From assembly GCF_007280415.1 (NCBI RefSeq), contig NZ_VKKU01000001.1, positions 744,001-808,000 on the forward strand: a stretch of DNA of 64,000 nucleotides, given 5' to 3'. The stretch comes from Sphingorhabdus contaminans. Its GTDB lineage: Bacteria; Pseudomonadota; Alphaproteobacteria; Sphingomonadales; Sphingomonadaceae. Every line of letters begins with the position of its first letter. The stretch's first letter is position 1. Of this stretch, positions 1 through 64,000 are shown one piece after another. Under the pieces are notes generated by a model. That model did no database searches and was not told where the DNA came from. It saw only the letters and a list, made by a program, of their open reading frames with translations. Both the position numbers and the translations under genes were made by a program.

Positions 1-848
1 ATGGGACGGTCTGGAATCTGGGTGGCAATGGCAAAAGCACCTTTGTCTGGAAACTGAACCCGGTCGGGTCGCTGGCCAAGGCGCAGATACTCGAAACCGG
101 GCGGGCCAGCTATTTCCACGACTTCACCGCCACGGCACGGCATCTGGTCATCGTTCTGCAACCTTGGGTGCAGGAAGGTTTCAAATTCCCCCTGTCGACG
201 GCGATGGCGTGGAAGCCGGAACTCGGCACACGCATCCTTGTGGTCGACAAGGATGACCTGTCGAAAAAGCGTGTCTTCGAGCTTCCCGCTTTTTCCTTCT
301 TCCATCTGGCCGACGGGTGGGAGGAAAGCGACGGCACAATCCGTTTTGACGGCTGTCTGGAAGAAAATCCGACCTTCGGGCAAATTGCGGCATCGGCCCT
401 TTTGCGTGGGGAATATATCAAGGCACCATCACCGATGCTGACGCAGATCGTTCTTTATCCGGATGGCAGGGCGGATACGAACACCACGCGCATATCCGGC
501 GAGTTTCCGGCGACCGACCGGCGCAGGGCAGGGCAATCGCGGCGCTTTACCACCCATGTCGCAGGGTATCGCCAGACACCTTTTCCCCACGCCATTGCAA
601 CATGGGACTGGGATAAGGGCCGCGATGACAAGCATGATTTCGGCAGCCACCAACTGGTGGAAGAATTTCTCTTTGTGCCGACAGGATCGGGCGAACGCGA
701 CGGGTGGCTGATCGGCACGACGCTGAACCTGAAAGAGCGCAGGACCGAATTGCACCTGTTGAATGCCGGCCGTATTTCGGATGGCCCTCTGGCAACATGG
801 CGCGCGTCCCTGCCGCTACCGCTGACCTTTCACGGGACGATTGCCTGA
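1..848 (+). CDS. Carotenoid oxygenase family protein (3' part)
   Basis: The frame is open from the left edge (first full codon at base 3) to a TGA at 846-848, so the 5' end lies outside the window. The visible ~281 residues resemble carotenoid/stilbene cleavage dioxygenases: an opening GTVWNLG segment, HDFTATARH and FFHLADGWEE, each with a histidine in a context typical of the Fe(II)-binding His residues, and a closing LPLTFHG histidine. The family uses four His ligands to cleave carotenoid or stilbene-type double bonds with O2. An ATG at 168 is internal and follows conserved sequence, so it is not the start. The substrate cannot be told. The stop lies in a palindrome shared with the convergent manC. 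Confidence 0.8.
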   Translation, partial: GTVWNLGGNGKSTFVWKLNPVGSLAKAQILETGRASYFHDFTATARHLVIVLQPWVQEGFKFPLSTAMAWKPELGTRILVVDKDDLSKKRVFELPAFSFFHLADGWEESDGTIRFDGCLEENPTFGQIAASALLRGEYIKAPSPMLTQIVLYPDGRADTNTTRISGEFPATDRRRAGQSRRFTTHVAGYRQTPFPHAIATWDWDKGRDDKHDFGSHQLVEEFLFVPTGSGERDGWLIGTTLNLKERRTELHLLNAGRISDGPLATWRASLPLPLTFHGTIA

Positions 849-865
849 ACCGGTGCGCGGTTCAG
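845..865. terminator. Palindrome over two convergent stop codons
   Basis: CTGAACCG (845-852) and CGGTTCAG (858-865) form a perfect 8-bp stem with a 5-base loop. The TGA of the carotenoid oxygenase gene and the TGA of manC both fall inside the stem. There is no following T-run on either strand, so it may be a weak bidirectional terminator or an RNA 3'-end stabiliser rather than a classical intrinsic terminator. Confidence 0.4.
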
Positions 866-1899
866 TCCTTGGCGAAGTCGCGCACTTTCTGGCTGGTGCC
901 GCGGGGCATGATCAATATTTCGGTGCCATTGGCGACGACAATCAGATTGTCGATGCCATGCACCGAGATGCGCGCGCCGTCGCTATAGACCAGATTGCCG
1001 GTCGAGCCATGGACACGCACTGCGCCGGAAAGGACATTTCCTGCGCTGTCCTTCTCGCCAATTTCGTGCAGCGAATCCCAGCTTCCGACATCCGACCAGC
1101 CCATATGGACAGGGGCGACGGCAACGCGATCGGCCTTTTCCATCACGGCATAGTCGATGCTGTCTGACGGGCAGGCGGCAAAGGCGTCGGGGTCAGGGGT
1201 GATGCGTGCGTCCAGGCGGGTGGCACCGTTCATCGCCTGCTTGCTTTGGGCCAGCATTTCCGGGGCATGGCCGGACAATATCTGCAGATAGATATCCGCG
1301 CGGAACAGGAATATGCCGCCATTCCAGACATGGTCGCCACCGGCGATCATCTGCTGCGCGCGTTCGCTGTCGGGTTTTTCGACGAAGCGGTTCACCTTGC
1401 GCACCGCCGCCGCCAGCTCCGCCTCGTCCATCTTGATATAGCCATAACCGGTTTCCGGGCCGGTCGGGCTGATCCCGTAGGTGGCAAGCCAGCCGTCCTC
1501 GACCAGAGGCAGAAGCGCCGTTGTCGCCGCGTCAAAGGCAGCCGTGTCCTTGATGACATGATCGCTCGGCATGACGAGCAATGTCGCGTCCGGCTGTTTG
1601 ACCGCCAGTGCGGCAAGCGCGATGGCGGGCGCCGTGTTGCGGGCGCAGGGTTCGAGGATTAGCGTAGCATCGCTGACGCCAATTGCCGCCAGCTGCTCCT
1701 CGACCAGATCGGCATGAGCGGCGTTGGCAACGATGATCGGGGCGTCAAAGCGGCTGCGGTCCAGGACGCGCAGGACGGTCAGCTGGAACATCGTATGGTC
1801 GCTCGTCAGCGCCTGAAATTGTTTCGGGCGGTCGGGCGTGGACATCGGCCACAACCGCGTGCCGCCGCCGCCGGACAGGATGACAGGAGTGATCGTCAC
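862..1899 (-). CDS. manC: Mannose-1-phosphate guanylyltransferase
   Basis: Makes GDP-mannose from mannose-1-phosphate and GTP for exopolysaccharide or glycan synthesis. The nucleotidyltransferase signature LSGGGGTRLWPMS sits near the N-terminus, with PKQF following and the sugar-binding NRFVEKP motif mid-protein. At 345 aa it is the single-domain form, without the C-terminal mannose-6-phosphate isomerase cupin of ~470-aa bifunctional enzymes. I chose the GTG at 1899 because GAGG lies five bases upstream and the conserved domain begins immediately after; the longer reading from 1968 adds a non-conserved extension. It diverges from the exopolysaccharide glycosyltransferase gene, consistent with supplying its precursor. 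Confidence 0.88.
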   Translation of the reverse strand: MTITPVILSGGGGTRLWPMSTPDRPKQFQALTSDHTMFQLTVLRVLDRSRFDAPIIVANAAHADLVEEQLAAIGVSDATLILEPCARNTAPAIALAALAVKQPDATLLVMPSDHVIKDTAAFDAATTALLPLVEDGWLATYGISPTGPETGYGYIKMDEAELAAAVRKVNRFVEKPDSERAQQMIAGGDHVWNGGIFLFRADIYLQILSGHAPEMLAQSKQAMNGATRLDARITPDPDAFAACPSDSIDYAVMEKADRVAVAPVHMGWSDVGSWDSLHEIGEKDSAGNVLSGAVRVHGSTGNLVYSDGARISVHGIDNLIVVANGTEILIMPRGTSQKVRDFAKD

Positions 1900-2068
1900 T
1901 TTTACCTCGATTATGCTTGCGCGATACCGATTGCTATCGCTGATGAAAGGTTCATCGTCAAACCGCAAAAAACCGCTTTGTTCCAGAAACTTGGAATAGA
2001 GGTGTAAAATTAATCGACACTTTACCTTTGGCCGTTAAAAAATCCGACATGTAAGGTGAACCGGCGGC

Positions 2069-3457
2069 ATGATCAGGCTTTTCAAACATTATATACCCTA
2101 TGCGGTCCTGTTTCTCGCGCTGATCGACTTTTGCCTTTTGGTTGTCGCAGCGGAAACGGCATGGGTTATCCGGGCGAACCAGATCGGGATGCATGTCGAC
2201 TATATCGGCAACCGTTTCGGGCAGTTACTGACCTTTGCCGCCTCGGTCCATATCGCCGGCATGGCGGTGGGGGTCTATGGACCCGATGCGTTGCAGTCGC
2301 TCCGCTTCGCCATTGCGCGCCTCTTGGTGGCGGTATCACTGGGGGTTATTTTCCAGTCGGTCATGGCCTTCGCCTTTCCCGGGCTGACGCTCTGGCGGTC
2401 CAATTCGCTGTACGCGATGATCCTCGCGTTCCTGTTTCTCGCCACCAGCCGCGCCATTCTCGGCAGCCTGATTGGCGGGGAAAGCTTCAAGCGGCGGTTG
2501 CTGGTTCTGGGCGCTGGCCGCCGGGCGCAGCGGATCAAGGATCTGGAGGCAAAGCCGGGATCGGGCTTCGTCGTCGTCGGCTTCATCGCCATGGACGAAA
2601 ACAAGCGCGTCATCCCCGAGGCGATCAACCGCAGTGCGATCTACAATCTGTCGGATTTTGTCGTCAAACTGGGCACCAGCGAAGTCGTTCTGGCGCTGGA
2701 AGAGCGGCGCAACGCGCTGCCGCTGGATGACCTGTTGCGGATCAAGACCACCGGCGTGCACGTCAATGACATTTCCACCTTTCTGGAACGCGAAACCGGA
2801 CGTGTCGATCTGGACAGCGTCAATCCAAGCTGGCTGATTTTCTCGGACGGATTTTCGTCGGGCCGCCGTTTATCGGGCATTGCCAAGCGATTGTTCGACG
2901 TCGCGGCGAGCTCGCTTCTGCTGTTTCTGACCGCGCCGATCATCTTTTTGTTCGCCCTGCTGATCAAGCTAGAAAGCAAGGGACCGGCATTTTACCGGCA
3001 GGTCCGCGTCGGCCTGTTCGGACAGCCGTATACCGTCCTCAAACTCCGGTCGATGCGCACCGATGCCGAGGCAGAGGGTGTCGCCAAATGGGCCGAAAAA
3101 AATGACCCCCGCATCACTAAAGTTGGCCGTTTCATCCGCAAGGTGCGGATCGACGAACTGCCCCAAACCTGGAATGTGCTGAAGGGCGAAATGAGCTTTG
3201 TCGGCCCGCGTCCGGAGCGTCCGGAATTTGTCGCCGACCTGGAACAGCAACTATCCTATTATGCCGAACGCCACATGGTGAAGCCGGGCATTACAGGATG
3301 GGCACAGATCAACTATCCCTATGGCGCGTCGAAGGCCGATGCGCAGCATAAGCTGGAATATGATCTTTATTATGCGAAAAACTATACGCCCTTCCTTGAT
3401 CTGCTGATCCTGCTGCAGACCATCCGCGTCGTCATCTGGCCCGAGGGTGCCCGTTGA
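2069..3457 (+). CDS. XrtA/PEP-CTERM-type exopolysaccharide sugar-phosphate transferase
   Basis: A 462-aa polyprenyl glycosylphosphotransferase that would load the first sugar-1-phosphate onto undecaprenyl phosphate at the inner membrane. The N-terminal ~120 residues hold several membrane segments, followed by a nucleotide-binding-like domain and a last membrane helix at KRLFDVAASSLLLFL. The C-terminal bacterial sugar transferase domain shows KLRSMRTDAE, DELPQTWNVLKGEMSFVGPRP and KPGITGWAQINYPYG. Being first in a run with PrsK, PrsR and PrsT matches the TIGR03013 family tied to XrtA exosortase/PEP-CTERM loci. Its TGA overlaps the ATG of prsK by one base. Confidence 0.88.
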   Translation: MIRLFKHYIPYAVLFLALIDFCLLVVAAETAWVIRANQIGMHVDYIGNRFGQLLTFAASVHIAGMAVGVYGPDALQSLRFAIARLLVAVSLGVIFQSVMAFAFPGLTLWRSNSLYAMILAFLFLATSRAILGSLIGGESFKRRLLVLGAGRRAQRIKDLEAKPGSGFVVVGFIAMDENKRVIPEAINRSAIYNLSDFVVKLGTSEVVLALEERRNALPLDDLLRIKTTGVHVNDISTFLERETGRVDLDSVNPSWLIFSDGFSSGRRLSGIAKRLFDVAASSLLLFLTAPIIFLFALLIKLESKGPAFYRQVRVGLFGQPYTVLKLRSMRTDAEAEGVAKWAEKNDPRITKVGRFIRKVRIDELPQTWNVLKGEMSFVGPRPERPEFVADLEQQLSYYAERHMVKPGITGWAQINYPYGASKADAQHKLEYDLYYAKNYTPFLDLLILLQTIRVVIWPEGAR

Positions 3458-5550
3458 TGGAGACGGTGCTGCCCTTCATCGGATTTTGGGGACATGCGGC
3501 GGTTGCCTTTGCCTATGCCGCCCTCGCAATCTGGCTGCTCCACAAATATGGAACCCGCAACCGGCAACAGGTGATGCTGATCGCGGCCATGGCGCTGACC
3601 GCACTATGGGGGATTATATCCACGGTAGCCGGGCCGCTCAGCCTCGCGGCGTTGTGCGCGGAAAGCGCGCGTAACCTTGCCTGGCTATGCTTCATGTTTT
3701 TCCTGCTGCGCAGTGGTGAGGGACGGGAACAGCCGCGCACCATCAACATGATTTACGGCGTCCTGCTGGTTGTATTGCTGTTCCAGCCTGTCAACGACAC
3801 GGCCGTCGCGATTTTCGGCAACGCCAGTAACGGGGCCGACCTTGCCACCCAGTCGGCAATGACCATGCGCATGATCTATGCGGTCGGCGCACTGGTGGTC
3901 GTGCATAATCTCTATACCGTTTCCGCGCCGGAAGCGCGCTGGGGCATCAGCCTTCCGATGGCGGCGCTTGCGGCCATGTGGACCTATGACCTCAATCTGT
4001 ACACCATCAGCTATCTGACCTCGGCACCGTCCGACGAACTGGTCCAAACCCGCGGTTTTGCAACCGCCGTGCTCGCCCCTGTGTTCGTCATGGCAGCAAA
4101 GCGCAACAGCAACTGGGGCATCCGCCTGTCCCGTTCGGTTGCGTTCCAGTCCGTTTCGCTGGTCGCCATTGGTGTCTACATGCTGGGCATGGTCGTGCTT
4201 GCGACGGCGCTGGAGCTTGTGGGCGGCACCTATGTGCGTCTCGCGCAGATATCGCTGATCTTCGGGATGTCGCTGGCCGCGCTGCTGATCCTTCCGTCGG
4301 GCCGGTTCAAAAGCTGGCTGCGCGTGGTCATCGCCAAGAATTTCTTCCAGCACCGCTATGACTACCGATCCGAATGGATGCGTTTTGCCGATACAATCGG
4401 CTTTCCGTCAAAGGAGGCCGCGCCATTCTACGAGCGTGTCGTCAAATCGCTGGCCGACATTTTTGACAGCCCCGGCGGCTTGCTGCTGGTCCCCGACGAT
4501 GAAGGACGCCTGACCTTGCAGGCGCGCTGGAACTGGGCGACTGCGGATGTGCCCGCCAATTGCGTCACGTCGCAGACAATGCCTTTTTTCGAATCCACCG
4601 GCCATATCGTGTCGATGGACGAGGTGAGGGCGGGGACGGACGAACGTTGCGACCCGCGTGCCGTGCCGCAATGGCTGTATGACGAACCCCATGCATGGGC
4701 GGTGGTGCCGCTCGTCCATTTTGGAAAGCTGGCCGGGCTTGTCATACTGGCACGTCCACGCCTGCCGCGTGCATTGGACTGGGAAGACCTGGATATGCTG
4801 CGCGTCGTCGGTCGCCAGTTGGCGAGCTATCTGGCGGAAGCGGCAAGCCAGCAGGCCCTCGCTGAAAGCCAGCAATTCGAACAGTTCAACCGCCGCTTTG
4901 CGTTTGTCGCGCATGACATCAAAAATCTGGTGAGCCAGTTGAGCATATTGGCGCGCAACGCCGAACGCCATGCCGATAAGCCCGAATTTCGCGCCGATAT
5001 GATCGACACTCTCCGGTCTTCCGTCGACAAGATGAACGAGCTGCTGGCCCGGCTGTCGCAGCATAACAAATCGCGCCATTCCCTGCCGGTCGTGATCGAT
5101 ATTGGCGAGGCGGTGATGAAGGCGGTTCACGACAAACGCCTGATCTATCCCATCGATGCGCAGTTGAAGCCCGGCCTGTTTGCGACCGCCGACCCGGCGC
5201 GGGTGGAAACGATCATCGGGCATCTGGTGCAGAATGCGATCGAAGCTACGCTGGACGGCTCACCCGTCCGGATCAACTGCCGCAAGCAGGGCAATGATGT
5301 TGCGGTGAATATCACCGACACCGGCGTCGGCATGACCGAGGCATTTATTTCCAACCATCTGTTCAAGCCGTTCGAATCCACCAAAGAAGGCGGGTTCGGG
5401 ATCGGGGCCTATGAGGCACGTGCACTGGCCGTCTCGATGGGCGGGCAATTGCGGGTTGAAAGCCGCGTGGGCAAGGGCACGACCTTTACACTGTTGCTGC
5501 CAATCGCCGATGAAAAAGACAATCAAATCTCCATGGAAGAGGCCGCCTGA
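3457..5550 (+). CDS. prsK: PEP-CTERM system sensor histidine kinase PrsK
   Basis: A 697-aa membrane histidine kinase. The N-terminal ~280 residues are strongly hydrophobic with about eight membrane segments, followed by a GAF-like region and a C-terminal kinase core. The phosphoacceptor is His486 in the box AHDIKN. The ATPase shows the N box HLVQNAIEAT, DTGVGM, and the G2 box GGFGIGAYEA. ATG 3457 overlaps the preceding stop (TGATG), implying translational coupling. The gene pairs with prsR immediately downstream. Family knowledge ties PrsK/PrsR to control of exopolysaccharide and PEP-CTERM protein genes; the signal sensed is unknown. Confidence 0.87.
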   Translation: METVLPFIGFWGHAAVAFAYAALAIWLLHKYGTRNRQQVMLIAAMALTALWGIISTVAGPLSLAALCAESARNLAWLCFMFFLLRSGEGREQPRTINMIYGVLLVVLLFQPVNDTAVAIFGNASNGADLATQSAMTMRMIYAVGALVVVHNLYTVSAPEARWGISLPMAALAAMWTYDLNLYTISYLTSAPSDELVQTRGFATAVLAPVFVMAAKRNSNWGIRLSRSVAFQSVSLVAIGVYMLGMVVLATALELVGGTYVRLAQISLIFGMSLAALLILPSGRFKSWLRVVIAKNFFQHRYDYRSEWMRFADTIGFPSKEAAPFYERVVKSLADIFDSPGGLLLVPDDEGRLTLQARWNWATADVPANCVTSQTMPFFESTGHIVSMDEVRAGTDERCDPRAVPQWLYDEPHAWAVVPLVHFGKLAGLVILARPRLPRALDWEDLDMLRVVGRQLASYLAEAASQQALAESQQFEQFNRRFAFVAHDIKNLVSQLSILARNAERHADKPEFRADMIDTLRSSVDKMNELLARLSQHNKSRHSLPVVIDIGEAVMKAVHDKRLIYPIDAQLKPGLFATADPARVETIIGHLVQNAIEATLDGSPVRINCRKQGNDVAVNITDTGVGMTEAFISNHLFKPFESTKEGGFGIGAYEARALAVSMGGQLRVESRVGKGTTFTLLLPIADEKDNQISMEEAA

Positions 5551-5552
5551 AA

Positions 5553-6914
5553 ATGATGGACGTGCGCCAAAAGCTGCTCATTGTCGAAGATGATCTGGGG
5601 CTGCAAAAGCAGTTGAAATGGTCCTATGAAGACTTCGAAGTCTATTGCGCGTCCAACCGTGACGAGGCGATGGCCCTGCTGCGGTCGGAAGAGCCCGATG
5701 TCGTGACGCTTGATCTGGGCCTTCCGCCCGATCCCGATGGCGTGACCGAAGGATTTGCGGTGCTCGACGAAATGCTCAAGCTCAAGCCCGATACCAAGGT
5801 GATCGTCGCGTCGGGCCATGGCGCAAAGGAAAGCGCGCTGCGGGCGATATCGGCAGGGGCGTGGGATTTCTACCAGAAGCCCGTGGACATTGATGAGCTG
5901 CACCTGATCGTCAAACGCGCATTCCATGTGCGCAGTCTGGAGTTGCAGAACGAACTGCTGCAGCAACCCGATGCCGATGGCGAGGTTCTGCTGGGCTCCA
6001 TCATTTCGGGATCGCCCGAGATGGTGAAGGTTGCCCGCACCATTGAACGTGTCGCACCGACGGGCGTTTCGGTCATGCTGCTGGGTGCCAGCGGCACAGG
6101 TAAGGAATTGCTCGCCCGCGGTCTGCACAATGCAAGCAACCGTGCGGACAAGCCTTTTGTTGCCATCAACTGCGGTGCGATTCCGGAAAATCTGCTGGAA
6201 TCCGAATTGTTCGGTCATGAAAAAGGTGCCTTTACCGGCGCTGTAAAAACAACCGAGGGCAAGATTGAAATCGCCAATGGCGGAACGCTTTTCCTGGATG
6301 AAGTCGGCGACATCCCTCTGCCGCTTCAGGTCAAGCTGCTCCGCTTTTTGCAGGAACGGACGATTGAGCGGATCGGTGGACGCAAGCCTATTCCGGTCGA
6401 TGTGCGCGTGGTGTGCGCCACGCACCGCAATCTCAACCAGATGATTGTCGACCAGAGCTTCCGCGAAGATCTCTATTACCGTCTGGCAGAGGTAACGGTC
6501 ACGATACCGAGCCTGATCGAACGTTCGGGCGATGCAGTGTTGCTGGCAAAATATTTTGTAAGCCGCTTCGCACGTGAAATGAACCCCGCAATCAAGGGGA
6601 TGTCCGCAAGCGCCCTTGCTGCCATCGATCATTGGTCATGGCCGGGCAATGTCCGCGAACTGGAAAACCGTGTGAAGCGCGCCGTCATCATGGCTGACGG
6701 AAAATTTGTCACCGCCGACGATCTCGATTTCGGGGACGAGGATGAAGACGAACTGTTGCTGAACCTGAAGGCGGCACGTGAAGCGGCCGACCGCAAGGCG
6801 ATCAAGCGCGCCATTGCACGCACGGAAGGGAATATTTCGGGGGCTGCCAAGCTGCTCGGGATCAGTCGTCCGACATTATACGATTTGCTCAAGCAATACG
6901 ACCTACAGGTCTGA
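5553..6914 (+). CDS. prsR: PEP-CTERM sigma54-dependent response regulator PrsR
   Basis: A 453-aa NtrC-type activator: receiver domain with VTLDLGLPP as phosphorylation site and a conserved IK-type segment replaced by YQKPVD; AAA+ domain with Walker A GASGTGKE, an intact sigma54-contact loop EKGAFTGA, Walker B GGTLFLDEVGD and PGNVRELEN; C-terminal Fis-type helix-turn-helix (GAAKLLGISRPTLYDLL). It starts two bases after the prsK stop (ATG 5553; ATG 5556 is equally possible). The cognate kinase is PrsK. The intact GAFTGA loop indicates a real sigma54 activator, unlike the degenerate paralogue at 23.4-24.9 kb. Confidence 0.88.
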   Translation: MMDVRQKLLIVEDDLGLQKQLKWSYEDFEVYCASNRDEAMALLRSEEPDVVTLDLGLPPDPDGVTEGFAVLDEMLKLKPDTKVIVASGHGAKESALRAISAGAWDFYQKPVDIDELHLIVKRAFHVRSLELQNELLQQPDADGEVLLGSIISGSPEMVKVARTIERVAPTGVSVMLLGASGTGKELLARGLHNASNRADKPFVAINCGAIPENLLESELFGHEKGAFTGAVKTTEGKIEIANGGTLFLDEVGDIPLPLQVKLLRFLQERTIERIGGRKPIPVDVRVVCATHRNLNQMIVDQSFREDLYYRLAEVTVTIPSLIERSGDAVLLAKYFVSRFAREMNPAIKGMSASALAAIDHWSWPGNVRELENRVKRAVIMADGKFVTADDLDFGDEDEDELLLNLKAAREAADRKAIKRAIARTEGNISGAAKLLGISRPTLYDLLKQYDLQV

Positions 6915-6927
6915 CCGGGTCAGGCCG

Positions 6928-8892
6928 GTGTCCCGCAAACTCCTCTTTTCCCTTGTGGCGGTGGCGGCGCTGGCGGTCCTTGGCGGCTTGCTCTGGATGC
7001 AGGGCAGCGGTCCGCAGTCGGGCGCAGGGTACAGGGCAGAGGCGCAGGCCTTTTTGCAGCAGGGTGATTTGCGGTCGGCGCGCGTTGCCCTGATGAACGC
7101 CGCAAAGGCGGAACCCGATAATGTCGAAACATATCTGACCCAGGCGAAGGTATCGCTCGACCTGTTTGATTCCGCAGGCGCGCTCGCTGCGCTGAACCGC
7201 GCGCAGGCGCTGGGCGCATCAAAGGGCGCCACCGCGCATTTGTGGGGCCATGCCTATTGGCTCGAAGGGGAGCTGGATTCAGCGCAAGCCGCGCTGCAAC
7301 GTCCCGACATTCCGGACCGCAATCAAGCATATGCCTTGCGCATCGCGGCCCGTGTCGCGATGGACAAGGGCGATCTTGCACAGGCGCAATCCTATTTTGA
7401 TGCCGGATTGCAGATGGCGCCCAGGGATAGCCAGCTTTGGACCGACCTCGCGCGGCTCCGCTTCGTGCAGGCAGACCAGAAGGGCGCGATTGAAGCCGTT
7501 GACTATGCGTTCAAGCTGGATCCCCAAAATGTACGCGCGCTGGAATTTCGTGGGCGGCTGATGCGCTCGCAATTCGGTGTCGTGGCCTCGCTCCCCTGGT
7601 TTGAACGCGGGCTGCAACTGAACCCTGTCGATGTACCCTTGCTGGAAGAATATGGCCTCAGCCTCGGCGATGCGGGACGTTATCGGGACATGCTGGCCGT
7701 CGCGCGTAAAATCATCAGCCTCGACCGCAACAATTCCAAGGCCTATTATATGCAGGCCGTACTGGCCGCGCGGGCAGGCGAATATGAACTGGCGAGCCGG
7801 ATATTGCCGAAAGCCGGACCGAATTTCGCCCAGGTCCCCGCCGCCATGCTACTCAATGCGATCTGCGCCTATGAGCTCGGCAATTACAACAAGGCGGTCG
7901 ACCATTTGCAGGAACTGCTCGGACTGCAACCCCGCAACCGGCGCGTCCGCATGTTGCTGGCGCAGGCGTTGTACCGTGCCGGGGACCCGCTGGGCGCGCT
8001 GGATACGATCCGGGAAATCGCATCCCGCCCCGATGCCGATAGCTACAGCCTGATTCTGACCGCGCGCGCATTTGAAGCGAGCGACCAGCCGTTACGGGCA
8101 TCAGCGCCGTTGGATGACGGGGCATTGGCGACCTTCCGTCCTGCGCTGCCGCTGCCCGAACCCATTTCTTTGGAGGCGGCCGCCTTTGAGGCACAGCGCG
8201 ACCCGAACAATGCGCGCATTGTCTTGCCCTATATCCGGTTGCTGGCGGCCGAGGGGAATAATGATGCGGCATGGGGCGAAGCCGTGCGCCTGCAAAAGGC
8301 CAATCCGGGCGTTGCCGATGCGCATGTCATTGTCGGCGATATCGAAATGGCGCTGGGCAACACAGCGGCCGCCCTGGCTGCCTATGAACAGGCGCGGCAG
8401 ATCAGCTTTACCGAACCGGTCATGCTGCGCCTTGTCGATGCGCTTGTGCGGCTGGACCGTCAGAAGGATGCCGGCGAAACCCTGTCTGCCTATTTACAGT
8501 TTAACCCGACCAACCTGACGGCGCTGCGCCTTTCTGGCTATCGCCACCTAGATACCGGGAACTGGACCGATGCCATTCGCATGCTGGAACGTGTGCGCAA
8601 GCGGCTGGGGAATAATGACGCCATCCTGCTCGCCAATCTTGCGCGGTCTTATGCAGGGGCGGGGCAAATGGAACGGGCGATCGGCTATGCCCGGACGGCT
8701 TATGATATAGCCCCCGCCAATGCGATGGTGACCAAGATTTACGGACAGCTTGAGCTGAAACGGGGCAAGCGGCCAAAGGCCGCCGTGGAGTTGCTGCAAA
8801 AGGCCCGTTCGATGATGCCGGATAATCAGGAAGTCGCCGCGCAGCTCAGGCGCGCGGTCGCAATCTATCAGAAATCAGCAGAGCGCCAATAG
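6928..8892 (+). CDS. prsT: PEP-CTERM system TPR-repeat protein PrsT
   Basis: A 654-aa protein with an N-terminal membrane anchor or signal (LLFSLVAVAALAVLGGLLW) followed by many TPR-like helical repeats, for example AEPDNVETYLTQAK and LDPQNVRALEFRGR. It probably works as a periplasmic scaffold for exopolysaccharide or PEP-CTERM machinery. The GTG at 6928 is taken as start because the signal/anchor begins just after it; upstream in-frame codons overlap prsR and read out of its frame. It lies 13 bp after prsR, and its last 18 bases overlap the end of the convergent GntR gene. The family (TIGR02917) is known from XrtA loci; biochemical function is unproven. Confidence 0.83.
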   Translation: MSRKLLFSLVAVAALAVLGGLLWMQGSGPQSGAGYRAEAQAFLQQGDLRSARVALMNAAKAEPDNVETYLTQAKVSLDLFDSAGALAALNRAQALGASKGATAHLWGHAYWLEGELDSAQAALQRPDIPDRNQAYALRIAARVAMDKGDLAQAQSYFDAGLQMAPRDSQLWTDLARLRFVQADQKGAIEAVDYAFKLDPQNVRALEFRGRLMRSQFGVVASLPWFERGLQLNPVDVPLLEEYGLSLGDAGRYRDMLAVARKIISLDRNNSKAYYMQAVLAARAGEYELASRILPKAGPNFAQVPAAMLLNAICAYELGNYNKAVDHLQELLGLQPRNRRVRMLLAQALYRAGDPLGALDTIREIASRPDADSYSLILTARAFEASDQPLRASAPLDDGALATFRPALPLPEPISLEAAAFEAQRDPNNARIVLPYIRLLAAEGNNDAAWGEAVRLQKANPGVADAHVIVGDIEMALGNTAAALAAYEQARQISFTEPVMLRLVDALVRLDRQKDAGETLSAYLQFNPTNLTALRLSGYRHLDTGNWTDAIRMLERVRKRLGNNDAILLANLARSYAGAGQMERAIGYARTAYDIAPANAMVTKIYGQLELKRGKRPKAAVELLQKARSMMPDNQEVAAQLRRAVAIYQKSAERQ

Positions 8893-9216
8893 TTCGGCAG
8901 GATCGACACCGGCGCGCTGCATCTGCGCTTTGACGTCGGGCCATACATTTTTGACGAAATGTTCGCGTTCGAAACTGCGCAATTTGGCAACCGCGCCACC
9001 TGCGACAAACAGGCCGACGCCGCGTTTCACGTCGACCAGACCGCTGTCCTGAAACAACTGATAGGCTTTTGCAACGGTCAGGGGGTTCGCACCCTGATCG
9101 GCGGCAAAGGCGCGGACGGAAGGCAGCATGTCGCCTTCCTTATACTCGCCGTCGAGGATCGCCGCGGCGATAACGTCGCGTAATTTCAGGTAAACCGGTT
9201 TTGCATCGCTTTTCAT
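8875..9216 (-). CDS. GntR family regulator, short YtrA-like type
   Basis: A 113-aa regulator made almost only of a GntR winged helix-turn-helix (YLKLRDVIAAAILDGEYKEGDMLPSVRAFA, then NPLTVAKAYQLFQDSGLV) with a short C-terminal tail instead of a large effector domain, as in the YtrA subfamily. Start ATG 9216 has AAGG five bases upstream. YtrA-type regulators usually control an adjacent transporter operon, but here the neighbours are prsT (convergent, overlapping) and a nitroreductase upstream on the same strand, so the target is unclear. A palindrome just upstream may be its own operator. Confidence 0.8.
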   Translation of the reverse strand: MKSDAKPVYLKLRDVIAAAILDGEYKEGDMLPSVRAFAADQGANPLTVAKAYQLFQDSGLVDVKRGVGLFVAGGAVAKLRSFEREHFVKNVWPDVKAQMQRAGVDPAELLALC

Positions 9217-9224
9217 CGCAACCT

Positions 9225-9242
9225 TACTGCCATAATACAGTA
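9225..9242. promoter_or_regulatory. Candidate GntR operator
   Basis: TACTG (9225-9229) and CAGTA (9238-9242) are inverted half-sites separated by eight bases, ending nine bases before the GntR start codon. The position suits autorepression by the YtrA-like protein. The half-sites are short, so chance is possible. Confidence 0.3.
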
Positions 9243-9262
9243 GGGCGCGTCAAGTTTTGCGT

Positions 9263-9832
9263 TCAGGGCCAGTGGCGCACGATATCCGAAGCCTCGGGCC
9301 GCGGACGTTCCTCGAGCGGCAGGGAAGGCGAGCCCATGAAAAACAGACCGGCAATCTGCTCGTCACCGGTACACAGTGCCGCGCGGACGACGGGATCATA
9401 GCTTGCCCATCCGGTAATCCAGCTGGCGACAAAACCGTGGGCATGGGCGGCATGCAACAGGTTCATGCCGACCGCGCCAACACTCATCTGCTGTTCCCAC
9501 AAGGGTATCTTGGCACTGGGTTGCGGGGCGAACAGCAGCAGCACCAGCGTGGGTGCCATGCGGGCAGGGGCAACCGCTGCCTCGATCTGCGCGCCACGTG
9601 CATCGGGATTGGCGGCGGTAAAGGCACGTGCCAGCAACCCTGCAAAGGCATCGCGGTCCTGCACCACGACAAAGCGCCAGGGGAACAGCTTCCCATGGTC
9701 GGGGGTGCGCATGGCGAGTTTCAATATCTCGTCCAACTGGACCGCATCGGGACCGGGCGCGACCATATCGCGTGGCTTGCCCGACCGGCGCGTGGCGAGA
9801 TAGCGGGATACGGCGGAAAGATCGTTGAACAT
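9263..9832 (-). CDS. Nitroreductase family protein, YdjA-like
   Basis: A 189-aa FMN-dependent nitroreductase-fold protein. Visible signatures are the N-terminal RRSGKP segment (FMN phosphate contact in the family), the AMRTPDHGKLFPWRFVVV stretch, and the C-terminal GWASYDPVVRAAL / GLFFMGSP segments that close the FMN site in single-domain nitroreductases. These enzymes usually act as homodimers reducing nitro compounds, quinones or enones with NAD(P)H; the physiological substrate is unknown. It lies upstream of the GntR gene on the same strand with a 46-base gap and diverges from the peptide transporter gene. Confidence 0.85.
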   Translation of the reverse strand: MFNDLSAVSRYLATRRSGKPRDMVAPGPDAVQLDEILKLAMRTPDHGKLFPWRFVVVQDRDAFAGLLARAFTAANPDARGAQIEAAVAPARMAPTLVLLLFAPQPSAKIPLWEQQMSVGAVGMNLLHAAHAHGFVASWITGWASYDPVVRAALCTGDEQIAGLFFMGSPSLPLEERPRPEASDIVRHWP

Positions 9833-9959
9833 GAAGCGGTCATTCGTCGAATTTTGCCGAACTGCGCAACAAAATTCTTCACAGCCGCAATTTTTTCGTT
9901 AGGGTTTGCCCATCTGCTCGGGGAGAGCATTGCAATAATTGACAATCAGAGGGGTTCGC

Positions 9960-11588
9960 ATGACCGATATGAAGCCAATGGGTTTATGGGCTGAGGGGGA
10001 CTGGATAGCGGCGATCGCTGTCGTCGTTCTGGGCATTTTTCTCGCTTTGGGGGCTAAGGTTGCCATCCAGCGCGAACCGGAGTTTGCAGGCCATCCCAAG
10101 GGCCTTTACATGCTGTTTTTTGCCGAAATGTGGGAACGTTTTTCCTATTACGGCATGCGCGCCATTCTCATTTTCTATCTGACGCAGCACTGGCTGTTTT
10201 CGGACTCCAAATCGAACCTGATCTACGGTGCCTATACCAGCCTTGTGTACATCACGCCGGTGCTCGGCGGCTATCTGGCCGACCGCTATCTGGGCCAGCG
10301 CAAGGCGGTGTTGTTCGGCGGTATCCTGCTTGCCATCGGACACAGCCTTATGGCGGTGGAAGGTACCGGTGGGCAGAATGATCCCACGATCAACGTGTTC
10401 TGGGCCGCACTTGCCTTCATCATCGTCGGCTCGGGCTTCCTGAAGGCCAATATTTCGGTGATGGTGGGCCAGCTCTACAAGCTGACCGACATCCGCCGGG
10501 ATGGTGCGTATACGATCTTCTACATGGGTATTAACGTCGGTGCCGCACTGGGCACCATACTTGTTGCCTATCTTGGCCAGACCATCGGTTGGGGCTGGGG
10601 CTTCGGTCTTGCCGGCATCGGGATGCTTGCAGGGCTCGTGGTTTTCGTCCTCGGCAAGGCAGCATTGAACGGTGCGGGCGAAGCGCCCATCGCACTGGCC
10701 AAGTCGAAAGAGATTACCCTCTACGGGATCGGTTTCGCCGCCGTCGCCGTGATCTGGGGGCTGGTGCAGTATCAGGATGTTATCCAGACGCTGCTCGTGA
10801 TCTCGGGCATCACGCTGCTCGGTTATGTGCTTTACGAAAGCTTCAAGCTGCCCAAGGAACCGCGGGAGCGCATGTTCGCAATCCTGTTCCTGATTTCGCT
10901 CAACCCCATTTTCTGGGGCCTGTTCGAACAGGCAGGTGGTTCGATGAACCTGTTTACCGATCGTTTTGTGGATCGTGGCGGCGTTCCTGCCGGTATCTTC
11001 CAGTCGATCAATCCCATCTACATCATCCTGCTGGCCCCGTTGTTTGCAGGATTGTGGCAGTGGCTTGGACGCAAGGGCAAGGAACCTTCGGCTCCTGCAA
11101 AATTCGGCATTGCCGTGATGCAGATGGGCTTTGCAAATCTGGTGCTTGTCTGGGGCGCGGAAGCTTATGGCATTGCGGTAATGACGCCGGTCTATCTGGT
11201 ATTCCTCTATTATCTGTTCGCAACCACGGCAGAGCTTTGCCTGTCGCCGGTCGGCCTTTCGGCGATGAACCGCCTGGCACCGAAATTCCTCGCTTCGCTG
11301 ATCATGGGTGCATGGTTCTACATGACCGCGGTCGGCAACTTCGTTGCGGGTAAGATTGGCGAGGCAACGGGCGGACATGATGGTGAAATGAGCAAGCAGG
11401 GCTTGCTGGACGTTTACGAACTGTTCGGCTGGATTGCGCTGGGCGTCGGTGTCGCCGTTCTGCTCGTCTCGCCCATCGTGAAGAAATGGATGCACCTCGA
11501 TACGCTGGAAGATGAAAAGCTCGAAGGTGCGGCCGAAGTGGGTGAGGCACAGGCTGCCGGTACCCATCCTTCAACCAATGGGAACTAA
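9960..11588 (+). CDS. POT family proton-dependent oligopeptide transporter
   Basis: A 542-aa inner-membrane proton symporter of the PTR2/POT family for di- and tripeptides. The hallmark motif EMWERFSYYGMRA (ExxERFxYYG) follows the first membrane helix, and FYMGINVGAALG is the PTR2 second signature. About 14 hydrophobic segments are visible. I chose ATG 9960 because GAGGGG precedes it by six bases; the upstream ATG at 9939 lacks a good site. Two amidohydrolase genes follow at once (six bases to the first), suggesting uptake of peptides or related amides coupled to their hydrolysis. Confidence 0.9.
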   Translation: MTDMKPMGLWAEGDWIAAIAVVVLGIFLALGAKVAIQREPEFAGHPKGLYMLFFAEMWERFSYYGMRAILIFYLTQHWLFSDSKSNLIYGAYTSLVYITPVLGGYLADRYLGQRKAVLFGGILLAIGHSLMAVEGTGGQNDPTINVFWAALAFIIVGSGFLKANISVMVGQLYKLTDIRRDGAYTIFYMGINVGAALGTILVAYLGQTIGWGWGFGLAGIGMLAGLVVFVLGKAALNGAGEAPIALAKSKEITLYGIGFAAVAVIWGLVQYQDVIQTLLVISGITLLGYVLYESFKLPKEPRERMFAILFLISLNPIFWGLFEQAGGSMNLFTDRFVDRGGVPAGIFQSINPIYIILLAPLFAGLWQWLGRKGKEPSAPAKFGIAVMQMGFANLVLVWGAEAYGIAVMTPVYLVFLYYLFATTAELCLSPVGLSAMNRLAPKFLASLIMGAWFYMTAVGNFVAGKIGEATGGHDGEMSKQGLLDVYELFGWIALGVGVAVLLVSPIVKKWMHLDTLEDEKLEGAAEVGEAQAAGTHPSTNGN

Positions 11589-11594
11589 GCGAAG

Positions 11595-12986
11595 ATGAGA
11601 TTTACCCGGAAGGCAATCGCTGCCTGTTTGTTGCCGCTGACGATTGCGGCGTGCACATCGACCGAGAAACCGCAAACGGTATCCTCGGTAAAGCCGGCGG
11701 AAAAGGCCCCTGCGCCTTTCCCGTCGACCTATAAAGCCTATCCGGGTGTCGCCACGGCGATCCGCAACGTCACCATTTACGATGGTGAAGGCGGAAAGAT
11801 CGACAATGGTGTGGTGTTCATGTCCGGCGGCAAGATCAGCAGTGTCGGCGGGCCGGATACGGCAATCCCCGCGGATATTGCTGTTTTTGACGGCACCGGC
11901 AAATTTGTGACGCCCGGCATAATCGATATCCATTCCCATCTGGGGGACTATCCGACCCCTTCAGTGGAGGCGCATAGCGATGGCAACGAAGCGACAGCGC
12001 CAACCACACCAGAGGTATGGGCCGAACATAGCGTCTGGCCGCAGGATCCCGGTTTCAGCCGCGCGCTCGCCAATGGGGGCGTGACATCCCTGCAAATCCT
12101 GCCCGGCTCTGCCAATCTGATGGGCGGCCGTTCGGTTGTCCTGAAAAATGTCTATTCGCGTACGATACAGGGCATGAAGTTTCCGGGCGCGCCCTATGGC
12201 CTGAAAATGGCCTGCGGTGAAAATCCGAAGCGCGTCTATGGCGCAAAAGGCCGGATGCCGTCGACCCGGATGGGCAATCTTGCCGTCAACCGGCAGACAT
12301 GGATCAAGGCGCAGGAATATCGCAAGAAACGCGACAGCGGCAAGGAATTCACCCGCGATCTGGGCATGGAGACACTGGCCGGGGTTCTGGACGGTGAGAT
12401 CAGCATCCAGAACCACTGCTACCGCGCCGACGAAATGGCTCTCGTCCTCGATATGGCGAAGGAATTCGGCTATAAGGTATCGACCTTCCATCACGCTGTG
12501 GAAAGCTACAAGATTGCCGATCTGCTGCGCGACAATGGCGTATGCTCGGCAGTGTGGGCGGACTGGTGGGGCTTCAAGATGGAGGCTTATGACGCCATTC
12601 CGGAAAATGCCGCGATCCTGCAAAACAGCGGTGCCTGCGTCATCATCCATTCGGACGATGAAAACCAGATTCAGCGCCTGAACCAGGAAGCTGCGAAGGC
12701 GCAGGCCGATGGCCGCCGCATGGGTATCCGGATTCCCGATGCCGAAGTCATCAAATGGCTGACCTACAATCCTGCCAAGGCCCTGGGCATATCCGACAAG
12801 ACCGGCAGCCTGAAACCCGGCAAGATGGCGGACGTCGTTTTGTGGAACGGCAATCCGCTCAGCGTCTATTCCCGCCCCGAAATGGTGTGGATTGACGGCG
12901 CGTTGATGTATGATGCGAAGGACCCGAAACGGCGACCGGTGAGCGATTTCGAGCTGGGCCAGCCTGGTGAAGGAGATGTGAAATGA
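11595..12986 (+). CDS. Amidohydrolase (imidazolonepropionase-like lipoprotein)
   Basis: A 463-aa metal-dependent hydrolase with an N-terminal signal ending in a lipobox-like IAAC (Cys near residue 16), so probably an outer- or inner-membrane lipoprotein facing the periplasm. The TIM-barrel metal ligands are present: the HxH motif in GIIDIHSH, later histidines in QNHCYRAD and TFHHAVES, and an Asp in IHSDDENQ. Related enzymes act on cyclic amides or as Xaa-Pro-type peptidases. Its stop overlaps the start of the next amidohydrolase gene (ATGA), so the two are translationally coupled and may form a complex. Confidence 0.83.
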   Translation: MRFTRKAIAACLLPLTIAACTSTEKPQTVSSVKPAEKAPAPFPSTYKAYPGVATAIRNVTIYDGEGGKIDNGVVFMSGGKISSVGGPDTAIPADIAVFDGTGKFVTPGIIDIHSHLGDYPTPSVEAHSDGNEATAPTTPEVWAEHSVWPQDPGFSRALANGGVTSLQILPGSANLMGGRSVVLKNVYSRTIQGMKFPGAPYGLKMACGENPKRVYGAKGRMPSTRMGNLAVNRQTWIKAQEYRKKRDSGKEFTRDLGMETLAGVLDGEISIQNHCYRADEMALVLDMAKEFGYKVSTFHHAVESYKIADLLRDNGVCSAVWADWWGFKMEAYDAIPENAAILQNSGACVIIHSDDENQIQRLNQEAAKAQADGRRMGIRIPDAEVIKWLTYNPAKALGISDKTGSLKPGKMADVVLWNGNPLSVYSRPEMVWIDGALMYDAKDPKRRPVSDFELGQPGEGDVK

Positions 12987-14275
12987 AGCATCTCCTCCTT
13001 GCAGCAGCCGCTTTGGCGGCTTTGACTTCGCCATCCCATGCCGAAACCATTGCGATTACAGGTGGCAAGCTTGTCATCGGTGACGGAAGCGGACCTGTGG
13101 ACGGCGGTACCGTCGTCATTCGCGATGGTTCCATCATCGCGGCAGGTGTCGGCGTCGCCATTCCGGCAGGCGCGCGCCAGATTGACGCAAGCGGTAAATG
13201 GGTCACGCCGGGCGTATTTGCCGGCTTTACCCGCCTTGGCCTTTCCGAAGTCGACGCCGTCAACGGCACCAACGACAAAAGCGGTGGCAAGAGCGGATTT
13301 TCTGCCGCCATCGACATTGCACCTGCCATCGATCCGTTCCGCTCGCCCTTTGCCGTCAACCGGTCGGCGGGGGTCACGCGGGCTGTGGTCGCGCCCGAGG
13401 CTGCGGACAATATCTTTGCAGGGCAGGGCGCGATTGCCGATCTGGGTGCGGACAGCGATGCGGTCACCAAGGCCCGCGCGTTCCAGTTCGCCGAATTTGG
13501 CGAAGACGGCGCAGCAAATGCCGGTGGCAGCCGTGCAGGAACGCATCTGCATTTCCGCGCAATGCTGCGTGAGGCGCAGGAATATGCGGCAGGCCGCGAT
13601 ACTTTCGACGATGATCTTTTGAAGGCAGAGGACGCGAAGGCGTTGCTGTCGGTGCTGCGCGGTGAAACGCGTCTGCTGATCCATGTCGAGGGTGCGAATG
13701 ACATGCTGCGCCTGCTCGAACTGAAACGCGACTTTCCGTCCATCAAGATGGTGTTCGTGGGTGCGACCGAAGGTTGGCGCGTTGCCCCGCAACTGGCGCA
13801 GGCCGGTGTTCCGGTCATCGCGTCGGCGCTGAACGATTTGCCCGCGACATTTGAGATGCTGGGCGCAACGCAAAGCAATATCGGGCGCATGAAAGATGCA
13901 GGCGTCAAAGTGGCGATTGGCATGATCAACGACCGCGATTCCCACCAGTTGCGCTACACCACGCAATATGCGGGCAATCTGGTCAGCCTTGAAAAACTGC
14001 CGAATGCGACGGGCTTGTCCTGGGGCGAAGCCTTTGCGGCGATCAGCTCCGTTCCGGCCGATATCATGGGTGTAGGCGACCGTTTCGGCAGTCTGAAGGC
14101 CGGCAAGGCCGGGGATGTTGTGGTGTGGGATGGTGACCCGCTGGAACTGTCCAGCGCGCCGACCACGGTCATTATCGATGGTGTCGAACAGCCCCTGGGC
14201 AACCGGCAGCAGCGGCTACGCGACCGATATGCGCGCCCGACCGAGGGGGATTTGCCAAAAGCCTATGACCGCTAG
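12983..14275 (+). CDS. Amidohydrolase-like protein lacking the HxH metal motif
   Basis: A 430-aa exported amidohydrolase homologue with signal peptide (LLLAAAALAALTSPSHA). The barrel framework is kept (GGKLVIGDGSGPVDGGTVVIRDG, KWVTPGV, and the C-terminal GSLKAGKAGDVVVWDGDPLE), but where its partner reads VTPGIIDIHSH this protein reads VTPGVFAGFTR, so both histidines of the first metal pair are replaced. It is therefore likely a non-catalytic or altered-metal subunit working with the upstream gene, which it overlaps by four bases. Tandem pairs of this kind occur in related bacteria (recollection). The role is inferred from context only. Confidence 0.8.
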   Translation: MKHLLLAAAALAALTSPSHAETIAITGGKLVIGDGSGPVDGGTVVIRDGSIIAAGVGVAIPAGARQIDASGKWVTPGVFAGFTRLGLSEVDAVNGTNDKSGGKSGFSAAIDIAPAIDPFRSPFAVNRSAGVTRAVVAPEAADNIFAGQGAIADLGADSDAVTKARAFQFAEFGEDGAANAGGSRAGTHLHFRAMLREAQEYAAGRDTFDDDLLKAEDAKALLSVLRGETRLLIHVEGANDMLRLLELKRDFPSIKMVFVGATEGWRVAPQLAQAGVPVIASALNDLPATFEMLGATQSNIGRMKDAGVKVAIGMINDRDSHQLRYTTQYAGNLVSLEKLPNATGLSWGEAFAAISSVPADIMGVGDRFGSLKAGKAGDVVVWDGDPLELSSAPTTVIIDGVEQPLGNRQQRLRDRYARPTEGDLPKAYDR

Positions 14276-14324
14276 GCAACAAAGCTGTTAAGAGCAGCAT
14301 TTTTAGGGGGCCGGAGAATTTGAG

Positions 14325-15002
14325 TTGAACGCTTATCTTCCTTTGGCTGCCGCTTGCGCTGCTTTTGTGGGCACCCATTTTCTGATGTCGCATCCATTGC
14401 GGGCGACACTGGTATACCGGTTGCGCGGTAACGGCTTTGCCTTGCTTTATTCCGCGGTGTCTCTGGGTTTGTTCTACTGGATGATCACGGCCTTTGCGCA
14501 GGCACCCAAGGGGGATTATTTCTGGGCTGTCGGTGATGTGCTGTGGGGCATTACCAGTATCCTCACACTGGTTGCGGCCATTCTCTTTTCCGGCTCATTC
14601 ATTCGCAATCCGGCGTTGCCCGGGGTGCCGGACGCCCTTGCGGCCCAGGAACCCGCAGGCGTGTTCAATGTAACCCGTCATCCGATGATGTGGGGCTTTG
14701 CCCTGTGGGGTATCGGCCACATCCTGATTGCGCCACGGATCGACAGTTTCCTGTTTGCCGGAAGCATCGTGTTTCTGGCCCTTGTCGGGTCGAAAGGGCA
14801 GGAAATCAAAAAGCGGAAACTGGCTGGAGTGGAATGGGATGCCTGGCTGCGCCGAACCCAGTTCTGGCCGCGTCTGTCGGCCCTTCCGTCGGTTGGTTTC
14901 GGGCCGTGGATTGCCGGTATTGTCTTGTGGCTTGCGGCCACATGGGGCCATGCGTTTCTGGGCGTTGCCGGTGCAGGCATATTCCGCTGGTGGGCGGTCT
15001 AG
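14325..15002 (+). CDS. NnrU family / isoprenylcysteine methyltransferase-like membrane protein
   Basis: A 225-aa polytopic membrane protein with about six hydrophobic segments. The segment NVTRHPMMWGFALWGIGHIL is the conserved core of NnrU and ICMT-like membrane proteins, where RHP marks the putative cofactor site. A TTG start at 14325 is supported by GGAG eight bases upstream and by hydrophobic sequence beginning at once. NnrU is named from denitrifier gene clusters, but nothing here indicates denitrification, so the function remains unknown. Confidence 0.75.
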   Translation: MNAYLPLAAACAAFVGTHFLMSHPLRATLVYRLRGNGFALLYSAVSLGLFYWMITAFAQAPKGDYFWAVGDVLWGITSILTLVAAILFSGSFIRNPALPGVPDALAAQEPAGVFNVTRHPMMWGFALWGIGHILIAPRIDSFLFAGSIVFLALVGSKGQEIKKRKLAGVEWDAWLRRTQFWPRLSALPSVGFGPWIAGIVLWLAATWGHAFLGVAGAGIFRWWAV

Positions 15003-15009
15003 GGTCCGG

Positions 15010-15042
15010 TTAGGGACTGTCCCACGGGAGGACTGTCCCTAA
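15010..15042. terminator. Hairpin between convergent genes
   Basis: TTAGGGAC (15010-15017) pairs with GTCCCTAA (15035-15042) around a 17-base loop that itself contains GGGA/TCCC complementarity. It lies just after the NnrU-like gene and before the end of the aldo/keto reductase gene, as expected of a bidirectional terminator, though no T-run follows. A related GGGACTGTC sequence occurs at 23404-23412 in another convergent gap. Confidence 0.4.
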
Positions 15043-15095
15043 TAGTTGAGTAAGCTCGCGAAACGCCTTAGTTTCGACCCAACTCCCGACTGTAT

Positions 15096-16068
<973 letters not shown>

Positions 16069-16091
<23 letters not shown>

Positions 16092-17322
16092 CCAACTTCT
16101 CCTTTTCAGGTGCCTCAATGGCGGTCGCAAGCGCGACGTCCATTTGGACATTGCCGGTTGTTCTGAAAATGTCCGGCAGCGTTTCCACCGCGATCAGCAG
16201 GGCCAGCGGTTCGACCGGAATGCCCAGGGCCAGACAGATTGGCGCGATCGAGGTCACAAAGCTGACCGTACCGGGCAGACTGACTGCACCCATGGATGTC
16301 AACGCGGCGATGAAAATGGCAAAGGCATAGTCGAAACCGTCCAGTTTCACGCCAAACCAGTTGGCCACATAAAGCGCAACCGCAAGGTTCATGGCGGGTC
16401 CCGTGACGCGCAAGAGGGCGACGGCCATGGGAAGAACCAGACCAGCCGTCGATTCCCGCACGCCCAGCGCTTCGGACTTTTGCAGCATCAGCGGCAGGCT
16501 TGCGAGCGACGATTGGGTCGATACGGCGAAGGCCTGAACCGGCGCGATTTGGCGGGCATAGTCGGTGAAGCGCACTTTCCCGGCAAAGACGGCCACCGGA
16601 TAGGCGAAGGCCCCGACGACGATGCCGACCATGGAAACCACGCCGATATAGTGGAGCACCGCGCCCAGCGCGGCAAAGCCGGAACGGGCCCCGACCACAT
16701 AGGCCAAGGCGAAGACGCCGATGGGCGCCAGTTTCAACACCCATTCAATCACGATCACCATGGCATCGGCCAGCGCGCTGAAAAAACCGGCCATATGCTG
16801 GCGCGGTTCGGGGGCGAGACGGGTAATGGCAAAGGCGAAGGTCATGGTGAAGATCAGCAGCTTCAGGATGGAATCGCTGGCCGCGGCTGCAATCACATTG
16901 GTCGGAACAAGCGCGACGATAAAGTCCCGCAAGCCGGGCTGCTCGCCAACCGCGGCGGCGGTCGTCAGCGCGGACCTTAGCGCATCGGCGCTTTCCTGCG
17001 GCATCGGAACGAGCGCGAGGAAGGTGGGCGTAAGGATCGCGCCCATGCAGGCGGACAGGCCCATCATCACAACGATCCATGCGACCGTCCGCGCGGCCAT
17101 AGGGCCTGCACGTGCGGCTTCTGCGCTTTTGACGATGCCGGTTATGACCAGTGCGACGATCAACGGCACAACCGTCATCCGCAACGCGTTCAGCCATAAT
17201 GTCCCGACGATATCGAAGGCGAAATCCAGTTGTTTGGCGACTGCCGGAATCTGGGCCGTCAGGAGGATGCCGAGCAATAGACCGACAACCAAAGCGATAA
17301 GAATACGTGTTGCGTTAGACAT
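16069..17322 (-). CDS. Dicarboxylate/amino acid:cation symporter (DAACS family)
   Basis: A 417-aa inner-membrane symporter of the GltP/DctA family. About eight membrane helices plus re-entrant regions are visible, with the serine-rich loop [13 protein letters not shown] and the late [11 protein letters not shown] / [19 protein letters not shown] substrate- and cation-binding segments. Transports glutamate, aspartate or C4-dicarboxylates with Na+ or H+. The ATG at 17322 is chosen because [18 protein letters not shown] begins the first membrane helix; the longer frame adds unrelated basic sequence. Diverges from glmM across a 97-base gap. Confidence 0.88.
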
Positions 17323-17419
17323 GACGAGAAGTCTTGCCAGCCTGCCGCCCCCTATGCAAGGGAGAGGCATCGCGGTTGCACTTTTTTGTCGTAATTCCGC
17401 ACGGATATCAGGAACAGTC

Positions 17420-18760
17420 ATGGCGCGTAAATATTTCGGAACCGACGGGATCAGAGGCCGTACCAATGCCAGCGCGATGACGCCGGAAATGGCGATGAAG
17501 GTCGGTCAGGCGGCGGGCGCCCATTTCCTGCGCGGCGCACATAAACATCGTGTCGTGATCGGCAAGGATACACGGCTTTCGGGCTATATGATCGAAAATG
17601 CGCTGGTCGCAGGATTTACCAGCGTGGGCATGGATGTGGTGCAATTCGGCCCCATTCCGACGCCGGCAGTGGCGCTGCTCACCCGCTCGATGCGCGCTGA
17701 TCTGGGCGTGATGATCTCGGCAAGCCATAATCCATATGAGGATAATGGTATAAAGCTGTTCGGGCCGGACGGTTTCAAGCTGTCCGATGCGGATGAAATT
17801 GCGATCGAAGCCTTGCTTGATCAGCCCGCCAAGCTGGCCAATGCGCCCGATGTCGGCAGGGCGCGGCGTATCGAGGACAGCCGGGGCCGCTATATCCATG
17901 CGATCAAGGCATCGGTGCCGGAACATATCCGCTTTGACGGTCTGCACGTCGTTCTCGATTGCGCGCATGGTGCCGCCTATCAGGTGGCCCCGACGGCGAT
18001 CTGGGAACTGGGTGCGAAGGTGACGCCTATCGGGGTCAATCCCAATGGCAAGAATATCAACGACAAGGTCGGTTCGACCTATGTTTCGACCTTGCAGGAA
18101 ACGGTGGTTTCGGCAGGCGCCGATATCGGCATTGCCCTCGACGGCGACGCGGACCGTTTGATCGTTGTCGACGAAAAAGGCCGGGTCGTGGATGGCGACC
18201 AGATCATGGCACTGCTCGGCACGGCGATGAGCCGGGCGGGCAAGCTTACAGGGGATGGTATCGTCGCGACGGTCATGTCCAATCTGGGGCTTGAGCGGTA
18301 TCTGGAAAGCCAGCATCTCAAACTGGTGCGCGCGAAGGTCGGTGACCGCTATGTTCTCGAAGAAATGCGTAACCACGGCATCAATGTGGGCGGCGAGCAA
18401 TCGGGGCATATGATCCTGCTCGACCATGCGACAACCGGCGACGGCACGATCGCAGCGTTGCAGGTATTGGCGCAACTGGTCGAAAGCGGCAAACCTGCAA
18501 GCGAGGTGCTGCATCTATTCGATCCCGTACCGCAGCTATTGAAAAATGTCCGCTTTGCAGGGGGCAAACCGCTCGAAAATTCCATGGTACAGGCTGTCAT
18601 TGCGGAGGCAGAGGCGGAGCTTGCGGGCAAGGGCCGTCTGGTTATCCGCCCATCGGGAACCGAACCTGTCATCCGCGTCATGGCCGAGGGCGACGATGCC
18701 GCGCAGGTCGAAAAGCTCGTTGATGCGATATGCGATGCGGTAAAGGCAGCGGCAGCTTGA
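17420..18760 (+). CDS. glmM: Phosphoglucosamine mutase
   Basis: Converts glucosamine-6-phosphate to glucosamine-1-phosphate for UDP-GlcNAc, peptidoglycan and LPS. The 446-aa protein carries the catalytic phosphoserine Ser102 in [10 protein letters not shown], the Mg2+ loop LDGDADR, the sugar-binding GGEQSGH, and the phosphate-binding [10 protein letters not shown], all canonical. ATG 17420 fits the family N-terminus [13 protein letters not shown]; the much longer open frame upstream is antisense to the symporter. The stop overlaps a TTG start of thiD, and rnhB follows, making a three-gene coupled run. Confidence 0.95.
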
Positions 18761-19902
18761 ACAGCGACGGCAAACCTGTCCGCGTTCTGATCATTGCCGG
18801 CTCGGACAGCGGCGGTGGCGCAGGTATTCAGGCGGATATCAAGACGGTCACCATGCTGGGCGGCCATGCCATGACCGCCATTACCGCGATCACCGCGCAA
18901 AACACCCTGGGCGTTGATGCGGTTCATATGGTGCCGACCGATATGGTCATTGACCAGATTGCATCGGTGGTCAGCGATATCGGCGTTGATGCGGTGAAAA
19001 TCGGCATGATCGGCAATGCAGGGACAGCGCATGCGGTGGCCGATAGCCTTGCCGAACTATCCTGTCCCATCGTGTTTGACCCCGTGATGGTTGCAACCAG
19101 CGGCGCGGTGCTGGCCGATGCGGACACGATCTCCGCCTTTGAACGGCTGATGCGGCTTGCCACTATAACCACCCCCAATCTGCCGGAGCTGGAGGCGCTG
19201 GGCGGCAAGAGCGCGTTGCTCGCCCGCCATATTCCGCTTCTGATCAAGGGTGGCCATTCGGACGACGATCTGATCGTCGACGAACTCCATCTCGCCGAGG
19301 AACAATGCGTCAGCTGGTCCGACGAACGGATCGCGACGCGCAGCACACACGGCACGGGATGCACACTTGCCACCGCCATCGCCACCGGCCTTGGGCAGGG
19401 GATGGATCTGGTTCCCGCGATCGAACGTGCGCGTCTGTTCGTGCGCCTTGCCTTGCACGATGCGCCGGGGCTGGGGCAGGGGCATGGGCCGATGGGGCAC
19501 CAGTCGGTGCGTGAGGATGCGATGGTCGCAGGGCCCTCGCTCAATCAGGTCACGGTAGGGTGCCGGGACTATGGTGCATCAGTGGATTTCTACCGCACGC
19601 TGGGTTTGCAGCAAATCGTCGACAGCCCGGAAAATGGCTATGCCCGGTTCGAAATGCCCAATGGCGTGACATTCTCGGTCCACCAGCATGATGCCTGCTC
19701 GACATCAACCGTGGTCTATTTCGAGAGCAAAAGGCTCGATGCCTGGGTCGGCGAATTGCTGAGCCTTGGCTATCTGTTCGACCAGATGCCGCAGGACGAA
19801 AGCTGGGGCTGGCGTGAAGCACGCCTGCTGGACCCTGCGGGTAATATTGTGTGCCTTTATAGCGCAGGCGAAAACAGGCGCTATCCCGCCTGGCGGATAT
19901 GA
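18757..19902 (+). CDS. thiD: HMP-P kinase ThiD fused to a VOC (glyoxalase-like) domain
   Basis: Residues ~1-255 are a hydroxymethylpyrimidine/phosphomethylpyrimidine kinase of thiamine synthesis: [19 protein letters not shown] at the N-terminus, [17 protein letters not shown], and the anion-hole motif [15 protein letters not shown]. Residues ~260-381 are a separate VOC domain ([40 protein letters not shown]). In VOC enzymes the first strand usually carries a metal-binding His; here it is Gln (LNQVTV), and the final Glu position reads Cys, so a metal enzyme is doubtful. The preferred start is TTG 18757 overlapping the glmM stop; ATG 18730 is an alternative. Overlaps rnhB by four bases. Confidence 0.87.
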
Positions 19903-20453
19903 TTGTCGGTGTGGACGAAGCAGGGCGGGGCCCGCTTGCAGGGCCGGTAGTCGCCGCCGCCGTTGTCCTGTGCGAAGAAGGCATTGCCGGACTGGATGAC
20001 AGCAAAAAGCTTTCGCCCAAGATGCGGGCGTCCCTGGAAGAGCAGATAAAGGCGAAATGCCGCTGGGCCGTCGGTCTGTGTAGCGTCGAGGAAATCGACC
20101 GGATCAACATTTTGCAGGCGACCATGCTGGCCATGACACGTGCGGTCGAGGCGCTCGCGATTACGCCCGCGCTTGTGATGGTCGATGGCAACCGCCTGCC
20201 CAAATGGAGCTATAGGGCGCAAGCTGTCATCGGTGGTGACGCCATCCACCCATGCATTTCGGCGGCAAGCATCATCGCCAAGGAGCATCGCGACCGTCTG
20301 ATGGTCGAGGCCGACAGGCAGTTTCCGGGTTATGGCTGGGCGTCGAACAAGGGCTATGGAGCGGCCACCCATATGGAGGCATTGCGCCGCCTCGGCCCCA
20401 CGCCTCTGCACCGAAAGAGCTTCGCGCCAGTGGCACAGATGATTTTGGTGTAA
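19899..20453 (+). CDS. rnhB: Ribonuclease HII
   Basis: A 184-aa RNase HII that cuts RNA in RNA-DNA hybrids and single ribonucleotides in DNA. The active-site Asp-Glu pair is in [14 protein letters not shown], and a third Asp in [11 protein letters not shown]. The Lys/Ser-rich [11 protein letters not shown] loop and [13 protein letters not shown] are typical. The ATG overlaps the thiD stop (ATGA). The family is usually ~190-220 aa, so this is full length. It is followed by the GANTC-rich ccrM control region. The rnhB-ccrM adjacency is, from memory, common in alphaproteobacteria. Confidence 0.94.
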
Positions 20454-20476
20454 CGGAATGTAAAATCTTTGCCAGT

Positions 20477-22892
<2,416 letters not shown>

Positions 22893-22974
22893 CCCGCCTT
22901 ACAGGGCTTTGACCGCATTGCTCCCTGGCCGCCTGTGGCCGACAATGCGCCCATAAGTTCGAAAAGGATATGCC

Positions 22975-23391
22975 ATGATTGCCAAATATATTGTCGGTTA
23001 CATCGCCACCGGAATAGCCTTTGCGGTAATCGACAGCTTTTGGCTGCGCACCATGTATACCCGGCTTTACCAGCCCGAAATTGGCGAGCTGATGATGAAA
23101 AGCGGCTTCCGCCTGGGGCCGGCGATTATATTCTATCTGCTCTATATATTGGGGATGATGATCTTCGCCGTTGGCCCTGCGTTGTTGAGCGGCAAATGGC
23201 AAACGGCTCTGATCTGGGGCGCGTTGCTCGGTTTCTTTTGCTATATGACCTATGACCTCACCAACCATGCCACGCTGAAGGTGTGGAGCACCAAGGTGAC
23301 GGTGCTGGACATCATCTGGGGCACCGTGCTGACAGGGTCTGCCTCGGTTGTGGGATATTGGATAACGACCGCTATTCTGGGGAAGAATTGA
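22975..23391 (+). CDS. DUF2177 family membrane protein
   Basis: A 138-aa membrane protein with four hydrophobic helices. Motifs typical of DUF2177 are FAVIDSFWLRTMYTRLY near the N-terminus and YDLTNHATLKVW in the third segment, where charged and aromatic residues sit at the membrane boundary. The family has no established function. It stands alone: 82 bases after folP, and convergent with the sigma54-type regulator gene. Confidence 0.82.
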   Translation: MIAKYIVGYIATGIAFAVIDSFWLRTMYTRLYQPEIGELMMKSGFRLGPAIIFYLLYILGMMIFAVGPALLSGKWQTALIWGALLGFFCYMTYDLTNHATLKVWSTKVTVLDIIWGTVLTGSASVVGYWITTAILGKN

Positions 23392-23444
23392 GGTAATTTG
23401 TCGGGGACTGTCTCCACCTTCCGGCGGGAAATCTGCCCGATCCC

Positions 23445-24872
23445 CTAAGCGACGTCGCTGATCCCCAGATCCGCCAGTTTGCGATACAGCGTCGAGCGTC
23501 CGATCCCCAAACGGCGCGCGACTTCGGTCATGCGGCCGCGATAATGCCCGATGGCCAGACGGATAACGTCGGCTTCGATTTCTTCGAGCGGGCGCATATT
23601 GCCATCGGCTTCGTACAGGGTGACGCCGATACCGTCATTCGCACCAGCTCCGTTCGAGCCGCCATTGCCGGGCACACCGACAGCAACGGAAATCTGCGGA
23701 AATTCTTCAGGGGTCAGCGCGTCGCGTTCGCACAGAACGGCGGCGCGGAAGAGGGCGCTTTGCAACTGCCGCACATTGCCGGGCCAGCTATAGCCCCGCA
23801 ACATGGTCAATGCTTCGTCAGTGATGCCCAGACTGCGCAGGCCGGGCTGATTTGCCAGGCGGCCCAGGAAATGGCGGGCGAGGGCGGGTATGTCGCTGGT
23901 CCGTTCACGAAGTGGCGGTATGGTCAACTGCACCACATTCAAACGGTAATAGAGATCTTCGCGGAATTCGCCTGCGGCCAGTTTGTCGGCAAGGCTGGAA
24001 TTGCTCGCCGAAATCAGGCGGACATCGATTCGGAAACTGTGCGATGCACCCAACGGTTGGATTTCATTCTGTGTTAACAGTCGGACAAGCCGGACCTGCG
24101 TTTCCTGTGGAAGATGGTCAACTTCGTCCAGAAATACTGCGCCGCCTTCGGCCTGCTGCAATATGCCGATGCGACGGTCAAATGCCCCTGCAAAGGCATC
24201 CTTTTCATGGCCGAACAGGACCGAATCAAGAAGGGTGGGCGAAATCGCGCCGCAATTCACCTTCAGCAGTGGTAATTTGGAACGGGGGCTGGCGGCGTGG
24301 ATCGCGTCCGCGACCACTTCCTTGCCGACACCCGATTCGCCTTCGATAAAGATGGGGGCGCGGCTGCGCGCGGCCTTTGCGGCAATAGCAAGAGCTGCGC
24401 GAAAGGCAGGGGCCGAACCGATGATTTCTTCGAAAGCCAGCGGCTGCGTGATTTTTTCGGTAAGGGGGTGGAGTTCCCCAAATTCCTTGCTTTTGTCAGA
24501 AGCAAGGCTGAGCGCCGCAATCAGGCGTTCGGCCGCGACAGGCTTGATGATGTAATCCGATGCCCCGGCCCGCATGGCCTCAATGGCGGCCTCGTTCGAT
24601 CCGATGGCCGTCAGCAATAATATAGGAAGTGCAGGGCGCCGCGATTTCAGTTCCGCAATCAGCGATGCCGCGTCCGAACCTGGTACCCATTGGTCCAGAA
24701 TGATCGCGTCGAGCATCATGCCGTCCTGGGTCCCCAGCATGGCAATGGCGGTTTCGGCGTCGCGCGCAAATACGGTGCGCCAGCCGGCACGCGAGGCGAT
24801 AGCCGATACCAGCCTGCATTGGGCCGGCTCGTCATCGACAAGCATCAACAATCGGGTCTCTTGTTCTAGCAT
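23445..24872 (-). CDS. NtrC-type response regulator with altered GAFTGA loop
   Basis: A 475-aa protein with receiver (LVDDEP, phosphosite in IILDQWVPGSD, LLTA and IKP), AAA+ domain (Walker A GESGVGKE, Walker B GGAVFLDEVDHLP, PGNVRQLQ) and Fis-type HTH (ARRLGIGRSTLYRKL). The sigma54-contact loop reads EKDAFAGA instead of GAFTGA, losing the first Gly and the Thr, so sigma54 activation is doubtful. It may instead repress or act with sigma70. ATG 24872 is chosen because the receiver begins there; upstream residues are non-conserved. No kinase lies beside it. It diverges from the cox IV/pnt operon and could regulate it. Confidence 0.85.
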   Translation of the reverse strand: MLEQETRLLMLVDDEPAQCRLVSAIASRAGWRTVFARDAETAIAMLGTQDGMMLDAIILDQWVPGSDAASLIAELKSRRPALPILLLTAIGSNEAAIEAMRAGASDYIIKPVAAERLIAALSLASDKSKEFGELHPLTEKITQPLAFEEIIGSAPAFRAALAIAAKAARSRAPIFIEGESGVGKEVVADAIHAASPRSKLPLLKVNCGAISPTLLDSVLFGHEKDAFAGAFDRRIGILQQAEGGAVFLDEVDHLPQETQVRLVRLLTQNEIQPLGASHSFRIDVRLISASNSSLADKLAAGEFREDLYYRLNVVQLTIPPLRERTSDIPALARHFLGRLANQPGLRSLGITDEALTMLRGYSWPGNVRQLQSALFRAAVLCERDALTPEEFPQISVAVGVPGNGGSNGAGANDGIGVTLYEADGNMRPLEEIEADVIRLAIGHYRGRMTEVARRLGIGRSTLYRKLADLGISDVA

Positions 24873-25030
24873 GCACCATCCATGAACAGGTTCAAGGAAA
24901 GTTGTGGTAACGCAAATGAGTAAAGACCCGATTAAGCATGGCGTATATTTTCTTTGGCGCGCCGGGTTGAGCATAAGGATAGGAGCGGTTAAGGCGCAAA
25001 AAGGATAAAGTTTCAAAATAGGAGGCAACA

Positions 25031-25165
25031 TTGGCACATAATCAGGATCTGGGACCTGCAAAAGAAACCTATGCGGGCTTTGTGGCTCTGTTCAAATGGG
25101 GCACGATAGCAGCCGTCGTTGTTACGGCACTTGTCGTGCTGATCATCGCAAACAGCGCCGCCTGA
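25031..25165 (+). CDS. aa3-type cytochrome c oxidase subunit IV
   Basis: A 44-aa single-span protein (AHNQDLGPAKETYAGFVALF, then WGTIAAVVVTALVVLII) matching the small bacterial aa3 oxidase subunit IV family: a short polar N-terminus with the ETYxGF motif before one membrane helix. Start TTG 25031 has a strong AGGAGG six bases upstream. It ends one base before the GTG of pntAA, so it leads the transhydrogenase operon. No other cytochrome oxidase genes are in the window. In Paracoccus the homologue is a non-essential accessory subunit. Confidence 0.8.
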   Translation: MAHNQDLGPAKETYAGFVALFKWGTIAAVVVTALVVLIIANSAA

Positions 25166-25166
25166 C

Positions 25167-26297
25167 GTGGTAAAAATCGCGGTATTGAAGGAAACCGCCA
25201 CTGGCGAAACACGTGTTGCTGCATCACCGGAAACGGTAAAAAAGTATATTGCTTTGGGTGCCAGCGTGTCTGTCGAAAGTGGCGCTGGCCTTCTCGCTTC
25301 GGTGAGCGATGCGGAATATGAGGCGATGGGTGCCTCGGTCGGCGCATCGCCAGCGGTCCTGAAAGATGCCGATATCATCCTCGGGGTCCAGGGACCTGAT
25401 CCAAAAGTCCTGAAGGGGTTTGCGCCGGGCGCCTGGCTTGTTGCCGGCCTTGATCCCTTTGGACAGCGTGCCCGCGTCGATGAATATGCCAAGGCGGGTG
25501 TCGAAGCACTGGCAATGGAATTCATGCCGCGCATTACCCGCGCACAGTCGATGGACATATTGTCGTCGCAGTCCAATCTGGCCGGATATAAGGCGGTTAT
25601 CGAGGCCGCATCGGCCTATGGACGCGCCTTTCCGATGATGATGACCGCCGCTGGTACAGTCAGCGCGGCAAAGGCCTTTATCATGGGTGTGGGCGTCGCC
25701 GGTCTGCAGGCAATCGCCACCGCACGCCGTCTGGGCGCACAGGTTTCCGCAACCGACGTCCGTTCGGCGACCAAGGAACAGATCGAATCGCTGGGTGCCA
25801 AGGCCATTTTCGTTGAAAATGTTGCCGGTATCGAAGGCGAGGGCGCTGGCGGTTATGCGACCGAAATGTCCGACGAATATAAGGCTGCACAGGCCGAACT
25901 GGTGTCGAGCCATATCGCCAAGCAGGATATCGTTATCACCACGGCATTGATTCCGGGCCGTCCGGCACCCCGTCTGATTTCCGATGCACAAATTGCTAGC
26001 ATGAAGCCCGGTTCGGTCATTTTTGACCTGGCCGTGGCCCAGGGCGGCAATGTCGAAGGCTCCAAACCGGACGAGGTCGTGGTCAAGCATGGTGTAAAGA
26101 TCATCGGCTATGCCAACACGCCGGCCCATCTGGCAGCGGATGCTTCCGCACTGTTTTCGCGCAACCTTTACAACTTCCTGTCTGCTTTCTGGGACAAGGA
26201 AGCCGGTAAGCCGGTTCTGCCCGACGACGATGAAATTACCGCTGCAATCCGTCTGACAAAGGACGGAAAGGTTGTGAATGAACGCCTGCTGGCGTGA
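25167..26297 (+). CDS. pntAA: NAD(P) transhydrogenase subunit alpha part 1
   Basis: A 376-aa domain I subunit of the proton-translocating transhydrogenase, binding NAD(H) on the cytoplasmic side. It shows the alanine dehydrogenase/PNT N-terminal domain (VKIAVLKETATGETRVAASPETV) and the Rossmann domain GVGVAGLQAIATARRLGAQVSATDVR. Start GTG 25167 directly follows the cox IV gene. Splitting of alpha into PntAA and PntAB is usual in alphaproteobacteria such as Rhodospirillum. The enzyme uses the proton gradient to make NADPH from NADH. Confidence 0.94.
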   Translation: MVKIAVLKETATGETRVAASPETVKKYIALGASVSVESGAGLLASVSDAEYEAMGASVGASPAVLKDADIILGVQGPDPKVLKGFAPGAWLVAGLDPFGQRARVDEYAKAGVEALAMEFMPRITRAQSMDILSSQSNLAGYKAVIEAASAYGRAFPMMMTAAGTVSAAKAFIMGVGVAGLQAIATARRLGAQVSATDVRSATKEQIESLGAKAIFVENVAGIEGEGAGGYATEMSDEYKAAQAELVSSHIAKQDIVITTALIPGRPAPRLISDAQIASMKPGSVIFDLAVAQGGNVEGSKPDEVVVKHGVKIIGYANTPAHLAADASALFSRNLYNFLSAFWDKEAGKPVLPDDDEITAAIRLTKDGKVVNERLLA

Positions 26298-26308
26298 GGG
26301 GGGACTAA

Positions 26309-26590
26309 ATGGACTTTATTTCAATCTTATCCATCTTCGTGATGGCCTGTTTTGTGGGCTATTATGTTGTGTGGTCCGTCACGCCTGCATTGCATACACC
26401 GCTGATGGCGGTCACTAACGCGATTTCATCGGTTATCATCGTAGGCGCGCTCATCGCTTCGGCGGCGGCGGGGTCGCCGAGTGCCAAGTGGCTGGGGCTG
26501 ATCGCGGTGGCTTTGGCCAGCGTTAACATCTTCGGCGGCTTTGCCGTAACGGCACGTATGCTCGCCATGTACAAGAAAAAGGAGCGCTGA
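26309..26590 (+). CDS. pntAB: NAD(P) transhydrogenase subunit alpha part 2
   Basis: A 93-aa membrane subunit with three hydrophobic helices (FISILSIFVMACFVGYYVVW, AISSVIIVGALIAS, LGLIAVALASVNIFGGFAV), forming part of the domain II proton channel. HTPLMAVTNAISSV is the family signature. It lies 11 bases after pntAA and 3 before pntB. Full length for the split-alpha form. Confidence 0.93.
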   Translation: MDFISILSIFVMACFVGYYVVWSVTPALHTPLMAVTNAISSVIIVGALIASAAAGSPSAKWLGLIAVALASVNIFGGFAVTARMLAMYKKKER

Positions 26591-26593
26591 TCG

Positions 26594-28006
26594 ATGGAAC
26601 ATGCTGCTCCTCCTGCATGGGTCATGCTCGCCTATCTGATTTCGGGCGTTTTCTTCATTCTTGCATTGCGCGGCCTGTCCTCGCCGGCAACGTCCCAGCG
26701 GGGCAACCGCTTCGGCATGGCAGGTATGCTGATTGCCGTGGTGACGACCCTGGTAACGCACGAAGTCGCCTCTCTGCCCGAGATTTTGGGCGCGATCGCC
26801 ATCGGCGGTGGCATAGGCTGGATTATTGCCCGCCGCATCGCCATGACGGATATGCCGCAACTAGTGGCCGCATTTCACAGCCTTGTCGGCCTTGCCGCCG
26901 TTCTGGTTGCCGCGGCTGCCTATCTCAATCCGGTCGCCTTCGGCATCACCGGAGCGGACGGCCTTATCAATCCGGTCAGCCGCGTTGAAATGGGCCTGGG
27001 TATCGCCATTGGTGCAATCACCTTTTCAGGTTCGGTCATCGCCTTCCTGAAACTGGCGGGCAAAATGTCGGGCGCGCCGATTTTGCTGCCGCTGCGCCAT
27101 GTGATCAATCTGGGTACGCTTGCGGCCATTATTGGACTGGTCGGCTATTTCACCATTGACCAGTCGCCCTGGGTTTTCTGGACGATCACGGCGCTCAGCT
27201 TCCTCATCGGTTTCCTCCTGATCATCCCGATTGGCGGAGCGGATATGCCTGTCGTGGTGTCGATGCTGAACAGCTATTCGGGCTGGGCCGCCGCTGCCAT
27301 GGGCTTCACCCTGCATAACACGGCGATGATCATCACCGGTGCGCTGGTGGGCTCGTCAGGTGCAATTCTGTCCTATATCATGTGTAAGGCCATGAACCGC
27401 AGCTTCATCAGCGTGATCGCCGGCGGCTTTGGTGCCGAAGCATCTGCAGGAAGCGGCGAAGCCAAGGAACAGCGCCCGTGGAAGCGCGGCTCTGCCGAAG
27501 ATGCCGCCTATATGATGCAGCAGGCCGAAAATGTCATCATCGTCCCAGGCTATGGTATGGCAGTCGCACAGGCGCAGCATGTGCTGCGGGAAATGTCCGA
27601 TATCCTGAAAAAGCAGGGCGTATCGGTGAAATATGCGATCCACCCCGTGGCCGGACGTATGCCCGGGCATATGAACGTCCTGCTCGCCGAGGCATCGGTG
27701 CCCTATGACGAGGTCTTTGAACTGGAAGATATCAACAGCGAATTTGCGCAAGCCGATGTCGCCTTCATCATCGGGGCCAATGACGTCGTCAATCCGGCAG
27801 CAAAAACCGACAAATCGTCGCCCATTTACGGGATGCCGGTATTCGACGTGGACAAGGCGAAGACCGTTTTCTTCGTCAAACGGTCCATGGGCGGTGTGGG
27901 CTATGCCGGTGTGGACAACGACGTCTTCTACATGGATCAGACCATGATGCTCCTCGCCGACGCCAAGAAGATGTGCGAAGACATCGTCAAAGCCTTGCAG
28001 CACTAG
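26594..28006 (+). CDS. pntB: NAD(P) transhydrogenase subunit beta
   Basis: A 470-aa subunit: about nine membrane helices (part of domain II) followed by the NADP(H)-binding domain III. Signatures include MPVVVSMLNSYSGWAAAAMGF in the channel, and VIIVPGYGMAVAQAQ, IHPVAGRMPGHMNVLLAEA and GANDVVNPAA in domain III. It completes the pnt operon, which ends at a good intrinsic terminator 28 bases downstream. Confidence 0.95.
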   Translation: MEHAAPPAWVMLAYLISGVFFILALRGLSSPATSQRGNRFGMAGMLIAVVTTLVTHEVASLPEILGAIAIGGGIGWIIARRIAMTDMPQLVAAFHSLVGLAAVLVAAAAYLNPVAFGITGADGLINPVSRVEMGLGIAIGAITFSGSVIAFLKLAGKMSGAPILLPLRHVINLGTLAAIIGLVGYFTIDQSPWVFWTITALSFLIGFLLIIPIGGADMPVVVSMLNSYSGWAAAAMGFTLHNTAMIITGALVGSSGAILSYIMCKAMNRSFISVIAGGFGAEASAGSGEAKEQRPWKRGSAEDAAYMMQQAENVIIVPGYGMAVAQAQHVLREMSDILKKQGVSVKYAIHPVAGRMPGHMNVLLAEASVPYDEVFELEDINSEFAQADVAFIIGANDVVNPAAKTDKSSPIYGMPVFDVDKAKTVFFVKRSMGGVGYAGVDNDVFYMDQTMMLLADAKKMCEDIVKALQH

Positions 28007-28033
28007 GCCACTTCACGCTAACGAAGGTCAACA

Positions 28034-28065
28034 GCCGCTCCGATACTGTGTCGGGGCGGCATTTT
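28034..28065 (+). terminator. Intrinsic terminator of the pnt operon
   Basis: A 10-bp stem (28034-28043 with 28051-28060, one T-G wobble) around a 7-base loop, followed by ATTTT. It sits 28 bases after pntB and before the racemase gene. Confidence 0.75.
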
Positions 28066-28088
28066 GATTGGCTTTTGTGAGGTGACCC

Positions 28089-28787
28089 ATGCGTAAACTA
28101 GGATTGATCGGGGGGATGAGCTGGTACTCAACCGAGCTCTATTATGCGCGTATCAACAAGCAGGTTCTGAAACGCACCGGGGGCAGTTGCAATGCGCCGC
28201 TGGTTCTCGAAAGCCTGAATTTCTGCGATATTGCAAAAGCGACAAGCGATCAGGACTGGGACCATGTCGCCGAGGTGCTGATTGCCGCGGCGCAACGGCT
28301 TGAAACCGCTGGCGCAACCGCGATCCTGATCTGCGCGAACAGCATGCACAAGGTGTATGAGCGTGTTGAAAAGGCCGTTTCCATCCCGCTGATCCACATT
28401 GCCGATGCCGTCGGCACGAAGATGAAAGCCGACGGCGTGCAGTCCGCTGCATTGCTTGGCACGGCCAATGTCATGGCTGAAAACTGGTATCGCCAGCGTC
28501 TGGTGAAGCATGGCGTTACCTTGATGCCTGCCGAAATGGACGATGTGAAGGATCTGGACCGTATCATTTATGACGAACTGATGCTGGGCCAGGTGAAGCG
28601 GGAATCGGAACGCACGTTAAAGACGATCATCACGGAAATTGACCAGGAGGGCATAAAGGCCGTGGTCCTTGGCTGCACCGAATTGTGCATGATCGTGGAT
28701 ACCAAAGCCAATGTTCTGCCCATTTACGACAGCACGGAAATTCATGCCGACGCGGGCGTTGAATGGATGCTGGGCGACGGCGCCTGA
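28089..28787 (+). CDS. Aspartate/glutamate racemase family protein
   Basis: A 232-aa cofactor-independent racemase-fold protein (RKLGLIGGMSWYSTELYYARIN, typical of the YgeA-like branch). The C-terminal catalytic Cys is present in VVLGCTELCMIV. At the N-terminal catalytic position, where classical enzymes read CNT and YgeA-like enzymes have Thr, this protein reads CANSMHK with Ala, so two-base racemisation is uncertain. The start has GAGG about six bases upstream (GTGAGGTGACCCATG). It stands alone after the pnt terminator. Confidence 0.8.
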   Translation: MRKLGLIGGMSWYSTELYYARINKQVLKRTGGSCNAPLVLESLNFCDIAKATSDQDWDHVAEVLIAAAQRLETAGATAILICANSMHKVYERVEKAVSIPLIHIADAVGTKMKADGVQSAALLGTANVMAENWYRQRLVKHGVTLMPAEMDDVKDLDRIIYDELMLGQVKRESERTLKTIITEIDQEGIKAVVLGCTELCMIVDTKANVLPIYDSTEIHADAGVEWMLGDGA

Positions 28788-28847
28788 CTTTTCAGGCCCA
28801 TCTAATTTGGGTTGGCATTTGCGGATAAGTGCGGCATCCTGCGCCCC

Positions 28848-30053
28848 ATGAGGATGAGGAAAATCGCTATCGCCAGCGCTGCAATCTGCGCGCTTATTCA
28901 ACCGGCATTTGCCAAAACCATAACGGTTGCCGCAGGTGAAGGCGCGCAGGAGCGTCTGCAGGAGGCGCTGATCACGGCGCAGCCCGGTGATACAGTCGAA
29001 TTGGGGGCAGGGCGTTTTCCCCTGACCGACGGGCTGTCGCTCGACGTCAATGGCGTGACGGTCAAGGGGCAGGGCGCGAAGGAAACCGTGCTCGATTTTT
29101 CGAACCAGAAAGGGGCGGGTGAGGGCCTGCTGGTTACTTCGGACGATGTAATATTGCGTGATTTCGGGGTGGAGAACAGCAAAGGCGATGGCATCAAATC
29201 AAAAGGTGCCGACCGGATCGTCTATCACAAGCTGCGCGTTGAATGGACGGGTGGTCCCAAAGCCACCAATGGCGCCTACGGCATTTATCCGGTCGAGAGC
29301 AAAGATGTGCTGATCGACCGCGTCGTGGTTCGCGGGGCTTCCGATGCAGGTATTTATGTCGGCCAGTCGCGCAATATTGTGGTGCGCGAATCCATCGCTA
29401 CCGAAAATGTCGCCGGTATCGAAATCGAAAACAGTTTCGATGCCGATGTGCACGACAATATCGCGACCCGAAACACCGGGGGTGTCCTGATTTTCGACCT
29501 GCCCAATTTGCCGCAAATGGGTGGGCATAATGTCCGTGTGTTCGACAATATCATCGTCGATAACATGACCCCCAATTTTGCACCCAAGGGCAATATCGTC
29601 GCCAATGTTCCGACCGGCACCGGCGTGATGGTCATGGCCAACCGCAATGTCGAGATTTTCGACAATCTGTTGGAAAGCAATGGAACGACCAACATCATGG
29701 TTGTCGGCTATCGCTTTCCCTATCAGGACCCCAAATATGATCCCCTGCCACGTGATGTGGTGATCTGGGATAACCAGCATGGTAAAGCGGGCTGGGACCC
29801 GCAATTTCGCGGCGGCAAGGAAATCGCCGCAGCCATGGGGGGAAGTTTCCCGGCGATATTCTGGGACGGGGCAGGCGGGCCGGAGCGGGCACCTGTCATT
29901 TCCGATTCCGTACCGGCACTTTCCCTGGGCCTGACCGACATTTCCGCCGATCCTGCCACGGCAAAGCCAGTGCCGCTTGCACCATCGGATAAACGTCCGG
30001 CGGCGTTGCCCGCGATCGTCCTGCCGGCGGCGATGGAGGCGGCGGTCCGTTAA
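28848..30053 (+). CDS. Exported parallel beta-helix repeat protein
   Basis: A 401-aa protein with signal peptide (RKIAIASAAICALIQPAFA) and a long right-handed beta-helix of PbH1-type repeats (VLIDRVVVRGASDAGIYVGQ, NIVVRESIATENVAGIEIEN, DADVHDNIATRNTGGVLIFD). Such folds bind or cleave polysaccharides or act as scaffolds. ATG 28848 is chosen because the signal peptide starts there. It overlaps the diheme cytochrome gene by one base (TAATG); the two correspond to the paired TIGR03805/TIGR03806 families, whose joint role is, to my knowledge, unknown. Confidence 0.82.
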   Translation: MRMRKIAIASAAICALIQPAFAKTITVAAGEGAQERLQEALITAQPGDTVELGAGRFPLTDGLSLDVNGVTVKGQGAKETVLDFSNQKGAGEGLLVTSDDVILRDFGVENSKGDGIKSKGADRIVYHKLRVEWTGGPKATNGAYGIYPVESKDVLIDRVVVRGASDAGIYVGQSRNIVVRESIATENVAGIEIENSFDADVHDNIATRNTGGVLIFDLPNLPQMGGHNVRVFDNIIVDNMTPNFAPKGNIVANVPTGTGVMVMANRNVEIFDNLLESNGTTNIMVVGYRFPYQDPKYDPLPRDVVIWDNQHGKAGWDPQFRGGKEIAAAMGGSFPAIFWDGAGGPERAPVISDSVPALSLGLTDISADPATAKPVPLAPSDKRPAALPAIVLPAAMEAAVR

Positions 30054-31069
30054 TGCGCCTGTTATTGCCATTCATGGCCTGCTTTGCCGCGGCCGTTGGT
30101 CTGGCAACACCGCAGGGACAGGTTTCGGACCAGCAAATTCTGGGGTCCACCTATCCGGCGACGCTGTCGGCCTATGGTTTCTTTGACGGGGCGGCGAACC
30201 GTCCGTCACAGCAATTGATACCCTATCAACTGCGAACGCCCCTGTTTTCCGACTATGCGGAGAAACAGCGGTTCATCTATCTGCCGGAAGGGACGCGAAT
30301 AACATCCGATGCGAGCGGAAAGCTTGCATTTCCTGTGGGCGCCGCGCTCATCAAATCCTTTGGATATCCCGACAAGACCGGCGCGCTGCACATATTGGAA
30401 ACCCGCCTGTTGCTGCATCAGCGCGATGGCTGGGTCGCCTTGCCCTATATCTGGCGTGATGATGGCAGCGATGCGGACTTGCGCGTTGGCGGTAAACGCA
30501 TTGCGGTTGACGTTGACCTGCAGGGAACACCGACGTCGATCAGCTACGCAGTCCCGAACAAGAACCAGTGCAAGCAATGCCATTCCTCGGACGGGCAAAT
30601 CGTACCCATCGGACCATTGTGGCAGAATTTGGAGTTTTCAAAAGGCAGCGACCGGAAAAAGCTGCTCCAGTGGATGCCGCAACTGGCCAAATTGGAGGCA
30701 TGGGGGAAATGGAATGATCCCTCAGGCGGCACGCTTGACCAACGGGCACGCCATTATCTGAAGGTCAACTGCGGCCATTGCCACGCGCCCAAGGGTTCGG
30801 CGAGCAATAGTGGCCTGTTCCTCGACGGATCTGCCGTGGACGGTGCGGCTTATGGCATCGGAAAGCGACCGGTTGCGGCAGGGCGGGCAAGCGGCGATTT
30901 CGATTTTGTCATCGAGGCGGGCCGGCCCGAGCGGTCAATATTGATCCACCGCATGAAAAGCACCGATCCGGCTATTGCCATGCCCGAGCTGGGCCGTGCG
31001 ACGGCACATGCCGAAGGCGTCAAACTGCTGGAAGAATGGGTGGCCGCAATGCCGCCCGCACATCACTGA
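30053..31069 (+). CDS. SO2930-type diheme c-type cytochrome
   Basis: A 338-aa exported protein with a hydrophobic N-terminus (LLLPFMACFAAAVGLA) and two c-heme motifs, CKQCH and CGHCH, about 70 residues apart. The first half (TPLFSDYAEKQRFIYLPEGT, FPVGAALIKSFGYP) is the conserved non-heme region of the SO2930 family. It is translationally coupled to the beta-helix gene upstream, suggesting an extracytoplasmic redox pair. The last seven bases overlap the end of convergent hspQ. The electron donor and substrate are unknown. Confidence 0.85.
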   Translation: MRLLLPFMACFAAAVGLATPQGQVSDQQILGSTYPATLSAYGFFDGAANRPSQQLIPYQLRTPLFSDYAEKQRFIYLPEGTRITSDASGKLAFPVGAALIKSFGYPDKTGALHILETRLLLHQRDGWVALPYIWRDDGSDADLRVGGKRIAVDVDLQGTPTSISYAVPNKNQCKQCHSSDGQIVPIGPLWQNLEFSKGSDRKKLLQWMPQLAKLEAWGKWNDPSGGTLDQRARHYLKVNCGHCHAPKGSASNSGLFLDGSAVDGAAYGIGKRPVAAGRASGDFDFVIEAGRPERSILIHRMKSTDPAIAMPELGRATAHAEGVKLLEEWVAAMPPAHH

Positions 31070-31413
31070 CGCATGGAGCGTTTCAGCTCGTAGCGCGAGC
31101 CCGTCCAGCCTTCGAACACCGCGTTGATGCCCGGATGGGTAATGGGACCATGTTCTACATCGGGCAGCAGATTTTGCTGGCTGACATAGGCGATGTAGCT
31201 GCTTTCGGCATTTTCGGCGAACAGATGGTAAAATGGCTGGTTCTTCGCAGGCCGTACAGGCTCCGGAATCGACTCATACCATTCTTCGCTATTGGCAAAG
31301 ACAGGGTCGATGTCGAACACGACGCCCCGGAAATCGAATATCCGGTGACGCACAACATCGCCAATTGCAAATTGGGCTTCAACAACTTCGGGAGCGGGAA
31401 CTTTTTCGGTCAT
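31063..31413 (-). CDS. hspQ: Heat shock protein HspQ (YccV-like)
   Basis: A 116-aa hemimethylated-DNA-binding/HspQ family protein: FAIGDVVRHRIFDFRGVVFDIDP, then QPFYHLFAENAESSYIAYVSQQNLLPD and HPGINAVFEG. In enterobacteria HspQ is an adaptor or specificity factor for Lon protease (earlier described as a hemimethylated-DNA binder). Length is close to the usual ~105-115 aa. It lies 132 bases from the tRNA-Ser gene that hosts the island. Confidence 0.88.
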   Translation of the reverse strand: MTEKVPAPEVVEAQFAIGDVVRHRIFDFRGVVFDIDPVFANSEEWYESIPEPVRPAKNQPFYHLFAENAESSYIAYVSQQNLLPDVEHGPITHPGINAVFEGWTGSRYELKRSMRQ

Positions 31414-31545
31414 AGCGGCAATATCATATCAATGTGTCCGCAAATCAACCTTGTCGCTTGGCAAAGCGAAAAACATCGGCTAATGGCCCCGCTCTGTCTT
31501 CAGGACGCGCCGGTTTTCCGGCACTGACCAGTCCTAAAGATTTGC

Positions 31546-31635
31546 GGAGAGATGGCTGAGTGGTCGAAAGCACCGCACTCGAAATGCGGCGTGCTCGTGA
31601 GGGTACCTAGGGTTCGAATCCCTATCTCTCCGCCA
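31546..31635 (+). tRNA. tRNA-Ser (anticodon CGA)
   Basis: Acceptor GGAGAGA (31546-31552) pairs with TCTCTCC (31625-31631), followed by discriminator G and an encoded CCA. The anticodon arm CCGCA-CTCGAAA-TGCGG gives anticodon CGA, and a long variable arm (GTGCTCGTGAGGGTAC) marks a class II serine tRNA. The T arm reads GGGTTCGAATCCC. Its 3' end is the left attachment site of the genomic island. Confidence 0.95.
31622..31635 (+). repeat. attL (14-bp direct repeat)
   Basis: CTATCTCTCCGCCA, the 3' end of the tRNA-Ser gene including CCA, is repeated exactly at 46328-46341. Integration leaves the tRNA intact on this side. Confidence 0.85.
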
Positions 31636-31940
31636 TTATCTATTGAAAAATATAGATAATTAGCGGAAATTTGGAAGCGTTACCAAAATAGTTCCACTAT
31701 AAGTCGTGCGCTAGGGATTTTCCCCGCATGCTTGCAAGTTTAAATGCTCGATCGCGCGCGTCACCATAAAAGCTAGATATATTAGCTTCTTAGGCATCCT
31801 GCTGTGTATTCAGAGCAATGATTGCTAACAATGGGCCTTTGATCCGAGCGCCGAATATTTTTCACTATTATATTCCGAAGGTCATCGGCTCTGACCTCTA
31901 CTTTTCTAAACCCTACATGGGGTTCCGAGATGGAATTCGT
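31636..31940. other. AT-rich non-coding left end of the island
   Basis: No convincing gene. Directly after the tRNA CCA end is a 9-bp inverted repeat, ATTATCTAT (31635-31643) with ATAGATAAT (31652-31660), which could end tRNA transcription or be a recombination-protein site. A second small inverted repeat reads AAGCTA...TAGCTT near 31770-31790. The plus-strand open frame starting at 31818 runs antisense to the lipoprotein gene and has no supporting features. Confidence 0.5.
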
Positions 31941-32198
31941 TCATTGCGCGAGCATAATATCCGTTTCGAGCGAGCGAACCTTGCTCTCAAGATCGTCAAT
32001 CTTTTCTTCGGCTTCTTTGATTTGCTTTTCCGCTTCAGTCACCCGAGCAAACAATCGTCGCTCGTTTTCAAATGAGGCGCCCTCAAAGTTTTTGGTTTCC
32101 GCACGGACTATTTCCCGAATTTCGTCTTTGGAGTGCGCCCTGGGAAGGCTGTCACAGCCAGAAAGTACAAGCGCAAAAATTATGATTATTGACCGCAT
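31941..32198 (-). CDS. Small coiled-coil lipoprotein
   Basis: An 85-aa protein with signal peptide and lipobox (IIIIFALVLSGC, lipidated Cys at residue 15), followed by a charged helical region EAEKQIKEAEEKIDDLESKVRSLE with heptad-like spacing. It would be a membrane-anchored coiled-coil lipoprotein. AAGGA lies about 12 bases upstream of the ATG, rather far. It could be a phage Rz1-like or Lpp-like protein, but no partner gene is visible. The function is unknown. Confidence 0.6.
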   Translation of the reverse strand: MRSIIIIFALVLSGCDSLPRAHSKDEIREIVRAETKNFEGASFENERRLFARVTEAEKQIKEAEEKIDDLESKVRSLETDIMLAQ

Positions 32199-32403
32199 TC
32201 GCTAAGTTTATCCTTCAATTATGTGGGATTTTATCAACCGTCTACTGCTATCGCAATCCAGTATTAACATATCATGCGCCTTGCATGTTCAGGGTGCGAT
32301 TGCAGGATAGTGATCAAGTATTTCTTGCGTGCATGTGCGGCTTAATTCAAAGTCTTGCCTGCAATCTTATTTAATTCTCGAACGAGCAACGATCGGTGTA
32401 AAA

Positions 32404-33210
32404 ATGTCATTCAGTTGGAATTGTCCATTTTGTTCAAGTACTCAAACTGTCGTGCCTGATAAGCATACTGTTTATGACCACCATATAAAATTTGAACATC
32501 AAGCTGAGGGGCTGATGATGTCGAGAATGTCCGCGACTAGTTGCGCAAATCGAAGCTGTCAGCGAACATCGTTTAGAATTCAAATAGGCGGCGCAACCTA
32601 TACAGGCTCCAGTTGGACGTTCAAATCCGGTTCGATTTTGTTCAGCCAACAAATAGTTCCGCAAGGAACGGCCAAGCCGCAACCTTCTTATATCCCGTCT
32701 GCAATTGTAGAAGATTATACGGAAGCCTGTCTTATTCGAGAACTAAGTCCCAAGGCAGCCGCAACGCTTATTAGGCGGTGCATCCAAGGAATGATCCGAG
32801 ACTTTGCTGGGATATCAAAGCCACGACTTATCGACGAAATAAAGGCACTTAGGAAAGCTATCGACGACGGATCTGCAGATCGTTCAATATCTATCGAATC
32901 AGTAGACGCGATTGATGCTGTCCGAAGTATCGGTAATATTGGAGCGCACATGGAGCGCGATATTAACGAGATTGTAGAGGTCGATCCTGGCGAAGCTCAA
33001 GCGCTGATTGAACTAGTCGAAATGCTGTTCGATGAATGGTACAGTGCGCGTGAAAAGCGAAGGAAGCGGCTGAGCAGTGTGCTTAACATTGCAGACGACA
33101 AGAAGGCCACAAAAAGCGGAGTCGTTGTAGCTAACGCCTCAGTCGTCAACGCTATGCTCGGAATGCCTCAGGCCTCGGATTCTGATAACGATGTTGCTGG
33201 CGCTGATTAG
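32404..33210 (+). CDS. DUF4145 domain protein with N-terminal zinc-finger-like motif
   Basis: A 268-aa protein. The N-terminus has CPFC, and Cys residues in SCANRSC about 35 residues later, a possible zinc ribbon. Residues ~100-225 are a DUF4145-type helical domain: IPSAIVEDYTEACLIRELSPKAAATLIRRCIQGM, then a segment SIGNIGAHMERDINEIVEV. ATG 32404 is chosen because the zinc motif starts there. DUF4145 occurs alone or fused to restriction and other defence-type proteins, but no function is established. It has noticeably low GC and sits in the cargo arm of the island. Confidence 0.75.
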   Translation: MSFSWNCPFCSSTQTVVPDKHTVYDHHIKFEHQAEGLMMSRMSATSCANRSCQRTSFRIQIGGATYTGSSWTFKSGSILFSQQIVPQGTAKPQPSYIPSAIVEDYTEACLIRELSPKAAATLIRRCIQGMIRDFAGISKPRLIDEIKALRKAIDDGSADRSISIESVDAIDAVRSIGNIGAHMERDINEIVEVDPGEAQALIELVEMLFDEWYSAREKRRKRLSSVLNIADDKKATKSGVVVANASVVNAMLGMPQASDSDNDVAGAD

Positions 33211-33240
33211 ATTAATTTGTCAAATCGCAGTTGCCGTAAT

Positions 33241-33561
33241 CTAGCCGTTCACAAGGGGTTCCGACCATCTGAGTGTAAGATTCGCACGAGCGCGGGCAAT
33301 GCCCTCAGTTGACGTCGGGCCGGTCGACCGCCCGCCGTGGAACTTGCACCGGCCATTCAATTCCAGATCGACGCGATTGCATGGCTCGCCTTTGCGGTTG
33401 CGGGCGCCGCACTTCATTCCAACCAGCACCGAGGGCAAAGGATTGTGAACGGGTTTTGAATTGTGGCGATAACCAGTCGCAGCCCACGCCTTATGGCGAT
33501 TTGCGCTCTCTTCCCAATGTTCGCGCCAAAGTTTACGCAATTCCCGTGTGCCGTATGTCAT
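33241..33561 (-). CDS. HGGxSTG domain protein
   Basis: A 106-aa basic protein. The C-terminal half has CGARNRKGEPCNR, then GRCKFHGGRSTGPTSTEGIARARANL, the signature of small phage- and plasmid-associated HGGxSTG proteins; the Cys/His residues suggest a metal site. The N-terminus (RELRKLWREHWEESANRHKAW) is amphipathic. Function unknown. It is on the opposite strand to its cargo neighbours. Confidence 0.65.
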   Translation of the reverse strand: MTYGTRELRKLWREHWEESANRHKAWAATGYRHNSKPVHNPLPSVLVGMKCGARNRKGEPCNRVDLELNGRCKFHGGRSTGPTSTEGIARARANLTLRWSEPLVNG

Positions 33562-33634
33562 GTCGCTTTTATAATTCCGAAAGTTGCCTAGTCCGCCGCC
33601 GCTAAATTGTTGATTTTACGATTTGGGGGGGGGC

Positions 33635-33657
33635 GCTACAGTTGCTACATTGCTACA
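33635..33657 (+). repeat. GCTACA triple repeat, copy 1
   Basis: GCTACA occurs at 33635, 33644 and 33652 (spacing 9 and 8), right after a run of nine G. The same arrangement, GCTACA-N3-GCTACATTGCTAC, is found in reverse at 43374-43395 inside the primase gene. It may be an iteron-like replication or regulatory site. Confidence 0.5.
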
Positions 33658-33784
33658 ATTGGCCGATAAATCTAATGGCATTTGGGGGAATCATGACCGC
33701 TGTTAAATCGATTTGTTTAGCCGTGAGCGTCTGCTGCGCCGGCAATGGGCCGATGACCGCTTGCCGTGTATTATTGAGGCGATA

Positions 33785-34279
33785 ATGTCCCAGTTTTTGG
33801 AATTGCAGGTTGATATAATGATCACGCTTTGGGTGCGCTCCCATGGCTCAGGCAAGGGATATTCAAAACATCAGTTATTAGAGGCTGAGCGCAGATCAAA
33901 AAATACGAAAATCGGTCCAGTAAGCAAAGCCAGAGTTGATGCTGCACTAGATGATCTAATTGGAAGGGGCCACGTATGCGAGGATGACCTAGACGAAAAT
34001 GCTGAAGTGCTTTTTAAAATAACAAAAAAGGGAATTTTCTGGATCGAAGACTGGCATCGAGTTGAAAAGGTGAATGGCGGATTTTTGTTTCACCGCAGAA
34101 GGGATGGGCAAATTTTTGTCGATTCGACTTACAATGAAGTCGTCCAAAGAAAGCTGAAATCAGCAGCCGTGCAGGTCGATTCAATCAAGAATGCGGATGC
34201 CCATTTTTGGACCAAATGGGGCGCGATACTGACGGGCATTTCGATCTTTGTGGCGATTGTTCTAGCTGCGATTTTTTAG
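33785..34279 (+). CDS. Hypothetical protein with winged-helix-like N-terminus and C-terminal membrane anchor
   Basis: A 164-aa protein. The N-terminal ~95 residues look like a winged-helix fold (LEAERRSKN, VSKARVDAALDDLIGRGHVCEDD, VLFKITKKGIFWIE), and the C-terminus ends in one membrane helix (WGAILTGISIFVAIVLAAIF). Such a tail-anchored wHTH arrangement suggests a signalling or effector protein rather than a soluble repressor. ATG 33785 is preferred for GAGG five bases upstream. I do not recognise the family. AT-rich cargo of the island. Confidence 0.6.
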   Translation: MSQFLELQVDIMITLWVRSHGSGKGYSKHQLLEAERRSKNTKIGPVSKARVDAALDDLIGRGHVCEDDLDENAEVLFKITKKGIFWIEDWHRVEKVNGGFLFHRRRDGQIFVDSTYNEVVQRKLKSAAVQVDSIKNADAHFWTKWGAILTGISIFVAIVLAAIF

Positions 34280-34369
34280 TGTTTGCCATTTTCTTGTTCG
34301 CCATGGCTGACTGCGCTGGTCAATTTCTCTAACGGATGACTAAACTCAAAATAGATTTGGGGAGGTTCG

Positions 34370-34738
34370 ATGAGAAATCTATTAAAACTTATGTTTATAG
34401 GATTGTTTATCTCGGCAACTCCATCGCATGCAGTTTTGAAAAGAGAGGCCCAGATTAGATATCAGACGCAACAAGGCCCATCGAAGTGGTACAAAGTGCA
34501 GGTCAATTTTTTAACAGGGCAAGAGTTGTCGACGGCGACTAGCAGTTTGAGATATTCCATATTTAAGAGTTATGCTGTCGTTTTTTGGGGCGAGAACGAG
34601 GCAACTGTTATCGAGTTAGGTGGCTATAATTTCTGCAGTGGCGAATACACTGAATCTTGCTTACCAATTTTAGGCCGGTCGAAGGGCACCGATAACGAGG
34701 GGCGTGAATGGGAGATTTGCACCGGAATAATTTGTTGA
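34370..34738 (+). CDS. Secreted hypothetical protein
   Basis: A 122-aa protein with a clear signal peptide (LLKLMFIGLFISATPSHA). The mature part has four cysteines (NFCSGEYTESC, EICTGIIC), suggesting disulfides in the periplasm, and a beta-rich pattern. GGAGG lies upstream (TTGGGGAGGTTCGATG). No family recognised. It lies in the AT-rich cargo arm, 27 bases before the zinc-ribbon gene, and may be co-expressed with it. Confidence 0.6.
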   Translation: MRNLLKLMFIGLFISATPSHAVLKREAQIRYQTQQGPSKWYKVQVNFLTGQELSTATSSLRYSIFKSYAVVFWGENEATVIELGGYNFCSGEYTESCLPILGRSKGTDNEGREWEICTGIIC

Positions 34739-34765
34739 AGGTCAATCTACCTTAGGATTTCCAAA

Positions 34766-35236
34766 ATGAGCCAAGTTAAGTGTCCCAAGTGCGCAGAATT
34801 GATTCAAAAAGACGCGAAAGTTTGCCGGTATTGCGGCGCCAAATTTAACAGTGCAGCGGGTACCGTTATCGGCGCGATTGCCCTTGGCGGACTGATACTT
34901 TTGTATTTTGGATCGAGTAGCAGTGACGTGGCTACACCAGCCAGCATTGAGACATTGTCGCCGCAGGTGCGCCAGCAATGCGGTGAACTTATTAGCAATG
35001 CCCTTAAATCCGGTGTTATCACTAAGCGCCCGAGCGCAAATCGAATTGAATTCGCCGACGCCACTTGGGCGACGATAGACGCGGATACCAAACGCAGTAC
35101 AATGGCGGCAGTCTCTTGCGACGCATTTGGCAAGACGTCCGGTGATTTGGATTTCAACCAATATGTAGTGGTCTATGGTTCCACAAGTGGCAAACGATTG
35201 GCGATGCTCACATCCGCAGGATTTGATTTCGAATGA
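34766..35236 (+). CDS. Zinc-ribbon membrane protein
   Basis: A 156-aa protein: N-terminal zinc ribbon CPKC-x11-CRYC, one membrane helix (AAGTVIGAIALGGLILLYF), then a ~100-residue exported or cytoplasmic domain (QVRQQCGELISNALKSGVI, DFNQYVVVYGSTSG). The layout is like other zinc-ribbon/TM proteins of unknown function. The 3' end overlaps a doubtful minus-strand gene by 64 bases. Confidence 0.65.
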   Translation: MSQVKCPKCAELIQKDAKVCRYCGAKFNSAAGTVIGAIALGGLILLYFGSSSSDVATPASIETLSPQVRQQCGELISNALKSGVITKRPSANRIEFADATWATIDADTKRSTMAAVSCDAFGKTSGDLDFNQYVVVYGSTSGKRLAMLTSAGFDFE

Positions 35237-35502
35237 TTTTCCCGCTCATCTAAAACCGGATGCGGCTTGGCTGGCAATTGATCCATTAGCGTGATGTTTA
35301 TGACGCCGCGCTCTTTGGGATAGGTATAGCCCGCCAGCCCTCGCCATATAATCCAGGCGAACGAATTGCCCTCTCCCTGCCACGAAAGCTTGTCGATGCG
35401 GTCTGGGTCAAATGTGATTATCGCGAATCTTTTGCGGGCCATTGTCACGCAATAGGAACAAAGAACGAACATTAGCAAGATTTTGTAATGCAGCCTTGCC
35501 AT
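35173..35502 (-). CDS. Doubtful hypothetical protein
   Basis: A 109-residue reading with a hydrophobic N-terminus (YKILLMFVLCSYCV) and a region RFAIITFDPDRIDKLSWQGEGNSFAW that looks protein-like. It overlaps the 3' end of the zinc-ribbon gene in the opposite direction, and no strong ribosome site precedes ATG 35502. A TTG at 35517 is an alternative start. It may be real, since the region otherwise lacks a gene. Confidence 0.35.
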   Translation of the reverse strand: MARLHYKILLMFVLCSYCVTMARKRFAIITFDPDRIDKLSWQGEGNSFAWIIWRGLAGYTYPKERGVINITLMDQLPAKPHPVLDERENHSKSNPADVSIANRLPLVEP

Positions 35503-35561
35503 GCGAGCGATTATCAATCACCAATATAGCAAATTTTTGACAGACATGGCGGGGAGACGCG

Positions 35562-35918
35562 ATGAGGAAGCTGGTCATTCAAATCACGCTGCTGTGGTCC
35601 ATATTTTTTGCTTCTCCGGTGCATGCCGAACAAACAGCCGAATACTTTATAACGAAAATTGACGGTCCGGATCTGACAACCGCCGTGATGGCCAAGCAGT
35701 TGCTTAACGCCTATGCGATAGGAATTACTTGGGCTGAATGGGATGCTGTAAAGAGAGGGGCTTCGCCTGTCATCTGTATGCCCGATAAACTTGCTTTAAC
35801 GGTCGATCAGACTGTGGACATACTTCGCAGGGCTATGACAAACAATCGATCGATTGCGGAGGCTCCCGCAGGGCTGGCACTGATGGAAAGTTTAAAATCG
35901 ACTTTTCCATGTAAATAG
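35562..35918 (+). CDS. Rap1a/Tai-like immunity family protein
   Basis: A 118-aa exported protein (signal LLWSIFFASPVHA). The mature part fits the helical Rap1a/Tai pattern: LLNAYAIGITWAEWDA, a mid-protein Cys in PVICMPDKLALTVDQTVDILRRAM, and the ending LMESLKSTFPC. Rap1a-type proteins protect against T6SS amidase effectors in Serratia and relatives. No T6SS or amidase gene is in the window, so this would be an orphan immunity protein, or simply a fold relative. GGGGAG lies upstream of the ATG. Confidence 0.5.
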   Translation: MRKLVIQITLLWSIFFASPVHAEQTAEYFITKIDGPDLTTAVMAKQLLNAYAIGITWAEWDAVKRGASPVICMPDKLALTVDQTVDILRRAMTNNRSIAEAPAGLALMESLKSTFPCK

Positions 35919-35928
35919 TCTCTGGAAT

Positions 35929-36171
35929 TCAAAGACCACTCTCAATCCTGTCCGCCGTTCGCCTAAGCATCGCGACAAATGACGGGCGGGCATTGTTCCC
36001 CTCCCACAGCCTTTGCATCATCCAAGCCGCGCTAATCAGCGTTCCCGATACGTCGAGCGCCATGTCGCGGGTGGCGCCAAGCGAGTGCATGCGTTCGGTT
36101 AGGATCGCGACGATCTCGCCAGCCGCCTTTTGCATGGACTCGGCTGCAGCCATTTCTTGTTCGCTATGCAT
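35929..36171 (-). CDS. Hypothetical protein downstream of tape measure gene
   Basis: An 80-aa, mostly helical, soluble protein (MQKAAGEIVAILTERMHSLG). It starts two bases after the stop of the tape-measure gene on the same strand, so it is probably cotranscribed and part of the phage-derived set. No recognised family. Confidence 0.5.
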   Translation of the reverse strand: MHSEQEMAAAESMQKAAGEIVAILTERMHSLGATRDMALDVSGTLISAAWMMQRLWEGNNARPSFVAMLRRTADRIESGL

Positions 36172-36173
36172 GA

Positions 36174-38483
36174 CTATCTCCCAAGGCTCGGCCGCTGCCC
36201 GCGCCGGAAAGTTTCCGCCACGGCCATACTTGTAAGCTGCGGTTCGGCGGCTCGAACAACTTCAACGGCAACGCCAGCCGAACGGGAATCAATCCGCGCG
36301 TCAATGTCACCCGACAATTCGACCCGAAGCGCAACGGCTTGGGCCGTCTGTGTCCCGCTGGGCTGCGTAAGGTTCATCTTCGACAAAGGGACAATGGATC
36401 CAGCCACGTCGGGCCGGAAAAACTCTGGGCGCGTGCCTTCATTGACTCGATAAATCTGGCCCGCACTCACAGGCCCGCCGGAAGCGCGGCCAGGTGCACC
36501 GAATAGCCCACCTATTGCGTTGCCCACACCGGAAATAAAGCCTCCCAATCCGCCGCCGCCTTCTTTCAAACTTTCAAGCAGGGGCTTGATAAGCAGCAAC
36601 TGGGCTCCGGTTTCAATCAATTGTGCGGTTAGCCGTTTGAATGCATTTTCAAGCACGTCGCCAACATCGCCCCCAAAGGCGATGGTGCGGGCCAATTCGG
36701 AATTGAGATCCTTTAGGGCGTCGACGGCAAATTCCTCGGCCTTGTCGCCAAAGTTCAATTTGCGAAGGTCTGCCAGATAGCTTTGGGCTGGGCCAGCGTT
36801 GTCCCGTGCCAAGCCCTCTTCGTCCAGCAGCCTACGACGCTTAAGACGCGCACGGGCCGCGTCGGCGTCGGCTATTTCGCCGGCAGCGATTGCGGCTTCC
36901 AATTCCTTTTCGGCAATCTGATATTGCAGATCGAGCGACTTTTCGGCGAGGCGCTGGCGTTCCTTACGATTGTCGGCATAGGCGGCCTCGCGGTCGGCGA
37001 GTTCAGTCTGGTCTGCCAGATCGTCCAATTCCAGCCGCGTGCGCTTTTCTTGTGCCTCTCGCGCTATTTGGGCCGCGTTGTTCGTGGCTTCGCGTTCGGC
37101 GATGGCTACGGCAATCTGCGCGGTCTCGTCGTTCAGTTTGAGAAGCTGGGCGCGTATTGATTTATTCTTCTGGTCGGAAAGAATATTGGCTTCCTCGGCA
37201 ATGCGGTTGGCTTCGATGCGCTGCTTTTCCGCCGCCAACAAATCGGCGGGATTGCCTGTCAATTGCGCGCGTGCGACCGCCACGTCGGCAGATACGCGGT
37301 CGAGTTCGATTGCCCATTCATCCAGTTTTTTAGCGACTTGCTTGGCAGGCTTGTCGAATAAGTCGATTAGGCTGCCCAACGCTTTGATATCAGCGCCAGT
37401 TCCAGCGCCAGGGGTGCCAAGGCCGCCAATGCCCAGAATGTCGTTTAGGCCCGTCCCTGCGAAGTTCTTGCCCGCAACAAAGCCACCGCGTCGACCGGTC
37501 GGCGAATATCCACCGCCCCGCACAGCGTTAGCGCGCATTTCTTGCCTGCCGACGTCGGCGTCACGGCTCCGAATGGCTGCGCCGGTGCTAAAATTGGTGC
37601 CGGTCACCTTCTCGAATAAGTTACCAGGACGATTGGCGGCCACCTTGTAAAACTCATTCAACCCCGTAATCGCTTTGCCAGCGGCGCCAACAACTGCGGT
37701 TAAGGCATCGGCAAGCGCCAAAATGGCGCCGGCGTTGTCTGATACGGTGCCAGCGATTTTAGCCGCCAACACCTGCCGAACGGCGTCTAACTTGTCCGCC
37801 GTTTCATCGGCTTTCGCGATCTGCTCACTCGAAAGCACAAGGCCAAGCTTTTGCGCGGCATCGCGCAACTGATTGACGCCCTTCGATCCTTCCGAAAGCA
37901 AAGGCAGCAACTTGGCGCCGGATTTACCGAAAAGGTCGAGCAAAAGCGCAGATTGCTCCGCTGGGCTTTTGATTTTCTGCAATCCGTCGGCAATCAACGG
38001 GATTGCGTCGCCGGTGGCAATAACATTGCCCTTGGCATCTTTGAGGCTGATTCCAAGCTTTTCGAAGGCTTCGACTTGGGCTTTTGTCCCATTGACCCCC
38101 TCGCCAATGCGCCGCGTTAGTTGGCCGAGCGCCATATCCACTTCTTCGGTAGCGAGTCCGGCCTGCGATCCGGCATAGCGGTATTCCTGCAGCGCGCTTG
38201 TGGTAACGCCTAACTGTTGCGCGACTTCCCCAAGTGAAGAGGCATAATCCAGCCCAGCTTTGACGGCTTGCACCACCGCATCGACGCCGAGTGTCGCAAC
38301 GAAGCCAGCGGCTGCACCTTTGGCCAGCGAGAAGCTGGAACGCATGCTTTCGCCCATTTTTAGGCCTCGCTTTTCAATTGCACTAAGGCGCTGATCTGCA
38401 ATTCGTTCGGTTTGGCGCAAAGCGGCATTATACTCTTTTGCATCAACCGATAGCTTGATCACGAGGGGGTCAAGTTCTGGCAT
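36174..38483 (-). CDS. Phage tail tape-measure-like protein
   Basis: A 769-aa protein. N-terminal VIKLSVDAKEYNAALRQTER is the typical tape-measure opening, followed by hydrophobic segments (GAAAGFVATLGVDAVVQAV; AILALADALTAVVGAAG), a long charged coiled coil around residues 390-570 (AEKQRIEANRIAEEANILS, EREATNNAAQIAREAQEKR), and a C-terminal Gly-rich stretch. It would fix tail length in a siphophage-like tail. AGGA lies eight bases upstream of ATG 38483. It is the only recognisable tail gene here, so it may be a relic. Confidence 0.75.
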   Translation of the reverse strand: MPELDPLVIKLSVDAKEYNAALRQTERIADQRLSAIEKRGLKMGESMRSSFSLAKGAAAGFVATLGVDAVVQAVKAGLDYASSLGEVAQQLGVTTSALQEYRYAGSQAGLATEEVDMALGQLTRRIGEGVNGTKAQVEAFEKLGISLKDAKGNVIATGDAIPLIADGLQKIKSPAEQSALLLDLFGKSGAKLLPLLSEGSKGVNQLRDAAQKLGLVLSSEQIAKADETADKLDAVRQVLAAKIAGTVSDNAGAILALADALTAVVGAAGKAITGLNEFYKVAANRPGNLFEKVTGTNFSTGAAIRSRDADVGRQEMRANAVRGGGYSPTGRRGGFVAGKNFAGTGLNDILGIGGLGTPGAGTGADIKALGSLIDLFDKPAKQVAKKLDEWAIELDRVSADVAVARAQLTGNPADLLAAEKQRIEANRIAEEANILSDQKNKSIRAQLLKLNDETAQIAVAIAEREATNNAAQIAREAQEKRTRLELDDLADQTELADREAAYADNRKERQRLAEKSLDLQYQIAEKELEAAIAAGEIADADAARARLKRRRLLDEEGLARDNAGPAQSYLADLRKLNFGDKAEEFAVDALKDLNSELARTIAFGGDVGDVLENAFKRLTAQLIETGAQLLLIKPLLESLKEGGGGLGGFISGVGNAIGGLFGAPGRASGGPVSAGQIYRVNEGTRPEFFRPDVAGSIVPLSKMNLTQPSGTQTAQAVALRVELSGDIDARIDSRSAGVAVEVVRAAEPQLTSMAVAETFRRGQRPSLGR

Positions 38484-38677
38484 GAATTATTCCTGCTAAT
38501 TCTAGGGACGCACTAAATTACGCGAACGAAGCCAAAGCCAAAATCGACTGATTTCATGCTTAATAAACGCAGCGCAGATGAAGGGATTTGGGAACATTTT
38601 AGGGAACACTTTGGAAATTTCGATGATGATAAGCATTCTAGCGATTTCGCGGCGGATAAAGGTTCCGCCTAAGGGGT

Positions 38678-38714
38678 GCCTTCGGTCGGAAAATGAAAGA
38701 AACCGACCGAAGGC
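38678..38714. terminator. Perfect 12-bp hairpin upstream of the tape-measure gene
   Basis: GCCTTCGGTCGG (38678-38689) and CCGACCGAAGGC (38703-38714) form a perfect 12-bp stem with a 13-base A-rich loop. It is in the 293-base gap between the coiled-coil gene and the tape-measure gene; the rest of that gap has no convincing gene. No T-run follows, so it may be an attenuator, processing site or protein-binding site. Confidence 0.5.
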
Positions 38715-38776
38715 TATCGCCCCGCTATACGCGCCAGCGGAAGGCGCGCAGCAATCAAGACGAGGCGAATTCATGA

Positions 38777-39652
38777 TTAGACTCCAGGGTGCCGAAACGT
38801 GGTGACGGGTTCGGGCGCCTTGGCTAACTTGGTGACCGTGATGCCGGCGATGGCGTTAAGGCGCTCGGCCTCTTGTGGCGTAATCTGGATATCGGTTTCG
38901 CCGTTCGAGATTTGGCCTTTACCAATCGAACCGTCGCGAAACTGGCCATCAAACTGGTTAGGCTGGCCATTCGATACCTTGGCGCGATGCCAGATATATG
39001 GCGAAGGCTGGGCCGCATTTTTCTTTGCCCGTTCCAAGGCAAACAAACGCTGTTGGCGTAACCATTCGCCATGATCCACAGCACGCGTGGGTCGTGGCCA
39101 TGCCATTTCGAATGATCCAAGCTGCGGCACTTGCATTTCGGTCAAGCGGCGCGCCTGGTTGACGCCATAACGGAACATGCCGTCACAGCCACGCGCCACG
39201 GCCTCGGCGCTGCTATCGTAAAGCCCTGCTGCCTTCATACGCGCGTCATTCGATTGGATCGCGTCAAATAGCGCGGTCATTCGGTCGACGATTTGCGGCC
39301 ACTCGGCTTTGATGCGTTCGGCGAGTGCGTCGCGTTCGGCTAATGCGTCTTTGCGTTCTGCCTCGGCACTTGCCCGCTTGTCGGTTTCCTTGCGGGCCTG
39401 CAGCTTGGCTTCTAGGTCGACTATTGCCGCGTCAAGCATTGCCGCATTACGCGCCGCACGTTCCGCACCTCTAGCCGCTTCATCGCGGTCGGCTTGGGCC
39501 AGCCGGAAGTTCACTGCGTCGGCGCTCTGGCTTACGTGCAATGCCGCCTGTGCATCGCGCTCGGCTTTCGTGTCTACAATTAGCTGCTCGATATCAGACG
39601 TGCGGCTTCGCACGCTGGCGCTGGTCAGGCGTTCAGATAAGGTCTTTGCCAT
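38777..39652 (-). CDS. Phage-associated coiled-coil hypothetical protein
   Basis: A 291-aa protein. Residues ~20-115 are a long charged coiled coil (IVDLEAKLQARKETDKRAS, AERDALAERIKAEW), and the C-terminal half is globular. The coiled coil recalls scaffolding proteins, and the gene lies directly downstream of the DUF2213 gene, but no capsid gene follows. Function not established. Confidence 0.6.
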   Translation of the reverse strand: MAKTLSERLTSASVRSRTSDIEQLIVDTKAERDAQAALHVSQSADAVNFRLAQADRDEAARGAERAARNAAMLDAAIVDLEAKLQARKETDKRASAEAERKDALAERDALAERIKAEWPQIVDRMTALFDAIQSNDARMKAAGLYDSSAEAVARGCDGMFRYGVNQARRLTEMQVPQLGSFEMAWPRPTRAVDHGEWLRQQRLFALERAKKNAAQPSPYIWHRAKVSNGQPNQFDGQFRDGSIGKGQISNGETDIQITPQEAERLNAIAGITVTKLAKAPEPVTTFRHPGV

Positions 39653-39714
39653 GAGTCGGCTCCCATGATTTTAAGGAAATGTGGCAGACCGCGTTCAACG
39701 TGCGGCCCATTCGG

Positions 39715-40434
39715 TCACTGGTAACGCAGCCTGCGAATTGCAGCCGTCGCGTCGGATCCGTAATGGTCGGCCATGCTGGGCTGAGTCGGATTTTCACTGT
39801 CGGCGGCCTCAATCATCGGAGCGCCAGCGTATCGGGCGGCGCTGAATGCCTTTGCGTCGGCCATGCCCTTTGCGCGATAGTCAGCTAGATTCTGTTGCCT
39901 TGCGTCACCAATGCGCAGTTCGGGGCCTCCGCGAGCCTCGGCCACTATCGCGATATGGTTGGCCTTTATGCCGACCTGCTTGGCCTGATACGGGGTGCCG
40001 TCGGGTGCAACGCCATCGCCCCATTGCAGTTCGCAGCTATATCCAGCGCTTAACTGTTTGGCGGTGCCAGAATCGATTGCGCTAATCGCGCTAGCGTCCG
40101 CAACCATCATGGGGATTTCAAGAAACGCGCCATTGCGGGCAACGCGTCCTTCGGTAAAGCCGACGCTTAAGCGCTTCCAGTTATCTGCGGTAACAGGTTC
40201 GCTTGGGTGGCCCAGCGTGATTGATTTGTGCGCAAACGACGCCATTGCGTCTTCGTGGAAAACTTCGTCTTCGGACCGGTAAACGGTCACGCTTGAAAGG
40301 TCGGGGCGTCCAACTTCGCTGCCTAAATATACTTGGGTGCCTGATCTGGCAAACTTAACGACGGCGGCTAGTCTGCCGTCCGGTAAGCGGCGCACGCTTT
40401 CAATGGGTGCGCGGTCGACGAAAGTCATGGTCAT
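39715..40434 (-). CDS. DUF2213 phage protein (prohead-protease-like)
   Basis: A 239-aa protein with DUF2213 features: AVVKFARSGTQVYLGSEVG, VYRSEDEVFHEDAMASFAHKSITLGHP, QLSAGYSCELQWGDGVAPDG and IKANHIAIVAEARGGPELRI. Members sit beside capsid genes in many phages and may be maturation proteases. ATG 40434 is preferred (GGAG seven bases upstream). Its normal neighbours, portal and capsid, are missing here. Confidence 0.75.
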   Translation of the reverse strand: MTMTFVDRAPIESVRRLPDGRLAAVVKFARSGTQVYLGSEVGRPDLSSVTVYRSEDEVFHEDAMASFAHKSITLGHPSEPVTADNWKRLSVGFTEGRVARNGAFLEIPMMVADASAISAIDSGTAKQLSAGYSCELQWGDGVAPDGTPYQAKQVGIKANHIAIVAEARGGPELRIGDARQQNLADYRAKGMADAKAFSAARYAGAPMIEAADSENPTQPSMADHYGSDATAAIRRLRYQ

Positions 40435-40527
40435 TATAATTCTCCAATGGGGCCAGGCGACGAATTCGCGGGGCCGGTCGGTGATGTGCAATTGCACTAA
40501 GTGTCGCACGGGTCTTACCCACGGCAG

Positions 40528-40923
40528 CTATTTCACAGGGTCGATTAGCCAAGCAGGTTCATTTGGTTCGCTGTGGCAATAGGCAGTCATCATCGCCTTC
40601 AGCCTGTGTCGCATTGGGTTACGGCGCATTAAAGCGCGCTCGGCCAAAACGGCTTCTTTGCCCGCCTCATTGACCCAGCGCCCAATTACCCGCCACGAAC
40701 ACCGATAGTACCAAGGCGCCTCGCGCCAGCCGAGAATAGAGAATGCTCGGCTAAAGTTCTTTGGCATCGGACGGCGGCAAATGTTGATAATTGATGGGTC
40801 CTGCTGTCGCCAATCTGCAATCGTGCATTTGGTTGGTGTAGCACGCCTATTGGGCGGCCATTTCCGCCCATGTAACGATGTAGTGATGTAATGTGGCGGT
40901 GAAATTGTTTCATCGATTTGCAT
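40528..40923 (-). CDS. Hypothetical basic protein
   Basis: A 131-residue Arg- and Trp-rich reading (WREAPWYYRCSWRVIGRW, VLAERALMRRNPMRHRLKAMM). It fills the gap between the DUF3987 and DUF2213 genes on the same strand, but no strong ribosome site precedes ATG 40923. It may be a small phage DNA-binding protein. Confidence 0.4.
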   Translation of the reverse strand: MQIDETISPPHYITTSLHGRKWPPNRRATPTKCTIADWRQQDPSIINICRRPMPKNFSRAFSILGWREAPWYYRCSWRVIGRWVNEAGKEAVLAERALMRRNPMRHRLKAMMTAYCHSEPNEPAWLIDPVK

Positions 40924-40978
40924 TCCCAAGAGATAGAAATTGAGGGCAGCGTCATTACAGACGCTGCGGAACGCCCAC

Positions 40979-42448
40979 TTAGGTTTTCATGATATGCCAA
41001 CGCCTGTCCGGTTCGATGACGGCCAGCCAGCCATGATCTATCAGTGTTGCAATTGCGTTCAAGCGCAACGGTTTGCTCGACCTTGTGACGTTTGGCCCGC
41101 GTTGCTGAATATCCCGCATTGAAACTTCATTTTGCGGCCAGCTATCGCAGAGCCATTCCCGCAGCTTTTCGGCGATCTGGGTCTCTTGCGAAACGGTTGC
41201 AATGTTGGCCAGCCGTGCGGCCTCTGAAAGGTAGAAGCGCGCTAGCTTAATCGCGTCGGCCATGAACGATCCGTTGACCTGGGTAGCGGCGATATCATGC
41301 CATAACGTAAGCACACCCGCGATCCGCGCTGCCTGCTCGGCTGACTTACTTGCATGGCCACGGATAGGTTCATAAATCCCCCCTTTTGCTTGGGCGATTT
41401 CGATTTCGTCACTATAGTCGATTAGCAGCGCCCGCGCATCGGCAGCCAGCAACAGCGTTCGTGGCTCTAACGCCCTTGTTTCTGGGTCCATTGGCAATTT
41501 GCGTGCAAGAATGCTGCGCATCCTAAACTCGAAATGCTTGGCGGCAGCACCCAATTCCCTAGCATTATGGTGCAGTCGTTTGCCAATGTTGGAGGGCGGC
41601 TTGCATATTAAGCAGCGAGGTAAGAATCCGCTTCCGTCCGCCAAAGGATCGGCCAGTAAGCCGTCGGCGATAACAGGTTGGATCATCAAGTGTAGACTTA
41701 GGCGGCGGCCATAAAGTGTTATGCTTCCATCGCCGCTCCGCGTCCGCTTGATCGGCTTTGCCATCCATAGGTTATTCAATGCGGCAAGCGTCTTTTGAGC
41801 GTTGTCTTTCGACATTGCGTGGCCGCCCAGAAACTGCCCGCCTTCGTCGGAGAACAGCCCAAGTGATGGCTGGCCGGTCGCGAACAGCTTAGTGAGGCCT
41901 TCGAATGTAGGTTCTGTTACCAGCCGATCGGTCGACGGTGGCTCGACAGGCGCCGTGCCCAATGCGTTCAAATCAGCGACGCTAGCTCTGCCCGACTTAA
42001 TCTTGTTACGAACAGCTTGGAGACTCTCGTCATAAAATACTTTGGCATTAAACCATGCTTGGCGAGTGGGAGCATTTTCGCGGATCTGCTCTTTTTCAAA
42101 ATCCTCGACCGGCTTCATGACTGGCTCATCGCAACTACTTTTCCGTTCGCCGGATTCAGCGACAGTGAGGCAGAACAGCGAAAGCGGTCGGTTTCCCCCA
42201 AGCGTCTCGACGTCTGCAAATCCTTGCACGGCAAGGGCAGCAGCGGCCAAGGCCGATTGAGCGGGCAGGGCGACCGGCGCTTGGGTTTTACCCTGCAATG
42301 CCCGCACGATACCGCTGAGGCCCGACGCGTCCAGTGCATCAATCGGATAATCCGCGATTGCTGGATATTCCGGCATGATCGGGATTGGCTGGCGAGGTGC
42401 AATTTCCGATGCATCGCTTAAGCGCGATTTTAGATCTGACGTGACCAT
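40979..42448 (-). CDS. DUF3987 (YfjI-like) replication protein
   Basis: A 489-aa protein of the DUF3987 family often found with phage/island primases: LCLTVAESGERKS-type Walker-like region (FCLTVAESGERKSSCDEPVM), SLGLFSDEGGQFLGGHAMS, and a C-terminal helical domain. The start ATG 42448 overlaps the last base of the primase gene, so the two are coupled. It probably has a helicase-like or origin-related role with the primase; not experimentally defined to my knowledge. Confidence 0.75.
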   Translation of the reverse strand: MVTSDLKSRLSDASEIAPRQPIPIMPEYPAIADYPIDALDASGLSGIVRALQGKTQAPVALPAQSALAAAALAVQGFADVETLGGNRPLSLFCLTVAESGERKSSCDEPVMKPVEDFEKEQIRENAPTRQAWFNAKVFYDESLQAVRNKIKSGRASVADLNALGTAPVEPPSTDRLVTEPTFEGLTKLFATGQPSLGLFSDEGGQFLGGHAMSKDNAQKTLAALNNLWMAKPIKRTRSGDGSITLYGRRLSLHLMIQPVIADGLLADPLADGSGFLPRCLICKPPSNIGKRLHHNARELGAAAKHFEFRMRSILARKLPMDPETRALEPRTLLLAADARALLIDYSDEIEIAQAKGGIYEPIRGHASKSAEQAARIAGVLTLWHDIAATQVNGSFMADAIKLARFYLSEAARLANIATVSQETQIAEKLREWLCDSWPQNEVSMRDIQQRGPNVTRSSKPLRLNAIATLIDHGWLAVIEPDRRWHIMKT

Positions 42449-43425
42449 TATTCACCCGCCCTTGCTGCAACCGACATTGCTTCGGCGTTGAAATCTTTAT
42501 GGCCTAACGCTGGACGAATGATGCGGACAGAATAACCCTTGGAGGCGAGAGACTCGCCGCATTCTTGCGCAGCCTTCCGGCCAGGTGCGTCGTTGTCGGC
42601 GCCGATAATTAACTTGCGAACGCTTTCTGGCAGGGCAAGCGCCGCAAGATTAGACGTGCCAGCGGTCGCCCAAGTAGGCTGCCCTAATTCTTGCGCCAGT
42701 GTCAGGCCATCCTCTAAGCCTTCGCAGATCGCGACCGTATCAATCGGATTGCCGATCCTAATTGCACCGCCACGAATGCTGCCTAACGATAACTTTGGCT
42801 TTGCGACCGCAGCTTTGCCGATGCCAACGGGGTCGAGATAGGTTCGCTGAATTCCGATAGGTTCACCCGCTACATTTTGCACAAGCGCGACGAGCACCGG
42901 ATATTGCGGCCCAGATTTGCCGTAATGCAGCCGGGTGAAGCGTATTGTCGGCGGCAGGGGCATGGTGATGGCCCGCAACCGCAGATAGGCCTCCGCTGGC
43001 GTGCCCGTGGCGTCCTGTGCGGCTTCCCAGATCGCTAGCGCTTCCGGCGTCCGATCATCCTTCGGCGCGCGGTCTAAAATCGCGGGCGAATAAACAGCCT
43101 TTGGCAACATATCGCCGCCCAGCCGGTCGACGGCTTCAGGAAATGTGTATCCATACGCTTTTCGCACAAAATCGATCACATCGCCCTGCCAACCGCAGCC
43201 GAAGCATTTCGCGCGCTCATCGCCAGCATAGATCGTAAAGCTTGGAGTGCGTTCGGAGTGGAAAGGGCAAAGGCCTTTCCATTCTCTGCCAACCTTGCGG
43301 AGCTTCACCATCGTGCCTGCAATAGTCGACAATGGATTGAGTGCCCTTACGGCGTCAACATCGACTGGATTGCGTAGCAATGTAGCGGTTGTAGCGGGGG
43401 GTGTGGAAAATTGCAGCGCGGTCAC
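42448..43425 (-). CDS. CHC2 zinc-finger/Toprim primase
   Basis: A 325-aa primase. The N-terminal CHC2 zinc finger is complete (CPFH...CFGC, then GWQGDVIDFV), and the Toprim domain shows the catalytic Glu in AICEGLEDGL and the metal pair in IIGADNDAPGRKA. It would prime island DNA synthesis with the DUF3987 partner. Its start overlaps the preceding small gene by four bases (ATGA). Codons 9-16 of this gene contain the GCTACA triple repeat shared with the cargo arm. Confidence 0.85.
   Translation of the reverse strand: MTALQFSTPPATTATLLRNPVDVDAVRALNPLSTIAGTMVKLRKVGREWKGLCPFHSERTPSFTIYAGDERAKCFGCGWQGDVIDFVRKAYGYTFPEAVDRLGGDMLPKAVYSPAILDRAPKDDRTPEALAIWEAAQDATGTPAEAYLRLRAITMPLPPTIRFTRLHYGKSGPQYPVLVALVQNVAGEPIGIQRTYLDPVGIGKAAVAKPKLSLGSIRGGAIRIGNPIDTVAICEGLEDGLTLAQELGQPTWATAGTSNLAALALPESVRKLIIGADNDAPGRKAAQECGESLASKGYSVRIIRPALGHKDFNAEAMSVAARAGE
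43374..43395 (-). repeat. GCTACA triple repeat, copy 2 (inside primase gene)
   Basis: On the minus strand this reads GCTACA-ACC-GCTACATTGCTAC, matching 19 of 22 bases of the plus-strand repeat at 33635-33656 with identical spacing. It is coding here (part of PPATTATLL at the primase N-terminus). Confidence 0.5.
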
Positions 43426-43739
43426 TTGCTGATCTCGCCACGCAACCAGGCATCGGCTTGCTCGATTGAATATGAGGGGAGGGAAGGCTGGCCATCGCCG
43501 ATCAAATAGATCGGATAAACTTGGCCACTTTCGCCAGCGCGACGGGCGGCGTTTGCTATCATGAACGGGTGAATCGGCTGGCCGATTTTAAATTCATGAT
43601 CGCCTGCCAACAATTGCAGCGGCATTGGGTTGTTGGTCCATTTCCAAAGCAGCGGCTGGGCGCATTTAACGCGGCCTCCGGTCGATTTTTGCAGTATTTC
43701 ACGGCAAAGTAATTCGACACTTTCTTGCTCGCGACTCAT
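43422..43739 (-). CDS. Hypothetical protein of the replication operon
   Basis: A 105-aa protein with no family recognised (QPLLWKWTNNPMPLQLLAG, QPIHPFMIANAARRAGESG). It overlaps the AlpA-like gene upstream and the primase gene downstream by four bases each, so it is translated as part of one coupled cluster with them and probably takes part in island replication or control. Confidence 0.6.
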   Translation of the reverse strand: MSREQESVELLCREILQKSTGGRVKCAQPLLWKWTNNPMPLQLLAGDHEFKIGQPIHPFMIANAARRAGESGQVYPIYLIGDGQPSLPSYSIEQADAWLRGEISK

Positions 43740-43918
43740 GCTGCGCCACCTTCGATCAAACGGCGCAAGCTTTCCGCTTTGACAATTGTGCGTTTGCCTA
43801 TTTTGACGGTTTCCAAGCGACCGTCTTTAATCAGTTCGTACAGTTTGGTGCGCTTGATAGAAGAAACGGCGCAAGCATCGTTTACGCCGTATCCTAATGG
43901 GCTGGGTCTATTGTTCAT
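43736..43918 (-). CDS. AlpA/excisionase-like helix-turn-helix protein
   Basis: A 60-aa MerR-type winged helix protein: GVNDACAVSSIKRTKLYELIKDGRLETVKIGKRTIVKAESLRRLI, matching small excisionase/AlpA regulators of P4-like islands. It heads the replication operon and would control excision or integrase expression. GGAAACC-type purine sequence lies upstream of ATG 43918, with no strong ribosome site. Confidence 0.75.
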   Translation of the reverse strand: MNNRPSPLGYGVNDACAVSSIKRTKLYELIKDGRLETVKIGKRTIVKAESLRRLIEGGAA

Positions 43919-43997
43919 TTTCGGTTTCCCTTGTGCGTTATTGCACGGGAGACCAATTAGTCAGGCAGCAGACCGCCTTGGGGGATATAAAATTTGG

Positions 43998-44594
43998 TTA
44001 GCGAAAAAATTCTATCAAGGCGTCGCCTGACCCAAAATGATTCAGCTTCCGGTCGCCGTGCAACCTCATATCGTTCGCACGGCTCAGAACCGGATCAATC
44101 CATTGAGTTTCAAGCAATAGGTGCTCTAACGGTCTTGACATATTGATAGCATAACGAACCGAGGCTAAATGTCCGTTCATGGCTGCCGCAAGATGCAAAA
44201 CAGGGCGGAATCGACGCCAATATCGTTTGTAGATTTGCTTTCTGTCATCTTCGCCTGTGGCATAAGTTGCCAGTCGCCGAGCGACGGTTCCCCACGATAC
44301 CGGCCAAGGGGCGATCTCGATGCCATCTTTCACAATTGATAGTGTTGAAATTTGACCTGCATTGAGTGCCTCAAAGAATAACTGATCAATTCGCCGCATT
44401 CGGGATTGCGTAGTTTTATTCTCGACGGCTTTCCCGCTCTCATACCTCGGCGTCTGACCGCAGAGGCGTTGGAGATAGCCATATTGAGTGTGCACGGCCC
44501 GCTCCCTTTGCTTTTCATCGTCGGGATAAGCCAACCACGCAACGATTTGCCGCGCGGCTGCATGGTTATCGGTGGAAAGACGAACAATCGGCAT
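43998..44594 (-). CDS. Hypothetical island protein
   Basis: A 198-aa protein, no family recognised. It has a basic, helical middle (KQIYKRYWRRFRPVLHLAAAMNGH) and a C-terminal segment ending DALIEFFR. ATG 44594 is preferred over the in-frame upstream start because GGAG lies five bases before it. It lies between the integrase side and the AlpA-like gene on the same strand. Confidence 0.6.
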   Translation of the reverse strand: MPIVRLSTDNHAAARQIVAWLAYPDDEKQRERAVHTQYGYLQRLCGQTPRYESGKAVENKTTQSRMRRIDQLFFEALNAGQISTLSIVKDGIEIAPWPVSWGTVARRLATYATGEDDRKQIYKRYWRRFRPVLHLAAAMNGHLASVRYAINMSRPLEHLLLETQWIDPVLSRANDMRLHGDRKLNHFGSGDALIEFFR

Positions 44595-44689
44595 TAATAC
44601 TCCGCCTCCCAAGCGGATCCCAAGTTATGACGGGGAAGCGCGTGGGATGCGCGCTTGTCGGATGGCCTGCCTATCCCCGCCAAAGACGA

Positions 44690-44884
44690 TCAGTGGATCG
44701 TGCGCTGCCTATCCGCTGTGATCTGGTTCAACATTTCGAGAGACTCGGCCTGATCGGCTAGCGAGCATCCGATAAATTTACGGACAAATGTGACCGTTTG
44801 GCCATCGCTGAGAACAGCGCCGCCCACAGATTCAAACTGTTCAATCCACTCGGCCGCAACTTGCATTTGATCACGATTTGGCAT
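44690..44884 (-). CDS. Small hypothetical protein next to integrase
   Basis: A 64-aa soluble protein (QVAAEWIEQFESVGGAVLSDGQTVTFVRKFIGCS). It starts 25 bases after the integrase stop on the same strand, with AGAAGGGAATTGAAATG as ribosome site. It is probably cotranscribed with the integrase. Function unknown. Confidence 0.5.
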   Translation of the reverse strand: MPNRDQMQVAAEWIEQFESVGGAVLSDGQTVTFVRKFIGCSLADQAESLEMLNQITADRQRTIH

Positions 44885-44909
44885 TTCAATTCCCTTCTAC
44901 AAAAAGATG

Positions 44910-46154
44910 TTATCCAGCCGATCCGCGAATTGGGCTGACATTGGATTCGGTGCCGGTGCCGGCCTCACAAAAAGCCGCCCAATCTGCCATTAGTCGGCGG
45001 CGCTTTTCAAACAGATCCCCACGTCGATAAGCGGCCTCTGATTTGTTGCCTATAGTGTGCGCCAGCGCCATTTCGCAGACTTCGTGAGCGTACGCAGTGC
45101 ATTCGGCGCTCCAATCCCGAAACGCGGATCGAAAGCCGTGCACGGTGCAGTCGACCTTCATACGGCGCAATAGCATCGACATGGCCATGCCAGACAACGC
45201 GCGCCCCTTTTCTGCAGGAAAAAGCCAATCCTTACCCTGTGCCTTAGTGATCTTTAGAATCTCGATCGCACGGGCGGATAGGGGGACTCGATGCTCCTTG
45301 CCCGCTTTCATCCGCTCGGCTGGAATAATCCAAATAGCCTTATCCATATCGACTTCGCGCCATGTTGCGCCAAGGGCTTCGCTTGTGCGCGCCGCTGTCA
45401 GAATAACGAATTCAAGCGCCAGCGCTGCCATTGCCTCCCGTTCCCGCAATTCGGCGATGAATGCACCGATTTCGGTATAGGTCATCGCCTTGTGATGGCC
45501 GCGCTGCAGTTTGGCGCGTTTTGGCAATATCTGGGCAATATGTCCGCGCCAGCGGGCAGGGTTGTCGCCTTCGCGGTATCCCCGCGCCTTAGCTGCATCA
45601 AGCACGATTTCAATACGACCGCGTAATCGGCTGGCTGTTTCCGGTTTGTCTTGCCATATCGGTTCCAGAATTTTCAAGACGTGCGGTGTGCCAATGCTTG
45701 CGACCGACAAATCACCGATAATAGGGTAAACATAGGTTGATAGAGTGTTGCGCCATTGCTGCCGATGCTTGCCATTGCGCCAGCCACCTTCGTTGGCTTT
45801 TATATACGACTCGGCGACTTGCCTGAATGTGATTCGGGAAATCTCTGCAGCCTGCGCGGCGGCGACCGCCTCTTCGGCCTCGCGTTGGCGCTCCGCAAGG
45901 GGGTCAATACCTGCTTTCACCTTTAATCGCAGTGCGGCTGCCAGATCGCGCGCCGATGATAACGATATGGCATCATGCCCAGCGGTGCCTAAACCAATAT
46001 CCCGCGATTTGCCCTTTAGCATAAAGCGGTAGACCCACGACCGAGATCCGCTTTCCTTGACGAGCAAGTAAAGCCCACCACCATCGGCGTGTCTTCCTGG
46101 TTTGGCCGACTTCACCGTCATTGCGGTAAGTGCATTGCTCAATTTTCGAGGCAT
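44910..46154 (-). CDS. P4-type tyrosine integrase
   Basis: A 414-aa site-specific recombinase: N-terminal arm-type DNA-binding (DUF4102) domain (AKPGRHADGGGLYLLVKESG, SWVYRFMLKGKSRDIGLG), core-binding middle, and catalytic domain with Arg in TAARTSEALG, HxxR in HGFRSAFRDW, His in LAHTIGN and the Tyr nucleophile in SEAAYRRGD. ATG 46154 fits the family N-terminus. It lies 173 bases inside attR and reads away from it, as in tRNA-targeting islands. Confidence 0.92.
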   Translation of the reverse strand: MPRKLSNALTAMTVKSAKPGRHADGGGLYLLVKESGSRSWVYRFMLKGKSRDIGLGTAGHDAISLSSARDLAAALRLKVKAGIDPLAERQREAEEAVAAAQAAEISRITFRQVAESYIKANEGGWRNGKHRQQWRNTLSTYVYPIIGDLSVASIGTPHVLKILEPIWQDKPETASRLRGRIEIVLDAAKARGYREGDNPARWRGHIAQILPKRAKLQRGHHKAMTYTEIGAFIAELREREAMAALALEFVILTAARTSEALGATWREVDMDKAIWIIPAERMKAGKEHRVPLSARAIEILKITKAQGKDWLFPAEKGRALSGMAMSMLLRRMKVDCTVHGFRSAFRDWSAECTAYAHEVCEMALAHTIGNKSEAAYRRGDLFEKRRRLMADWAAFCEAGTGTESNVSPIRGSAG

Positions 46155-46212
46155 GATTTCAAAATTCCCTAAAAGGTTCCACAATAATACGCCGGTTTTA
46201 GGGGAACGCAAG

Positions 46213-46305
46213 CGGACAATAGCGGATAGCTGTGGAATAACGTACGGCGCTGAAAGTTAAAAAAGTGCCGTAAAATATGGCAATATCGACAATTAACGGA
46301 CAATA
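46213..46305 (+). repeat. Paired CGGACAATA repeats beside attR
   Basis: The nonamer CGGACAATA occurs at 46213-46221 and 46297-46305, between the integrase start and attR. Their location suits arm-type integrase or excisionase sites, but two copies are modest evidence. Confidence 0.35.
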
Positions 46306-46327
46306 ACGAACAAGGTAGTTAGGCGGA

Positions 46328-46341
46328 CTATCTCTCCGCCA
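46328..46341 (+). repeat. attR (14-bp direct repeat)
   Basis: Exact copy of the tRNA-Ser 3' end CTATCTCTCCGCCA; the flanking sequence diverges on both sides. This marks the right boundary of the island. Confidence 0.85.
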
Positions 46342-46428
46342 ATTTTGGTGGTTCAGCTTATGGCAAAAGGGGTGGCTTTACGGTGCCGCCTTCGCTAGCA
46401 CGCGTGCATTCTTATTTGGGATTTTCAT

Positions 46429-47151
46429 ATGCGTAACCGATTCTTGCTTCTCATTCTATCTACCGCGCTTGCCTCTTGCGGCAGCTCGCAACTGGGCGGT
46501 GCAGGCAGTGTTTCGGACGTGAAAGTCGTGGAAAGTGATGTGCTTCCCGAGCCTACGCGTCTTGATTTGTTCGAGCAGAATCGCCCCTATCTGATTGGTC
46601 CGTTTGACAAATTGACCATCGATGTGTTCGGCATTGAAGAGTTGAGCAAACAGGAAGTCCAGACCGACGCCGGCGGACGTATTTCTTTCCCCTTGGCCGG
46701 TATCATTACGGCTGCGGGCAAAACGCCCGGCGAATTGGAAGAAGAGATAGAGAGCCGTTTGCGCGGCCAATATGTTCGCGATCCGCAGGTGACCGTCAAT
46801 CTGAAAGAGACCGTTAGCCAGGTTGTGACCATTGACGGTCAGGTGCGCGAACCCGGCCTTTATCCCGTTATCGGCCGCATGACGCTGATGCGTGCGGTTG
46901 CCGTCGCCAAAGGTACGGCGGAATTTGCAAAGTTGGATGATGTCGTCATTTTCCGCACCGTAAACGGCCAGAAAATGGCCGCGCTCTACAATTTGAAGGC
47001 GATCCGCCGGGGTTATTATAACGACCCGGAAGTGTTCGCGAACGATGTCGTCGTCGTCGGGGATTCGCAGGCCCGCCGCCTGTTCAAGGATGCCCTGCAA
47101 ATTGCACCGACATTGCTGACGCCGCTGGTCTATATTCTCACCAATAACTGA
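46429..47151 (+). CDS. Polysaccharide export lipoprotein (Wza/GumB-like)
   Basis: A 240-aa outer-membrane polysaccharide export protein. The signal peptide ends in a lipobox (LSTALASC, Cys17). The export domain reads YLIGPFDKLTIDVFGIEELS, GRISFPLAGIITAAGKTPGELEEEI, and the SLBB-like segment VTIDGQVREPGLYPVIGRMTLMRAVAVAKG. It would form the outer-membrane channel for an exopolysaccharide. It could serve the XrtA-type polysaccharide whose glycosyltransferase and regulators lie at 2-9 kb. The gene sits just outside attR and directly upstream of rpfF on the same strand. Confidence 0.88.
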   Translation: MRNRFLLLILSTALASCGSSQLGGAGSVSDVKVVESDVLPEPTRLDLFEQNRPYLIGPFDKLTIDVFGIEELSKQEVQTDAGGRISFPLAGIITAAGKTPGELEEEIESRLRGQYVRDPQVTVNLKETVSQVVTIDGQVREPGLYPVIGRMTLMRAVAVAKGTAEFAKLDDVVIFRTVNGQKMAALYNLKAIRRGYYNDPEVFANDVVVVGDSQARRLFKDALQIAPTLLTPLVYILTNN

Positions 47152-47237
47152 TGTTTCATCACGGTCGGGCCTAGCTTTTTTCGGCGATAGGGTCGATTTG
47201 CGACGAGTTGAACCGGTGCAGATTGGATTTGATATAT

Positions 47238-47265
47238 TTGATCTTGTTCTTCAAAATAATATGCT
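47238..47265 (+). promoter_or_regulatory. Possible rpfF promoter
   Basis: TTGATC (47238-47243) and TATGCT (47260-47265) are separated by 16 bases, 51 bases before the rpfF ATG, in an AT-rich stretch. It would give rpfF its own transcript rather than read-through from the export gene. Found by eye only. Confidence 0.4.
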
Positions 47266-47315
47266 ATGGTTGAATTCTGGTTGGGGTGGCCAGACACTGA
47301 TTTATCGGGGGCTTT

Positions 47316-48254
47316 ATGGCGTTCCACTCCCGCGTCGTTGATGGCGCATTAGAAAAACCGGTTCTGGCGATGCAGGAACGCATGCTTGGCGTCCCCATCA
47401 CCGAACGGAATTTTCGCGAAATATCGCTGCGTCACGACAAGGAAGACCGCATTTTCTGGTGTTTCATGGACCAGACAGGCCGTCCGAGCTATACCTACAG
47501 CTTAGGTGCCGAGATTCAGCAGGTTCAGGACTGGATTGCGAACAACTACACCCTGCCGGCCAATGGCGGCCCCGACGATTTGCGCTATTTTGTCTGCGGA
47601 TCCAAAACACCCGGTATCTACAATCTGGGCGGCGATTTGCGGCATTTTGCGGAATGTATCCGCAACCGCGATCTGGCGGCGATGCGCACATATGCGGAAA
47701 CCTGTGTTCGCATGCAATTTGCCAACGCAAACGGCTTCGGCGCGCCGATTATCACCATGGCACTTGTTCAGGGCGATGCCCTGGGTGGCGGTTTCGAACA
47801 TGCGCTTGCATTCGATATTCTGGTCGCGGAACGGAGCGCCCGCATGGGTCTTCCGGAGATTATCTTCAATCTGTTCCCGGGAATGGGCGCCTACAGCTTC
47901 CTTCTGCGCAGGGTAGGACGCAAGGTTGCGGAGAACTTCATTCTAGAAGGCAAGATTCACAGTGCGGAAGAACTGCACGAATTAGGCATCGTCGACATCT
48001 TGGTCGAGGATGGTCAGGGCGAGGCCGCGATCATCGATTATTGCCAAAAGGGGCAGGCGCGCTTTGCAGCGGAACGGGCGGTCTATCTCTCGCGGCGGGT
48101 GACGAGCCCCGTCGAACTTGAAGAATTGCTCCGTATTACAAATATTTGGGCGGAAACCGCCATGACCTTGACCGAGGCCGATGTCCGCAAGATGGAGCGG
48201 CTTGCCGATGCCCAGGAACGGCGCATCCAGCGGAGTCTGAAAGCCGTTACTTGA
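47316..48254 (+). CDS. rpfF: DSF synthase RpfF (crotonase family)
   Basis: A 312-aa enoyl-CoA hydratase-fold enzyme that would make a diffusible cis-2-unsaturated fatty acid signal from acyl-ACP by dehydration and thioesterase action. RpfF-type segments are clear: YNLGGDLRHFAECIRNRD, VQGDALGGGFEHALAFD and GLPEIIFNLFPGMGAYSF. The two catalytic glutamates are Glu161 and Glu181, twenty residues apart like Glu141/Glu161 of Xanthomonas RpfF. The gene converges on the rpfC-like kinase gene and overlaps its 3' end by eight bases, which is the Xanthomonas arrangement. Confidence 0.88.
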   Translation: MAFHSRVVDGALEKPVLAMQERMLGVPITERNFREISLRHDKEDRIFWCFMDQTGRPSYTYSLGAEIQQVQDWIANNYTLPANGGPDDLRYFVCGSKTPGIYNLGGDLRHFAECIRNRDLAAMRTYAETCVRMQFANANGFGAPIITMALVQGDALGGGFEHALAFDILVAERSARMGLPEIIFNLFPGMGAYSFLLRRVGRKVAENFILEGKIHSAEELHELGIVDILVEDGQGEAAIIDYCQKGQARFAAERAVYLSRRVTSPVELEELLRITNIWAETAMTLTEADVRKMERLADAQERRIQRSLKAVT

Positions 48255-50751
48255 CCGCGGCGAGCGGGGCTGGTGCGGCGTAACTGTCCAGCATCGCCTT
48301 CAGCGCGTCGAGGACTTTGTCGAGTTCGGATTCTATTTTTGCCAGATAGACAAAGCGGTTTTCGTCAAACTCCGCTTCGGTAACCCGTTCCAGACGGCCA
48401 CATATCTCACCCAGCGTTTTCGCGCCCATATTGTTGCTCGAACTCTTGAACGCATGGGCGCAGAAGCGGAAATCGCGGACTTTCCCCTGATGAACCGACT
48501 GCCGCAACGGTTCCAACGTCTGTGCGGCGTCTTCGAAAAATCCTTCGATCATGCCGCGCACGAACTGGTCGTCACCGATGGACTTCAAATAGCTGAGCTG
48601 GCTCGCATCAATCGCATCGGAAACGGCGTGCTGCTGCGGGTTCAGGGGCACGACGACCTGCAACGGGTCGCTGGCATCCGCAATGACAGGCACATTTTCA
48701 GGATCACCCCCGCATAGCTGTTCAATTGCCGACAGCAGCAATTTTGCGTCAACGGGCTTGGTAATACGCATATCCATGCCCGCCGATTTGCAGCGTGTTT
48801 CGGTTTCGGCGGTCGCGTCCGCAGTCACGCCGATAATCGGCAGATGTTGCCGCCCGCCCTCGATCTGCCGCCACATCATGCAGGCATCGATACCGTTCAG
48901 CCGGGGCATGTTGATATCGAGCAGCAATATGTCAAACGATCCGGATTCAAGCGCATCCAGCGCCTCGTCCCCGTCGGTGACCATGACGACTTCATGACCT
49001 GCCGAACCTAATATGGCGCCCAAAACATTGCGGTTTGTGCGGTTGTCGTCGGCCACGAGTATCTTGCGGCTGCTATAGCTGACCGGTGCTGCAACCTCTT
49101 CGCTGTCGCCGTTGCGGAAATGAGAAGCGAAGGAACAGCCTATACGGATGGCGCTGCGCAATTCCGCAAAATTGGCGGAAGCGGGCAGGATCGAGGCGAA
49201 TGCGGCGCGCAACGCCACCTCCTGCAGATCGAAATCGCGGTCGTTGGAAATAAGAACCGGTGCAACTTCGGCTGCGGCAAATTGTTGCCAGATCGGGCTG
49301 TCGGGGTCGATTTGCCGCGCAAGATCGTGGGAGATAAGCGCGACCTTGAACCGTTGCAGGCCCTGATTGGCGATAATCGACGCGAGTTGCTCCGACGACT
49401 GACAGTTCACATGCTGCAGGATGAAATTGTCGGCAGAACGCGCCTCGCTCAGCAATTCGGGCGCAATTTCGCCGAAGGAGACGATGTGGACGATGTCCGT
49501 CGTGCTCGACAACCAGTCGGTCTCTTCGGCGGCAACCATCTTTACGGGCACTTCAATGCGGAAGGTGCTGCCCTGGCCAAGGGTACTTTTGGCCGATATC
49601 CGACCATTGACCTGCTCAACAAGCTGTTTGCAGATCGCAAGGCCGAGCCCCGTGCCACCAAAGCGGTTCAGCACGGTATCGTCGGCCTGCTGGAAAGGCT
49701 GGAAAATCCGTTCGATTGCGGCCTCGGCAATGCCAATTCCGGTGTCCGAAACGGTGAACCAGATAATGTCTTTACCGCCCTCATTCGCAAAGCCGCTGTG
49801 CACCGAGATGCTGCCCGCTTCGGTGAATTTCAGCGCATTTCCAACCAGATTGAGCAGAATATTGCGCAAGATATCGGTCGGCCCCTCGACCGGACGATCG
49901 GACAGCGGCTCGGCTTGCAAGTGAATGGCGAGCCCTTTGTCCTCGATCCGGACGGCCATGATGTCGCGGATTTCGGTGAGCAGTTCTGTCGGGCGGAATG
50001 TCGAGGTTTTGATCTGTGCCGATCCCGTGCCTGTTTTGGCGACTTCAATCAGTTGTTCGATCAGATGCAGCAGATGTTCGCCTGCCAACACGCTGGCCTC
50101 GACCATGTCTTTCTGGTTGCGGGGCATATCGGACTGGCGCAGATGATTGCCATATCCGATGATGGCGTTGAGCGGCGTGCGCAGTTCATGGCTGACGCTC
50201 GCCAAAAAGTAGCTTTTTGCCTTGCTGGCCAGTTCTGCCTGTTCTTTCGCCAGGGAAATCTTGCGGATGAGCGTCGAACAATAGGCCGGGATGATCAGCA
50301 GCGCGAGAGCAAGGGCGCATCCCAGATAGAGATTCTGCTGCCAATAATCTGTCGACAGGACAACCACGCCAAATGTCAGTGTCGACAGCGCAGCCGCGAT
50401 AAACAGCCATTTTACGCCGTATCGGAAACCATTGCCCAATATCATCCACAAGATGATGGGGTAGAAGATCGACATATGCTCCGGCTCGCGCAGCATCACT
50501 GCGAAGGCCATCATCACATCGAGGATGATGGCGGCAAGCCACCGTTCGCCGGGTCGCCAGATTTCCTTCTTCTGCATCGCATACAAGGCGGCATTGAAGG
50601 ACAGATAGGTAAAGAATGCCGTGAAAATCACGACGTCAAAGGCAAAGAAGTAACAGCCAATCCCGGACGCCCCGCCCATCACGAGCCGGTTGCGCAGGAT
50701 TTCCTGCTCCGGACTGAGATCGGCCCGGAGTTTTTTCAGATAGGCAATCAT
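48247..50751 (-). CDS. rpfC: RpfC-type hybrid sensor histidine kinase
   Basis: An 834-aa kinase: ~165 N-terminal residues with about five membrane helices, including LWMILGNGFRYGVKWL and a YLGCALALALLIIPAY helix that closely resemble, from memory, the RpfC DSF sensor region; HisKA with His188 in VSHELRTP; ATPase (NLVGNALKFT, DTGIGI, GGTGLGLAI); a degenerate middle region; receiver (ILVADDN, phosphosite in LLLDINMP); and C-terminal HPt with His in CAHAFKSSSNNMGA. The domain order is that of RpfC. It is translationally coupled (ATGA) to the upstream GGDEF-EAL gene. Confidence 0.85.
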   Translation of the reverse strand: MIAYLKKLRADLSPEQEILRNRLVMGGASGIGCYFFAFDVVIFTAFFTYLSFNAALYAMQKKEIWRPGERWLAAIILDVMMAFAVMLREPEHMSIFYPIILWMILGNGFRYGVKWLFIAAALSTLTFGVVVLSTDYWQQNLYLGCALALALLIIPAYCSTLIRKISLAKEQAELASKAKSYFLASVSHELRTPLNAIIGYGNHLRQSDMPRNQKDMVEASVLAGEHLLHLIEQLIEVAKTGTGSAQIKTSTFRPTELLTEIRDIMAVRIEDKGLAIHLQAEPLSDRPVEGPTDILRNILLNLVGNALKFTEAGSISVHSGFANEGGKDIIWFTVSDTGIGIAEAAIERIFQPFQQADDTVLNRFGGTGLGLAICKQLVEQVNGRISAKSTLGQGSTFRIEVPVKMVAAEETDWLSSTTDIVHIVSFGEIAPELLSEARSADNFILQHVNCQSSEQLASIIANQGLQRFKVALISHDLARQIDPDSPIWQQFAAAEVAPVLISNDRDFDLQEVALRAAFASILPASANFAELRSAIRIGCSFASHFRNGDSEEVAAPVSYSSRKILVADDNRTNRNVLGAILGSAGHEVVMVTDGDEALDALESGSFDILLLDINMPRLNGIDACMMWRQIEGGRQHLPIIGVTADATAETETRCKSAGMDMRITKPVDAKLLLSAIEQLCGGDPENVPVIADASDPLQVVVPLNPQQHAVSDAIDASQLSYLKSIGDDQFVRGMIEGFFEDAAQTLEPLRQSVHQGKVRDFRFCAHAFKSSSNNMGAKTLGEICGRLERVTEAEFDENRFVYLAKIESELDKVLDALKAMLDSYAAPAPLAAVK

Positions 50752-52895
50752 TGAACGCCCGTTTCGGGCCGGGATTTGCCCGCCCCGAACAAATCGCGCA
50801 ATTCAGTGACGGCAAGCGGACGACCGAGGAGATATCCTTGGACTTCGTCACAACCCGAAGCGCGCAGAAGCGCGAACTGCGCCTCATTCTCGACGCCTTC
50901 GGCCACCACCCGCATATCGAGCGCATGCGCCAAATGGGCAATGGTCGAAATGATCGCGCGGTCGGCGGAGGAATTTTCGATGCGGGCAATAAAGGTCTGG
51001 TCGATCTTCAACCGCGTGGCAGGCAGGTCACGCAGATATTGGAGCGACGAATAGCCCGTTCCGAAATCGTCAATAGAAATGCCGATCCCGCCGGACTGAA
51101 GCGTTTCCAGCTGGTCATGCACTTCCTGATTATGGTCGAGCAGAAGTTCTTCGGTGATCTCGATCGAAAGCTTGCCGGGCGCGATATTATATTTGGCCAC
51201 TTTCTCGAGAATTTCAGCGCTCATATTGCCGAACTGGAATTGCTTGGGCGAGACATTGACCGCCACGGGGGGAAGGGTAATTCCCTGCGCCGCGAACTCG
51301 GCAATTTGCGCGCAGGCCCGGTTCACCACCCATTGGCCGATATTGCCGATCAATCCGGAATCATTGGCGACGCGGATGAAATCCTGCGGAACCAGCCGCC
51401 CGCGAACGGGATGCTGCCAACGGAGCAGGGCTTCGAGGCCTGCATATTCGCCGCTCGCAATGTCAACAATCGGTTGATATTCCAGAAAAAGCTGGTCGCT
51501 GTGCAGGGCATCGCGCAAATCGCTTTCGACGCCGGCATTCAACTGGGCAATCTGGTTCATCCGCGGCGAGAAGAAGCAGAATCGGTTGCGACCGGAGGAT
51601 TTGGCTTCATACATCGCAAGATCTGCCAGGCGCAGCAGTTCGTCCGATGAATTGCCATCTTCAGGGATCAGGGCGATACCGATACTCGCCCCGATCAATT
51701 GTTCTACGCCGCCAACGGAATAGGGTTCACCAATCTGCGTCAGCAATTTCGAACAGATTGCGACGACTTCTTCCTGGCTATCCAGATTTTGCAGGACGAT
51801 GGCGAATTCGTCCCCGCCGATCCGCGCGGCAAAACCGTTATTGTCGAGGGCATTGCTCAGCCGTTCGGCAACCTGGCGGAGCAGCATGTCGCCCGCCTGG
51901 TGGCCGCGCGTATCGTTGATGACCTTGAACCGGTCGAGGTCAAGAAGCAGCAAAGCCGCGCCTTTTCCGGTGGTATTGCAGTTATCGATGGTGATACGCA
52001 TCCGGTCCGACAACAGGGTGCGGTTAGGCAGGCCCGTCAGCATGTCGTGCAGCGCCAGATGGGTCCGGTGTTCCTCGGCAAATTTGCGCGCGGTGATATC
52101 GAGACCGGTGGTCAGGATACCGATGGTCTGATTGTCTTTGTTCAGCAGGGGCGATTTGTTGCAGTGGAAGGTGAGCTCGACATCTTCACTGATGAATTTT
52201 TCTTCATAGTTCGGAATCGAAATGCCGGTTTCCAATATGACATTGTTGCGGCGCTTTTCCCGTTCCACCAGATCGGGCGGTAATATTTCCGAAATCGACT
52301 GGCCAACCAGTTCCTCCGGATCGCGGCCAAAAAGGGCGGCCTGATAGGAATTTAAGAAAAGGAATTTACCATTGCGGTCGGTGGCATTGATCAGGATCGG
52401 CGTGGTATCGATGATCTGTTCGAGCATCGATTTCCCGCTGGGTTCATTGCCTTCCTCATCTTCGTCCGAACTCGCACGGTTATTGGTGGCGAGCGATTTT
52501 TTGAGTTCCTGCTGTTTCTGATACTGGCCCAGCAGCAAAATGGCGCGGTCGCGAAACTCGATATGCGACACCGGACTTTGCAGGAAGTCGGTTGCACCGG
52601 CATCAAGGGCGCTGATCCGGCACTCACGGTCCTGCCGTGCTGTGATGATGATGGCGGGAATGTGCGCTCCGACCGTGCGTGCGCGAAATTTGGAAATGAA
52701 CGTGGCGCCGTCCATTTCCGGCATGCGGTAATCGACAATCAGCAAATCCGCATGTTCGGTTTCAAGCCATTTCAGCGCTTCCACGGCGCTGTGGAAGCAG
52801 GTCGCGGAGTATTCCGGACCCATCATAGCGACATATTGCGCATAGACACGCAAATTGGTCGAACGATCATCAACTATGACTATGCGCGCCTGCAT
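50748..52895 (-). CDS. REC-PAS-GGDEF-EAL response regulator (in place of RpfG)
   Basis: A 715-aa regulator: receiver with phosphosite Asp55 in LLIVDYRMPEMDG; PAS domain around residues 150-275 (LINATDRNGKFLFLNSYQAALFG); GGDEF domain with intact RIGGDEFAIVL and DMLTGLPNR; EAL domain with intact EALLRW, DDFGTGYSSL, KIDQTFI and AEGVENE. Both cyclic-di-GMP synthesis and hydrolysis motifs are present. It is the first gene of the operon with rpfC, where Xanthomonas has the HD-GYP protein RpfG. The RpfC HPt is the likely phosphodonor. PAS-GGDEF-EAL recalls RpfR of Burkholderia/Cronobacter, but with a receiver added. Confidence 0.88.
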   Translation of the reverse strand: MQARIVIVDDRSTNLRVYAQYVAMMGPEYSATCFHSAVEALKWLETEHADLLIVDYRMPEMDGATFISKFRARTVGAHIPAIIITARQDRECRISALDAGATDFLQSPVSHIEFRDRAILLLGQYQKQQELKKSLATNNRASSDEDEEGNEPSGKSMLEQIIDTTPILINATDRNGKFLFLNSYQAALFGRDPEELVGQSISEILPPDLVEREKRRNNVILETGISIPNYEEKFISEDVELTFHCNKSPLLNKDNQTIGILTTGLDITARKFAEEHRTHLALHDMLTGLPNRTLLSDRMRITIDNCNTTGKGAALLLLDLDRFKVINDTRGHQAGDMLLRQVAERLSNALDNNGFAARIGGDEFAIVLQNLDSQEEVVAICSKLLTQIGEPYSVGGVEQLIGASIGIALIPEDGNSSDELLRLADLAMYEAKSSGRNRFCFFSPRMNQIAQLNAGVESDLRDALHSDQLFLEYQPIVDIASGEYAGLEALLRWQHPVRGRLVPQDFIRVANDSGLIGNIGQWVVNRACAQIAEFAAQGITLPPVAVNVSPKQFQFGNMSAEILEKVAKYNIAPGKLSIEITEELLLDHNQEVHDQLETLQSGGIGISIDDFGTGYSSLQYLRDLPATRLKIDQTFIARIENSSADRAIISTIAHLAHALDMRVVAEGVENEAQFALLRASGCDEVQGYLLGRPLAVTELRDLFGAGKSRPETGVQ

Positions 52896-52981
52896 AATGC
52901 TCGCGATAGTCGGAGAACCTCAAGGATTGGTTAAGGACGCGTTTGTAATTTGGTTAAAATCACCTTTTCGCGCCAAAAAAT

Positions 52982-53058
52982 TGGTCGGGAAAAGAGGATT
53001 CGAACCTCCGGCCCCTGCCTCCCGAAGGCAGTGCTCTACCAGGCTGAGCTATTTCCCG
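52982..53058 (-). tRNA. tRNA-Pro (anticodon CGG)
   Basis: On the minus strand the acceptor CGGGAAA pairs with TTTCCCG, followed by A and an encoded CCA. The anticodon arm CTGCC-TTCGGGA-GGCAG gives CGG. T arm GGAGGTTCGAATCC is standard. No island is attached. Confidence 0.95.
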
Positions 53059-53191
53059 ACCGCGACCAAGAGTGGTTGAACACCACTGACCGCAGGCGGT
53101 GCCTATAGTCGTGCGATTTTGGGGTTTCAAGCCGAATATTGAACAGCATGGGGCGGTTGCCAGAATCGTTGCCGCGTTCTAGCGTCGCGCC

Positions 53192-54124
53192 ATGGGAACA
53201 ACGCCACATTATGAAGACCAATATCTTTCGCTGATGCGGAAGATATGGACCGAAGGCACGATCCAGAGGGACCGGACCGGCGTCGGAACACGCGCCCTTT
53301 TCGGCGCAATGATGCGGTTTTCCCTGGCCGACGATGCGATCCCGTTGCTGACAACCAAGCGCGTTTACTGGAAGACCGCGGCGCGTGAAATGCTGTGGTT
53401 TTTGACCGGAAACACCAATATCCGGCCGCTGCTGCAGCAAAATGTCCGGATATGGAGCGACTGGCCGCTCGACCGGTACCGGCGTGAGACCGGAAGCGAT
53501 ATCAGCCAGGAAGATTTCGAGGCAAAGATCGTAGAAAGCGCCGAATTTGCGGAGCAATGGGGCGATTTGGGGCCTGTATATGGCGCACAATGGGTGAACT
53601 GGCCGGTATATAAACCGGTGGGCGAGGGCCTTTTCCAGAAGATGGACAAGGGAATTGACCAGGTATCTGCTCTTGTCGACAGTCTCAAAAACAATCCGGG
53701 GTCGCGGCGCCACATTATCGAGGGCTGGAATGTGGCGGAACTCGAGAAAATGGCGCTGCCACCCTGTCATAAAACCTACCAGTTTCACGTCGCCGATGGG
53801 GTTTTGAGCTGCATCCTGTTTCAACGGTCCTGCGACCTCGGATTAGGCTTTGCTTTCAACGCGTTCTCCGCAGCACTTTTGACGCGAATGCTGGCGGCTG
53901 TGTGCGGATATCAGGCCGGCGAGCTGATCTGGCAGGGGGGCGATGTGCACCTTTACCTCAACCACAGCGATCTTGTGGAAGAACAATTGTCCCGCACCCC
54001 TTCGGGGGCGCCAAAGCTGAAGTTGCTGCGCACGCCGGATTCGATTTTTGATTTCCGGATCGAAGATTTCGAGGTTCTTGATTACACGCCGCAGGCACAT
54101 ATTTCCGCGCCTGTCGCCGTGTAA
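53192..54124 (+). CDS. thyA: Thymidylate synthase
   Basis: A 310-aa enzyme making dTMP from dUMP and methylene-tetrahydrofolate. The catalytic Cys192 is in ALPPCHKTYQFHV; the dUMP phosphate-binding QRSCDLGLGFAFN and the C-terminal Val (APVAV) are present. The N-terminus has the RTGVGTRALFGAMMRF loop. It is longer than E. coli ThyA (264 aa) through an insertion around residues 85-125. A monocistronic gene between tRNA-Pro and the bkd operon; a TAGGTCAAT palindrome follows it. Confidence 0.95.
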   Translation: MGTTPHYEDQYLSLMRKIWTEGTIQRDRTGVGTRALFGAMMRFSLADDAIPLLTTKRVYWKTAAREMLWFLTGNTNIRPLLQQNVRIWSDWPLDRYRRETGSDISQEDFEAKIVESAEFAEQWGDLGPVYGAQWVNWPVYKPVGEGLFQKMDKGIDQVSALVDSLKNNPGSRRHIIEGWNVAELEKMALPPCHKTYQFHVADGVLSCILFQRSCDLGLGFAFNAFSAALLTRMLAAVCGYQAGELIWQGGDVHLYLNHSDLVEEQLSRTPSGAPKLKLLRTPDSIFDFRIEDFEVLDYTPQAHISAPVAV

Positions 54125-54133
54125 ACAGCGTGA

Positions 54134-54154
54134 TAGGTCAATAGTATTGACCTA
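54134..54154. promoter_or_regulatory. Perfect palindrome, candidate operator of the bkd operon
   Basis: TAGGTCAAT-AGT-ATTGACCTA is a perfect 9+9 inverted repeat. Its right arm contains the TTGACC -35 box of the bkd promoter, so a bound dimeric repressor would block RNA polymerase. It could alternatively end thyA transcription, but no T-run follows. Confidence 0.55.
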
Positions 54155-54175
54155 AACCAATGCTTGAAATATTAT
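54147..54175 (+). promoter_or_regulatory. Sigma70-type promoter of the bkd operon
   Basis: TTGACC (54147-54152), a 17-base spacer, and TATTAT (54170-54175), 60 bases before the E1 alpha ATG. Spacing is ideal and both boxes are close to consensus. Confidence 0.6.
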
Positions 54176-54235
54176 AACAATCACGGACAATAAATTACCT
54201 GAGTCGTTCAGGAAGATACTGGCGGAGGAACAAGC

Positions 54236-55522
54236 ATGGGGCAGTATAAACGGGATAATCTTGCGCCCTTGCAACTCCATGTTCCTGAACCGAAATTCCG
54301 TCCGGGCGACAAAGCCGATTTCAGTGATATCGTGATCCCGGAGGTCGACGCGATTCCGCGTCCCGACGAACATGCCGCGCCTGCGGATATTCACGGGCTT
54401 GCCTATGGGCTGGTGCGGGTGATGGGTGATGATGCCAAAGCGTCGGGTAGCTGGAACCCGGGGCTAAGCGCCGAAACGCTGCGGCTGATGCTGCGCAAGA
54501 TGCTGACGCTGCGGGCGTTTGACGACCGCATGTTCCGCGCGCAAAGGCAGGGCAAGACCAGCTTTTACATGAAGTCCTACGGGGAAGAGGCAACATCGGT
54601 TGCGACCACCATGGCGTTGCACCGCGATGACATGTGTTTTCCGAGCTATCGCCAGCAAGGTATTCTTATTACACGTGATTATCCTCTGGTTGATATGATG
54701 AACCAGATTTATTCCAACCGTGGTGACCGGTTGAAGGGACGGCAATTGCCGATCATGTATTCGGCCAAGGATTACGGCTTTTTCAGCATTTCCGGGAATT
54801 TGACGACCCAATATCCGCAGGCGGTGGGTTGGGCGATGGCCTCGGCTTCGCGCGCGGACACACGGATCGCTGCGGTCTGGTGCGGAGATGGCTCGACCGC
54901 GGAAGGTGACTTCCACAGCGCCATGACCTTTGCGGCGGTCTATAACGCGCCGGTAATCTTCCAGGTCGTGAACAACCAATGGGCGATTTCGTCCTTTTCG
55001 GGCTTTGCCGGCAGCGAACGGACAACCTTTGCCGCACGTGCAATCGGCTACGGTATTGCGGGGCTGCGCGTGGACGGAAACGACGCACTGGCGGTTTACG
55101 CCGCGATGCAATGGGCGGCCAACCGCGCGCGGACGAACAACGGGCCAACGCTAATTGAATATTTCACCTATCGCGGGGAAGGGCATTCCACTTCCGATGA
55201 TCCCAGCGCCTATCGCGCCGCGGAGGAATATGCCCTGTGGCCGCTGGGCGATCCGGTAGAACGGTTGAAGGCGCATCTGATCGCGCTGGACGAATGGAGC
55301 GATGCGCAGCATGAGGCGCTGGTCGCGGAATTGTCCGATGAAGTGAAGGCAAAGCAAAAGGAAGCCGAGCAGAATGGTATTTTGGGGCATGGCCTCCACC
55401 ATCCGTTCGAAACCATGTTTGAAGATGTCTTCGAAGAAATGCCCGCCCATCTGAAGGAGCAATGCGCGCAGATGCTGGAAGAACAGCGCGACAAATTCGG
55501 CCCTGAATGGGAGGCGCGCTGA
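54236..55522 (+). CDS. bkdA1: Branched-chain 2-oxoacid dehydrogenase E1 alpha
   Basis: A 428-aa thiamine-diphosphate-dependent decarboxylase subunit acting on oxo acids of Val, Leu and Ile. The TPP motif is clear (WCGDGSTAEGDFHS ... VVNN), with the phosphorylation-loop-like segment YRGEGHSTSDDPSAYR. The long N-terminus and KTSFYMKSYGEEATSVATT favour the branched-chain over the pyruvate type. GGAGG lies six bases before the ATG. First gene of a tight E1alpha-E1beta-E2 operon; no E3 (lpd) is included in the window. Confidence 0.92.
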   Translation: MGQYKRDNLAPLQLHVPEPKFRPGDKADFSDIVIPEVDAIPRPDEHAAPADIHGLAYGLVRVMGDDAKASGSWNPGLSAETLRLMLRKMLTLRAFDDRMFRAQRQGKTSFYMKSYGEEATSVATTMALHRDDMCFPSYRQQGILITRDYPLVDMMNQIYSNRGDRLKGRQLPIMYSAKDYGFFSISGNLTTQYPQAVGWAMASASRADTRIAAVWCGDGSTAEGDFHSAMTFAAVYNAPVIFQVVNNQWAISSFSGFAGSERTTFAARAIGYGIAGLRVDGNDALAVYAAMQWAANRARTNNGPTLIEYFTYRGEGHSTSDDPSAYRAAEEYALWPLGDPVERLKAHLIALDEWSDAQHEALVAELSDEVKAKQKEAEQNGILGHGLHHPFETMFEDVFEEMPAHLKEQCAQMLEEQRDKFGPEWEAR

Positions 55523-56550
55523 TGTCCGGGGACTCCGTTAAAACCATGAACATGATCGAGGCGATCAACAGCGCGCTGGACGTGATGTTGGGCAAGGATC
55601 CCGATGTCGTCATCATGGGCGAAGATGTCGGCTATTTTGGCGGCGTATTCCGCGCGACGGCAGGATTGCAGAAAAAGCATGGCAAAACCCGGGTGTTCGA
55701 TACACCAATCAGCGAATGCGGCATTATCGGCGTCGGTGTCGGCATGGCTGCCTATGGCTTGCGCCCCGTGCCGGAAATCCAGTTTGCCGACTATATCTAC
55801 CCCGGCCTTGACCAGCTGGTCAGCGAGGCGGCACGGATGCGGTACCGTTCGGCCAATGACTTCATCTGTCCCATGACCGTGCGTTCGCCCTTTGGTGGCG
55901 GGATTTTCGGTGGCCAGACGCACAGCCAGAGCCCCGAAAGCCTGTTCACGCATGTTTGCGGGATCAAAACCGTCATTCCCGCGACGCCCTATGACGCAAA
56001 GGGTTTGCTGATTGCGGCGATCGAGGACAATGATCCGGTTGTCTTCTTTGAACCCAAACGCATCTATAACGGGCCATTCACCGGCTATTATGATCGCCCG
56101 GTCGAGCCCTGGTCCAAACATGACGGCAGCGCGGTTCCGGAGGGCTATTACCGCATCGACCTCGGCAAAGCGTCCATTGTGCGCGAAGGTCAGGCGGTTA
56201 CGGTGCTGACCTACGGTACTATGGTGCACGTCGTAAAAGCCGTGGTCGCCGAACATGGCATTGATGCCGAGATTATCGACCTCAGGACTTTGCTGCCCCT
56301 CGACATCGATACGATCGAAGCTTCGGTCAAAAAGACGAGCCGCTGCATGGTCGTGCATGAAGCGACGCGGACCAGCGGTTTTGGGGCCGAGCTTTCGGCG
56401 CAGGTTCAGGAACGCTGCTTCTACCATCTGGAAGCTCCGGTCGAACGGGTGACCGGATTTGACACGCCTTATCCCCACAGCCTTGAATGGGCCTATTTCC
56501 CCGGACCGGTGCGCCTTGCCCGTGCGTTCGACAAGATCATGAAGGATTGA
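55522..56550 (+). CDS. bkdA2: Branched-chain 2-oxoacid dehydrogenase E1 beta
   Basis: A 342-aa transketolase-like beta subunit: MNMIEAINSALDVML, VIMGEDVGYFGGVFRAT, FDTPISECGIIGVGVGMA, and FFEPKRIYNG. The C-terminal transketolase domain includes VHEATRTSGFGAELSA. ATG 55522 overlaps the E1 alpha stop (TGATG) and has GGAGG eight bases upstream. With E1 alpha it forms an alpha2beta2 heterotetramer. Confidence 0.93.
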   Translation: MSGDSVKTMNMIEAINSALDVMLGKDPDVVIMGEDVGYFGGVFRATAGLQKKHGKTRVFDTPISECGIIGVGVGMAAYGLRPVPEIQFADYIYPGLDQLVSEAARMRYRSANDFICPMTVRSPFGGGIFGGQTHSQSPESLFTHVCGIKTVIPATPYDAKGLLIAAIEDNDPVVFFEPKRIYNGPFTGYYDRPVEPWSKHDGSAVPEGYYRIDLGKASIVREGQAVTVLTYGTMVHVVKAVVAEHGIDAEIIDLRTLLPLDIDTIEASVKKTSRCMVVHEATRTSGFGAELSAQVQERCFYHLEAPVERVTGFDTPYPHSLEWAYFPGPVRLARAFDKIMKD

Positions 56551-56554
56551 ACTG

Positions 56555-57817
56555 ATGGCCAAATTCACATTCAACCTGCCCGACATTGGCGAAGGCATTG
56601 CCGAGGCGGAGATCGTGGCCTGGCACGTCAAGGTGGGTGATCAGATTTCCGAAGACCAGCCGCTTGCCGATATGATGACCGACAAGGCTACCGTTGAAAT
56701 GGAAAGCCCGGTCGCAGGTGTTGTGACACGGCTTGCGGGCGAGGCGGGCGATGTCATCGCCATTGGCTCCATGCTTGTGGAAATCGAAACGGTGACTGAC
56801 GTCAGTGACGTCAGTCCGGCAGCAGACGCAAAAGCAGAAGAACCGGCCGCGGTTGCAACGGTCGAAGATGAAGTCCCGCAGGCACCCGAACCAGAGGCCG
56901 TTTCTGCTCCTCCTGTCGTGGAAAAGCCTCAAGAAACCTCAGTTTCCGAGCATCGCCCTGTGGTAACTGCATCACCTGCGGTCCGCGCGCGCGCGAAGGA
57001 TCTCGGGGTTGATTTGACTGACGTCAAGGCGGCAGGCGGGCATGTTCGCCACGCCGATCTCGACGCCTATCTGAACTACGGATCGGGGCAGGGCTATCGT
57101 CCTGCACATAGTTCGGCAAAGCGTGATGACGAGGTGATCAAGGTAATCGGCATGCGCCGCCGGATTGCCGACAATATGGCCGCATCCAAGCGCCATATCC
57201 CGCACTTTACCTATGTCGAAGAAATCGACGTAACCGCCATCGAGGCCATGCGTGCGGACCTGAATGATAACCGCGGGACGAAGCCGAAGCTGACACTTTT
57301 GCCGATGCTGATCGTGGCTATTTGCAAAACAATTCCGCAATTTCCGATGCTTAATGCCCGTTTCGATGATGAGGCCGGCGTTGTTACGCGGCACGGATCG
57401 GTGCATCTGGGCATGGCAACGCAAACGCAGGCCGGTCTGATGGTTCCGGTTATCCGTGATGCGCAGGACAAGAATATCTGGCAATTAGCGAGTGAAATCA
57501 GTCGTTTGGCGGACGCAGCGCGCAATGGTACTGCAAAAAGCGAGGAGCTTTCCGGTTCCACCTTGACGATCACGTCCCTCGGCCCGCTTGGTGGCATTGC
57601 GACAACGCCCGTCATCAACCGTCCGGAAGTGGCCATCATCGGGCCCAACAAGATTGTCGAGCGGCCGATGTTCGTCGGCGACAGCATCGAGGTACGCAAG
57701 CTTATGAACCTGTCGATCAGTTGCGATCACCGGGTCGTCGATGGCTGGGATGCGGCAAGCTATGTGCAGGCGCTCAAAAAACTAATCGAAACGCCGGTTC
57801 TGCTGTTCGCCGATTAG
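56555..57817 (+). CDS. bkdB: Branched-chain 2-oxoacid dehydrogenase E2 (dihydrolipoamide acyltransferase)
   Basis: A 420-aa core subunit: one lipoyl domain with the modified Lys in DKATVEMESP, an Ala/Pro/Glu-rich linker, an E3-binding domain (SPAVRARAKDLGVDLTDVKAAG), and a catalytic domain ending in SCDHRVVDGWDAASY with the active-site His and Asp. A single lipoyl domain is typical for this class. Its last four bases overlap the end of the convergent outer-membrane protein gene. Confidence 0.94.
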   Translation: MAKFTFNLPDIGEGIAEAEIVAWHVKVGDQISEDQPLADMMTDKATVEMESPVAGVVTRLAGEAGDVIAIGSMLVEIETVTDVSDVSPAADAKAEEPAAVATVEDEVPQAPEPEAVSAPPVVEKPQETSVSEHRPVVTASPAVRARAKDLGVDLTDVKAAGGHVRHADLDAYLNYGSGQGYRPAHSSAKRDDEVIKVIGMRRRIADNMAASKRHIPHFTYVEEIDVTAIEAMRADLNDNRGTKPKLTLLPMLIVAICKTIPQFPMLNARFDDEAGVVTRHGSVHLGMATQTQAGLMVPVIRDAQDKNIWQLASEISRLADAARNGTAKSEELSGSTLTITSLGPLGGIATTPVINRPEVAIIGPNKIVERPMFVGDSIEVRKLMNLSISCDHRVVDGWDAASYVQALKKLIETPVLLFAD

Positions 57818-60800
57818 AATTTGAGACCGGCAAGGCTGGTCTGGTCGAACTTCAGCTTGAAGGTGACGAAAGGTCCGCTGCGTGTGTAGCGGCTTTCTTC
57901 AAAATCGCGGTCTTCGAAGCCGACGACATTGTAGCCGAGCGAAATATTGGCGTTCTTGAAGGGTGTGACGGTCAGGACCGGACCACCTGAATAGGCGATA
58001 TTCTTGCCATTAGTGCCGATGCGGACAGTACCGGCGGCACCGATATCGGCAACGTCGCTCAGGTCGAATTTCAGGTCGGCGCCAAAAACATTGCTCCAAC
58101 CTTTGACATCATCCAGTCCGAAACGGTCGGTGGCATAGCGCGTACCCCAGAAGAAGGCATATTCACCGCGCTCGATAAAGCTGCCGTCACGTTCGTCGAT
58201 GGGCGTGTAGTTGATCGACAGGCTGTTGATGACCCGGCGCGATTTGGCATCGCCATCGATGTTGAGCGGTGCGCCGCCAATGGGTCCGGCTTCACCGGCC
58301 ACGGCATCGCGCACGGCGTCATAACGGAACTCGGTTTTATTCAGGATCGACCACTGGCTTTCGGCGGGACGGTGTGCCCAGCTGATTTCGGCCTGGGCCG
58401 TGGTGGTCGAGGCACCGGCCTTTTCATTGGCGCGGAACCAGCTGAAAGCACCGCCGACAGCGCGGCCTTCGCCGATCTGGCGGAGGACAGCCGTCGTGAA
58501 GCCATAACGGTTTGTGGTTTCGCCATCGCGATATTCGGCCCGGCCCGTCCAGCTCCAGCGATCGCCGCGATAGGTTGCCCCGGCGGTAATGGCGGTGAAA
58601 TCTTCCGTCAGGCTGCTGTCGCTGCCCAGGAAGCCGCCCGATGCAACAGGCTGCAGCGGATTGACCACATCGGCACGGCTGAAACCGCCCAGGGTCTTGT
58701 TACCGTCCAGCGTCACGTCCGCAGACCATTTCTCGCTGATCCGGAACGATTGGGCGAGGCCATAGGCCGCGAAGGTGCGGGGACCGAATTCGGTAATCTG
58801 CTGCTGGTTCGCGCTGGCGAGGATGCGGCCACCCGCCCAGGGGGCAACGTCAAATCCAAGCCGTGCGGTGCGGGCATTGATATTTTCGCCCTTGGCAATT
58901 TCATAACCGGCGACAAGTGCGACGTCGGAACGCGCGGCGTAGCGTGCGGACACGCTATGGCGGGCAGGGAAGTCGACGCTTTCGTCCTGATCGCTCAGGG
59001 CGAATTCGGTCTGGCCGGAAAGCTCCAGCTTGCCATCCAGCAAACGCTGCGACGCGCCAAGTTTGACCAGGGTCGACACATTGGTTGTACCATCGGCCAG
59101 CTTGTCATTGGCATGCGTCAAACCGGCGCGTAGCGTTGTGTCGCCGTCGCGATATTCCAGTTCGCCAATGGCGGCACGGCGGCGGGCGTCGTCCCCGAAA
59201 AATTCTTCCTGATAAGCAAGGAGCGAGGCGGAGAGCTTCTCGGTTAGGCGCAAGCGGCCGTCGACACCGAATTTGCGGGTGCCAATTTCCGAGCGGTTGA
59301 TCTGGCCCACGCCAAAACCTGCCTGCTGTTCGCGGACATAGGCAAGAACATCGAACTTCTCGTCATGATGCTCGGCTTCGATCAGCCATGCGGTCGCGCC
59401 GCCCGATGTGGCTTCTGCGGTCTTGGCTTCACCGGAAGAGCCTGCAAATTCGGCGCGGATTTCGGTGCCGGTCGCAGGGCGGTAGATCAGATCCGCGCCA
59501 AGCAGGTCGGTCTTGGCGGTATCGCTTTCGTCGTGGATGCCCGTTGCCGCGATCTGCAGCTTTTCATCGGCGCTCTTCCAGCGGACGCGTCCACCAGCGT
59601 TGGCGACACGCTTGCCAATGCCGTCGACCTCATATTCGGCGATGATGAACTGGGGATCCAGTCCGCTGCCGCGCGAGAGGATAGGCTCGCGGAAGCGCAG
59701 CGTGCCGGCCAGATAGTCAATGTCATAGTCGATATGCCGGAACAAAGATTTGCGGTCGATGATGCGGTCGGAACGCAGGCGGTCGCGTGTTTCCAGCGTG
59801 ATCCGCTCGCTGTTCGCAACGATATCACGGGCGCCGAGTGCATAGGGGCCCGACAGACCATTGCCCTGTATTTCGTCACGGCGATAGCGTGTGGGCGTAT
59901 CGGAACCAAAGGCGGTCGCCTGAATGGCATCGTTGCGATATTCGGCCTTCACGCCATTGAAGGCGCGCTGGTACCGTGCAAGCTCGGGCTCGTCGATGCC
60001 GGTCTGGTAATCGCCAAACAACGCGTAGAATTGTGGCCGCTCCAGCTTCAGATACAGGCGGCGGACCGACGCGGCATCGTAACGCTGGTCGGTGCGGTCG
60101 GCATAGATTGTGTAGTAACGACGCGGATCGATCACACCGGCAAAGCGGGTCTGATCCTCTTTCTTGTCGGTATCATAGGCCATGGTCATCAACCATTTGC
60201 CCGTGACGCGGCCCTTCGCATAAAGCGCGATACGGCCGTCGACATTGATGGGATCTTCGTCACCCACCTGTTCTTCAAGACCTTCTTCAAGCTTGTTGAA
60301 GCCGATGGTGCCGGCGGCAAAGCCCACGACGGTCCAGGGGCGATCACCCGGATCGAGCCAGGTTTCGACGCGCTGTTCGCGGCGCACTTCGCCATCGACA
60401 AAGTTGAAGCTGATGGCCAGCGACCCCGATGCGGTTGTGGGTTCGAGTTCGATATAGGCGATACCGTTGTCGCCATGCACGCGCCATACGGGCGCGGCGC
60501 GCTCCAGGCCGGACAATTGGCGTGCCTGTTCGGCATCGACTTCTACGGCAGGGCGATAAGGCTCAGTGACGCTGAAATCGCCGACAGCGCCATGCTGGAT
60601 CGGTTTGCCCAAACGGTCGGTCAGGCGCACGGCGATGCGGGGACGTGTCACCCCATCGGCGAGCAAGATCGACTGGTCTTTCAGGAACTGCGCGCGCATC
60701 GGTGCGTGGGCAAAATAGACGTCACGCTCAAGCGTTTCGACAACCGTGCCGGACGCATCCTTGATTTTCGCGGTCAGTTTCGTGGTGCCGTCCTCGATGC

Positions 60801-62931
60801 CAACGCCGCGCCAGATGGCAACCTGAACCTGGCCATCGGTGCTTTTCTTCGTTCCATCATAGTTCAGCGCGTCAACCTTTTTGCCATTTGTGTACAGCTC
60901 GACGGTCTGGCCCGGGCGGTATTTGACAGCAACGCGGATCGATTTGACGCGAGGATTCTGGTCGGTTGCGGGATACAGGAAACCGGTACCGGGCTCCTGT
61001 CCGGCCACCCAGTCGCGGTCTGCGCCCGCAGCTTCGGGATCGCTCAGCACCGGCGGCAGCGGTATGGCATTGATGCGGCTATCCGTACGCGGCGCGGTCT
61101 CGACAGCGCGGAAATCAGCGCGTTTCAGGGCGCCGCCGCGTCCTTCGACAAAGCGGGAGATGGCGCTGCCTGCGCTGCGCGTATTCTGCGCGCAATCGAC
61201 CGGCGCCTGGTTTGGCGGGAAGCTTGTTGGGTCGACTTGAACGACATGAATCCCGGGGATCAGCCCTTCGAAATGGTAACGCCCATCGATGTCGGTGACG
61301 GTATAGGTTCCGTCCTGCAGCATCACGCGAACGCCCGCTATCCCCTTGGCTTTGCGGGGGTCTATGGTGCATCCGCCTTCGGTCACGCGGCCAACCAGTG
61401 TGAAGCGTTCGCTGATGCCGTCGCGAATGATCCGCACGGCGGCGTCGGCCTGTTCGCTGGCTGCGCCGCGATTGTCGCGCGCGATGGCAAGGTTGATGGC
61501 ATTTCCGGGCCGTGCATCCTGCCGCACCTCGGCAAGATAGGTCAGCAGACCCGATCCGCCACCGGTCAAAGGCGGGAGTGCGACCGAGAAACTGCTGCCG
61601 TCCGGCGCAATAGTTGGCGTTATCGCAACACCCTGATATCGCACGCTATTTTGGCGCAAACGCATTGCGTTCGGCAATTGGTCGGTGATCGTCACCGGCC
61701 CTGTGTTCCGGATTCGGTCGGTGTTGCGGACCTCGACACGATATTGCACCACGTCGCCAGGCGTCGCATTTACCGTGGAAGTCGTCTTTCGAAGGGACAA
61801 CACGCCGCCGGGTCGATCCAGCGGGATGTCAATGCGCACAGGCGCGGGGTCGGACAAGGTGATTGTCCCCCCATAGGAGCCCGGTGCAATGACAAATTGC
61901 CCCCCGTCGGGCCGTGTCAGCGTCGCCAGTTCGGGCGGCGTGGCCTGCGACGGGAACGTATAGGGTCCCGGAGGCGTGACAATGAGCCTGTAGGTTCCTT
62001 GTCGCAAGAATGGGAAGCGGTAAAATCCTGTTGTAAAAGGATAAATTCTGCCGCTACCGTCGGTTACGGTGCTTCCCGTCACGATTGTGTTGGGGAAGGA
62101 GGAGACGCCATCGTCCCCGAAAACAGATGCAGGTGCACCTGTGGCTGCATCGACAATTGTCACTGTCGTGCCATCGACAGGCGCGCCATCGCCACTGTCG
62201 AATGTCAATCCAAAGGGATCGACCAGAATTTCCACCTCGGCATCGCCCAAGCGATTGCCGGTCGTCGTATCGTCGAATTCGACGTTGACGGTATCACCCG
62301 GATTCACCGAAAGGACGCAATCGCCCTGCACGGGAACCGGCGGGATTGCGCGTGTATTGATGAAACCGAGGAAACGGCCGCTATTTGCAGCCGATTCGGT
62401 GAGCGTAATGCGCTCCCGATCGCCCGCAGGCGTCACTACGACCACTTCAAAGCTGTCGATGGCCGCAGCATTCAGATTTTTTGCCGCTGACTCCATCTGT
62501 ATGACCAGTGGTTCGCCGGCGCGGATCGCCGTTGCGGGCACCAGGCTGGCCGGTGACGTGCTCAAACCTGCATAAACGCCTTCAAAACGGACGGGCGATG
62601 GCCCGTTGCTGCCCGTACAGATCGTTGTGGGCAGATTTGCGCTTGATGCGTCGGGCGCATTGGAAAATCGCAACAAAGTGAGCGATGTTGTTGGCACAGG
62701 TGCGGGTTCAACCGCAAATTGCACCGTATTTGATGTCCGTGACAGCCGCTGTGCACCTGCATCCCACTCGACAGTGGCGGTGTTGGTGATGATTTGCGGC
62801 GTCGTTTGCGCGGACGCGGGTAGGCTGGCGACAGGAAGAGCAAATCCTGTCGCCAGCACACCGGCGGCTTGCATAATGAAGTTGGTTAATGGTCGCATTG
62901 GGGAAAAGGGCGACGCCGACAAAAGCCGCAC
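57814..62931 (-). CDS. Giant outer-membrane protein with DUF11 and SdrD-like domains
   Basis: A 1705-aa exported protein. Signal peptide to about residue 41 (VASLPASA); then a TNTATVEWD surface region, a DUF11-type domain (RKTTSTVNATPGDVVQYRVEV), an SdrD/CnaB-like domain (GVRVMLQDGTYTVTDIDGRY), and a C-terminal ~700 residues of alternating strands ending in Phe, which suggests a beta barrel in the outer membrane. GTG 62931 has GAGGAGG five bases upstream; ATG 62898 is a weaker alternative. It follows the partial DUF11-like gene by 18 bases, so the two are one operon. Function unknown; adhesion or secretion are possible. Confidence 0.75.
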   Translation of the reverse strand: MRLLSASPFSPMRPLTNFIMQAAGVLATGFALPVASLPASAQTTPQIITNTATVEWDAGAQRLSRTSNTVQFAVEPAPVPTTSLTLLRFSNAPDASSANLPTTICTGSNGPSPVRFEGVYAGLSTSPASLVPATAIRAGEPLVIQMESAAKNLNAAAIDSFEVVVVTPAGDRERITLTESAANSGRFLGFINTRAIPPVPVQGDCVLSVNPGDTVNVEFDDTTTGNRLGDAEVEILVDPFGLTFDSGDGAPVDGTTVTIVDAATGAPASVFGDDGVSSFPNTIVTGSTVTDGSGRIYPFTTGFYRFPFLRQGTYRLIVTPPGPYTFPSQATPPELATLTRPDGGQFVIAPGSYGGTITLSDPAPVRIDIPLDRPGGVLSLRKTTSTVNATPGDVVQYRVEVRNTDRIRNTGPVTITDQLPNAMRLRQNSVRYQGVAITPTIAPDGSSFSVALPPLTGGGSGLLTYLAEVRQDARPGNAINLAIARDNRGAASEQADAAVRIIRDGISERFTLVGRVTEGGCTIDPRKAKGIAGVRVMLQDGTYTVTDIDGRYHFEGLIPGIHVVQVDPTSFPPNQAPVDCAQNTRSAGSAISRFVEGRGGALKRADFRAVETAPRTDSRINAIPLPPVLSDPEAAGADRDWVAGQEPGTGFLYPATDQNPRVKSIRVAVKYRPGQTVELYTNGKKVDALNYDGTKKSTDGQVQVAIWRGVGIEDGTTKLTAKIKDASGTVVETLERDVYFAHAPMRAQFLKDQSILLADGVTRPRIAVRLTDRLGKPIQHGAVGDFSVTEPYRPAVEVDAEQARQLSGLERAAPVWRVHGDNGIAYIELEPTTASGSLAISFNFVDGEVRREQRVETWLDPGDRPWTVVGFAAGTIGFNKLEEGLEEQVGDEDPINVDGRIALYAKGRVTGKWLMTMAYDTDKKEDQTRFAGVIDPRRYYTIYADRTDQRYDAASVRRLYLKLERPQFYALFGDYQTGIDEPELARYQRAFNGVKAEYRNDAIQATAFGSDTPTRYRRDEIQGNGLSGPYALGARDIVANSERITLETRDRLRSDRIIDRKSLFRHIDYDIDYLAGTLRFREPILSRGSGLDPQFIIAEYEVDGIGKRVANAGGRVRWKSADEKLQIAATGIHDESDTAKTDLLGADLIYRPATGTEIRAEFAGSSGEAKTAEATSGGATAWLIEAEHHDEKFDVLAYVREQQAGFGVGQINRSEIGTRKFGVDGRLRLTEKLSASLLAYQEEFFGDDARRRAAIGELEYRDGDTTLRAGLTHANDKLADGTTNVSTLVKLGASQRLLDGKLELSGQTEFALSDQDESVDFPARHSVSARYAARSDVALVAGYEIAKGENINARTARLGFDVAPWAGGRILASANQQQITEFGPRTFAAYGLAQSFRISEKWSADVTLDGNKTLGGFSRADVVNPLQPVASGGFLGSDSSLTEDFTAITAGATYRGDRWSWTGRAEYRDGETTNRYGFTTAVLRQIGEGRAVGGAFSWFRANEKAGASTTTAQAEISWAHRPAESQWSILNKTEFRYDAVRDAVAGEAGPIGGAPLNIDGDAKSRRVINSLSINYTPIDERDGSFIERGEYAFFWGTRYATDRFGLDDVKGWSNVFGADLKFDLSDVADIGAAGTVRIGTNGKNIAYSGGPVLTVTPFKNANISLGYNVVGFEDRDFEESRYTRSGPFVTFKLKFDQTSLAGLKF

Positions 62932-62949
62932 GCCGCCCTCCTCTTTCTC

Positions 62950-64000
62950 TTAGTTGATGATGGCGCGGAAAATAAGCGCGCTGGAGCTGCCTCCACTGAG
63001 GTTATTCAACGTGCCTGCCACTGTCTTGGATACTGAATCAAAGCTGCCCGCATCTGTGTCTACGGCATCGGACACACCGGTTCCCCCAGAACAGGTTTGG
63101 TTGATACCAGGGTTTGTCACCGTACCGTTTACGCGCAGCGAACCGGTCTTAAACGCCATAGTGGCCGGGACGACGTCCGAAATATTGATGTTGGTCGCCT
63201 GTGCACCGCCAACCGCGTTCGCCACAGAGATACAGTATTCGACCTCTGCTCCGGGAACCGACTTAAAATTGCTGGAGCTGACGCCGTCGTCGACGACCAC
63301 GCTAGATTTGAAGACGCTGAGGACGGCAGCAGAAACAGTGTAATCGTCCGTTGCGACGTCGATACCATCACGAGCAATCGAAGTGCCGCCGTTTCCAGTT
63401 TTTGCGGTGTCGGCGAAGATGGTTTCCATCGTCAACGCAGCGTTTACCGTCGCGTCGGTTGCCGGAGTTATTAATGTTGTGCCAACGGATTCACGTACTT
63501 CTGCGGACAATGATATGCCAGCGACTTGACCGTTCGTAGCGGTCAACGGTATGTCACCAACAACCAAAATCGTCGTCGATTGGTCCACCCCGAGATCGTC
63601 GATAGTTAGCGTTCCCGTTGCGGCGCTATCACAGACGTTGTCGGTGTTGTTGTCGCGGCATACTAATAAGTTGGTCACATCGAATGCATCCGTCCCACCA
63701 TGAGCTGCAGTGCCGCCAGCCAACTGCGATGGTGTAACAACAAAATCAAACACGGCGTTTGAGTTATTGGTCAAAATAAAGGTTGTATTTCTAGCGGTTT
63801 GTCCAGGACTCACCGTTGTCGTTCCAGTCGGCGCCTTTTCTTCGAGCGTGAATAGGACTTTACGGTCTACTCGAAACTCGTCGAAAGCGGTCTGCTGCGA
63901 TTGCGACACGCCGCCGACTTGGAAATTGACGTTTACTGTATTGGTAATCAAGGTATTTGATGCCGTACCACCAGCAAATGCGGGTGCAGCGCACAGCATT
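62950..64000 (-). CDS. Secreted DUF11-like surface protein (5' end outside window)
   Basis: At least 349 aa are visible, ending in a TAA at 62950-62952. The visible N-terminus LCAAPAFAGGTASNTLITNTVNVNFQVGG looks like the end of a signal peptide, so only a short part is missing at the right edge. The middle has PGQTARNTTFILTNNSNAVFDFVVT, typical of DUF11/TIGR01451-like repeats, and VPGAEVEYCISVANAVGG. Its opening NTVNVNFQVGG recalls the NTATVEW start of the downstream giant protein, suggesting related surface proteins. Confidence 0.7.
   Translation of the reverse strand, partial: MLCAAPAFAGGTASNTLITNTVNVNFQVGGVSQSQQTAFDEFRVDRKVLFTLEEKAPTGTTTVSPGQTARNTTFILTNNSNAVFDFVVTPSQLAGGTAAHGGTDAFDVTNLLVCRDNNTDNVCDSAATGTLTIDDLGVDQSTTILVVGDIPLTATNGQVAGISLSAEVRESVGTTLITPATDATVNAALTMETIFADTAKTGNGGTSIARDGIDVATDDYTVSAAVLSVFKSSVVVDDGVSSSNFKSVPGAEVEYCISVANAVGGAQATNINISDVVPATMAFKTGSLRVNGTVTNPGINQTCSGGTGVSDAVDTDAGSFDSVSKTVAGTLNNLSGGSSSALIFRAIIN

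Follow-up and report, generated by a model that had tools for sequence, protein, structure and literature searches.

Two systems are closest to the locus described here. In the Xanthomonas RpfF/RpfC-RpfG system, rpfF is convergent with a kinase-regulator operon, and the output is of the HD-GYP type. In the RpfF/RpfR system of Burkholderia and Cronobacter, rpfF lies beside a PAS-GGDEF-EAL gene whose product, RpfR, has an N-terminal RpfF-interaction part, lacks a receiver and acts directly as the receptor. An RpfF, RpfC and RpfG set also occurs outside the xanthomonads in Leptospirillum, where a c-di-GMP output was proposed by the authors who described it (PMC8357829). According to PMC8895600, alphaproteobacteria contain an RpfC-RpfG pair in KEGG; kinase homologues in this class are therefore not unknown. 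We analysed a 64,000-nucleotide stretch of Sphingorhabdus contaminans DNA (the window, to which all coordinates refer) and propose, with moderate confidence, that it holds a DSF-family signalling locus in which the last member of an RpfC phosphorelay is a GGDEF-EAL-type c-di-GMP enzyme. No description of such an rpf layout was found in the open-access literature, which is weak evidence of absence, as most subscription journals lay outside the search.

The first gene encodes an RpfF-family crotonase of 312 aa, a putative cis-2-unsaturated fatty acid synthase (47316..48254, plus strand). It converges with the gene of an RpfC-type hybrid kinase of 834 aa (48247..50751, minus strand) and overlaps it by 8 bp (48247-48254). 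The kinase gene is in turn coupled through an ATGA overlap (50748-50751) to a gene on the same strand for a 715-aa REC-PAS-GGDEF-EAL response regulator (50748..52895), which combines an RpfG-type receiver with an exchanged output. Both overlaps had been described in the first-pass annotation, and the coordinates and strands agree with that description. The convergence of rpfF and the operon is shared with Xanthomonas, as are a homologous sensor, the phosphorelay domains, the receiver lineage and the RpfF residues, but the window locus has PAS-GGDEF-EAL in place of HD-GYP and lacks the receiver Lys and rpfH. The Leptospirillum rpfFCG cluster differs by its same-direction genes and HD-GYP output (PMC8357829). 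With the Burkholderia and Cronobacter system, the locus has in common an rpfF beside a PAS-GGDEF-EAL gene and a predicted c-di-GMP output, but it interposes a kinase. A putative polysaccharide export gene (Poly_export and SLBB profile matches; 46429..47151, plus strand) lies 164 bp upstream of rpfF and adjoins rpfF in 5 of the 26 other loci with the GGDEF-EAL layout; it is a possible target of the locus.

Profile and structure matches placed the crotonase in the RpfF family, as the first-pass annotation had proposed. Pfam matched ECH_1/ECH_2, the cut-off of NF006452 (PRK08788) was passed (352 bits against 177), and the best PDB matches were to RpfF 3m6m (E value, 3e-53). The score against the NCBIfam RpfF model NF053515 was 223 bits, below its 550-bit cut-off, and the protein is therefore called an RpfF homologue (PRK08788/NF006452) rather than an NF053515 member. 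Since only 3 of 398 genomes in the phylum sample exceed that cut-off, NF053515 represents a narrow group; the rpfF genes adjoining RpfR-type proteins (L103 and L105) scored about 183 bits against it. The catalytic residues given for Xcc RpfF, G86, G138, E141 and E161 (PMC9040811), correspond to G106, G158, E161 and E181 in the window, the last two being the catalytic Glu pair noted earlier, and are kept in all 27 rows of the layout (the L104 crotonase was left out of residue counts). In a quick tree with long outgroup branches, 79 rpfF-type rows separated from three own-genome crotonases with an SH-aLRT of 100, and the window protein fell with the RpfF type, apart from beta-oxidation crotonases.

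The kinase comprises a membrane sensor (residues 1-181) followed by HisKA, HATPase_c, Response_reg and Hpt domains identified by Pfam, and H188 (HisKA), D612 (REC), K665 and H766 (Hpt) are all present. An HMM built from HD-GYP-linked kinases detected the window sensor at an E value of 7.4e-32 (search space, 100,000) and matched 0 of 70 decoy rows. The best PDB match of the internal REC was RpfC 3m6m_D (E value, 8.7e-21). The RpfC type assigned at first pass is supported by both this sensor homology and the internal receiver. The sensor model contained six long helices (mean pLDDT, 92.7), RpfC being described with five membrane helices, and yielded no Foldseek match at an E value of 0.001 or less. 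Judged by its sequence, the kinase is an RpfC homologue, RpfC-like in layout, and a putative DSF receptor.

The DSF-sensing residues listed for Xcc RpfC are R15, D17, S18, E19 and Q22 (PMC5391125). The family alignment places SPEQEI of the window kinase (residues 13-18; 50698..50715, minus strand), which precedes the first hydrophobic helix, against the DSF-sensing stretch. The window residues at the five positions are D, S, P, E and I, with only Glu19 (E15 in the window) kept. An alternative register that the family alignment did not choose may pair R9, D11 and Q16 with Xcc R15, D17 and Q22. Gln22 is Met or Ile in 20 of 21 kinases of the GGDEF-EAL type and Gln in the remaining one, whereas 14 of 15 kinases that have a histidine-kinase partner, 7/7 HD-GYP rows and 7/7 kinase-only rows retain it. 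Four loci were left out of these residue counts (L042, L087, L052 and L056, the last two at contig ends); L042, whose kinase frame is broken, was left out of the kinase counts. Such substitutions would suit a kinase whose ligand is a different lipid, or which has none, the locus then being a private line that resembles DSF sensing. We regard this as a possible but rather unlikely reading: synthase and kinase genes adjoin in every row of the layout, Glu19 and the next Arg are invariant, the remainder of the sensor is conserved, and the other register would pair three of the sensing residues. With four of the five Xcc residues changed in the family alignment, perception of classical DSF is less sure than the first-pass annotation had implied.

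The receiver domain of the regulator (residues 5-116; 52548..52883, minus strand; Pfam and alignment) fell into a clade with RpfG receivers with support of 100/98. This tree took in 18 of 27 GGDEF-EAL, 13 of 15 histidine-kinase and 7 of 8 HD-GYP rows, and its outgroups were 26 receivers of the same genome and 7 kinase receivers. When the nearest receivers of 150 genomes were added, the RpfG-lineage clade had support of 97/80 and contained one extra row, L238, which encodes a REC-HD-GYP protein and lies some 3.4 kb away from an rpfF match on the same contig. Owing to L238, the RpfC-linked receivers do not lie strictly on one side of a branch in the enlarged tree. Both trees omitted the own receivers L128 and L134 (studied locus itself) and L144 and L146 (short or weak), and from the enlarged tree three duplicates and seven own rows on long branches were also removed. 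On this evidence, an RpfG receiver joined to a different output is a better description of the third gene product than RpfR. Foldseek with the REC-PAS model matched common receivers.

As stated in PMC12632262, a canonical receiver has five active-site residues (DD, D, T and K) and a domain without them is a pseudo-receiver, though changes of K need not abolish receiver reactions. The window receiver has D55 and carries Ser107 (codon 52575-52577, minus strand; alignment) in place of K, and it is not canonical by this definition. The first-pass statement that all catalytic motifs look intact therefore holds for the crotonase, kinase, GGDEF and EAL residues that were checked and fails for the receiver. 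The Lys is Ser or Thr in 42/42 alphaproteobacterial rows (L045 and L066 are the same genome, counted twice in these 42 and in the 27), whereas 7 of 8 HD-GYP rows, 26/26 further receivers encoded in the genome and 7/7 kinase receivers retain it. This distribution lends weight to the view that the regulator is a pseudo-receiver protein with no phosphate switch, the kinase working chiefly through RpfF or through protein contact, while the PAS domain would be the true input of the GGDEF-EAL part. We hold this view to be doubtful, since all 27 rows have D55, T85 and the two acidic residues and the kinase retains all its phospho-acceptor residues.

The output consists of a PAS/PAS_4 domain (residues 157-271; 52083..52427, minus strand; Pfam), for which a PDB search returned weak matches only, a GGDEF domain with the GGDEF motif and no RxxD I-site (residues 281-438; 51582..52055, minus strand; Pfam and alignment) and an EAL domain (residues 459-693; 50817..51521, minus strand; Pfam and alignment). 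The checked EAL active-site residues are present in 27/27 rows, and the window protein also has the GGDEF residues that were checked. PAS-GGDEF-EAL thus stands where RpfG has HD-GYP, which bears out the exchange of the output domain seen at first pass and led us to reject an RpfG identity. The accompanying term "RpfR-like output" fits in its domain names but not in lineage: GGDEF-EAL identity was 39% to L103 and 38% to L105 (RpfR-type) vs. 43% to the same-genome paralogue L111, and neither this sequence nor the RpfG-lineage head points to RpfR. An RpfR identity was rejected on the N-terminal receiver and this lack of special likeness. The whole genome contains one HD_5 match (C1:1016333) and no receiver match is listed at that site, so no RpfG-like gene was found in the genome; an unlinked partner of the kinase may lie elsewhere in it.

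The order REC-PAS-GGDEF-EAL is also that of FimX (PMC10333796), and the third protein might accordingly be a FimX-like c-di-GMP receptor for pili, not an enzyme. This is very improbable. FimX has degenerate output domains, another role and a distant sequence, whereas the GGDEF and EAL residues are intact here; the best PDB relatives were catalytic-type GGDEF-EAL proteins (MorA-like 4rnh, 351 bits), with FimX far below (7lkq, 97 bits), and the receiver groups with RpfG. A FimX identity was rejected on the motifs and the PDB scores.

A search for rpfF with the convergent pair showed that the layout recurs and revealed a further output, a histidine kinase, on the same REC-PAS head. With the crotonase alone, 27 named loci were found. 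All three genes occur in the same order and orientation in 17 of them (including L042, a MAG with the broken kinase frame); in the L056 triad a contig end truncates the third gene, L052 and L054 are truncated before that point, and seven have other layouts. In 27/27 rows of the GGDEF-EAL layout, the genes lie within 150 bp of one another. The triad is found in Sphingorhabdaceae and scattered other Alphaproteobacteria, with L058 (Plastoroseomonas), L097, L098 and L167 belonging to other families. Among the 199 genomes of the family sample, 74 bear the crotonase and seven of these the triad; in 50 of the 74, neither the kinase nor a GGDEF-EAL partner adjoins the gene, and the crotonase therefore also exists without the relay. 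The crotonase was absent from 2 of the 4 sample genomes that belong to the genus of the window. A crotonase without the kinase in many sphingomonads would agree with three uncoupled genes, a beta-oxidation crotonase lying beside an unrelated two-component system. We give this very little credence: the same genes, order and orientation recur in distant families, crotonase and kinase have a joint phylogeny, and the genome's own housekeeping crotonases branch far from the rpfF type. A chance neighbourhood was rejected on the recurrence and the joint phylogeny.

In the wider alphaproteobacterial sample, the majority of rpfF-rpfC loci have a histidine kinase attached to the REC-PAS head. Such loci (for example L147, L149 and L152) share rpfF, the kinase and the Lys-to-Ser/Thr REC-PAS head with the window locus but differ in their histidine kinase output and in a sensor that retains R-x-D-S-E-x-x-Q. 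In a crotonase and kinase tree built without the regulator, the alphaproteobacterial loci separated with an SH-aLRT of 100, and at least three changes of output are required among them. The best explanation is that the output was swapped on a conserved receiver, with HD-GYP in gammaproteobacteria, whereas in alphaproteobacteria a common PAS is followed by either a histidine kinase or GGDEF-EAL.

For the proposed relay into a GGDEF-EAL enzyme, the membrane kinase would sense the signal and, given its domains, pass phosphate from H188 to D612 and H766. Phosphate or kinase contact would then act on D55 of the RpfG-lineage receiver, where the change of Lys to Ser predicts an altered switch. The PAS-GGDEF-EAL part would alter c-di-GMP, most likely through EAL hydrolysis in view of its residues, and the signal would lower c-di-GMP, as with RpfG and RpfR. 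A further role of the kinase, suggested by the 3m6m complex, may be to bind RpfF through its internal REC and hold it in check, as in Xanthomonas.

More tentatively, Alphaproteobacteria may possess an RpfC line with a plug-in output, histidine kinase or GGDEF-EAL, on a Lys-less RpfG-type receiver and PAS, in which the changed sensor motif of the GGDEF-EAL branch would reflect a different fatty-acid signal and its receiver would switch non-canonically. This predicts phosphotransfer to a Lys-less receiver and a change of ligand with Gln22. If true, the 42 rows would form a receiver family that retains the phospho-Asp without the Lys, and the loci would offer a natural set for studying how a phosphorelay comes to serve a different output. 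Synthase, sensor and receiver would be constant parts of DSF signalling and its last step an exchangeable one, and such signalling would be wider in Alphaproteobacteria than expected from the models of Xanthomonas and Burkholderia.

The three-gene arrangement proposed in the first-pass annotation was confirmed by re-reading the window genes: an ECH_1-domain crotonase homologous to RpfF (47316–48254, + strand), an RpfC-type kinase with a membrane part followed by HisKA-HATPase-REC-Hpt (48247–50751, − strand), and a REC-PAS-GGDEF-EAL regulator (50748–52895, − strand). The window occupies C1:744001–808000 of a two-contig, 3.29-Mb genome, and its nearest named relatives are Sphingorhabdus, e.g., S. 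profundilacus, whose crotonase is 92% identical. Beside the triad, behind thyA, lie E1 alpha and E1 beta genes of the branched-chain 2-oxoacid dehydrogenase type, along with an ORF resembling E2 (54236–57817); this enzyme could be a source of branched acyl starters. Near the regulator in other loci, where just 1–4.4 kb was fetched per locus, thyA was present in 12/26 and E1 alpha in 10/26. An integrase of the phage type and a gene resembling a primase (zinc ribbon, Toprim) occupy 42448–46211, next to an export gene, which suggests an integrated element.

In the PDB, the window crotonase best matched 3m6m (Xanthomonas RpfF; E 3e-53), along with a relative, 7zq7; next came 5fus (E 3e-43) and 6dgn (named RpfF; E 4e-43). 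The protein scored 352 bits against NF006452 (cut-off 177) and 223 bits against the RpfF model NF053515, below the cut-off of 550. The latter cut-off is narrow, since 3 of the 62 genomes matching at E 1e-40 in the phylum sample of 398 exceeded it; rpfF genes adjoining RpfR-type proteins (loci L103 and L105) scored approximately 183. The named RpfF catalysis residues were kept in 27/27 rows of the window layout and in nearly all rows of every other layout, and therefore do not mark off the window-layout group.

The window kinase has H188, D612, K665, and H766, and the top PDB match of its internal receiver was RpfC (3m6m_D; E 8.7e-21). A profile built from the sensor domains of kinases with an HD-GYP partner recovered the sensor of every kinase with a different partner, including that of the window (E 7.4e-32, search space set to 100,000), and reported none of 70 decoys (20 N-termini of kinase-less GGDEF-EAL proteins and 50 regulators). 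DSF sensing by Xcc RpfC is reported to need R15, D17, S18, E19, and Q22 (PMC5391125). These aligned with D, S, P, E, and I in the window; for the window group, the alignment register close to the N-terminus is uncertain. E19 was invariant (50/50 aligned kinase rows), and Q22 was kept in 7/7 HD-GYP, 7/7 kinase-only, 14/15 histidine kinase (HK)-type, and 1/21 GGDEF-EAL-type rows. The window sensor (50209–50751) was modeled with six long helices (pLDDT 92.7), whereas RpfC is described with five.

All distribution searches were seeded with the window crotonase or the Xanthomonas model and are thus biased toward their kin. In the family sample, the crotonase was found in 74 of 199 genomes (E 1e-20), and its neighborhood held the triad in 7, a convergent kinase-less GGDEF-EAL gene in 17, and neither in 50, some of which sit near contig ends. 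The 17 include loci L072, L074, and L080; the partners in L072 and L074 show GGDEF and EAL alone by Pfam, with N-termini that read like membrane helices, so such partners may be of another kind than RpfR. In the class sample (24/385 genomes, E 1e-40), 15 loci carried the kinase with a REC-PAS-HK gene (the copy in L156 being divergent and 0.9 kb away) and two, the window and L167, carried it with REC-PAS-GGDEF-EAL; three were cut by contig ends, and four had no kinase within the fetched stretch. The REC-PAS-HK gene follows the rpfF-rpfC pair in L147, L148, L149, L152–L155, L157–L162, and L164, all from other Alphaproteobacteria, and in L150 a REC-type regulator gene is divergent to rpfF, with no kinase nearby. 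The 20 loci fetched from the 62 phylum matches comprised HD-GYP (7), GGDEF-EAL (2), kinase only (3), kinase-less GGDEF-EAL (3), and other (5). Kinase-less crotonases of L169 and L175 adjoin genes that, judged by eye, resemble an asparagine-synthetase-type amidotransferase and an exosortase-type EPS cluster. Pfam checks covered 6/27 GGDEF-EAL-type and 7/15 HK-type regulators; HATPase_c was not found in the L156 regulator, and the PAS of the L153 regulator was weak.

The receivers of rpfC-linked regulators (18 GGDEF-EAL, 13 HK, and 7 HD-GYP type) formed one clade (100/98) against 26 receivers of the window genome and 7 kinase receivers, with the alphaproteobacterial ones as a subclade (96/96). 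When the best-matching receivers of 150 genomes were added, a quick tree supported the clade at 85 and a careful tree at 97/80; in the latter, the single additional row inside the clade was L238, a REC-HD-GYP protein approximately 3.4 kb from an rpfF match on the same contig of sampled genome G288. Because the rpfC-linked receivers cluster and the sole extra member is itself an rpf-linked REC-HD-GYP protein, the window receiver is best read as that of RpfG, with its output exchanged. The one HD_5 match of the window genome (L106, C1:1016333) falls within an ORF of 457 aa for which no receiver match was listed; a neighboring ORF looks PilZ-like.

D55, T85, and the two acidic residues were present in 27/27 GGDEF-EAL-type receivers. 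The conserved Lys was replaced in these (Ser 25, Thr 2) and in the 15 HK-type receivers (Ser 14, Thr 1); the eight HD-GYP-type receivers had Lys (7) or Arg (1). Lys was kept in 26/26 other receivers of the window genome, 7/7 kinase receivers, and 27/29 best-matching other receivers, the Ser row being locus L098 again. Receivers without a conserved residue such as this Lys have been termed pseudo-receivers, and its substitution need not abolish receiver reactions (PMC12632262). With the Lys lost, switching may be weak or slow, or may not be driven by phosphate.

The genes, homologies, residues, and conservation behind a putative DSF-type locus were seen directly. The RpfF homologue would make a cis-2 fatty acid, which the kinase would perceive and relay to the regulator, and this in turn would lower c-di-GMP through its EAL domain. 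Hydrolysis is the favored output, since the EAL residues are intact in 27/27 GGDEF-EAL-type rows and both RpfG and RpfR are reported to lower c-di-GMP (PMC4504480; PMC4698668). Synthesis is possible, as the GGDEF motif is likewise intact, deviating in one of the 27 rows; no RxxD site was seen in the window regulator.

Our literature search, in the text it returned, found no published account of RpfC with a GGDEF-EAL or histidine kinase regulator. In a quick tree built from the crotonase and kinase but not the regulator, and without bootstrap, the alphaproteobacterial loci split from the rest (SH-aLRT 100), and the crotonase tree gave the same main split (support 94). HK versus GGDEF-EAL outputs required at least three changes on the former, two of them forced by starred branches. 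On this quick tree, the output would thus have been exchanged more than once along a line otherwise kept together.
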